Origin: Acidobacteriota bacterium
Lineage (GTDB): Bacteria > Acidobacteriota > Holophagae > Holophagales > Holophagaceae
Direction of reading: 5' to 3'
Length of the DNA stretch: 34,471 nucleotides
Assembly: GCA_021812805.1 (NCBI GenBank)
Contig: JAKAMQ010000010.1
Span: 1 to 34,471, forward strand
Shown: positions 1 through 34,471 of the stretch, piece by piece
Numbering within the stretch: position 1 is the stretch's first letter
Layout of the letters: every line of letters starts with the position of its first letter
Position numbers and translations under genes: made by a program
The notes under the pieces: generated by a model
What the model saw: the letters and a program-made list of their open reading frames with translations, nothing else
What the model was told of the DNA's origin: nothing
The model's database searches: none

Positions 1-1
1 C

Positions 2-112
2 GCCAGCATCACCCAGGCCATGGACAAGCTTGAGGTGCAGGCGCACAAGTACCAGGGCAAGCGGAACGCCCATCCCCATGAGAGCGCCAAGGCCGGCGTC
101 GCGGAAGAGTAG
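2..112 (+). CDS. hpf: Ribosome hibernation promoting factor (HPF/YfiA family), 3' end only
   Basis: The window opens inside a reading frame that ends at a TAG stop; only 36 residues are visible (ASITQAMDKLEVQAHKYQGK...). The 'AMDKLEVQxxKYxGK' pattern matches the last helix of the ribosome-associated HPF/YfiA domain, where 'AIDKLERQLRKYK' is typical. These proteins bind the 30S decoding region and inactivate or dimerise ribosomes in stationary phase. The tail after this helix is short and His/Glu-rich (NAHPHESAKAGVAEE), so this looks like a short-form protein without the extra C-terminal domain of long HPF. A strong hairpin follows within 15 bases. The assignment rests on one helix, so it is moderate; the upstream part lies outside the window. 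Confidence 0.6.
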   Translation, partial: ASITQAMDKLEVQAHKYQGKRNAHPHESAKAGVAEE

Positions 113-126
113 GACGCCTGCAGGCC

Positions 127-156
127 AGGAAAGGCGGCCTTCGGGCCGCCTTTCCT
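127..156 (+). terminator. Hairpin terminator after hpf
   Basis: A perfect 13-bp stem (AGGAAAGGCGGCC / GGCCGCCTTTCCT) is closed by a cUUCGg tetraloop, 14 bases after the hpf stop. There is no long U-run after it, only the T-containing 3' arm. It separates hpf from the next gene. Confidence 0.7.
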
Positions 157-219
157 GTGCCGGGCCCCAGGAGCGGCCCGACCCCATCCACGCTATCCTT
201 GGAGGTTCCGGAGTCCGCC

Positions 220-384
220 ATGCCCGATCCCACCCATCTCTACGCCCCGAAAACCTGCACCGAACCCACCCAGATCTGCGAGAAGTGCCGGAGCCCCTAC
301 ACCCTGGAGCACTTCCAGCATGGCGTGGAAGGCCAGGAATGCGTCTGCCGCCGCTGCCTGCAGGTGATGGGCTACCAGGTCTAG
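220..384 (+). CDS. Small zinc-ribbon protein, 54 aa, function unknown
   Basis: The protein starts MPDPTHLYAPKT and has two cysteine pairs, CEKC near residue 21 and CVCRRC near residue 43, as expected for a small treble-clef or zinc-ribbon fold. The start at 220 is preferred over the upstream GTG/ATG frame (157) because GGAG lies 6 bases upstream and because 157 would begin right at the terminator hairpin. The gene ends 10 bases before mqnC, so the two are probably co-transcribed. I do not recognise a specific family. It may be a DNA-, RNA- or protein-binding accessory, but no function is claimed. Confidence 0.7.
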   Translation: MPDPTHLYAPKTCTEPTQICEKCRSPYTLEHFQHGVEGQECVCRRCLQVMGYQV

Positions 385-394
385 GCTGCCGGAT

Positions 395-1489
395 ATGCCC
401 ACGACTGCCACCGACACCCTCGTCGCTGGGATCCTCCAGGGCCGGCGCCTGTCCGAGGACGAAGCGCTCCACCTGCTGGAACGGGCCGATCTGCCGGATC
501 TGGCCCTGGCCGCCACCGCTGTGCGCGACCGGCACAACGACCCCGCCCGGGTGAGCTACGTCATTGACCGCAACGTCAACTACACCGACGTCTGCAACGT
601 CTACTGCACCTTCTGCGCCTTCTACCACAAGCCCGGCGACACCCGCGGCTATGTGCTGACGAAGGCGCAGCTCAAACAGAAGGCCGAGGAGACGAAGGCC
701 CTCGGCGGCACCGGCTTCCTGCTGCAGGGCGGTGTGAATCCCGACCTGCCCTGGGACTACTACCTGGACCTGGTGCGCTACCTGAACCACGATCTGGGCA
801 TCTGGGTCCATGGCTTCTCGCCCGTGGAGATTCAGATGATGGCCAAGCTCAGCGGCCAGAGCCTCGGCAAGACCATCGCCGACCTGCGCGATGCCGGCCT
901 GGGCTCCATCCCCGGCGGCGGCGCGGAGATCCTCGTGGACCGCATCCGCAAGAAGATCGCGCCCCTCAAGGGCGGTCGCGAGAAGTGGCTGGAGGTCATG
1001 GAGGCCGCCCACGAGGCGGGCGTGAAGACCACGGGCACCATGATGTTCGGCATCACCGAGACGATGGCGGAACGCGTGGATCACCTGCGCGTGCTGCGCG
1101 AGCAGCAGGACCGCGCCCTCGCGCGGGGCAACGGCGGCGGCTACACGGCCTTCGCCGCCTGGCCCTTCCAGAGCGGCCACACCGTGTGGGAGGGCAAGGT
1201 GCCCAAGCCCACGGATGCCGAGTACCTCCGCACCATCGCCGTGGCGCGCATCTACCTCGACAACTTCGCCCACATCCAGAGCAGCTGGGTCACCATGGGC
1301 CGCAAGACCGGCCAGGTGGCGCTGCACTACGGCTGCGACGACATGGGCAGCCTCATGCTCGAGGAGAACGTCGTCAGCGCCGCCGGCACCTGCTACAGCG
1401 TCAACAACGATGAGATGAACCGCATGATCCGCGCCGCCGGCTACGAGCCCTGGCAGCGGGACAACGTCTACGGGCCGGTCGGGGTGTAG
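395..1489 (+). CDS. mqnC: Cyclic dehypoxanthinyl futalosine synthase (radical SAM), menaquinone biosynthesis
   Basis: A radical SAM enzyme of the futalosine route to menaquinone, which cyclises dehypoxanthine futalosine to the spiro compound using a [4Fe-4S] cluster and S-adenosylmethionine. The cluster motif CNVYCTFC (CX3CX2C, Cys67/71/74) sits in the family signature 'RNVNYTDVCNVYCTFCAFYHKPGD'. Later blocks 'GGTGFLLQGGVNPDLPW', 'HGFSPVEI' and 'IPGGGAEIL' also match MqnC rather than the aminofutalosine synthase MqnE. The length of 364 aa is normal. The ATG at 395 gives a start just before the conserved N-terminal helix; its ribosome binding site is weak, which fits coupling to the small gene 10 bases upstream. 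No other mqn gene lies in the window, so the pathway genes are dispersed here. Confidence 0.9.
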   Translation: MPTTATDTLVAGILQGRRLSEDEALHLLERADLPDLALAATAVRDRHNDPARVSYVIDRNVNYTDVCNVYCTFCAFYHKPGDTRGYVLTKAQLKQKAEETKALGGTGFLLQGGVNPDLPWDYYLDLVRYLNHDLGIWVHGFSPVEIQMMAKLSGQSLGKTIADLRDAGLGSIPGGGAEILVDRIRKKIAPLKGGREKWLEVMEAAHEAGVKTTGTMMFGITETMAERVDHLRVLREQQDRALARGNGGGYTAFAAWPFQSGHTVWEGKVPKPTDAEYLRTIAVARIYLDNFAHIQSSWVTMGRKTGQVALHYGCDDMGSLMLEENVVSAAGTCYSVNNDEMNRMIRAAGYEPWQRDNVYGPVGV

Positions 1490-1501
1490 GCGCAGGCTGG
1501 A

Positions 1502-1587
1502 CACGGAAGGCACGGAAGTCCACGGAAGACACGGAAAAGGCAGCCTGTCGCTTCTGTGTCTTCCGGCCGTTTGCCGTGCCTTCCGTG
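1502..1587. repeat. Long imperfect hairpin of CACGGAAG-type repeats
   Basis: Between the convergent mqnC and 5'-nucleotidase genes the sequence has several CACGGAAG units in one direction, then the reverse complement. The outer arms CACGGAAGGCACGG (1502-1515) and CCGTGCCTTCCGTG (1574-1587) match perfectly over 14 bp. An inner pair (CGGAAGACAC.GAA against TTC.GTGTCTTCCG, about 1523-1565) adds a dozen more pairs. The location suggests a bidirectional transcription barrier or a dispersed intergenic repeat. No U-run follows on either strand. Confidence 0.75.
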
Positions 1588-1608
1588 ACCAGTCATCCTT
1601 TGAACGCC

Positions 1609-2514
1609 TCAAGCCCGTTCGTTCTTCACGCCGCTGACCACATGCCCCGTCGGTCCCACGCGGGACGCGGTGTCGCAATAGCCGGTCTGGTCGTCGAAGA
1701 AGAAGTCGGGTTCGAATTCGCGGAGGAAGTCGGCCTTTTCGAGGCCGCCGAGGAACATGGCCTCGTCCACCTGGATGTTCCAGGCCATGAGGGTGCGGAT
1801 GGCGCGCTCGTGGGCGGGGGCGCTGCGGGCGGTGACGAGGGCGGTGCGCAGGCGCATGGGTGCATCCGGCGCCTGGGCCTGGAGCCGCTGGAGGGCCTCC
1901 AGCAGGGGCTTGAAGGGCCCGGGGGGCAGGGGCACGGCCACCCGCTCGCTCTCATGGGCCTGGAAGGCCGCGAGGCCGCCCTGCTCGTAGATGCGCTCCG
2001 CCTCGTCGCTGAACAGCACCGCATCGCCATCGAAGGCGATGCGGATCTCCTCGGGATGGCGGTCGGCGGCCACGGCGCTGTCGGGATAGACCCGCGCCGC
2101 CGCGAAGCCTGCCGTGAGGGCCGCGCGCACATCCGGCTCCCGGGCCGAGAGGAAGAGATTGGCGCCCAGCGAGGTCAGGTACGGATAGGGATCCCGCCCC
2201 CGGGTGAACACGCCGCGCTCCAGGGGCAGCTGCGCCGCCTGGGCGCTGCGGAACACCCGCAAGCCGCTCACCGGGTCGTTGCGGGACAGCACCACCACCG
2301 CCACCTGGTCGTTCCCGGGCGTATTGAAGGCCAGCAGCTTCTTCACCAGCGGGTAGGCCACCCCGGGCTTTGCCGCCACCTCCAGCCGCGAAAGCTGCAG
2401 CTCCATGTAGGCCCGGTCATCCGTCTCCTCGAAGACCCGGTTCTCCTCCTCGAAATCGAAGAGCGCCCGGCTCGAAATCGCCACCACCAGCTTGCCTTCC
2501 AGCGTCTTCGCCAT
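1609..2514 (-). CDS. Cytosolic 5'-nucleotidase (NT5C1-like family)
   Basis: A 301-aa protein resembling the bacterial members of the cytosolic 5'-nucleotidase I family, which remove the 5'-phosphate from nucleoside monophosphates. Visible family blocks are 'AISSRALFDFEEENRVFEE' near the N-terminus, 'KPGVAYPLVKKLL', 'VVVLSRNDPVSGLRVFRS', and the HAD-like 'IAFDGDAVLFSDEAERIY' around residue 160. The later 'MFLGGLEKADFLREFEPDFFFDDQ' block also fits. The ATG at 2514 starts directly before the conserved strand, and no strong Shine-Dalgarno is seen. The gene stands alone, convergent with mqnC and next to the cassette island. The substrate cannot be decided from sequence. Confidence 0.8.
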   Translation of the reverse strand: MAKTLEGKLVVAISSRALFDFEEENRVFEETDDRAYMELQLSRLEVAAKPGVAYPLVKKLLAFNTPGNDQVAVVVLSRNDPVSGLRVFRSAQAAQLPLERGVFTRGRDPYPYLTSLGANLFLSAREPDVRAALTAGFAAARVYPDSAVAADRHPEEIRIAFDGDAVLFSDEAERIYEQGGLAAFQAHESERVAVPLPPGPFKPLLEALQRLQAQAPDAPMRLRTALVTARSAPAHERAIRTLMAWNIQVDEAMFLGGLEKADFLREFEPDFFFDDQTGYCDTASRVGPTGHVVSGVKNERA

Positions 2515-2616
2515 GGCACCAGAGTAGCGAGAACCGGGAAACCACGAGGCTGGACCTGGAAAGACAGGGGCGATTCACCACAGAAGGCTTGAAGGAAAGG
2601 TCAAAGGCAAAAGGAT

Positions 2617-2660
2617 GGAACACCGATGAACACCGATAAAAGCTGATGGACACAGATAAA
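2617..2660 (+). repeat. 44-nt dispersed repeat, left copy
   Basis: The sequence starts GGAACACCGATGAACACC and continues through ATAAAAGCTGATG to CAGATAAA. It matches the reverse complement of 5016-5059 with 41 of 44 bases identical. The two copies bracket the low-GC cassette island. It consists of short units (ACACCGATGA / ACACAGATAA) typical of intergenic dispersed repeats. The rest of 2515-2863 holds a Lys/Arg-like purine-rich stretch, a hairpin, a promoter-like sequence and the cassette boundary, with no gene. Confidence 0.85.
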
Positions 2661-2686
2661 GCATGAAAATTGTGTCAATGACATGA

Positions 2687-2782
2687 GTCGCGAGGCAGGG
2701 ATTGGGATGGAAGTCATATCGACTCCGTGGCAGCATCGACACAGCTTTCCATCCCCAGGCTTTCCGCCTCGTTCATCGCGAC
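2687..2782. repeat. Long imperfect hairpin upstream of the cassette boundary
   Basis: GTCGCGA (2687-2693) pairs with TCGCGAC (2776-2782). GGC pairs with GCC further in, and GGGATGGAA (2704-2712) pairs perfectly with TTCCATCCC (2747-2755). The result is a bulged stem of nearly 100 nt. It resembles the folded form of an integron recombination site in general shape, but no RYYYAAC box was found at its left foot, so it is listed only as a structure. Confidence 0.45.
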
Positions 2783-2797
2783 CGATGACGGTGCGGC

Positions 2798-2827
2798 CTG
2801 ACATTCGACTCCTGTAGTTTGTCTAAT
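2798..2827 (+). promoter_or_regulatory. Candidate promoter at the cassette insertion boundary
   Basis: CTGACA (2798-2803), an 18-base spacer and TCTAAT (2822-2827) each match the sigma-70 consensus in 5 of 6 positions. Transcription would start at about the first bases of cassette 1, just after GTTAGGC. The position is like that of an integron cassette promoter (Pc). No expression evidence is available. Confidence 0.45.
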
Positions 2828-2839
2828 TCCTGGTTAGGC
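2821..2839 (+). other. Integron insertion boundary (attI-like relic or attC right end)
   Basis: GTCTAATTCCTGGTTAGGC ends in GTTAGGC (2833-2839), which fits the integron core GTTRRRY. The inverted GTCTAAT box beside it gives the paired-box layout of a simple recombination site. The protease cassette starts directly after it: the Shine-Dalgarno is only 13 bases further on. It could be the remains of an attI site or the right end of a lost attC. No RYYYAAC partner was found upstream. Confidence 0.5.
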
Positions 2840-2863
2840 GCACTCATCATCAAGGAGGTCCCA

Positions 2864-3841
2864 GTGCATCGCGACAAGTCCTTCAGTCGGTCTTTAATTC
2901 TTATAGTCTGCGCTTGGTTCACACTTCCGCTAATGCCTCAAAGCAAGTGGAAGTTAACGCCACAAGCTATCGCCGAAAAGTCCAGCAAGTCTATCGTCCA
3001 GATCACCAGTAAAAATTCATCCGGAGATGCTTTGGGCTTTGGTACTGGTTTTTTTGTAGAACCGAACAAGGTTGTAACTAATTTCCATGTAATAGACGGT
3101 GCGAGCTTTGTAACAATCAAAGTCTTGAGTAGTGGAAAAGTTTATGAGGTGACAACGGTAGATGGGCACTCAATTGAAAACGATTTGGCGATTCTACTGG
3201 TCGATGGGTTCGAAAAACCTCTTTCTATCACCGATGTCCTGCCCAGGGTGGGGGACACTGTCTATGTGAACGGCAATCCCAAAGGGTTGACCGGCACCTT
3301 CTCCTCTGGAATTGTCAGTGCAATTAGAGGAGAAGCCGACACCACAAGGATCCAAATCACAGCTCCGATTTCACCTGGAAGTAGTGGCAGCCCCGTAATG
3401 AATTCCAGGGGCGAAGTAATTGGAGTTGCTTCTTCGGGAGTGGTAAATGGGCAAAATCTAAATTTCGCTATCCCTTTCACGGTTGGTATTCACACGACTT
3501 CCGTACCCCTCGCGGACTTACCAACATCGAAACTTCGGCCAGCGCCTCTTCAGTCCTCAAACCCTGTGTATGCCAGAGACTTCAAATTCAACAACCAAGG
3601 AATTCCGACTTCCTTCTCAATAGTCAACAATACCTACGACCGAATCATGATGGGTGGTTATAAGGTAGTTTGGTACGACAAGAAAATGAACCGGCTCGGC
3701 TCTGAATTCATGTCCTGGATTCAGACCATTGAACCCCGCTCCACCTGGGAATGGGGGCAGTTTCCTCGGTCGAAAGCTGAACCCCTTCGAGGGCGGGCCT
3801 ATTTCGCAATCGAAGATATCCTTTATAAGGCAATCAAGTAG
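2864..3841 (+). CDS. Secreted trypsin-like serine protease (S1C/HtrA-type) without PDZ, cassette 1 cargo
   Basis: A 325-aa protein with a chymotrypsin-fold protease domain. The catalytic triad is visible: His75 in 'VVTNFHVID', Asp107 in 'ENDLAIL', and Ser174 in 'PGSSGSPV'. An N-terminal hydrophobic segment (SLILIVCAWFTLPL, residues 10-23) suggests export or a membrane anchor, so it should act outside the cytoplasm. DegP-type PDZ domains are absent. The last 110 residues (from about 'ARDFKFNNQGIP') form an unrecognised beta-rich domain. The GTG at 2864 is chosen because AAGGAGGT precedes it by 4-5 bases; the longer TTG start at 2819 would run through the recombination boundary. Base composition is clearly AT-richer than the rest of the window. 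The gene lies between GTTAGGC (2833) and a complete attC, as an integron gene cassette does. The substrate is unknown. Confidence 0.85.
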   Translation: MHRDKSFSRSLILIVCAWFTLPLMPQSKWKLTPQAIAEKSSKSIVQITSKNSSGDALGFGTGFFVEPNKVVTNFHVIDGASFVTIKVLSSGKVYEVTTVDGHSIENDLAILLVDGFEKPLSITDVLPRVGDTVYVNGNPKGLTGTFSSGIVSAIRGEADTTRIQITAPISPGSSGSPVMNSRGEVIGVASSGVVNGQNLNFAIPFTVGIHTTSVPLADLPTSKLRPAPLQSSNPVYARDFKFNNQGIPTSFSIVNNTYDRIMMGGYKVVWYDKKMNRLGSEFMSWIQTIEPRSTWEWGQFPRSKAEPLRGRAYFAIEDILYKAIK

Positions 3842-3853
3842 TCACTCGATTAT

Positions 3854-3882
3854 TTGACGATGTATTCGGATTTAGGTATATA
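3854..3882 (+). promoter_or_regulatory. Near-consensus promoter inside cassette 1, pointing at cassette 2
   Basis: TTGACG (3854-3859), a 17-base spacer and TATATA (3877-3882) make one of the best sigma-70-like promoters in the window. It lies 12 bases after the protease stop and upstream of attC1, so a transcript would cross attC1 and reach the cassette 2 gene. A tiny frame, MQNQACC* (3897-3920), follows with AAGGT six bases ahead of its ATG and could be a leader peptide. Confidence 0.55.
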
Positions 3883-3923
3883 AAGAAGGTGCCAGAATGC
3901 AAAACCAAGCATGCTGTTGATGC

Positions 3924-4045
3924 GCCTAACACTCCGCTCAACTCGGACTCCGCCTGCATTGTCTTCCGCTCTCTCAACTTCTCGCTTCCTCGGCTCCGTT
4001 CAGCGCCTCGGTGCATCCGGGGTCGGTCAGATTCATTCGTTAGGT
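3924..4045 (+). other. attC recombination site 1 (complete)
   Basis: The site begins with GCCTAAC (R'', fits RYYYAAC) at 3924-3930 and ends with GTTAGGT (R', fits GTTRRRY) at 4039-4045. The inner boxes CTCGGAC (L'') and GGTCGGT (L') are also visible. Between them GACTCCGCCTGCAT near the left pairs with GTGCATCCGGGGTC near the right, giving the extended hairpin of a folded attC. The expected strand exchange is between G4039 and T4040. The length of 122 bp is within the usual attC range. The left motif GCCTAAC.CT.CGCT.AACTCGGAC is shared with attC2. Confidence 0.85.
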
Positions 4046-4120
4046 ATCAGGTTATCACGATCACAATACTCACTATCACCTTTAGTCATTTACCAAAATT
4101 TCTACGACAAGGGAATAGAG

Positions 4121-4858
4121 ATGGAAAATATTTTCAATTCTCTCAAGACAAAACTTTTGCAAGCAGGGCTCACTGAGGCTGAAAATCATTTCTCTCAAGC
4201 CAAATCAGCTATAGAACGCAGCGAATGGGAGGCAGCAAATAGTCAAGTACGAGCTACATTAGAATCATTATTTAATAGTGTTGCTGCCATCTGCCTTAAA
4301 ACCCAAAAAAGGGGAGGAGTGGCTCGTGAGGAACTGGAGAGAGCTGGGATACTAAGGTTTCGAGAAGCCAGGCTTATTCAAGAATTTATGGCGTATGCCG
4401 GTGGTTCTGGTTCACATGCCGGCACCTCATCAGAAGATGAGGCAATGGGACAATGGCTAATCGGGGCCGGCATTGCGAACCAAAGTCTAAGGTTCCTGCC
4501 GAGCTTGGTTAAAGTTGAAGATGCCTTAAAAGCCAATTTACCTCCAGGCTCCAACGACCGTACCGCATCGGATAATGAATTAAAAACAAAATGCCCAACC
4601 TGTGGAACAATGCAATTTCTTTCTGAAGCCACAATTTCAAAAAAAGGAAGTGAGACAATATATACCTGTATCAATGGTTGCCAAGCTATTGTAATCGGGG
4701 GCGATAAAGAAAATCATCTCAAAAGAGGTCGCGGTTATCAGTCAGAAAATTATTTTATAAGAAATGCTGAAGACTTGTTTTTTCCACCTAGTGGCAATGC
4801 AATCGCGATACTTCTTCCGAAATGTAAACATGCGCTTATGCCTTCCTTCAAATTCTAA
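4121..4858 (+). CDS. Unrecognised helical plus zinc-ribbon protein, cassette 2 cargo
   Basis: A 245-aa soluble protein. Residues 1-135 are predicted from composition to be mostly helical (LTEAENHFSQAKSAIERSEWEAANSQVRATLESLFN...), and contain a 'GGSGSHAGTS' turn near residue 94. A short linker leads to a zinc ribbon with Cys158/Cys161 (CPTC) and Cys183/Cys187 (CINGC), then a charged tail. No signal peptide or membrane segment is seen. The ATG at 4121 is used because it lies inside the cassette with AAGGGA upstream; the 70-residue extension in the ORF track is only a translation of attC1. Codon use is AT-rich, unlike the chromosome around it. The helical part has the look of HEPN/Abi-like families, but no catalytic RxxxxH motif is present, so no function is assigned. 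Confidence 0.75.
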   Translation: MENIFNSLKTKLLQAGLTEAENHFSQAKSAIERSEWEAANSQVRATLESLFNSVAAICLKTQKRGGVAREELERAGILRFREARLIQEFMAYAGGSGSHAGTSSEDEAMGQWLIGAGIANQSLRFLPSLVKVEDALKANLPPGSNDRTASDNELKTKCPTCGTMQFLSEATISKKGSETIYTCINGCQAIVIGGDKENHLKRGRGYQSENYFIRNAEDLFFPPSGNAIAILLPKCKHALMPSFKF

Positions 4859-4896
4859 ATATTCGACTGAAGGCAATTCAATAAAAACTCGCACCT

Positions 4897-5006
4897 GCCT
4901 AACCCTGCGCTAAACTCGGACCCCGCCTGCATTGCCTTTCGTTCTCTCTCGGCATCTCGCTACCTCGGCTTCGCTCAGCGCCTCGATGTAGGTGGGGCCA
5001 TCCAGT
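4897..5006 (+). other. attC recombination site 2, right end missing
   Basis: GCCTAAC (4897-4903), CTCGGAC and the core CCCCGCCTGCATTG closely follow attC1, and the shared segments CTCGG and CAGCGCCTCG.TG continue the match. The right arm (GATGTAGGTGGGGCC) still pairs with the left arm. The expected terminal GTTRRRY box is absent: after CCAGTTTTTC the sequence turns into T-rich DNA and the 44-nt repeat. The site should therefore be unable to complete recombination. Confidence 0.8.
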
Positions 5007-5015
5007 TTTTCTTTT

Positions 5016-5059
5016 TTTATCGGTGTTCATCAGCTTTTATCTGTGTTCATCGGTGTTCC
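5016..5059 (-). repeat. 44-nt dispersed repeat, right copy (inverted)
   Basis: This is the inverted partner of 2617-2660, with 41 of 44 bases identical. It begins within about 10 bases of where attC2 loses similarity to attC1. T-rich GCTTTTAGCTTTT units (5059-5086) follow up to the dnaE2 stop. Nothing else is seen in 4859-5090. Confidence 0.85.
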
Positions 5060-5090
5060 GCTTTTAGCTTTTGCTTTTAGCTTTTAGTCC

Positions 5091-8009
5091 TCACCCCACC
5101 TCCAGCACCGCCAGTCCGTCCTGTCGTGTGCTGCGGCCGCGGACGGGGACGATGTCGCCGACGCGGTAGGGGCGCTGGCGGCGTTTGAGGACGGGGGGGA
5201 AGGCGACGGCTTCGGCGAGGCCGGTCTCGTCTTCGAAGGTGATGAACTGCATGCGCTCGCCTTGCTCGGTGGCCACGTCCTTGTCGGCCACCACCAGCGC
5301 CCAGAAGCGGAGGGCGCGCCCGGGCTTCGCAACGTCCGCCGCGCGGTCGGGGCCGCCACCCTTCCGCACGCGGGCGAGGGCGGCGGGGTGGAGTTCCAGG
5401 GTGAGGCCCATCGTCTCCAGTTCCAGGTCGGCGCGCTCGAAAAGATCGGTGGGCCTCGGGCGCACGCCGGCGGGCACGCCGCCCAGCCGCGCCCACATCA
5501 GGCGCGTGCGGTCGCCATCCGGGGCCCAGTGGTCGAAGGCCCCGGCGGCGCAGAGGGCCTCGGCGGTGGGCACGGAGAGGGCCGTGCGGCCCAGCAGGTC
5601 GTCCAGGTGCGCGAAGGGGCCGTGGCGCTCGCGTTCCTCCAGCAGCGCCTCCACCTCCGCCTGCCGGGCGCCCTTCACTTGCATGAGCCCCACGCGCAGG
5701 GCCTGCTCGCCCTCGGCGGTGAAGGGCCAGGCGGAGGCATTGGCATCGGGGCCCCGCACCACCAGCCGGTGGCGGCGGGCATCGCCCAGGTAGGCGATGG
5801 CGGGGTAGTAGCCGCCCTGGTTGGTGATGACGGAGGCGAAGAACACCGCCGGATGGTGGGCCTTCAGCCACGCGCTCTCGAAGCTCACCTGGGCGTAGCT
5901 GGCCGAGTGGGGCTTGCAGAAGGAGTAGCCCGTGAAGGTGCGGATCATGTCCCAGGCCTCGTCCACCGTGGCGGGCCGCACGCGGCGCTCGGCGCAGCCC
6001 CGGCGGAACCGCGCCTCGAAGAGGGGCAGCTTCGCCTCGCAGTCGGGCTTGCCCAGCAGCTTGCGGAGCTGGTCGGCGTCGTGGTGGCTCCAGCCCGCCA
6101 GGGCCACGCAGACCTTGATGACATCCTCCTGGTAGACCAGCACGCCGAAGCTGTCGGACAGCAGCTCGTTGAACACGGGATCGGAGGGCTCCCAGGCCTC
6201 CTCGCCCCGGCTGCGCTTCACGTAGCGGTCCACCCAGCGGTAGGCCGCCGGGCGGATGAGGCTGGAGTGGATCACCAGCGTCTCGAAGTCGCCCTTCTTC
6301 ACCCGCTGCTGGAGCTGGCGCGTGGCGGGGCTCTCCACGTAGAAGACGCCGATGCTGTCGCCGCGCGCCAGCAGATCCTGCGTGGCGGGATCCTCCCGCG
6401 AATGGGCGCCGGGATCGGCGGGCACGGCGTCGCCCAGGATCTCGTAGGCGTCGCGGATGACGGCCAGGCTGCGGTTCCCCAGCAGGTCAATCTTCACCAG
6501 GCCGTAGTTCTCCACGCCGTCCTTGTCCCAGGTGGTGGTGGACACGCCCTCCTTGGCGGGCGCGGGCTGGAAGGCTGCGTGTTCCCAGAAGGGGCCGGGC
6601 GTCACGACGGTGCCGCCGGGGTGCACGGAGAACTGGTGGAAGTGGCCCGTGAGCGCCGCGGCCTGGCGCAGGATCATGCCCCAGGCAGGGTTCTCCGCCG
6701 CGCGGTCCAGGCCACCTTCCCAGCCGCGCACGTACCGCGCCAGCTGCTTGAGCTCGCTGTCGGGCCGCCCGTGGGCCTGGGCCACGGCCCGCAGGGCGCC
6801 CTTGGGCTTGAAGAAGGCGTGGTTGGCCACCATGGCCACCCGATGGCGGCCGTAGCGCGCGAAGACCGACTGGATGACGGCGTCGCGCTCGTCCCAGGCG
6901 AAATCAATGTCCATGTCCGGCGGATCCCGGCGCTCCTTGGTGAGGAAGCGCTCGAACAGGAGGTTCGTGGCCACGGGATCCACGTTGCTGAGGCCCAGGG
7001 CGTAGCTCACCAGGGAGGCCGCGCCGCTGCCCCGTCCGCAGATGCGGGGTGTCGCGCCCTGGGCGGCCTGGACGATGTCCTGCACCAGCAGGAAGTAGCG
7101 GGCGAAGCCCTTGTAGGCGATGAGGTCCAGCTCCTGTTCCATGCGGGCCAGCACCGCGCCGTCCGCCTTCGGGAACCGCACTGCCACACCCGCCCGCACC
7201 CGCTCGCGCAGGAGGGCGTCCAGGTCCGCGCCCTCGCGGCCCAGGGGTTCGGGCAGCACCCAGCCGCCCCAGTGGAGGGACCAGCCGGCCACCTGCTCCA
7301 GCGCGGCGGCGGTGGCCTTCGCCACGGCGGGCTCGCCGAAGGGGAAGCGGGCCTCCCAGTCGGCGCGGGGCACGGCGGCGTCGGCCGGATCCCATAGGGC
7401 CTCGGTGCGGATCAGCGTGGCCTGCGCCGCGATGGCCCGCTTCAGCCGATGCATCTCCAGGCCCTCGGCCGTGCGGAAGCGCAGCACCTGGGGCGCCACC
7501 ACCGTCAAGCCCGTGGCCAGGGCTTTCCGGGCCTCCTGGGCCCGGCGGGGATGGCCCAGCAGGGCGCCCTGGAGGCCCTCCCGCAGGAGCGCGTCCAGGC
7601 CCGCGAGATCCTCCGCCAGCAGCACACAGCCTCCCGGTGGCTCGGGCTCCCCGAGGCCGGGGATCACGAGATCGGAGCGCGCCGCGTGGGCCTGGGCCGA
7701 CAGCAGGCGGTTTAGGGCCGCGTAGCCCGCATCGCTGACGGGCAGCGCACCGTAGCCGTGCCCGCGCCACGTGAACCGCGCCCCCAGGTGCAGGCGGAAG
7801 TCCGCCCAGTCCGGATCCGGCGGCAGGCCCTCCAGTTCCCGGGCCTGGTGGATCCACGCCAGCGCCTCCCGCAGCTTCGGGTAGCCCGCCACACCCTGGT
7901 CCCAGCAGACCAGGTCGCGGTAGCCCAGGGTGCGCGCCAGGCGCAGCAGCTGCTTCGCCGGGTAGACGCCTTCACCTGTGGAGAAATCGGAAATGCCGAG
8001 GGCGAACAT
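5091..8009 (-). CDS. dnaE2: Error-prone DNA polymerase III alpha-type subunit (DnaE2/ImuC)
   Basis: A 972-aa C-family polymerase, the likely translesion polymerase of an ImuB-DnaE2 mutasome. The catalytic aspartates are in PDMDIDF (Asp365/Asp367) with the third in 'VKIDLLGN'. The preceding 'CGRGSGAASLVSYALGLSNVDP' is diagnostic for the palm. The helix-hairpin-helix region and a C-terminal OB domain ('RFWALVVADKDV...GERMQFITFEDETG') follow. The N-terminal PHP domain looks degenerate: the usual HxHS is 'LGISDFS', and the usual TDH is 'CWDQ'. It is roughly 50-100 residues shorter than typical DnaE2. The ATG lies 6 bases after the imuB stop, with AAGGGGG upstream, so the two form an operon. imuA is not adjacent. 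Confidence 0.88.
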   Translation of the reverse strand: MFALGISDFSTGEGVYPAKQLLRLARTLGYRDLVCWDQGVAGYPKLREALAWIHQARELEGLPPDPDWADFRLHLGARFTWRGHGYGALPVSDAGYAALNRLLSAQAHAARSDLVIPGLGEPEPPGGCVLLAEDLAGLDALLREGLQGALLGHPRRAQEARKALATGLTVVAPQVLRFRTAEGLEMHRLKRAIAAQATLIRTEALWDPADAAVPRADWEARFPFGEPAVAKATAAALEQVAGWSLHWGGWVLPEPLGREGADLDALLRERVRAGVAVRFPKADGAVLARMEQELDLIAYKGFARYFLLVQDIVQAAQGATPRICGRGSGAASLVSYALGLSNVDPVATNLLFERFLTKERRDPPDMDIDFAWDERDAVIQSVFARYGRHRVAMVANHAFFKPKGALRAVAQAHGRPDSELKQLARYVRGWEGGLDRAAENPAWGMILRQAAALTGHFHQFSVHPGGTVVTPGPFWEHAAFQPAPAKEGVSTTTWDKDGVENYGLVKIDLLGNRSLAVIRDAYEILGDAVPADPGAHSREDPATQDLLARGDSIGVFYVESPATRQLQQRVKKGDFETLVIHSSLIRPAAYRWVDRYVKRSRGEEAWEPSDPVFNELLSDSFGVLVYQEDVIKVCVALAGWSHHDADQLRKLLGKPDCEAKLPLFEARFRRGCAERRVRPATVDEAWDMIRTFTGYSFCKPHSASYAQVSFESAWLKAHHPAVFFASVITNQGGYYPAIAYLGDARRHRLVVRGPDANASAWPFTAEGEQALRVGLMQVKGARQAEVEALLEERERHGPFAHLDDLLGRTALSVPTAEALCAAGAFDHWAPDGDRTRLMWARLGGVPAGVRPRPTDLFERADLELETMGLTLELHPAALARVRKGGGPDRAADVAKPGRALRFWALVVADKDVATEQGERMQFITFEDETGLAEAVAFPPVLKRRQRPYRVGDIVPVRGRSTRQDGLAVLEVG

Positions 8010-8015
8010 GGGGCA

Positions 8016-9146
8016 TCAAGCCCCCTTTCCCATCCATCCCGGCCGCACCGCCTGGTCGGGGAAGCGGCGACGGAGCCTCGCCAGGGCGGGTTCGAGGCGG
8101 TCGAGCTTGGCGTTCCGGGGATCCTCGAAGAGGCTCCGCTCGCGGCCCAGGCCCCAGGCCAAACGCAGCTCCACCTCGCGGACCAGCAGGCGCCGGGTGG
8201 CGAGGGCCAGGAAGGCCTGCTGGATGCGGCGGGCCAGCACCAGGGGCGGGGCCGCCAGATCCTCCGGCTCGGCGCGCCAGGCGTGGGGCTCGCCGTCCAC
8301 ATCCCACCAACGCAGCACCAACGTCCGGGGGTGGCGGGGATCGGACCAGAGCCAGTCGAGGCAGCGCACGGCCAGGGCCACCTCCTCCGGCAGGCGGGGG
8401 GGCTGGAGGCGCCAGCCGTGGCGGGCGTGGCCGGGACGCTCGGTGAGCAGGGGCAGGCGGGGCCGGTCCTCGCCCCGCACCCGGGCCCGCAGATCCGGCG
8501 CCAGCGTGGGGTTTGTCAGCTCCGCCAGCACGGGCAGGGGCACGGGCTGGAGGTCGCCGAAGGACCGCAGGCCCAGTCGGCGGAACCGCTCGTGCAGGCG
8601 CGGGGCCAGGTCGGGCAGGCGGCGCAGGGGCTCGGGCGCCAGGAAGGTGGCTTCGGCGCCCTCCACCACCCGCTCCAGCCGGTGTTCGGCATGGGCCGCG
8701 AACTGGGCGGCGGTGGCGCTGAGGGAGAGGCCGCCGTGGCTCTCCCAGCCGTGCCGTGCGGCCAGCTCCCGGCGGATGCGCTCAGCAGTATCCGGCAGGG
8801 GGCCGAAGAGCCGCTGGGTGCCCTGGAGCTCCACCAGGGCCTCGCCCAGGCGCAGGAGCTGGCCCTGGGGTGTCCAATGCTGAAGAAGGGTTCCCAGCTC
8901 CGCCTGGGCCTCCCACCAGACCTGGGGGGAGGGATCCAGCACCCCCAGCCCCGGTGCGGCGCGGAGGGCCTGGTCCATGGGCTGGCCCGGCGCCAGCCCC
9001 TCGGCCCGGCCCAGGCGGTTCACGAACCAGAGGGTGGGCGAGCGGGGACTCTCGGGGCTCAGGAAGGCCAGGGGCCGGCCCCGCAGGCTCCCATTCCGGC
9101 CGCAGGCCAGCTGGAACGGCAGTTCGGGAACCCACATCGCCAGCAC
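8016..9146 (-). CDS. imuB: ImuB-like Y-family polymerase homologue (mutasome hub)
   Basis: About 376 aa, related to DinB-type polymerases but of the ImuB kind, which act as a scaffold linking DnaE2 to the sliding clamp. It starts 'MWVPELPFQLA' and carries 'GEALVELQGTQRLFGP' where active Pol IV has the SIDE(A) catalytic block. The first catalytic acidic motif (DxDxFFA) is missing, consistent with a non-catalytic role. The C-terminal part (RLEPALARLRRRFPDQAV) matches the ImuB tail. The GTG at 9146 is preferred, as GGAGG lies 5 bases upstream. An ATG three codons later is possible, and the track start at 9212 would include the promoter. It is followed directly by dnaE2. LexA control is usual for this operon, but no known LexA box was seen. 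Confidence 0.8.
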   Translation of the reverse strand: MLAMWVPELPFQLACGRNGSLRGRPLAFLSPESPRSPTLWFVNRLGRAEGLAPGQPMDQALRAAPGLGVLDPSPQVWWEAQAELGTLLQHWTPQGQLLRLGEALVELQGTQRLFGPLPDTAERIRRELAARHGWESHGGLSLSATAAQFAAHAEHRLERVVEGAEATFLAPEPLRRLPDLAPRLHERFRRLGLRSFGDLQPVPLPVLAELTNPTLAPDLRARVRGEDRPRLPLLTERPGHARHGWRLQPPRLPEEVALAVRCLDWLWSDPRHPRTLVLRWWDVDGEPHAWRAEPEDLAAPPLVLARRIQQAFLALATRRLLVREVELRLAWGLGRERSLFEDPRNAKLDRLEPALARLRRRFPDQAVRPGWMGKGA

Positions 9147-9168
9147 CGGAACCTCCAGGGGGGATCCA

Positions 9169-9196
9169 AGTATGGCGTAAAAAAAGCGAAAAACAA
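9169..9196 (-). promoter_or_regulatory. Candidate promoter of imuB-dnaE2
   Basis: Read on the minus strand: TTGTTT, a 16-base spacer and CATACT, with the predicted start about 15 bases before the GTG of imuB. The T-rich spacer is unusual in this high-GC setting. The divergent desulfurase gene begins at 9233, so both promoters share under 90 bases. Confidence 0.4.
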
Positions 9197-9232
9197 TCTC
9201 GACCGGGACCATCTGCGGTTGAATGGCATCTC

Positions 9233-10267
9233 ATGCCGCGCTTCTACGCCGATGCCAACGCCACGGTGCCGCCCCACCCAGAGGCGGTGGAGGCCGTGCG
9301 GCGGGCCATGGTGGAGGACTGGGCGAATCCCACCAGCACCCACCGCGAAGGGCAGCGGGCGCGCTACAAGCTGGAGGAGGCCCGGCGGGAGATCGCGGTG
9401 TCCCTGGGCGTGGCGCCCGGGGAGCTGGTGTTCTGCGCCAGTGCGACGGAGGCCTTGCACCTTCTGATCCGCGGGCTCCGGCCCGCCCTGGGGGATCGGC
9501 CTGTCGCCGTGTTCCCCGGCGAGCACAGCGCCTGCCTGAGCCCCCTGCGCGACTGGAGCCGGGTGGCCTGGCTGCCGGAGGTGCCGGAGGGCTGCGCCAC
9601 GGTGGTGCAGATGGCGGCGAGCAACGAGACGGGGATCCTCTACCCGATGCCCCAGGTGTCCGGCGCGGTGCGGGTGAAGGATTGCGCCCAGGCCTGGGGC
9701 AAGGTGCCCGTGGACCTCACGGACTGCGACGCCGCCGTGTTCAGCGGCCACAAGATGGGCGGTCCGCGGGGCGCGGCATTGTTGTGGATGCGGCCCGGTC
9801 TGCCCTGGGAGGCGGTGATGGAGGGCCCGCAGGAGCGGCGCCGGCGCGGCGGCACGGAGGATCTGCCCGCCATCCTGGGCCTGGCGGCGGCGGTGCGGCA
9901 TTTGACGGAGCGTCAATCCCTGAATGCGTCCTTGGTCACACTGCGCGATGCCCTCGAGGCCGAGATCCTGGGCTGGAACCGGGGCATCGAGGTGATCGGG
10001 AAGGACCGGCCCCGCCTGCCGAACACCGCGGCCCTGCTGCTTCGCGGGCGGAACGGGGAGGCGGTCCAGGCGGCCCTGGACCTGGCTGGCTTCGCCGTCA
10101 GCACGGGCAGCGCCTGCCACAGCGGGGCGGTGAAGCCGAGTCACGCGATCACGACCCTTGGGTATTCTTCGGACGAGGCGCGGTCGGTGGTGCGGTTGTC
10201 GCTCCTGCCGGATGCGCGCCCGGCCGATGCGGAAGCCCTTGCGGCGGCCCTCCAGCGACTCACCTGA
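9233..10267 (+). CDS. Cysteine desulfurase-like PLP enzyme (NifS/IscS family)
   Basis: A 344-aa class V aminotransferase-fold enzyme. It starts 'MPRFYADANATVPPHPEAVEAV', the family N-terminus. 'VFSGHKMGGPRG' holds the PLP-binding Lys, and 'STGSACHSG' holds the active-site Cys that carries the persulfide taken from cysteine. These residues are all present, so it should be active in supplying sulfur for Fe-S clusters or thiolation. It is somewhat shorter than IscS (about 400 aa). No iscU or other Fe-S scaffold gene is adjacent; the TtcA-like thiolase at 14.9 kb may be one user of such sulfur. The ATG at 9233 is set by the conserved N-terminus, as the Shine-Dalgarno is weak; the track frame from 8756 is antisense imuB. 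Confidence 0.85.
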   Translation: MPRFYADANATVPPHPEAVEAVRRAMVEDWANPTSTHREGQRARYKLEEARREIAVSLGVAPGELVFCASATEALHLLIRGLRPALGDRPVAVFPGEHSACLSPLRDWSRVAWLPEVPEGCATVVQMAASNETGILYPMPQVSGAVRVKDCAQAWGKVPVDLTDCDAAVFSGHKMGGPRGAALLWMRPGLPWEAVMEGPQERRRRGGTEDLPAILGLAAAVRHLTERQSLNASLVTLRDALEAEILGWNRGIEVIGKDRPRLPNTAALLLRGRNGEAVQAALDLAGFAVSTGSACHSGAVKPSHAITTLGYSSDEARSVVRLSLLPDARPADAEALAAALQRLT

Positions 10268-10273
10268 TCGGTG

Positions 10274-10295
10274 CCCCGGCCCCCCGGGGCCGGGG
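10274..10295 (+). promoter_or_regulatory. GC hairpin holding the ribosome binding site of the transporter
   Basis: CCCCGGCCCC and GGGGCCGGGG face each other with two bases between, in the 35-base gap between the desulfurase and the transporter. The Shine-Dalgarno GGGGAG (10292-10297) overlaps the 3' arm. Folding of the mRNA could hide the ribosome binding site and reduce translation. No U-run is present, so it is not a typical terminator. Confidence 0.5.
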
Positions 10296-10302
10296 AGCGT
10301 CC

Positions 10303-11988
10303 ATGTTCCAGCAGAGTCTCCTGTTCCTGGCCCACAACCCGCTGCTGCTGCTCTTTGCGGTGGTGGCCCTCGGCTACCCGATCAGCAAGATCCGCATCGC
10401 CGGGGCCTCCCTCGGCATCGCGAGCATCCTCTTCGCCGGCATCGCCCTGGGGGCGCTGGTGATCCGGCCGGATCTGGATCCGGGGCTCCGGCACAACCTC
10501 TCCCTGGAGATGAAGCTGGTCTACGAGCTGGGGCTGGCGATCTTCGTGTACGCCATGGGCCTCTCCATCGCCCACAGCTTCTGGGCCGCCTTCAGCCGGG
10601 AGGGGCTGCGGAAGAACGCGGTGGTCCTGGTAGCGCTGGTGGCCTCCACGGCCTTCGTGGTGGTGCTGGCGCGGCTGCTGCACTTCAACGCCCGCTACGC
10701 CGCGGGGCTCATGACCGGCAGCCTGAACAACATGCCGGCCCTGGCGGGGGTGGTGGACCGGGTGAAGTCCATGCCAGGCATGGGCCCCCTGCAGGTGGCC
10801 GAGCCCACCGTGGCCTCCGCCATCGCCTATCCCTTCGGGGTGGTAGTGCCCATGCTCGCGCTGCTGGTGGCGCCCCGGCTCTTCCGGGTGGACCTGCGGA
10901 AGGAGGCCGAGGGGCTCAAGGAATACCAGACGGGCCACCACAGCCTGGAGGTCTGGACGATCCGCGTGACGCGGCCCGAGGCCGCCTCTCTCCGCAAGCA
11001 CGATCTCTGCGCGGAGCACGGCTTCCGCGTGGTGTTCGGCCGCGTGCTCCGCAAGGCCGAGCTGCTGCTGCCTGGCCCCGGGTTCCGGCTGGACCTGGAT
11101 GACCTGGTCACAGTGGTGGGCGCTCCGGACGACCTGGCGAAGGTGGTAGGGCTGCTGGGTGAGCGCAGCCACGTGGAGCTGGACCGGGACCAGAGCGCCC
11201 TGGATGCCACGCGGATCTTCGTGTCCCGTCCCGAGGTGGTGGGCGTGCCCCTGGGGCACCTGGACTTGGTGGCGACGCACCAGGCCATCATCACCCGCGT
11301 CCGCCGGGGCGATCTGTGGTTCGTGCCCGACGGGGACACCGTGCTGGAACTGGGCGACCGGGTGCGCGTGACGACGCGGCGGGACAACATCCAGGCCGTC
11401 GAGTCCTTCTTCGGCGACAGCTACCACGCCCTCAGCGATGTCAGCTTCCTCACCTTCGCCATGGGCCTGGCGGCGGGCCTGGTGCTGGGCGAGGTGCCCA
11501 TCCCGCTGGGTGGCGGCATGATCTTCAAGCTCGGCTTCGCGGGGGGACCGCTGATCGTGGCCCTCATCCTTGGTCGGATCCATCGCCTGGGGCGCCTGGT
11601 GTGGAACTTCCCCTACGGCGCCAACCACACGGTCCTCCAGTTCGGCCTGGTGCTGTTCTCCGCGGGGATCGGCCTGATCTCCGGCGAAGGCTTCCGGGCC
11701 ATCGTGTCGGACCATCCTGGCGTGGTGCCCCTCTTCCTGGCGGCCTCCTTCGCGATCTGCCTCGTGGCGGATGCCCTGGCGCTCTACGTGGGCTACCGCC
11801 TGCTCCGGGTGCCCATGAACGTGATGTTCGGCATCCTTGCCGGGGCGCACACCCAGCCCGTCATCCTGGGCTACGCCAGCCAGCAGACGGGCAACGAGCT
11901 GCCCAACGTGGGCTTCGCCACGGTGTATCCCCTGGCCACCATCCTCAAGATCGTGCTGGCCCAGGCGCTGCTGGGGTTCGTGCGGTGA
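10303..11988 (+). CDS. AspT/YidE-type transporter with two TrkA-C domains
   Basis: A 561-aa inner membrane protein. Two hydrophobic halves (about residues 1-200 and 385-561) flank a cytoplasmic stretch with two RCK-C/TrkA-C-like domains (around 'DLRKEAEGLKEYQTGHHSLEV' and 'RIFVSRPEVVGVPLGHLDL'). The repeated transport motifs are seen as 'MTGSLNNMPALAGVVDRV' in the first half and 'ILAGAHTQPVILGYASQQTGNELPNVGFATVYP' in the second. This is the layout of the aspartate:alanine exchanger family and of the uncharacterised YidE/YbjL proteins. The substrate cannot be predicted. The ATG at 10303 has GGGGAG upstream; the longer track start at 9223 overlaps the desulfurase in another frame and is not used. 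Confidence 0.85.
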   Translation: MFQQSLLFLAHNPLLLLFAVVALGYPISKIRIAGASLGIASILFAGIALGALVIRPDLDPGLRHNLSLEMKLVYELGLAIFVYAMGLSIAHSFWAAFSREGLRKNAVVLVALVASTAFVVVLARLLHFNARYAAGLMTGSLNNMPALAGVVDRVKSMPGMGPLQVAEPTVASAIAYPFGVVVPMLALLVAPRLFRVDLRKEAEGLKEYQTGHHSLEVWTIRVTRPEAASLRKHDLCAEHGFRVVFGRVLRKAELLLPGPGFRLDLDDLVTVVGAPDDLAKVVGLLGERSHVELDRDQSALDATRIFVSRPEVVGVPLGHLDLVATHQAIITRVRRGDLWFVPDGDTVLELGDRVRVTTRRDNIQAVESFFGDSYHALSDVSFLTFAMGLAAGLVLGEVPIPLGGGMIFKLGFAGGPLIVALILGRIHRLGRLVWNFPYGANHTVLQFGLVLFSAGIGLISGEGFRAIVSDHPGVVPLFLAASFAICLVADALALYVGYRLLRVPMNVMFGILAGAHTQPVILGYASQQTGNELPNVGFATVYPLATILKIVLAQALLGFVR

Positions 11989-11990
11989 GG

Positions 11991-12013
11991 GCGGGGCCCG
12001 ACCGGGCCTCCGC
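11991..12013. terminator. GC hairpin between convergent genes
   Basis: GCGGGGCCCG and GGGCCTCCGC are separated by three bases and pair with one bulge, in the 31-base gap between the transporter stop and the phosphodiesterase stop. It may end transcription from both sides. A U-run is missing, so the call is weak. Confidence 0.35.
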
Positions 12014-12019
12014 TCTGGA

Positions 12020-13177
12020 TCAAAGCCCGGGCACCGGCCTGCCGTCGGGCGGCTCCGACCAGCGAATCCCCAGCCAGCGCGCGATCGTAGGTGCGATGTC
12101 CCAGGCGGGGATGTCGCCGAGGGGGCCGCGTCCATCCCCCAGCACCACCAGCCAGGCGTGCATGGAAGGCGTTTCGGGGGCATAGGCGTGGGCGCCAGCC
12201 CGCCCGCGCCGCTCGGCGGCGGCCTCCGCCGGGGTGCGCGCCTGGGAGAGCCAGGTGCCCTCCGGGGCAAGCACCACCAGATCGCCCACGCGGGGGTTCC
12301 CGCCCAGGTGGTAGCGCGTGGGGACTTCCGCCCGGCGCCAGACGGTGAGGCCCGCGGCGCGCAGGCGTTCTGCGGCCGGGCCGGCCTCCGAAGGCTTTCG
12401 GAGGTAGATGTAGGCGCTTCCCCCATGGGCGATGCAGGTGGCGGGAAGACCGTGGAGCAGGTCTGGAATGGACAGACGATGTCGCATGGTGGCCATGCCA
12501 TGGTCCGCCGTGAGGATTACCCGCAGGCCCGGATGAACGGCCATCAGCCTGGCCAGCCAGGGGGCCATTTCGTCATCCAGATGCCTGAGCTTGGCCTTCA
12601 CCTCGGGGCTGCCGGGGCCGTGGAGATGGCCTTCCTCATCGGTGCCGGAAAGATAGGTCATCACCAGCTTCGCGCCATCGGCCAGGGCGGCATCGGAGAA
12701 GGCGAGGCCCTCGGCGTCGGGGTGCCCGGGGTGGAAGGTCTGCATGCGCCAGGCGGTGACCCCCTGCCAGGGGCCGGTGGCGCCGACCCAGTGGTACACC
12801 GCCGTGCGGATGCCGCTGCGGGTGGCGGCCACCCAGAGCGGTTCGCGCTCCAGGTCTTCCACCCGGGAGGCGGCCGGGACCAGGTGGTGGCCAGAGGGCT
12901 CGAGGTAGGCGTTGGCCACCACGCCGTGGTGCTCGGGCCAGCAGCCCGTGGCGAGGGTCACATGGCCGTTGAAGGTGGTGGCCGGGAAGGGGGGCAGCAG
13001 GGCCCCGCGGCGACCCGCCTCCGAAAGGGCCCACACCTTCGGCATGGTGTCGGGGCGGAACTGGTTGGCACCCAGGCCATCCTCGCTGATGATGAGCACC
13101 GGCGCGGATTCCGACGTGGGCGGCGCGGCGGGCGCGGGGAGCACGAGCAGCAAGGCGAGAAGAACGGCGGCGCGCAT
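12020..13177 (-). CDS. Secreted alkaline-phosphatase-superfamily phosphodiesterase/nucleotide pyrophosphatase
   Basis: A 385-aa protein with a clear signal peptide (MRAAVLLALLLVLPAPAAP). The mature part has the metal-binding layout of type I phosphodiesterases. 'LIISEDGLGANQF' gives the first Asp, 'PPFPATTFNGHVTLATGCWPEHHGV' contains the nucleophile Thr, 'SGTDEEGHLHGPGS' contains the Asp/His pair, and 'ILTADHGM' supplies further metal ligands. Such enzymes hydrolyse phosphodiester or pyrophosphate bonds in the periplasm. The ATG at 13177 starts the signal peptide; ten extra track residues lie upstream. It is divergent from the rRNA methyltransferase gene with only 22 bases between start codons. 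The substrate is unknown. Confidence 0.82.
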   Translation of the reverse strand: MRAAVLLALLLVLPAPAAPPTSESAPVLIISEDGLGANQFRPDTMPKVWALSEAGRRGALLPPFPATTFNGHVTLATGCWPEHHGVVANAYLEPSGHHLVPAASRVEDLEREPLWVAATRSGIRTAVYHWVGATGPWQGVTAWRMQTFHPGHPDAEGLAFSDAALADGAKLVMTYLSGTDEEGHLHGPGSPEVKAKLRHLDDEMAPWLARLMAVHPGLRVILTADHGMATMRHRLSIPDLLHGLPATCIAHGGSAYIYLRKPSEAGPAAERLRAAGLTVWRRAEVPTRYHLGGNPRVGDLVVLAPEGTWLSQARTPAEAAAERRGRAGAHAYAPETPSMHAWLVVLGDGRGPLGDIPAWDIAPTIARWLGIRWSEPPDGRPVPGL

Positions 13178-13199
13178 GCCCCCAGAGTACCCTGGAAGC

Positions 13200-14390
13200 A
13201 TGGACACGCCCCGCTGGCCCTACCCCCTTCTCCGCCTCAAGCCCGGCAAGGAGGCCCTGCTCTCCAAACGGCATCCCTGGATCTTCAGCGGAGCCGTGGC
13301 GGCGCCGGCCTCCGCGTCCGTGGTGCGGGTGGCCGACGATTCGGGGAACGTGCTGGGCGTGGGCACCGCCAGCCCCGCGAATCCCTTGGCGGCGCGCCTC
13401 TTCCGGTTCGACGACGGGCCCCTGGACGAGGCTTTCTTCCGTGTCCGGTTCGAATCGGCCCTGGCCCTGCGCAAGACCCTGGGCCTCTGGGATCCCCAGG
13501 GCGGCTGCCGGTGGGTGTTCGGCGAGGGCGACGGCCTGCCGGGCCTGGTGGTGGACCGCTACGCCCACGCCCTGGTACTGCAGGTGGGCACGGCGGGGCT
13601 GGAGGCCCTGCGGGACGCCTGGTGGCCCGCGCTCTGGGAGATCGCGAAGCGGGAGGGCCTCACGGCCTTTGTGGAGCGCAGCCAGTCGGGCCGCAAGGAG
13701 GAGGGCCTCGATCCCGTGAACCGCCTGCTGAAGGGCAGCCTGGCGGGGCCGGTGACGGTGCATGAGGGCGCGGCGAAGCTCAGCGTGGACCTGCTGCGGG
13801 GCCAGAAGACGGGCTTCTTCCTGGATCAGCGGGCGCACCGCCTGCAGGTGGGCGCCCACGCCGCGGGCTGCCGGGTGCTCAACGCCTTCGGCTACACCGG
13901 CGGCTTCAGCATCCACGCGGGCCTGGGCGGCGCCACGGAGGTGGCCACCCTGGACATCAGCGGGCCGGCTTTGGACCAGGCGGAACGCGACTGGGCGGTC
14001 AACGGCCTGGAGCCCGCGGCCCACCTGCGGATGGAGGGCGATGCTTTCGAACTCATGCGCCAGCTGGAGCCCGGCGCCTGGGACCGCGTCATCGTGGATC
14101 CCCCGGCCTTCGCCAAGCAGCGCAAGGACGTGGACAAGGCCTTCAAGGCCTACAAGGATGTCTTCCGCCTCGGCGCCCGGGCCACCGCGCCGGGCGGCCT
14201 GCTGTGGGTGTTCTCCTGCAGCCAGCACCTGGACCGCGCCCGCTTCCAGGAGGCCGTCTGGACCGCCCTCCTGGAGGCCGGCCGCGAGGCCCGCGTCCTC
14301 GCCCACCTCGGCCAGCCCGCCGACCATCCCTACGCCCTGAACCACCCCGAGGGGTTCTACCTCAAGGGGCTGTGGCTGGCGGTGGACTGA
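13200..14390 (+). CDS. RlmI-like class I SAM-dependent 23S rRNA methyltransferase
   Basis: A 396-aa protein with an N-terminal PUA domain ('YPLLRLKPGKEALLSKRHPWIFSGAV') and a Rossmann methyltransferase domain. Family blocks include 'GEGDGLPGLVVDRYA', 'GQKTGFFLDQRAHR', the SAM-binding 'VLNAFGYTGGFSIHAG', 'VIVDPPAFAKQRKDVDKAFKAYKD' and 'LLWVFSCSQH'. E. coli RlmI makes m5C1962 in 23S rRNA and has nearly the same length (396 aa). Orthology is likely but related proteins (RlmK-type) share these motifs, so the exact base is not claimed. The ATG at 13200 begins with the PUA domain; the track start (12912) lies in the antisense of the neighbour. The leader is very short. Confidence 0.85.
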   Translation: MDTPRWPYPLLRLKPGKEALLSKRHPWIFSGAVAAPASASVVRVADDSGNVLGVGTASPANPLAARLFRFDDGPLDEAFFRVRFESALALRKTLGLWDPQGGCRWVFGEGDGLPGLVVDRYAHALVLQVGTAGLEALRDAWWPALWEIAKREGLTAFVERSQSGRKEEGLDPVNRLLKGSLAGPVTVHEGAAKLSVDLLRGQKTGFFLDQRAHRLQVGAHAAGCRVLNAFGYTGGFSIHAGLGGATEVATLDISGPALDQAERDWAVNGLEPAAHLRMEGDAFELMRQLEPGAWDRVIVDPPAFAKQRKDVDKAFKAYKDVFRLGARATAPGGLLWVFSCSQHLDRARFQEAVWTALLEAGREARVLAHLGQPADHPYALNHPEGFYLKGLWLAVD

Positions 14391-14412
14391 ATCATCCGGT
14401 TCTCCAGGGGCC

Positions 14413-14814
14413 TCATCGCTTCCAGGCATCGCCGGGAGAGGCGACGGGAGCGCCGGCCAATAGAGGGATGGGGAGCACCGAGGCGGGATGGCTGGGATCC
14501 TGGTGCATGAAGGCGTACAACTCGCGTTGGCCCTGCGTGTCCATGGGGTGGAACTCGCGCCAGACCTGCTCCAGCACCCGGAAGGACAGGAGCTTCAGCG
14601 CGGCGGTCTCGTCGGTGCCGATCACCTCCACCGTGGCCCCGGGTGTGGTTCGCTGAGCCGAATCCTGGGGCAGCATCTCCCTCAGTTGTTCCCGAAGGGG
14701 CAGGAAGGCGGCCTGGAGGGCGCGGGATTGCTCCAGGGGCATCGGGATGGGCAAGGGCCGGGGCGACTGCCCCGCGAGACTCGCGGCGAGAAGAAGGACG
14801 AACCAGGGGCGCAT
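14413..14814 (-). CDS. Small secreted protein of unknown function, 133 aa
   Basis: It starts MRPWFVLLLAASLAGQSP, a probable signal peptide with cleavage near residue 15. The mature part is helical and charged (LEQSRALQAAFLPLREQLREMLPQDSAQRT, then ALKLLSFRVLEQVWREFHPMD) and ends in a Pro/Ala-rich tail. It has no cysteines and no motif I recognise. It lies between the rRNA methyltransferase gene (convergent, 22 bases) and the ttcA-like gene upstream on the same strand, which ends 66 bases before its ATG, so it may be the last gene of that transcript. It is a real gene by codon pattern and signal peptide. Confidence 0.65.
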   Translation of the reverse strand: MRPWFVLLLAASLAGQSPRPLPIPMPLEQSRALQAAFLPLREQLREMLPQDSAQRTTPGATVEVIGTDETAALKLLSFRVLEQVWREFHPMDTQGQRELYAFMHQDPSHPASVLPIPLLAGAPVASPGDAWKR

Positions 14815-14880
14815 GCCCTCTGAGTGTTCCCAGCCCGTGGCAGGTTTCAGTGACCGTCACCGGGCGGATCGAGGATTCCC

Positions 14881-15732
14881 TCAGCCCAGCCGCTCCACGG
14901 CCTCGTCCACGCCCTTGGCGCCCAGGGCACCGAGGTTCAGATCCAGCAGGTGGCTCAGCTTCACGTTGCCCATGGCGCCGAGCATGGAGGCCTTCAGGCG
15001 GGGGATGCTCTGTTCCATGGAGCCGATGAGTTCCTTCACCTGCTTGCGGCGGCTCTCCAGGCTGGAGCAGCCGCAGAGGGGGCAGCCGCAGGGCACGATG
15101 GGGAAGCCGCGCAGCCAGGCGTAGCGCTGGAGATCCTTCTCCTCGCAGGTGCCCAGGGGGCGGATGACGGTGTTGGCGCCATCGTCGCTCGTGAGGCGCA
15201 GGGGCATGGTGCTGAGGCGGCCCTCGAAGAAGAGGTTGATGAGCAGCGTCTCCAGCAGGTCATCCAGATGATGGCCCAGGGCGATCTTGGTGAAGCCGCG
15301 CTGCTTGGCGAAGGAGTAGAGCACGCCGCGCCGGAGCCGCGAGCAGATGATGCAGGGCAGCTCCTCGGGCTTGGTGCGCACCATGGTGTCAATGGGGGCC
15401 GGGATGATGTGATGCGGCACGCCGAGCCGCTCGCAGGTTTCGGCGATGGGGTCGGGGTTGAACTGGGGGAAGCCCGGATCCACGGTCACGGCCTCCACCG
15501 CGAAGGTGACCGGGGCGCGCTTCCGCAGCCGCTCCAGCACATCGAGCAGGGCCCAGGAGTCCTTGCCGCCGCTCACGGCCACCAGGATGCGGTCCCCGTC
15601 CTCGATCAGCCGGTAGGCGGCATTGGTCTCGCCCACACGCCGGGCGATCTTCCGTTCCAGCCGGGGCAGGGTCTTGAGGTCCGCCTCGGCCGGGGGCAGG
15701 GCCAGACTGGGAAGCGCGCAGGGATGGCTCAA
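14881..15732 (-). CDS. ttcA: TtcA-like tRNA 2-thiolation enzyme (PP-loop ATPase, Fe-S)
   Basis: About 283 aa. It has the ATP-binding PP-loop SGGKDS (residues 54-59) and the two cysteine motifs of TtcA: CIIC in 'LPCIICSRLRRGVLYSFAK' and 'VPCGCPLCGCSS' further on. TtcA thiolates cytidine 32 in tRNAs using a [4Fe-4S] cluster held by these cysteines. 'LGHHLDDLLETLLINLFFEG' is also typical. The start is uncertain. A TTG at 15732 overlaps the TGA of the upstream Rrf2 gene (TTGA), which would couple translation. The ATG in the ORF track (15807) would overlap the regulator by 79 bases and adds a non-conserved leader. The exact tRNA target is inferred from the family. Confidence 0.82.
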   Translation of the reverse strand: MSHPCALPSLALPPAEADLKTLPRLERKIARRVGETNAAYRLIEDGDRILVAVSGGKDSWALLDVLERLRKRAPVTFAVEAVTVDPGFPQFNPDPIAETCERLGVPHHIIPAPIDTMVRTKPEELPCIICSRLRRGVLYSFAKQRGFTKIALGHHLDDLLETLLINLFFEGRLSTMPLRLTSDDGANTVIRPLGTCEEKDLQRYAWLRGFPIVPCGCPLCGCSSLESRRKQVKELIGSMEQSIPRLKASMLGAMGNVKLSHLLDLNLGALGAKGVDEAVERLG

Positions 15733-16235
15733 AGGACGCCGCAGGGCCTGCGTTCGCCCCGCGAAATCTGCCCTTCCACGTCCTTCACATACTCGGGGCA
15801 GGTGCAATCCGGGCAGGTGTTGCTGGCGGTTTCCGTGCAGAGATCGGCGAAGGTGACCTTCTCCATGAAGGCCGAGATGTGGTTGGACAGCTGGTTCCAG
15901 AGCAGCCGGCTCATCTTCTCATCGGCCATCAGCACACGGTTGGCGGCCTTGGGATCCTCCTTGGCCGCGGCGTAGAAACTGCTGTCCGTGAGGCGCAGCA
16001 CCTCGCCCACGCTGACCTGGTTGCAGGGCCGCGTGAGGACGTAGCCCCCGCGCGGACCGCGAACGCTGGCCACGATGCCCGCCTTGCGCAGCTTGTTGAA
16101 GATCTGCTCCAGGAAGGGCAGGGAGAGCTTCTGGCGCTCGGCGATGACATGCAGAGGCACCGGCTGGCCATGGCTGTGGTGGGCCAGGTCGAACAGGGCC
16201 TGCATGCTGTACCTGCCTCGGGCGGAGATCTTCAC
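15729..16235 (-). CDS. Rrf2-family Fe-S-type transcriptional regulator
   Basis: A 168-aa winged-helix regulator: 'MKISARGRYSMQALFDLA', 'VIAERQKLSLPFLEQIFNKLRKAGIVASVRGPRGGYVL' is the Rrf2 DNA-binding core. IscR and NsrR hold a cluster with three cysteines just after the winged helix. Here the cysteines lie nearer the C-terminus, as Cys133 and Cys141/144/146 in 'LCTETASNTCPDCTC', so cluster binding is probable but the geometry differs. The start is GTG at 16235, with AGGAG 6 bases upstream. It shares four bases (TTGA) with the ttcA-like gene downstream. Targets could include its own promoter, which has an inverted CTTGA...TCAAG pair over the -35 box (16265-16283). Confidence 0.85.
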   Translation of the reverse strand: MKISARGRYSMQALFDLAHHSHGQPVPLHVIAERQKLSLPFLEQIFNKLRKAGIVASVRGPRGGYVLTRPCNQVSVGEVLRLTDSSFYAAAKEDPKAANRVLMADEKMSRLLWNQLSNHISAFMEKVTFADLCTETASNTCPDCTCPEYVKDVEGQISRGERRPCGVL

Positions 16236-16253
16236 AGGACACTCCTGGCCTAC

Positions 16254-16282
16254 AGGCTAGGATTCTTGAGCGTTTGAGTCAA
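16254..16282 (-). promoter_or_regulatory. Promoter of the Rrf2-ttcA operon
   Basis: On the minus strand TTGACT, a 17-base spacer and TAGCCT are followed by the AGGAG of the regulator gene. An imperfect inverted repeat CTTGA-N9-TCAAG (16265-16283) covers the -35 and could be the regulator's own operator. Confidence 0.55.
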
Positions 16283-16317
16283 GTTTGCCTCAGGAGTAGC
16301 ATGGGCTCCTGGAGCCG

Positions 16318-16890
16318 ATGATGAAACGCGCCCTCCTCCTGACGACCACGCTGCTCCATGCCCAGCCAGCTGCGCCCCCCCCGATGATTCCGGCCGCGAC
16401 GCCCGGCGCGCTGCCCTGTGATGCGCTGGATCACCAGCCGCTGCTGATCGGGCCCACCACACGCGAGGCCATCCTGGCGCACCGGGCGGTCTTCCGGGAG
16501 GCCACCGCCAAGACCCACCTGCCCGAAGCCCTGGTCGCCCGCTGGCAGGCCGTGAAACAGCCCCTGACCCTGGTGGCCGTCTTCGGTTCCTGGTGCAGCG
16601 ACAGCCAGCACCAGCTGCCGGAACTGCTCGCGTTGCAGGCGCATCCCAATCCGTTCATCGAGGTGCATTACCTGGGGGTCTACCGGGACAAGAAGGTGGA
16701 TCCTGCCGCCTGGCCCAAGGGGTGCGCCTCCCAGAACGTGGAGCGGGTGCCGACGTTCTATGTCTATGCCACGCAGCCCGGGGGCGGCCAGAAGCTGGTG
16801 GGCTCCATCGTGGAGAGGCCCCCCAAGCCCGGCCAGCGGATGTCCGAGGCCCTGGTGGATCTGGTGGAGCGGGGGGCCGTGGCTTTCTGA
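16318..16890 (+). CDS. Secreted thioredoxin-fold protein with a CxDS site
   Basis: A 190-aa protein with an N-terminal hydrophobic segment (MMKRALLLTTTLLHAQPA) that should direct export. The fold is thioredoxin-like: 'LTLVAVFGSWCSDSQHQLPELLAL' has the active-site position, and 'NVERVPTFYVYA' carries the cis-Pro. The active site is CSDS, so the second Cys of a classical CxxC is replaced by Ser; a dithiol mechanism is unlikely unless Cys at 'KGCASQNV' acts as the partner. Two ATGs are adjacent; the second (16321) has the better distance to GGAG. It lies divergent from the Rrf2 gene and just before the solute-binding protein gene. Confidence 0.75.
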   Translation: MMKRALLLTTTLLHAQPAAPPPMIPAATPGALPCDALDHQPLLIGPTTREAILAHRAVFREATAKTHLPEALVARWQAVKQPLTLVAVFGSWCSDSQHQLPELLALQAHPNPFIEVHYLGVYRDKKVDPAAWPKGCASQNVERVPTFYVYATQPGGGQKLVGSIVERPPKPGQRMSEALVDLVERGAVAF

Positions 16891-16926
16891 ACTCAGCGTC
16901 GGTCCAGATCTGCCGATGGAATAGCC

Positions 16927-18495
16927 ATGATGCGATGCCGCCTGCTGCTGTTCCTGCTGAGCGCCACCTTGGCCCTGGGGGCGGCGACGCCCATCCGGGT
17001 GGGCCTGAGCGGGTGGAGCACCCTGAACCCGCTGCTCCTCTCGCGGGATACCGATGTCGAGATGGTGGACCTGGTGTTCGACCGTCTGGTGACCATTGAC
17101 GAGCAGGGGCACTTTATACCTGAATTGCTGCAATCGTGGGACATACAGAACGGAGGATGCGACATCATCCTGCATCTGCGGCCGGGCATGCGCTGGCAGG
17201 ATGGCAGCCCCATCGAGGCTGAGGATGTGGTGTTTACCTGGAAAATGCTGCGTCTGCCCCAGGTCCGGGCCATCAACGACACGGTGCCGGGCATCCGGAC
17301 CATGGACAGCCTCACGGCCGAAGGGCCGCTGACGGTGCATATCCACCTGGCCCGTCCCCGCGGCACGCTGATGTCCGATCTCTACAACTTCATTCCGGTG
17401 CCGCGCAAGTTCTATGTGATGGGTCCGCATCCAGCCACCCAGCCCATCGATCTGACCCCCGTGGGCTCCGGCCCCTACCGGGTGGTGGGCCAGGGCAACC
17501 GGCAGGAAGTGCGGCTCGAACGCTGGGACGGGTACCGAGGCGTCCACCCCGGGCAATGGCCCGGGTTCGATTTGATCAATGTGGATCCCATCAAGGATGT
17601 GCGGCCCCCGCTGCTGGATGGACGCCTTCATTTCTGTCCGGTGGGCCCGCTGACCCACTACCTGGTTCGGCAGGGGGCCATCCTGAAGGGGCGTGTCAAG
17701 GCCTATGCGGCGCCCCAGGCGGCCTTCAATGCCTTTTTCCTGAACTGCGACCCCAAGCTCAGCCTGCTGGGGGATGTGCGCCTGCGCCAGGCCCTGGCCG
17801 AGATGGTGCCCTGGGAGGAACTGTCCCGCGGGCGCGAACTCTTCGGCACCCGCCTGGCCACCTCGTTCTGGTCGCCGGAGAGCTGGGCCTACGATCCCAC
17901 GCCGCGGCCCTTGCCCAAGCTCTCGCGGGCGGTGGCCCTGCTCGATGAAGCCGGCTGGCACCTCGGGCCCGATGGCCTGCGGCACGATGCCCAGGGGCGC
18001 ACCTTGAGCCTGGTGGCCTACGAAGAGAGCGACGCGGGCAAGCGGAGTGTCACCCATCTCCTGGTGGCCCGCGCCGCTACGATCGGCGTCCGCATCGAGA
18101 TCCGCCCCGTGTCCTTTGATGATCTCGGCGTCAAGTCGGCCAACCACCAAGGGGACATCTGGTCCTACGGATGGACCACCACCCTTGATCCCAACGACGA
18201 CAGCCCGCTCTTCACGCGCGAGGGGCTGCTCAGCAAGGCGAATGTCAGTTCCTACGTGAATCCCGAGGTGGACCGCCTCTTCGACGAGGGGCTGCATACC
18301 CTCGACCCCGAAGCCCGGAAGCGCATCTATCAACGCATCGCCGGGTTGATCTGGCGGGACCGTCCCGTGATCCCGCTCACCTACAACCTGAACCGCTACA
18401 TCGCCACAGTGAAGCTGCAAGGTGTCGGCTTCAACCCGCTCGGGCAGCCCTTTGCCTATTGGCCCGGCATGCGGGGATGGACGCTGGCCGAGTGA
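16927..18495 (+). CDS. Family 5 extracellular solute-binding protein (peptide/oligosaccharide type)
   Basis: A 522-aa periplasmic binding protein. The signal peptide is MMRCRLLLFLLSATLALGAA. The mature sequence follows the SBP_bac_5 pattern: 'STLNPLLLSRDTDVEMVDLVFDRLV', 'LRPGMRWQDGSPIEAEDVVFTWKML', 'PVGSGPYRVV', 'DVRLRQALAEMVPWEEL' and 'ANVSSYVNPEVDRLFDEGLHTLDPEARKRIYQRI'. These proteins bind peptides, nickel complexes or oligosaccharides for ABC importers. No permease or ATPase gene lies beside it, so it is an orphan binding protein here. Two ATGs start the frame; the Shine-Dalgarno is weak. It is 36 bases downstream of the thioredoxin-like gene and may be co-transcribed. Substrate unknown. 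Confidence 0.85.
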   Translation: MMRCRLLLFLLSATLALGAATPIRVGLSGWSTLNPLLLSRDTDVEMVDLVFDRLVTIDEQGHFIPELLQSWDIQNGGCDIILHLRPGMRWQDGSPIEAEDVVFTWKMLRLPQVRAINDTVPGIRTMDSLTAEGPLTVHIHLARPRGTLMSDLYNFIPVPRKFYVMGPHPATQPIDLTPVGSGPYRVVGQGNRQEVRLERWDGYRGVHPGQWPGFDLINVDPIKDVRPPLLDGRLHFCPVGPLTHYLVRQGAILKGRVKAYAAPQAAFNAFFLNCDPKLSLLGDVRLRQALAEMVPWEELSRGRELFGTRLATSFWSPESWAYDPTPRPLPKLSRAVALLDEAGWHLGPDGLRHDAQGRTLSLVAYEESDAGKRSVTHLLVARAATIGVRIEIRPVSFDDLGVKSANHQGDIWSYGWTTTLDPNDDSPLFTREGLLSKANVSSYVNPEVDRLFDEGLHTLDPEARKRIYQRIAGLIWRDRPVIPLTYNLNRYIATVKLQGVGFNPLGQPFAYWPGMRGWTLAE

Positions 18496-18537
18496 TCAGA
18501 CGGGGTGTTCCTGCTTGGCCGGGACGCCATCCCTGTG

Positions 18538-19542
18538 TCAGAGCCGGTCGAAACGGATGACTTCGACCTTGCCCGGCTTGGTCCGGGGAGCTTCCTCTTC
18601 GGGTTCGCGCGGACGGATTTCCCGGGGAGGACGGGCTTCCTGGCGGCGGGGTTCCGGGTGCGCCTCGGGACGCGGCGCGGGGCGGTGTTCCGCATGGGGT
18701 GGTTCGGGCCGGGCCGGGGCGATGGCCGTGCGCTCACGACCGGCCCACACCGCGGCCACCTGCCGCATCCGGTCCAGCAGGCGAGGGGGCTCCGAGACCT
18801 GGATGCCATCGCCGAACTGGAAGATCCACCGTGCGATGGCGCGCAGGTCCGTGGCGGAGAAGGTCACCAGCGCCTGGCCATCGCCGATCTCTTCCAGGCG
18901 GAAGTTGGGGAAGGCCGGTGGTGCCTGCTTCACCGCGAACACCCACTGCTTCATGAGAGTGGCCTTGACGACGATGGGCTCACCTCCCAGCCAGCCGCCG
19001 ATCTGGTTGGCCGGTGTGCCATCGGCGTAGGGGCCCTGCGCGGCGCGGCCCACGCCTTCCACCCGGTTGATCTCCGCCAGCAGGTCCAGCCGGTGGAAAC
19101 GCTCCGCATTGTAGCGGCGGTCCCAGCCCCAGACGTACCAGGCCTGGCTCAGGGCGTCGAAGGTGAGTTGGCGCGGCTCGAAGGTGCGGGGCGCGTTCGC
19201 ATCCGCATCGGCGAAGATGAATTCCAGCGCGTGTCCCTCCTGGATGGCGGCAAGCACCGTTTCGGCGAGGACCGGAAGCATCGGGGCAGCGGCGGCAGCC
19301 TTCTTTTTGGGTTCCACTTTGGGAGCGGGCTCCTGTGGGGCTGGGGATTCGGCGGCCACCGGAGTGGGTTCGGCGGCCGGAACTTTGGCCTTCCGGGCCG
19401 GCTTCTTCGCGAGGGTGGGCGCAGGGACTTCCTTGGGGGCGGCCTTCACGGCCGGCTTCTTGGCCGGAGCCTTGGCAGGCTTGGGGGCTTCGTGGGCCTC
19501 GGCGGCAGCAGCCTTCTTGCGGGGGGTCTTTGTCACGGCCAT
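18538..19542 (-). CDS. WYL-domain protein with a histone-H1-like Ala/Lys/Pro tail
   Basis: A 334-aa protein. Residues 1-85 are low-complexity and rich in Ala, Lys and Pro (KKAAAAEAHEAPKPAKAPAKKPAVKAAPK...), like bacterial histone-H1-like or AlgP tails. Residues about 90-265 contain a WYL domain ('WYVWGWDRRYNAERFHRLDLLAEI') and the following WCX region ('VVVKATLMKQWVFAVKQ...', 'RWIFQFGDGIQVSEPPRLLDRM'). The C-terminal 60 residues are again disordered and Arg/Pro/Glu-rich. No helix-turn-helix, the usual partner of WYL in transcription factors, is seen. The ATG at 19542 has AGGAG 9 bases upstream; the 733-aa track frame simply runs on into antisense DNA. The role may be nucleic acid or ligand sensing; not proven. 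Confidence 0.78.
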   Translation of the reverse strand: MAVTKTPRKKAAAAEAHEAPKPAKAPAKKPAVKAAPKEVPAPTLAKKPARKAKVPAAEPTPVAAESPAPQEPAPKVEPKKKAAAAAPMLPVLAETVLAAIQEGHALEFIFADADANAPRTFEPRQLTFDALSQAWYVWGWDRRYNAERFHRLDLLAEINRVEGVGRAAQGPYADGTPANQIGGWLGGEPIVVKATLMKQWVFAVKQAPPAFPNFRLEEIGDGQALVTFSATDLRAIARWIFQFGDGIQVSEPPRLLDRMRQVAAVWAGRERTAIAPARPEPPHAEHRPAPRPEAHPEPRRQEARPPREIRPREPEEEAPRTKPGKVEVIRFDRL

Positions 19543-19641
19543 GGATGGATGCTCCTGGGCCCATGATCGCCCATCCCTGCCTGGGCGGTCCACGCCCATT
19601 TCGGAGGGGCGCCAGGTCTCGGCGGCGGCCATGCTGGAGGG

Positions 19642-20523
19642 ATGGCTCGATCCAACCTCCGCTTCGCCGTCGTCATGACCCTCCACACCTGCCTTTCCGC
19701 CGGCACCTACCTGGTGGGCAAGATCGCTGCGGATGCCTTCCCCACCTTGGTTCTGGGCCTCTTCCGATTCCTCATCGCGGGTGCTGGATTCCTCTTCCTG
19801 GCCCGGCTGCGGGGTCTGGTCCTCTGGCCTCTGGCCCGGGCAGAATGGCGCGCCTACCTGGGGCTGGGCTTTCTCGGCGTGGCCCTCAACCAGATCGCAT
19901 TCCTCGGCGGACTGGCCTTCACGCTGCCGTCTCATGCCGCGCTCCTGTACGCCCTGACGCCCACGTTCGTGCTCCTGATGGCCTGGGTCCGCGGGCAGGA
20001 GCGCCCGAATGCCCAGAAGCTGCTGGGCCTTGTCCTCGCCTTCGCGGGGGTGGTGGCGCTGCTGGCAGGAAGGCAAGGCCGCGCCAGCCTGCCGCCCCGC
20101 TGGATCCTTGGCGATCTGATGATCCTCGTGGCTGTGATCGCCTGGGCCGGTTACACCGTGGCCAGCCGTCCCCTGGTGTTGAGGCATGGCGCCCAGTCCG
20201 CCACCACCCTGTCCATCCTGTTCGGTCTGGCGGTCTTCGCGCCCCTGGGTGTGGCCGGGCTTCCCCAGGTGCATCTGGCCCATGTCCCGCCCATGGCCTG
20301 GGTCGGCCTGGTCTACCTCGGCCTCATCACCAGCGTCGCGTCCTACCTGCTCTGGTTCCACGCCCTCTCCCTGAAAGAACCCAGCCGCGTGGCCATCGCG
20401 AGCAACGCCCAGCCAGTGGTGACGGCGCTGCTCGGATGGCTCTTCCTGGCCCAGCCCATCACGCTGCCCTTCGTGGCGGGGACCGTCCTGGTCGCCTCCG
20501 GCGTGGTGCTGGCCCAGCGCTGA
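19642..20523 (+). CDS. EamA-family (DMT) inner membrane transporter
   Basis: A 293-aa protein with about ten hydrophobic segments arranged as two EamA repeats: 'AGTYLVGKIAADAFPTLVLGLFRFLIAGAGFLFL' starts the first and 'DLMILVAVIAWAGYTVASRPLV' the second. 'ALLYALTPTFVLLMAWV' and 'SRVAIASNAQPVVTALLGWLFLAQPITLPFVAGTVLVASGVVL' are the conserved ends of each repeat. Members export amino acids or other metabolites, but the substrate is not readable. The ATG at 19642 is only one base after GGAGGG, which is too close for a good ribosome binding site; the ATG in 'AVVMTLH' is an alternative. It is divergent from the WYL gene and convergent with the recombinase gene. Confidence 0.85.
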   Translation: MARSNLRFAVVMTLHTCLSAGTYLVGKIAADAFPTLVLGLFRFLIAGAGFLFLARLRGLVLWPLARAEWRAYLGLGFLGVALNQIAFLGGLAFTLPSHAALLYALTPTFVLLMAWVRGQERPNAQKLLGLVLAFAGVVALLAGRQGRASLPPRWILGDLMILVAVIAWAGYTVASRPLVLRHGAQSATTLSILFGLAVFAPLGVAGLPQVHLAHVPPMAWVGLVYLGLITSVASYLLWFHALSLKEPSRVAIASNAQPVVTALLGWLFLAQPITLPFVAGTVLVASGVVLAQR

Positions 20524-20575
20524 CACCAGAGAGGGGACATCGCGAACCGCAGGCGAGCAGGCGGTCCCCCCTCGT

Positions 20576-21529
20576 TCATATTCCGCCGCCGCGCGGGTGC
20601 ATTCGGTCGTAGAGGGCGCGCAGGCGGGCCTGGTGGACATGGGTGTAGATCTGCGTGGTGCTGATGTCCGCATGGCCCAGCATGGCCTGGACGGCCCGCA
20701 GATCGGCTCCGTGGTCCAGCAGATGGGTGGCGAAGGCATGCCTGAGGACGTGCGGGCTCACCATGCTGGGCCGCAGGTCTGCCTTCCGCGCATAGCCTTT
20801 GAGGAGCCGCCAGAGATGCTGCCGGCTGAGGGGTTCGCCGCGCTGCCCCACGAACAGTTCGCCCCCCTTCGGCTTGAACCCAGATCGCACGGCCAGCCAC
20901 GCGCGGATCCAGTGTTCGGCGCTGGCGCCGAAGGGGATCAGGCGCTCCTTGCGGCCCTTGCCCATGACCTTCAGGAATCCCTCGTCCAGGAAGACGCCAA
21001 GCGCCGGAAGTCCCGCCAGTTCCGAGACGCGAAGGCCGGAGGCATAGAGCAGCTCCAGCCAGGCCCGGTCGCGGATGCCGAGGGGGGTGTTCGTGTCTGG
21101 CGCTCCCAGGAGGGCCTCCACTTGGGGTTCGCTCAGGGTCCGCGGGAGCATCCGCGGCGGACGGGGAGCCTTCACCACGGCTTCGGGGCCCGCGCCGTGG
21201 CCGCCCTCCATGCGCAGGAAGGTCAGGAACGACCGCACGCTGGAACTCATCCGTGCCAGGCTCCGCGGCGCCTTCCCCAGGGCCTGCTGGGCGACCAGGA
21301 ACCGCGAGAGGTGGTCGCGCGTCAGTTCGCCGGGAGCCAGATGCTCGGTGCTGCCCCAGGCTGCCAGATGGGCAAGATCGGACAGGTAGCCCTCTGTGGT
21401 GTGGGGTGAGAGCCCCCGCTCCACTGCCAGGAACGTCCGGAATTTCCGCAGACTGGCGGCCCAGCCCAGGGGCCATCCATGCTCAGGTTCTTCGGTCTGC
21501 TTGCGGCGGGGCATGTGCCATTCCCGCAT
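20576..21529 (-). CDS. xerD: XerD-type site-specific tyrosine recombinase
   Basis: A 317-aa tyrosine recombinase with the SAM-like N-terminal core-binding domain ('FRTFLAVERGLSPHTTEGYLSDLAHL') and the catalytic domain. The residues are complete: Arg in 'ASGLRVSEL', Lys in 'VMGKGRKERLIPF', His/Arg in 'SPHVLRHAFATHLL', His in 'LGHADISTTQIYTHV' with the nucleophile Tyr in the same block. Together with XerC it would resolve chromosome dimers at dif during division. The extra insertion that marks integron IntI enzymes is absent, so it is not the integrase for the attC sites at 3.9 and 4.9 kb. The start may be 21529 or the ATG five codons later. It is divergent from acpP. Confidence 0.85.
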   Translation of the reverse strand: MREWHMPRRKQTEEPEHGWPLGWAASLRKFRTFLAVERGLSPHTTEGYLSDLAHLAAWGSTEHLAPGELTRDHLSRFLVAQQALGKAPRSLARMSSSVRSFLTFLRMEGGHGAGPEAVVKAPRPPRMLPRTLSEPQVEALLGAPDTNTPLGIRDRAWLELLYASGLRVSELAGLPALGVFLDEGFLKVMGKGRKERLIPFGASAEHWIRAWLAVRSGFKPKGGELFVGQRGEPLSRQHLWRLLKGYARKADLRPSMVSPHVLRHAFATHLLDHGADLRAVQAMLGHADISTTQIYTHVHQARLRALYDRMHPRGGGI

Positions 21530-21568
21530 ACCGGCGGGGGAGACGCAACGGATGGTTGACTCGGGGTT

Positions 21569-21596
21569 TTGCTTTCGGAGGGGGTTGTGTTAGGGT
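21569..21596 (+). promoter_or_regulatory. Candidate promoter of acpP
   Basis: TTGCTT, a 16-base spacer and TAGGGT lie about 30 bases before the acpP start, with the Shine-Dalgarno GGAGGAG in between. A further TTGACT is at 21555. The acyl carrier protein is normally highly expressed. Confidence 0.4.
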
Positions 21597-21623
21597 TTTC
21601 GGGTTCGTCTGGAGGAGCCCACG

Positions 21624-21863
21624 ATGGCTGATGTACGTAAGAAGGTCATTGCAATCATTGCCGAGCAGCTGGCCAAGCCCGAGGATTCGATCACCGAAGC
21701 CAGCCATTTCGTGGATGACCTCGGCGCCGACAGCCTCGACACCGTTGAGATCATCATGGCCATCGAGGAGGCCTTCAGCCTCGAGATCCCCGAGAGCGAG
21801 CAGGAGAAGATCCGCACCGTGGGCGATGCGGTTGCCTACATCGAGAAGCACGCCAAGGCCTGA
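21624..21863 (+). CDS. acpP: Acyl carrier protein
   Basis: A 79-aa acidic protein with the phosphopantetheine attachment site '[26 protein letters not shown]' (Ser in the DSL motif). It carries the growing acyl chain in type II fatty acid synthesis. The size and full-length match leave little doubt. A strong Shine-Dalgarno (GGAGGAG) lies 6 bases before the ATG. It is followed by a terminator and then fabF, the common acpP-fabF order, but the terminator means that part of the transcripts stop after acpP, as expected for a protein needed in large excess. Confidence 0.97.
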
Positions 21864-21879
21864 TCCCACGCCCGCATTC

Positions 21880-21919
21880 CGTGCCGCAGCGCCCCCTGGC
21901 CTGCGGCACGTTCGTTTTT
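21880..21919 (+). terminator. Rho-independent terminator between acpP and fabF
   Basis: CGTGCCGCAG and CTGCGGCACG form a perfect 10-bp stem with an 11-base loop, followed by TTCGTTTTT. It starts 17 bases after the acpP stop. Confidence 0.85.
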
Positions 21920-21979
21920 CAACCGGACCCCGCAGGCGATTAGACTCCAGGAACCCGCAGTCCGTTCGAGAGGTGAAGC

Positions 21980-23233
21980 ATGAGCACTCCCATCCATCGC
22001 CGCCGCGTGGTCATCACGGGCATGGGCACGGTCAACCCCTGCGGTCTCGGAGTCGCGGAAACCTGGGACAGCCTGCTGGCGGGCCGAAGTGGCATCGGGC
22101 TCATTGACCGGTTCGACACCTCCGAGTTCGCCTGCAAGATCGCTGGGCAGGTCAAGGGCTTCAACCCAGATGGGTGCATTGACAAGAAAGAGCAGAAGAA
22201 GATGGATATCTTCATCCACTACGCCCTGGGCGCGGCCCAGGAGGCGTGGATGGATGCGGGCTTCGACCAGGCCACGCTCAGCAAGGCGGAGCGTGAGGTG
22301 TTCGGCGTCTACATCGGCAGCGGCATCGGCGGCCTCAGCACCATCTGGGAAGAGGCCAACGGCTACCGCGGCCCCCGGCGCACCAGCCCCTTCTTCATCC
22401 CCAGCCTCATCGTGAACATGGCCAGCGGCCAGGCCAGCATCAAATACGGCCTCCAGGGGCCCAACAGCGCCGTGGCGACTGCCTGCGCCACGGGGGCCCA
22501 TGCCATCGGCGATGCCGCGCGCCTCATCGCCTTCGGGTACGCCGACCGGATGATGGCGGGCGGCAGCGATTCCGTCATCAACCAGCTGGGCGTGGGTGGC
22601 TTCTCGTCCATGCGCGCCCTGAGCACCCGGAACGACGAGCCCCAGCGCGCGTCGCGTCCCTTCGATGTGGACCGCGACGGCTTCGTCATGGGCGAGGGAT
22701 CCGGCATCGTCATCCTCGAGGAGTACGAACTCGCGAAGGCGCGGGGCGCCAAGATCTACGCCGAAGTGGCCGGCTACGGCATGAGCGGCGACGCGAACCA
22801 CATCACCGCGCCCGCCCCTGAGGGCGAGGGCGGCCAGCGCGTCATGCGGGCGGCCATGAAGGATGCCGGCATCGCGCCTGAGCAGGTGGGCTACATCAAC
22901 ATGCATGGAACCAGTACGCCCGTGGGCGACCGCCTGGAGTGCATGGCGATCCACCGGGTCTTCGGGGATCACGCCAAGCGGCTGAAGGTCAGCAGCACCA
23001 AGTCCATGCACGGCCATCTGCTGGGCGCGGCGGGCGGGCTGGAAACCATCGTCACCGCGCTGGCGGTGAAGACCGGGAAGATTCCCCCCACGATCAATGT
23101 GGACCACCAGGATGCCGAATGCGACCTGGATGTCACCCCGAACGCCGCGGGGGCCTTCGAGGCTGAGTACGCCATGAACAATGGCTTCGGCTTCGGCGGC
23201 ACCAACGCCTGCCTGCTGCTTCGCCGCGTCTGA
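21980..23233 (+). CDS. fabF: 3-oxoacyl-[acyl carrier protein] synthase II
   Basis: A 417-aa thiolase-fold condensing enzyme that elongates acyl-ACP with malonyl-ACP. The Cys-His-His triad is complete: Cys in '[15 protein letters not shown]', His in '[11 protein letters not shown]' and His in '[12 protein letters not shown]'. '[15 protein letters not shown]' opens the protein and '[17 protein letters not shown]' closes it, both typical of FabF. The length is normal (about 413 in E. coli). AGAGGTGAAG precedes the ATG. A weak promoter-like TAGACT lies after the acpP terminator (about 21941). The stop codon abuts the stop of the convergent gene, with no base between. Confidence 0.95.
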
Positions 23234-26200
23234 TCATTCCGGCGCGAGCCCGGGCTCCGGGAATTCGGGCTCCGGGCTCTCCGCTGCCGGGGCCTGGGTG
23301 AAGATGGCGGCCGAGGTGTGCCGCCCATCCATGACGATGTGGAGGGGCGCCTCCACGCGGCTGTGGACCACGCACCCGGCCCGGGAGACGATGGGCTGCT
23401 GGCGGAGCCAGTCCCAGTCCAGGATGCTCGATTTCCGGGGGTAGGGAATCGTGAAGTAGCCGATGTTCAGGGATGTCACGTTGTGGAAGAAGTGGGAACC
23501 CAGCGAGGCATCGGCCTGGAAGTGCTCCATGGCGTACTCCACGATCACCTGGGCGCAGGAGATCATCGCCCAGGCCACGGGGATGCCCAGGTGCTGGTCG
23601 GTGCTCCCCCAGCGGCCGGGACCGATCAGCACATAGCGCCGGCCCTCGCCCCTGAAGGTGTCGTTCAGCTTTTCCAGGATTCGCGCCAGGGCAGGGGTGT
23701 CGAACTTGTCGAACCCTTCCGGGTCAATCCAGACGATGTCCCGCAGTCCCTCGACCACGCCGTTGCCCACGCACTTCTCGGAGAAGAGGAACACGGAGGC
23801 CGGATCGAGGTCTGCCGGGGATAGGGTCACGTCCCCGTTCTCCATGAGCTGGTGCTTGATCTGGAGCAGATGGAACGTCGGCTTCCCATTCTCCGGATCG
23901 GGCTCGAGGTTCACGGCGAACTCGATCTCGACGGGGGTTTCCATTGCCTCGCGGATGAGTTCCAGGGCGTGCTGGAGGATCTGGGCCAGGGGAAACGAGT
24001 CGTACTTCAGGATGTTCCGGAAGTTCACGATGCGGGGGCCGGGGTGGTCCAGGCCATCCTGGATCCGGTCATCGTTGGCGTCCCAGGCGGAGGCGCAATG
24101 GTGCAGGGCCCCGTCTGCTTCGGCCTCCTGGATGCCGAGGGTGAGCAGGGTGGCATCCTCCCCGCGGTAGAGGTCCACCGAGGTTCGGCTCATGTCGAGG
24201 GCGTAGAACTCCTTCTGGGTGGTCCGCAGCTGCTCCCGCGGCGAAAGCATGTCCATGGCCGGATAGGGCGGCGCGAAGCGATAGGTCTTCCCGCCATCCA
24301 CCACGTACTTCCCGAGGCCCACGGCCAGGTTGGCGATGCCATCCTCCGGCTGGGTGTAGGCCACGGGATAGTAGTTGAAGGATTGCGCCACGCCGGAGAA
24401 ATGGGGATAGAAGCGATCGCCGAAGCGGCAGCCCGCCACCTCCTGGATGAGGATGGCCATCTGTTCCTCTTCGATCTTGTAGTCAATGGCTTCGAAGTAG
24501 GAGCGGGCGGCCTTGGAATACACGGAGGCATAGACCAGGCGGATGGCTTCGGCGATCTGGGCCACGCGGACTTCCAGGTCGGGGTGGTTGTTGGGCAGGA
24601 AGAAGGTGTTGTAGAGGCCGGCGAAGGGATGGGAAAGGCTGTCCTCCAGCAGGCCTGAAGAGCGCACGGCCAGCGGCATCTTCGCGTGCTTCGAGAGGAA
24701 CAGGCGCAGCTTCTCCATCAGTTCGGGAGAGAGGGCGCCGAGGAGGAAACGCCGCTTCACGACTTCGTCGTCCTCCTCCTGGAGGGCCTGGCGCAGGTCG
24801 TGCCGCTCGATGAAGCGGATGAATTCCTCGGTTCCCACGATGGCGCTGCGGGGGATGCGGATGTTCGCTTCCGGGATGAGGGCTTCCATGTCGAGCCTGG
24901 AAAGCAGCGCGTGGGTGAAGGCCACCCCGCGGCCCTTGCCGCCCATGGAGCCCGGGGCCAGCCGGAGGATGTTGGCTTCCTCCCTCGGCGTGGTGCCGGT
25001 CAAGGGGACCACCTTCCCCCGCGACTTCATGCGCTGGACGTAATCCCCGACGCTGATCAGGAAGCCCCTCATCTCCTCGGGATCGCGGTAGTCCTCGATG
25101 CGGAAGGTGGCGAGCACCTTGGCCACCTGGACTTCGCCCCGCGCCATGATCCACGTGGAGAAGTGGTTGCGGGACGCGTGGTAGACCAGGGATGCCACCG
25201 GCACGCTGCGCAGCTTCTCCTGGAGATCCTCCATGTCCTTGGCCCGGGCGATCTCCTGGCCGGCCTCGTTGCGGAAGATGAAGTCGCCGAAGCCCAGGTA
25301 GTCGTGGAAGAAGCGCGAGAGTTCGGTGCCCAGCGTGGCGGAATTCTTGTTCAGGAAGCAGCTCTGGAGGGCGGCCGCCCAGGCCTCCTTGTCGGGGTCC
25401 GAGGACTGGAGCAGGGTCGGCAGGTGGGGATTCCGGTCCTTGACGGCCCGGATGAGCTTGATGCCGGCCTCGCGGTCCAGGGCGCCATCCTTGGGGAACT
25501 TCCGGTCGGAGATGAGGCAGAGCAGATAGTCCTGGAACCGCTCGGAGAGCGCCAGGGCCTCCTCGTAGGAAGTGGCCAGGATGACCTTCGGCCGGGCGCG
25601 CATCGCGAGAATCCGGGCCATGCCGTCCAGGTTCCGGTCCTGGGCCATGCGTGTGGTCTGCTTGAGGATCTCGCTGTAGAGGATCGGCAGGTACCGCGAG
25701 TAGTAGCGGATGCTGTCCTCCACGAGGAGGATCACCCGGGTCAGGCCGACCTGCGTGTCGTTCTCCACGTTGGCCCGGTCCTCCATGAACTTGACCATGG
25801 CCATGAAGACTTCCGGATTGCCGTTCCAGACGAAGATCTGGTCGTAGTGCCGCAGCAGCTCCTGGCGGCGGCGGTCCATGATGCCGACTTCCATGTTGTC
25901 GTTGAGCAGCAGGTAGATGGGGATGCGGCCGTTCGCCTTGCGCAGGGCCTGCGACAGTTCGGTATGCCCCACCTGGCCCAGGCGGCTCATGACGATGATC
26001 ATGTCGAAGTGGCGGGTGGCGAGCTTGAGCAGCGCCTCCTCCGCCGTGGAGACATTCACCACCCGTGGCGGATTGCTCATGTTGAGCTGGTAGTAGCCCT
26101 CGAACAGGATCTCCGTCAGGAGGCCATCCTGTTCCAGCGTGAAGGCATCGAAGGCCGGGGCCACCAGCAGGATCTCGCGGGTGCGCAGGGGCATGAGATC

Positions 26201-26263
26201 GTGGAAGATCTCCTTGTCCGATTTGTACTTCCCGAAGATCCGGTTGAACTCCTGCTGCACCAT
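23234..26263 (-). CDS. PEP/pyruvate-binding ATP-grasp protein with two N-terminal receiver-like domains
   Basis: A 1009-aa protein. Residues about 30-165 and 175-290 look like two degenerate response-regulator receiver domains ('REILLVAPAFDAFTLEQDGLL...', 'RVILLVEDSIRYYSRYLPILYSEIL'). From about 430 a PPDK/PEP-synthase N-terminal ATP-grasp domain follows: 'LAPGSMGGKGRGVAFTHALL', 'LAVRSSGLLEDSLSHPFAGLYNTF' and 'VEIEFAVNLEPDPENGKPTFHLLQIKH'. The swivelling phospho-His domain and the PEP-binding barrel of true PEP synthase are absent, replaced by a C-terminal unit ('RYVLIGPGRWGSTDQHLGIPVAWAMIS'). The ATG at 26263 has GGAGGGG 9 bases upstream; the track's 34 extra residues would overlap the gdhA terminator. 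It probably transfers or senses phosphate from ATP rather than making PEP; inference only. Confidence 0.8.
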   Translation of the reverse strand: MVQQEFNRIFGKYKSDKEIFHDLMPLRTREILLVAPAFDAFTLEQDGLLTEILFEGYYQLNMSNPPRVVNVSTAEEALLKLATRHFDMIIVMSRLGQVGHTELSQALRKANGRIPIYLLLNDNMEVGIMDRRRQELLRHYDQIFVWNGNPEVFMAMVKFMEDRANVENDTQVGLTRVILLVEDSIRYYSRYLPILYSEILKQTTRMAQDRNLDGMARILAMRARPKVILATSYEEALALSERFQDYLLCLISDRKFPKDGALDREAGIKLIRAVKDRNPHLPTLLQSSDPDKEAWAAALQSCFLNKNSATLGTELSRFFHDYLGFGDFIFRNEAGQEIARAKDMEDLQEKLRSVPVASLVYHASRNHFSTWIMARGEVQVAKVLATFRIEDYRDPEEMRGFLISVGDYVQRMKSRGKVVPLTGTTPREEANILRLAPGSMGGKGRGVAFTHALLSRLDMEALIPEANIRIPRSAIVGTEEFIRFIERHDLRQALQEEDDEVVKRRFLLGALSPELMEKLRLFLSKHAKMPLAVRSSGLLEDSLSHPFAGLYNTFFLPNNHPDLEVRVAQIAEAIRLVYASVYSKAARSYFEAIDYKIEEEQMAILIQEVAGCRFGDRFYPHFSGVAQSFNYYPVAYTQPEDGIANLAVGLGKYVVDGGKTYRFAPPYPAMDMLSPREQLRTTQKEFYALDMSRTSVDLYRGEDATLLTLGIQEAEADGALHHCASAWDANDDRIQDGLDHPGPRIVNFRNILKYDSFPLAQILQHALELIREAMETPVEIEFAVNLEPDPENGKPTFHLLQIKHQLMENGDVTLSPADLDPASVFLFSEKCVGNGVVEGLRDIVWIDPEGFDKFDTPALARILEKLNDTFRGEGRRYVLIGPGRWGSTDQHLGIPVAWAMISCAQVIVEYAMEHFQADASLGSHFFHNVTSLNIGYFTIPYPRKSSILDWDWLRQQPIVSRAGCVVHSRVEAPLHIVMDGRHTSAAIFTQAPAAESPEPEFPEPGLAPE

Positions 26264-26289
26264 GCTGGCCCGCCCCTCCAGCAGTCTAA

Positions 26290-26323
26290 CCAAAAGAACA
26301 GGGGCCCTTGCGGGCCCCTGTTC
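26290..26323 (-). terminator. Rho-independent terminator of gdhA
   Basis: On the minus strand GAACAGGGGCCC and GGGCCCCTGTTC form a perfect 12-bp stem with a GCAA tetraloop, followed by TTTTGG. It begins about 22 bases after the gdhA stop and ends before the next gene on the same strand. Confidence 0.88.
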
Positions 26324-26345
26324 GGTCGAGTGCGGTGCAGGGGTT

Positions 26346-27695
26346 CTAGACGAGGCCCTGGTCAATCATCGAATCCGCCACCTTGAGGAAGCCGGCGATG
26401 TTGGCGCCGTTCACGTAGTTGCCAGGGGTGCCGAAGCGGGCCGCGGCGTCCACGCAGGACTTGTGGATGTTGACCATGATCTGGTGCAGGCGGGCATCCA
26501 CTTCCTCGGCGGTCCAGCCCAGGCGCATGGAGTTCTGGCTCATCTCCAGGCCGGAGGTGGCCACGCCGCCGGCGTTGGAGGCCTTGCCGGGGGAGAAGAG
26601 GATCTTCCCGGTGTTGGCCTGGAAGAACTCCACCGCTTCCAGGGTGCTGGGCATGTTGGCGCCCTCGACCACCGCCAGGCAGCCATTGGCCATCAGGGTC
26701 TTGGCTTCGTCGAGGCTCAGCTCGTTCTGGATGGCGCAGGGCAGGGCCACGTCCACCTTCTGCTCCCACGGGCGCTTGCCCGCGTGGAACTGGGCCGTCT
26801 TGAACTTCTGGGCGAAGGGCGCCACCGACATGCGGTCAATGCGCAGCATCTCTTCCATGTAGGCGATCTTCTCGCCGCTGATGCCATCGGCGTCGTAGAT
26901 GTAGCCGTCGGGCCCGGAAATGGTGACGACCTTGGCACCGAGCTGGGTGGCCTTGGTGACGGCGCCCCAGGCCACGTTGCCGAAGCCGGACACGGCCACC
27001 TTCTTGCCCTGCATCGTCTCGCCCTTGGTCTTCAGGGCCTCTTCGGCGAAGTAGACCACGCCGTAGCCGGTGGCTTCGGGGCGCACGAGGCTGCCGCCCC
27101 AGTACTGGCCCTTGCCGGTCAGCACGCCCGTGAACTCGTTGGCGAGCTTCTTGTACATCCCGAACATGTAGCCCACTTCGCGGCCGCCCACGCCGATATC
27201 ACCGGCGGGCACATCCGTATCCGGGCCGATGTGGCGGAAGAGTTCCATCATGAAGGACTGGCAGAAGCGCATCACCTCGGCATCGGACTTGCCGTTGGGA
27301 TCGAAGTTGGAGCCGCCCTTGCCGCCGCCCATGGGCAGGCCGGTCAGGCTGTTCTTGAAGATCTGTTCGAAGCCCAGGAACTTCAGGGTGTCGAGGGAGA
27401 CATTGGGGTGGAAGCGGATGCCGCCCTTGTAGGGCCCGATGGCGCTGCTGAACTGCACGCGCCAGCCGTTGTGGATGCGGATCTGGCCCTTGTCGTCCAC
27501 CCAGGGCACACGGAACGAAATGGCGCGCTCGGGCTCGACGATGCGCTCGAGGATCGCGTGCTTCTTGTACTTCGGCTCCTTCTCGAGGACCGGAGCCAGG
27601 GAGTGCAGAATCTCGGTGGCGGCCTGGATGAAGAGGGTTTCCCAAGGCGCCTTCTTCTTCAGGCTCTCAAGGACCTCGTTGACGTACTGGCTCAT
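26346..27695 (-). CDS. gdhA: Glutamate dehydrogenase, hexameric NADP-type
   Basis: A 449-aa enzyme, the same size as E. coli GdhA (447), which makes glutamate from 2-oxoglutarate and ammonium. 'GGIRFHPNVSLDTLKFLGFEQIFKNSLTGLPMGGGKGGSNFDP' contains the substrate-binding and catalytic lysines. 'PAGDIGVGGREVGYMFGMYK' and 'EATGYGVVYFAEEAL' lead to the nucleotide fold 'KVAVSGFGNVAWGAVTKATQLGAKVVTISG'. 'AVVEGANMPST' and 'PGKASNAGGVATSGLEMSQNS' complete the family pattern. AGGAGG stands 4 bases before the ATG at 27695, so the 57-residue upstream track extension is not coding. NADP specificity is by family likeness. The gene is divergent from uvrB, has its own terminator, and is likely monocistronic. 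Confidence 0.95.
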   Translation of the reverse strand: MSQYVNEVLESLKKKAPWETLFIQAATEILHSLAPVLEKEPKYKKHAILERIVEPERAISFRVPWVDDKGQIRIHNGWRVQFSSAIGPYKGGIRFHPNVSLDTLKFLGFEQIFKNSLTGLPMGGGKGGSNFDPNGKSDAEVMRFCQSFMMELFRHIGPDTDVPAGDIGVGGREVGYMFGMYKKLANEFTGVLTGKGQYWGGSLVRPEATGYGVVYFAEEALKTKGETMQGKKVAVSGFGNVAWGAVTKATQLGAKVVTISGPDGYIYDADGISGEKIAYMEEMLRIDRMSVAPFAQKFKTAQFHAGKRPWEQKVDVALPCAIQNELSLDEAKTLMANGCLAVVEGANMPSTLEAVEFFQANTGKILFSPGKASNAGGVATSGLEMSQNSMRLGWTAEEVDARLHQIMVNIHKSCVDAAARFGTPGNYVNGANIAGFLKVADSMIDQGLV

Positions 27696-27926
27696 GGTTC
27701 CTCCTGGAAGGAAGGGTGGTGGGGCACTCGAAGAACCCCGTCGTGGAAGCAGTTCCCCGAAAGGGCGCCGTGGGCCTGTCCTTGGGCTTCCCCGGCCTGC
27801 GTCGAACATCCTATACCGGACGTCCAGAACTCTAGCGGGGAAGGGCCTGGAGCTGCGAGAGAGCACGCAAAGTCGTGATGAGAAGCACTCCAGGGATGCC
27901 TTCCACAGCCATTTGGCCGTTCTGGT

Positions 27927-27943
27927 GTTGACAGGTTGTCAAC
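27927..27943. promoter_or_regulatory. Perfect palindrome between gdhA and uvrB (candidate operator)
   Basis: GTTGACAGGTTGTCAAC is a 7-3-7 inverted repeat in the 335-base gap between the divergent gdhA and uvrB start codons, 88 bases before uvrB. Each arm contains TTGACA. It is a typical size for a dimeric repressor site. The gap also holds the gdhA ribosome binding site, a TATAGGAT sequence (minus strand, about 27806-27813) and TTGACA at 27997, and shows no gene. Confidence 0.45.
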
Positions 27944-28030
27944 CTTTCCTGGGGCCCTGCGGGACCGCGCCCGCCTTGGCTGGATGGTGGCGTGCATTGA
28001 CATCCCCCCGGCGGGTGGTTTGCTGGAACC

Positions 28031-30043
28031 ATGCCGCGCGCGATCCCCTTCAGACTGCACGCCCCGTACGAACCTGCTGGCGACCAGCCAGCAGCCATCG
28101 CCCAGCTGGTGGAAGGGCTCGGGCGAGGGGATCGTTTCCAGACGCTGCTGGGGGTGACAGGCTCGGGGAAGACCTACACCATGGCCTCGACCATTGCCCG
28201 GGTGGGAAGGCCGGCGCTCATCTTTGCGCCCAACAAGACGCTGGCCGCCCAGCTCTTCAGCGAGTTCAAGCAGTTCTTCCCCGAGAATGCGGTTGAGTAC
28301 TTCGTCAGCTACTACGACTACTACCAGCCCGAGGCCTACGTGCCCGAGCGGGATCTGTTCATCGAGAAGGACGCCAAGATCAACGAGGAGCTGGAGAAGC
28401 TCCGCCTCAGCGCCACGCGCTGCCTGCTCGAGCGCCGCGACACCATCGTGGTGGCCTCGGTGAGCTGCATCTACGGCCTGGGCGATCCCAGCTCGTACTT
28501 GAACCTGTCGGTGACGCTGAAACCAGGCCAGATCATTGACCGCGCCATGCTCCTCCGCGACCTGGTGGCCATCCAGTACCAGCGGAACCACCTCAGCTTC
28601 GAGCCAGGTGTCTTCCGCGTGCGGGGCGATGTGGTGGAGGTGTATCCGGCCTACGAGGACGTGGCCTACCGCATCGAGCTGTGGGGCGACGAGGTGGAGC
28701 GCCTGTCGAAGATAGACCCCCTGCGGGGCGTGGTGATCGAGAAGCTGGACGAACTCACCATCTGGCCCAAGACCCACTACGTGACGCCCGAGGACAAGCT
28801 GAAGGCCGCCATCCGCGACATCAAGGACGAGCTGGAGGCCCGCGAGGAGGCCTTCCGGGCCCAGGGGAGGATCGTGGAGCTGCAGCGGCTCCACCAGCGG
28901 ATCATCTACGACGTGGAGATGATGAAGGAGATGGGCTACTGCAGCGGCATCGAGAACTACAGCCGCTTCCTGGACGGACGGAAGCCGGGCGAGCCGCCCC
29001 ACACCCTGCTGGACTACTTCCCAGAGGACTTCATCGTTTTCATGGATGAGAGCCATGTGGCCACGGGGCAGCTGCACGGCATGTACAACGGCGACCGCTC
29101 CCGCAAGACCACCCTGGTGGATTTCGGCTTCCGGCTGCCCTCCGCGCTGGATAACCGGCCGCTCCAGTTCGAGGAGTTCGAGAAGCGGGTGAACCAGGTG
29201 GTCTTCGTGAGCGCCACGCCCGGCGACTATGAACTGCGCCAGAGCGGCGGCGTGGTGGTGGAGCAGGTGGTGCGTCCCACTGGGCTGGTGGACCCTCTGG
29301 TGGAGGTGCGTCCCGTCGGCACCCAGGTGGATGACCTGCTGGAGGAGATTCGCAAGACCGTGGCCCGGGATGAGCGGGTGCTGGTGACGGTGCTCACCAA
29401 GAAGCTGGCGGAGCAGCTGACGGCCTACTACCAGGAACTGGGGGTCAAGGCCGAGTACCTGCACAGCGAGATTGACACCCTGGAGCGGGTGGAACTGCTG
29501 AAGAACCTTCGCCGGGGCGTCTTCGACGTCCTCATCGGCATCAACCTCCTGCGGGAGGGTCTGGACCTTCCGGAGGTGAGCCTCGTGGCCATCCTGGACG
29601 CGGACAAGGAGGGTTTCCTCCGCAACACCCGCAGCCTCATCCAGACCATCGGGCGGGCGGCGCGCCACGTGAACGGGAAGGCCATCCTCTACGCAGACGT
29701 GATGACCGGATCCATGACCCAGGCCATCGGCGAGACCGAGCGTCGGCGCCAGAAGCAGCTGGTCCACAACGCCGAGCACGGCATCACGCCCGAGACCGTC
29801 AAGCGGAATCTGGACGATGTCATGGGCGAGGCCCTGGCCCGGGAGTTCATCAACGTCCCCAAGGTCGAGACCGTGGCCGAGGAACCGCTCCTCTACCTGG
29901 AGGACAAGGCCTTCGCGCGCGAGGTGGCCAAGCTTGAGAAGCGCATGAAGGATCTGGCCTCCCAGATGAAGTTTGAGGATGCAGCCGAAATCCGGGACCG
30001 TATCCTTCGTGTCCAGCGCGAGCGGTTGACCTCGGCGACCTGA
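28031..30043 (+). CDS. uvrB: Excinuclease ABC subunit UvrB
   Basis: A 670-aa helicase-like subunit of the UvrABC nucleotide excision repair complex. The Walker A motif is GVTGSGKT (residues 41-48). The beta-hairpin that probes damaged DNA is seen in '[25 protein letters not shown]'. '[10 protein letters not shown]' is the Walker B block, '[17 protein letters not shown]' and '[30 protein letters not shown]' are the helicase motifs, and '[12 protein letters not shown]' is motif VI. The C-terminal UVR domain ([33 protein letters not shown]) binds UvrA/UvrC. The length is normal. The last 22 codons plus stop are repeated downstream. No clear Shine-Dalgarno precedes the ATG, apart from CTGGAACC. 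Confidence 0.97.
29975..30043 (+). repeat. 69-bp direct repeat, copy 1 (uvrB 3' end)
   Basis: These are the last 22 codons of uvrB and its TGA ([22 protein letters not shown]). Copy 2 lies at 30079-30147. The two differ at two positions only, 30001/30105 and 30007/30111, both T to C and both at third codon positions that leave the amino acid unchanged. Confidence 0.95.
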
Positions 30044-30053
30044 CGCGGGCGGT

Positions 30054-30079
30054 CTCGCGTATGCCGCAGGCATACCGAG
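30054..30079. repeat. Palindromic insert between the uvrB-end repeats
   Basis: GTATGCC-GCA-GGCATAC forms a perfect 7-bp stem with three loop bases. CTCG and CGAG extend it with one bulged base. It occupies most of the 35 bases between the two 69-bp copies. It might be a small dispersed palindrome. Confidence 0.6.
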
Positions 30080-30147
30080 AGGATGCAGCCGAAATCCGGG
30101 ACCGCATCCTCCGTGTCCAGCGCGAGCGGTTGACCTCGGCGACCTGA
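30079..30147 (+). pseudogene. 69-bp direct repeat, copy 2: duplicated uvrB 3' end
   Basis: This is the second copy of the end of uvrB including a TGA stop, offset by 104 bases and so out of frame with uvrB. An ATG in the palindrome (30061) opens a 28-codon frame [17 protein letters not shown]... that joins copy 2 in frame, but no good ribosome binding site is visible. It is probably a gene fragment rather than a gene. Confidence 0.75.
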
Positions 30148-30154
30148 AGGGGAC

Positions 30155-30184
30155 CCGCGGCGCCCTGATCGGGGCGTCGCGGGC
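30155..30184. terminator. Hairpin between uvrB and the RND pump gene
   Basis: CCCGCGGCGCCC and GGGGCGTCGCGGG pair almost fully (one G-U), with a short loop TGATC. It lies between two convergent genes and could work in both directions. There is no U-run, so efficiency is unclear. Confidence 0.5.
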
Positions 30185-30203
30185 CACCTCGGGAAGCTCG
30201 GGG

Positions 30204-33200
30204 CTACTCGGCGGATTCCACCGCGTGGGCCTGCTCGGCGTGGTGGTCTGAGCCGAGCAGCATGTAGAAGGCTGGCACCACGAAGAGGGTGAAGAGGGTG
30301 CCGATGGAAAGGCCGGTGAAGATCACGATGCCCATGTTGATGCGGCCTGCCGCGCCTGCGCCGCTGGCGATGACCAGCGGGAACACCCCCAGCACCATGG
30401 CGGCGCTGGTCATCAGGATGGGCCGGAGGCGGATGGAGGAGGCCTCGAGGATCGCGTCCAGCTTCCGATGGCCCGACCGCTGGAGTTCGTTGGCGAACTG
30501 CACGATGAGGATGCCGTGCTTGCTGATGAGGCCTATGAGCGTCACCAGGCCCACCTGGGTGTAGATGTTCAGGGAGACCTTGGTGAGCGAGAGGTTGGGG
30601 AAGAAGGCCCCCAGCATGGGCAGCGTGGAGATGAAGACCATGGCCCCGAACAGGGCCAGCGGCACCGAGATGAGGATGATCACGGGATCGCGGAAGCTGT
30701 TGAACTGGGCGGCCAGCGCCAGGAAGACGATGATGATGGCGAAGAACATGGTGAGCAGGAACCCGCCGGACTCCTGGACGTACTGCCGCGACACGCCGGA
30801 GTAGTCGGATGTGTATCCGGAAGGCGCCACCTCGTGGAGGGTGTCGTTCATGAACTTCAATACCTCCGCCTGGGATTTCGCGGGGTTGTACACGCCCGAG
30901 ATGGTGGCGGAATTCAGCTGCTGGAAGTGGGCGATGGACTCCGGCACCACGGAACGCTGGAGGGTGGCGACGGTGGAGGCGGGCACCACGGCGCCCGAGG
31001 GCGTCCGGATGTAGTAGTCCAGAACCTGGTCGGGGTTCAGCCGGTCCTTCTGGAGCACCTGGGGGATTACGCGGTAGGAACGGCCGCCGATGGAGAAGTA
31101 GTTCACGTACCCGCCGCCCAGGGCCGCGCTGAGGGAGGCGCCCACATCCTGCTGGGTGAGTCCCAGCTGGGCGGTCATGTCGCGATCCACCTTCACGGTG
31201 TATTCGGGCTTGTCCACCTTCAGATCGGAATCCACGAAGAAGAACATCCCGCTCTTCCGGGCCTTGTCGAGGACGGCCTGGGACACCTCGTAGAGGTTCT
31301 GGAAGGGCTGGGTGGTCTTGATGACGAACTGGAGCGGCAATCCCTGGCTGCCAGGAAGCGGCGGCTTCTGGAAGACCACCGCCCGGGCCCCGGCGATGGC
31401 CGAAAGCTTCTTCTGGAACTCCTGCTGGATTTGGTCCGCGCTCCGCGTCCGCTCGTCCCAGGGCTTGAGCAGCATGCCGCCGATGCCCTGGTTGGGGGTC
31501 GGCACGCCGGTCATCTGGAACATCTGCTGGTATTCGGGTGTGGACTTGGCGATCTGGTGGGCCTGGCGGGCGTAGGTCAGCATCTGCTGGGGTGTAGCGT
31601 TGGGCGGCCCCTGGATGTTGTAGAGGACGATGCCCTGGTCCTCCTGGGGGGCCAGCTCCGACTTGGCGAACTTGAAGAGCGGGACCATGAGCAGAAGCAG
31701 GAGCAGACCCATGACCACCAGCACGGGCCAGGTGGCGAGGAGGCTCTTCAGAATGCGGTGGTAGCGGTCATGGAGCCGTTCGAACTGGCCATCAATGAAC
31801 TTCACGAAGCGCCCGGTATCCTGCTCGGGGCGGAAGAAGCGGGAGCACATCATCGGCGAGAGCGTGAGGGCCACCACGCCCGAAACAGCCACGGAGCCTG
31901 CCAGGGTGAAGGCGAACTCGGTGAAGAGGCTCCCCGTCAGGCCGCCCTGGAAGCCGATGGGCACGTAGACGGCCACCAGCACCACAGTCATGGCCAGGAT
32001 GGGCCCGCCCAGCTCGCGGGCCGCCAGGAGGGCGGCTTCCAGGGGCTTCTTGCCCTCCTTCATGTGGCGGTCGGCGTTCTCCACCACGATGATGGCGTCG
32101 TCCACCACCAGGCCGATGGCCAGCACCAGCGCCAGGAGGGTGAGCAGGTTGATGGAATAGCCCAGGGTCAGCATCACGAAGAAGGTGCCGATCAGGGACA
32201 GCGGCATGGCGATCACGGGCACGGCTACGGCCCGGAAGGTGCCCAGGAAGAGGTAGATCACGAGCGTCACGATCAGGAGCGCCTCGATGAGGGTCTTGAT
32301 CACTTCGTAGATGGAGGTGTTGATGAAATGGGTGGCGTCATAGACCACCTTGCCGGTCACGCCGGCCGGCAGCTGCTGCTGGATCGCCGGGAAGGCCGCC
32401 CTGACGCGTTTGGCCACATCCAGGATATTGGCCTGGGGAGCCACCTTGATGCCGATGAACACCGACTGCTGGCCGTCGAAGGCCACGTTGAAGTTGTAGT
32501 TGTCTGAGCCGAGCACCACCTGCGCGACATCCTGCAGGCGGACCACCGCACCCTTGTCCTGGCGGATGACGAGCTGCTTGAACTCGTCCACGGAGTGGAG
32601 ATCCGTATCGGCGGTGAGGTCCACGCTCACCATCTGGCCCTTGGTGGTTCCCACCGCCGACAGGTAGTTGTTGGCGGCCATGGCGGCGTACACATCGGCC
32701 GCTGTGACGCCCTGGGCGGCCATGCGCTTGGGATCCAGCCATGCCCGGAGCGCGAAGTTGCGGGCGCCCAGGATCTCGGCGGTCTGGACGCCCTCGATGG
32801 AATCCAGCTTCGGCTTCACCACGCGCGACAGGTAGTCCGTGATGTCATTGGTCGGGAGCACCTTGCTGAAGAAGCCCATGTACATCGCGTCCGTGGTGTC
32901 GCCGGTCTGGACCGTGATGACGGGGACCTGGGCCTGGGGCGGAAGCTGGTTCTTCACCGCGTTCACCTGGGTGGTGATCTCGGTGAGGGCCTTGTTGGAG
33001 CTGTAGTTCAAGCGGAGGGTGCAGGTGATGGTGGACAGGCTGTTCACGCTGCTGGAGGACATGTAGTCAATGCCCTGGGCCTGGGCGATGGACTGCTCAA
33101 GGGGCTGCGTGATGAAGCCCGCCACAGTCTTGGCATCGGCGCCATAGTACGCAGTGCTGATGGTGACGACGGAGCTTTCGGTCTTGGGGTACTGGCTGAC

Positions 33201-33299
33201 CGGGAGATTGAAGACGGACCGAAGCCCCAGCACGACGATCAGCATGCTGATCACCATCGCCAGGACCGGCTTCCGGATGAAGATGTCGGTGAAATTCAT
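30204..33299 (-). CDS. RND multidrug efflux transporter, inner membrane pump (MexI/AcrB type)
   Basis: A 1031-aa proton-driven pump of the HAE1 family. It starts 'MNFTDIFIRKPVLAMVISMLIVVLGL', the first membrane helix, and has two large periplasmic loops with six more helices after each. The proton relay 'ALVLAIGLVVDDAIIVVENADRHM' carries the Asp-Asp pair equivalent to AcrB D407/D408. 'PLALFGAMVFISTLPML' and 'GLVTLIGLISKHGILIVQFANELQ' complete the second half. It is closest in style to MexI/MexQ-type pumps. It exports drugs, dyes or metabolites across both membranes together with an adaptor and an outer membrane channel. The start lies 10 bases after the stop of the adaptor gene, so the two are one operon. 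No outer membrane channel gene follows. Confidence 0.93.
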   Translation of the reverse strand: MNFTDIFIRKPVLAMVISMLIVVLGLRSVFNLPVSQYPKTESSVVTISTAYYGADAKTVAGFITQPLEQSIAQAQGIDYMSSSSVNSLSTITCTLRLNYSSNKALTEITTQVNAVKNQLPPQAQVPVITVQTGDTTDAMYMGFFSKVLPTNDITDYLSRVVKPKLDSIEGVQTAEILGARNFALRAWLDPKRMAAQGVTAADVYAAMAANNYLSAVGTTKGQMVSVDLTADTDLHSVDEFKQLVIRQDKGAVVRLQDVAQVVLGSDNYNFNVAFDGQQSVFIGIKVAPQANILDVAKRVRAAFPAIQQQLPAGVTGKVVYDATHFINTSIYEVIKTLIEALLIVTLVIYLFLGTFRAVAVPVIAMPLSLIGTFFVMLTLGYSINLLTLLALVLAIGLVVDDAIIVVENADRHMKEGKKPLEAALLAARELGGPILAMTVVLVAVYVPIGFQGGLTGSLFTEFAFTLAGSVAVSGVVALTLSPMMCSRFFRPEQDTGRFVKFIDGQFERLHDRYHRILKSLLATWPVLVVMGLLLLLLMVPLFKFAKSELAPQEDQGIVLYNIQGPPNATPQQMLTYARQAHQIAKSTPEYQQMFQMTGVPTPNQGIGGMLLKPWDERTRSADQIQQEFQKKLSAIAGARAVVFQKPPLPGSQGLPLQFVIKTTQPFQNLYEVSQAVLDKARKSGMFFFVDSDLKVDKPEYTVKVDRDMTAQLGLTQQDVGASLSAALGGGYVNYFSIGGRSYRVIPQVLQKDRLNPDQVLDYYIRTPSGAVVPASTVATLQRSVVPESIAHFQQLNSATISGVYNPAKSQAEVLKFMNDTLHEVAPSGYTSDYSGVSRQYVQESGGFLLTMFFAIIIVFLALAAQFNSFRDPVIILISVPLALFGAMVFISTLPMLGAFFPNLSLTKVSLNIYTQVGLVTLIGLISKHGILIVQFANELQRSGHRKLDAILEASSIRLRPILMTSAAMVLGVFPLVIASGAGAAGRINMGIVIFTGLSIGTLFTLFVVPAFYMLLGSDHHAEQAHAVESAE

Positions 33300-33309
33300 C
33301 AGCGCCGCC

Positions 33310-34471
33310 TCACTGTTCCTGCGGCGCAGGGTTCGGATCGTTGCTCGGTGTCAGGCTGTTGTTCACGATCAGGGGCGTTCCGTTCTTCAATTTCAGGCCG
33401 CCGCTCGTGATGACCACGCTGCCCGGATCCAGTCCCTTGAGGATGGCCACCTGGTCGCCGCGGGTGGGGCCCGTGGTGACGAAGATCTGCTCGGCCAGGA
33501 GACCCTCCTTCTTCCGGCCGTCCGGCCCCACGACCTCCCCCTTCTTCGCCACGAAGACGGTGGCGCCGTAGGGGTTGTAGGTGATGGCCGTCTGCGGCAG
33601 GGTGAGGTACTCCACCTTGCCGCCGACCTCCATGCTCACCGTGGCGAACATGCCGGGCAGGAGCTGGTGCTTGGGATTGCGGAGCGTGGCTTCCACCTGG
33701 ATGTTGCGGGTCGCAGCCTCCACCTTGGGGTTAATGGTGGTCACCGCGCCTTTGAAGCTCTGCCCCGGGAATGCATCGAAGGACAGCTCCACCTTCTGCC
33801 CCGGTTTCAGAGAGGCCACATCCCGCTGGGGCAGGTAGAAGTCCACGTAGATGGGATCCAGCTGCTGGAGGGTGACGGCCGAGATGCCTGAGTTGAGGTA
33901 GGCGCCCGGGCTGGTGGTGAGAATGCCGATCCTGCCTCCGAAAGGCGCGCGGAGGCGCTTCTTCGCGAGGATGGCCGCCGCCTGCTGCACGGAGGCCTCC
34001 TTGACCCTGAAGTCCGCCTGGGCGGCATCGAAGTCGCCCTGGCTGATGGCGTGGATGGCGAGCTGTCCCCGGGCGCGCGCGAGGTTGACCCGGGCGAGCG
34101 AAAGGGCCGCCTGGAGCTGCTTGAGCTGGGCGGTCTCGACGGAATCATTGAGCTGGATGAGGAGCTGCCCCTGCTTCACGTCCCGGCCGGGATGCGCGCC
34201 GATCCGGGTCACCACGCCAGGCACCTCGAAGGCCAGGTCCGCGCCTTTCACCGCACGGAGGGTACCCACGGCGCTGAGGGCGGGTTGCCAGGCGCCATAC
34301 GCCGCAACCGCGGTCGTGACGGTCTGGGGTGGCTCGCCTTTGGGTGCGCCATGGATCCGCGAGAGGATGGCGCTGATCCAGATCGCGGCGATGAGCAGGG
34401 CCAGGGCGAGGACCCCGAGAATCATCACGACCATCCGTTTGCCGGTGCTCGGGCGAGATCCGTTCGTATCC
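33310..34471 (-). CDS. RND efflux periplasmic adaptor subunit (MFP/HlyD family), probably cut by window edge
   Basis: At least 374 aa, the membrane fusion partner of the pump downstream. An N-terminal membrane anchor (VVMILGVLALALLIAAIWISAI) leads to a biotinyl-lipoyl half-domain ('VVTRIGAHPGRDVKQGQLLIQLND'), a helical hairpin ('AQLKQLQAALSLARVNLARARGQL...'), the second half ('LRAPFGGRIGILTTSPGAYLNSG') and the beta-barrel/membrane proximal parts ('QLLPGMFATVSMEVGGKVEYLTLPQTAI'). It links the inner membrane pump to an outer membrane channel. The first ATG is at 34434, but the frame stays open to the window end (DTNGSRPSTGKR), which fits a short cytoplasmic leader. The true start may therefore lie outside the window. 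Confidence 0.9.
   Translation of the reverse strand, partial: DTNGSRPSTGKRMVVMILGVLALALLIAAIWISAILSRIHGAPKGEPPQTVTTAVAAYGAWQPALSAVGTLRAVKGADLAFEVPGVVTRIGAHPGRDVKQGQLLIQLNDSVETAQLKQLQAALSLARVNLARARGQLAIHAISQGDFDAAQADFRVKEASVQQAAAILAKKRLRAPFGGRIGILTTSPGAYLNSGISAVTLQQLDPIYVDFYLPQRDVASLKPGQKVELSFDAFPGQSFKGAVTTINPKVEAATRNIQVEATLRNPKHQLLPGMFATVSMEVGGKVEYLTLPQTAITYNPYGATVFVAKKGEVVGPDGRKKEGLLAEQIFVTTGPTRGDQVAILKGLDPGSVVITSGGLKLKNGTPLIVNNSLTPSNDPNPAPQEQ

Follow-up and report, generated by a model that had tools for sequence, protein, structure and literature searches.

The window, which is the whole stretch of 34,471 nucleotides analyzed here (contig JAKAMQ010000010.1 of an Acidobacteriota bacterium), contains at positions 4121 to 4858 a gene for a protein of 245 amino acids; the reading frame of the original prediction is confirmed and runs on the plus strand from an ATG start codon. 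The gene is the second of two integron cassettes and the only one in its cassette, with no separate antitoxin gene beside it. The open reading frame is bounded by attC sites of the host type, a full one upstream and a truncated one downstream, and no GTTRRRY core was found at the downstream site (4897 to 4988). The coding sequence shows a GC content of 42%, compared to 66% for the window. The features of the region are compiled in Table 1.

Table 1. Features of the two-cassette region, with positions in the window
Feature	Position	Strand	Basis
Left inverted-repeat arm (partner 5007-5059), enclosing both cassettes	2617..2669	.	repeat search: 53 nt, 89% complementary
Cassette 1 ORF, trypsin-like serine protease with hydrophobic N terminus	2819..3841	+	Pfam Trypsin_2, 1.4e-25
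GTTAGGC, 3' core of a recombination site, left boundary of the cassette region	2833..2839	+	left collinearity with G040 stops at 2839
Complete attC at the cassette 1/cassette 2 boundary, GCCTAAC (3924) to GTTAGGT (4039-4045)	3924..4045	+	sequence and recurrence
Cassette 2 gene, 245 aa, ATG start, HEPN-like helical module and zinc module	4121..4858	+	ORF list; separate homologues for each half
HEPN-like module, residues 1-125	4121..4495	+	family alignments; hhalign against AbiJ HEPN
N40-x3-R44-x3-E48 in the long second helix	4238..4264	+	N and R in 14/14 family members, E in 13/14
GSHAGTS, G97-S103, with invariant H99, 5' of the last helix; HEPN active-site His position by alignment	4409..4429	+	family alignments
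LVKVED linker, residues 129-134, identical in the Aminicenantes MAG TIR protein; fusion junction just before	4505..4522	+	alignment
Zinc module, residues 152-240, common to TIR proteins	4574..4840	+	sequence comparison
Zinc knuckle 1, CPTC (C158, C161)	4592..4603	+	sequence
Zinc knuckle 2, CINGC (C183, C187)	4667..4681	+	sequence
attC 3' of the cassette 2 gene, 3' end truncated	4897..4988	+	sequence and repeat search
Right inverted-repeat arm (partner 2617-2669)	5007..5059	.	repeat search: 53 nt, 89% complementary

The integron setting

The cassette setting described in the original prediction is borne out by the two attC sites and by their relatives throughout the genus. Such relatives are present on further contigs of the window genome and in 42 of the 47 genomes of the genus, where the sites are highly similar to one another and occur many times per genome, with the per-genome numbers standing as "at least" counts. 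The attC assignment rests on sequence and recurrence because the folding energy of the sites is not better than that of shuffled sequences. An integron integrase above the curated cutoff is found in 29 of the 47 genomes. The same search of the window genome, in an assembly that is 88% complete, gave no match, and the cassette pair is therefore described as clustered attC sites for which no integrase has been seen. In the genome of a sister species, G040, collinearity with the window breaks at 2839 and returns at 5014. The different cassettes present there between the same flanks (L117:1857-4434) indicate that the locus is a cassette-exchange site. Among their products are a membrane protein with Sel1-like repeats and a protein assigned to HEPN_AbiU2 by Pfam (4e-24). 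Copies of the inverted repeat that encloses both cassettes in the window are also found in relatives, close to the equivalent site. Gene content suggests that the genus may be Geothrix, and in the literature searched the only paper naming Geothrix together with integrons concerns class 1 integrons in sewage.

The first cassette encodes a protease whose start codon is TTG as listed, with a GTG at 2864 as an alternative candidate. The hydrophobic N terminus suggests that this protease may be exported. It matches the PADLOC model RT-Protease_XI (6e-19), corresponding to the protease portion of an RT-protease. The independent promoter that the original prediction assumed for the second cassette is not recovered: a scan of positions 2640 to 5100 for sigma-70-type consensus sites gave none on the plus strand, where a nonconsensus promoter would escape the scan, and three on the minus strand, matching the 3.2 expected by chance.

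Two modules with separate relatives

No family of Pfam, PADLOC, NCBIfam or PHROGs covers the 245-amino-acid protein. The original remark that it could not be placed in a known family thus holds for these libraries but not for the protein as such, since each half has its own relatives and the protein is not an orphan. Judged from these separate relationships, it is a joining of two mobile modules. The Pfam and NCBIfam matches DUF6510, Zn_ribbon_Com, GpA_ATPase and ECs_2282 were dismissed, with E values of 0.003 to 0.15 below the cutoffs and a span restricted to the cysteine knuckle region. A housekeeping role was likewise dismissed, given the patchy distribution and the lack of a match to a housekeeping family. 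The full-length sequence has no match among the genome contigs in a single-protein search or among phages by tblastn, and the pairing of the two modules is seen only once, in a fragmented assembly of 242 contigs. Searches of the protein for TIR and for the N-terminal AbiJ domains (AbiJ_NTD1 to -5) gave no match; its N terminus belongs to the helical family, and the helical domain begins at residue 1. The junction of the modules is placed directly after this domain because the homology to TIR proteins starts at the LVKVED linker.

The AlphaFold2 (AF2) model is in line with the helical first half, the GGSGSHAGTS turn and the CPTC...CINGC zinc site read from the sequence originally. Six helices (residues 2 to 14, 18 to 32, 36 to 63, 67 to 74, 78 to 94 and 104 to 123) are predicted with low confidence (pLDDT of about 45 to 60), and the turn lies just ahead of the last one. 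The four cysteines are contained in a confidently predicted β-rich fold at residues 151 to 190 (pLDDT of about 76 to 86). Foldseek returned no significant match for the model, and the helical part is too poor for a fold comparison.

In a tblastn search of plasmids, residues 1 to 109 align with the C-terminal part of proteins of 250 to 283 amino acids from Rhizobium, Agrobacterium, Bradyrhizobium and Arthrobacter. Using one plasmid homologue as the query, the helical module is found in 34 plasmid records from Alphaproteobacteria, Gammaproteobacteria and Actinomycetota. These plasmid proteins, among them members from Rhizobium, Agrobacterium, Bradyrhizobium, Xanthomonas, Pantoea, Sulfitobacter and Streptomyces, carry the homologous domain with a GSHPGLS motif at the C terminus and show about 21 to 32% identity to the cassette protein. 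In contrast to the latter, they contain an N-terminal domain of their own of about 120 to 150 amino acids and no zinc module. An alignment of 14 members shows L12, H23, N40, R44, G97, H99 and G101 to be invariant, with E48 in 13 of the 14; all of these apart from L12 and E48 are listed as invariant features common to the GSHPGLS proteins and the cassette protein. R111 and L102, which are near-invariant in the other members, are replaced by Q and T in the cassette protein. A DNA-pattern scan of viral sequences for the GSHPGLS motif found nothing, and short-range matches of the helical-family profile in five genomes (G207, G209, G339, G364 and G387) were rejected as frame or repeat coincidences.

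The comparison with HEPN and Abi-like domains suggested in the original prediction gives a distant relationship. A profile of seven members of the helical family retrieves an AbiJ_NTD4 protein whose C terminus spans the domain, and the C termini of AbiJ proteins are HEPN domains (Anantharaman et al. 2013, PMC3710099). In hhalign, the seven-sequence profile matches three AbiJ C termini over 118 columns with a probability of 86.9% and a score of 39.4, compared to a maximum score of 18.9 and at most 2.3% among 60 column shuffles and a score of 12.3 for the reversed alignment; a wider profile of 14 sequences gives 60% and an E value of 9e-5. The length and the predicted helix pattern fit a four-helix bundle of about 100 to 120 residues, in a model with a pLDDT of about 55 and no Foldseek match, and hmmscan of the family members against the Pfam HEPN models gave no match even at an E value of 10. 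The module and the AbiJ-type domain share their length, a histidine before the last helix and a glutamate in the long helix. The cassette protein differs from AbiJ in the N-terminal position of the HEPN-like domain ahead of the zinc module and in the absence of an AbiJ_NTD, of the arginine of the HEPN hallmark Rx4-6H and of a Pfam match. This arginine is not conserved among the 14 members, with an arginine at the right spacing in only a few, e.g., in Rhizobium, and the invariant R44 offers an alternative. The 2013 survey accepts HEPN families that keep the histidine and lose the arginine and allows alternative active sites, e.g., in Parep1/8 (PMC3710099). The missing arginine therefore bars the term canonical HEPN RNase but not HEPN-like. 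On profile and alignment evidence, the helical module is thus regarded as a distant relative of the AbiJ-type HEPN domains and is classed as HEPN-like, not as a canonical HEPN RNase, since H99 is invariant and the hallmark arginine is not.

The plasmid homologues of the helical module sit in a defense-island setting, so that the refuting case named in the original prediction, in which homologues would be absent from all cassettes and defense islands, does not apply. Neighbors scored by PADLOC include PD-T7-5, Lit, HamA/HamB (Hachiman), QatC, RT_III-A, PDC-S73 and AbiEi/AbiEii. The PD-T7-5 gene (1e-128 to 1e-133) begins 74 nucleotides downstream of the homologue. In Sulfitobacter, the coding regions of the homologue and of a DNA methyltransferase overlap, with an ATPase gene coming next after the homologue, and in Streptomyces canus and Sphingobium the annotation shows no recognized defense neighbor. 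Two arrangements are recorded in addition. The tightly packed run of DNA methyltransferase, GSHPGLS-domain protein, small open reading frame and ATPase on the Sulfitobacter plasmid (L132:2795-8041) may be an unnamed defense operon. A conserved block on rhizobial plasmids (L004:3697-9671; also L003, L005 and L007) comprises an XRE/IrrE-peptidase regulator, a QatC-like protein, unknown proteins, the GSHPGLS-domain protein and PD-T7-5, and is bordered by variable defense genes beside a dinB gene.

A zinc module shared with TIR proteins

The linker and zinc domain (residues ∼127 to 245) show 37 to 47% identity to the C termini of TIR proteins from five other bacteria and two viral contigs; against the TIR protein of an Aminicenantes metagenome-assembled genome (MAG), residues 126 to 242 give 42% identity and an E value of 4e-21. 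The bacterial relatives were found with a degenerate DNA pattern for YTCxNGCQ, which was run over 84,980 species genomes and gave 28 matches. Five of these, in Nitrosomonas communis, Microbulbifer sp. HZ11, Hymenobacter coccineus, a gammaproteobacterial MAG and the "Candidatus Aminicenantes" MAG, are true relatives, all with a TIR domain and the zinc module; the other 23 are chance matches. The module is characterized by invariant Q, R and N residues in addition to the four cysteines. The cassette protein carries the series of motifs that defines the group, CPxC...YTCxNGCQ...GRG...RN, together with the linker and the C-terminal position of the zinc module. It further resembles the TIR proteins in the order of effector and zinc module and in length (245 versus about 262 amino acids) but differs in the effector, which is HEPN-like instead of TIR. 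Every other copy of the zinc module found is joined to a TIR domain, and the HEPN-like domain occurs with it only in the 245-amino-acid protein. The TIR halves match Pfam TIR_2 at 1e-17 to 1e-19, retain the glutamate of WTxHE and match solved TIR structures (AbTIR, BtTir and TcpB), NADases among them.

On the first viral contig, the same gene as in Nitrosomonas lies beside terminase, portal and head genes; on the second, the TIR-zinc gene is accompanied by a phage integrase and a tail-fibre-like gene. The first of the two contigs is the DNA of the same Nitrosomonas prophage. On viral contig L128, the TIR-zinc gene (1585-2379) lies 1.7 kb from a gene recognized by eye as trypsin-like protease-like (4089-5033); a trypsin-like protease cassette likewise lies upstream of the HEPN-zinc gene in the window, a parallel that is possibly coincidental. 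No match was obtained for the zinc half alone against plasmids by tblastn, in viral scans with two alignments (A2 and A5) or with A6, an alignment of three synthetic rows built only to steer the choice of pattern, or for the zinc module in a profile search of the PDB. Matches of profile A12 in G212, G218 and G237 were rejected as frame or repeat coincidences, and a resemblance of the zinc module to the C-terminal domain of RIG-I is not claimed, as the several Foldseek matches to RIG-I/MDA5 are nonsignificant, with probabilities of 0.02 to 0.08.

Proposed function and relation to known systems

The best explanation, which is favored with modest confidence, is a one-gene antiphage protein of the abortive-infection type with the zinc module as the sensor or regulator and the helical module as the probable RNase effector. 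Here, the C-terminal part, consisting of the linker helix and the CPTC...CINGC β-domain, would sense or regulate, and the N-terminal HEPN-like bundle would act as the effector, most likely as an RNase whose site would combine H99 with the invariant N40 and R44 and with E48, substituting for the arginine of the canonical Rx4-6H motif. A ligand derived from the phage or from stress, once bound by the zinc module during infection, would lead this module to release or oligomerize the helical module, which would halt growth through RNA damage. In the other bacteria found, the same zinc module follows a TIR NADase-type effector. We infer the sensing half, the RNase activity, the ligand and the protection alike: the conserved half would sense, the exchanged half would kill and the outcome would be abortive infection, although the roles of sensor and effector could be reversed. 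A self-contained sensor-effector is likelier than a toxin-antitoxin pair because the cassette holds no second gene. The defense role raised in the original prediction gains support from the TIR-fused zinc module, the kinship with AbiJ-type HEPN domains, the occurrence of homologues in defense islands or prophages and the AbiU2-type HEPN gene in the sister species; its argument from a promoter does not stand.

The activity of the helical module could be weak or lost because the hallmark arginine is not conserved in the family and R111 and L102 are replaced in this protein. An inactive HEPN-like or other bundle that binds RNA or a partner, serving as a defense adaptor or requiring a second gene elsewhere, would account for these losses, and HEPN domains without conserved polar residues are likely nucleic acid binders (PMC3710099). 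This alternative is rather unlikely, though it deserves consideration: H23, N40, R44, E48 and H99 are kept, alternative active sites are allowed for families lacking the arginine, the cassette holds a single gene, and in the sister architecture the zinc module has a TIR NADase-type enzyme as its partner.

Integron cassettes often hold toxin-antitoxin and stress genes. A toxin or regulator responding to stress or a ligand without being specific for phages, e.g., in array stability or persistence, would be in keeping with this, and the invariant Q, R and N residues of the zinc module beyond the cysteines would suit a small ligand, so that metal, redox or nucleotide state might be sensed. The missing antitoxin gene and the prophage and defense-island settings of both modules make such a role improbable. 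Least probable of all is a decaying or chimeric gene without present function, a recombination product lying silent in an array from which the integrase and the outer attC ends are gone. The integrase search without a match above the cutoff, the incomplete outer recombination sites, the two replaced near-invariant residues and the promoter scan without a recognized site would agree with decay, but the frame of 245 codons is full-length with its cysteines and core residues intact, the assembly is incomplete and integrases occur in the majority of the sampled genus, and the different cassettes in the sister species indicate that the site is or was active.

If the abortive-infection reading of the cassette protein is true, evolution defines a new sensor-type module that is retained while its effector is swapped, and the ligand of the zinc module becomes a direct experimental target. 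A HEPN-like family without the catalytic arginine, carried on proteobacterial and actinobacterial plasmids and missing from Pfam, would be added as well. A broader proposal, held only tentatively and with the balance leaning against it, is that the linker and zinc module form a mobile phage-sensing unit fitted with either a TIR NADase or a noncanonical HEPN-like RNase, with integron cassettes as one route of spread.

In the libraries searched, no name is given to the zinc module, to the helical family or to the combination of the two, and none of them was found in a targeted literature search that had most subscription papers outside its reach. That TIR and HEPN can replace one another downstream of common domains is known from AbiJ-NTD2, -3 and -5, whose fusion to TIR as an alternative effector follows the same swapping theme as the 245-amino-acid protein (PMC3710099). 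Integrons are known as stores of defense genes in Vibrio and among mobile integrons (Darracq 2025, Kieffer 2025 and Getz 2025, as cited in PMC12409362). The gene described here resembles those cassettes, as far as PMC12409362 presents them, in being a putative defense gene in an integron; it differs in its Acidobacteriota host, to which the concept of the integron as a defense store would be widened from Vibrio, and in encoding a protein outside the named systems of the libraries searched. The new element is the pairing of a HEPN-like domain with the zinc module, within the known theme of effector swapping.
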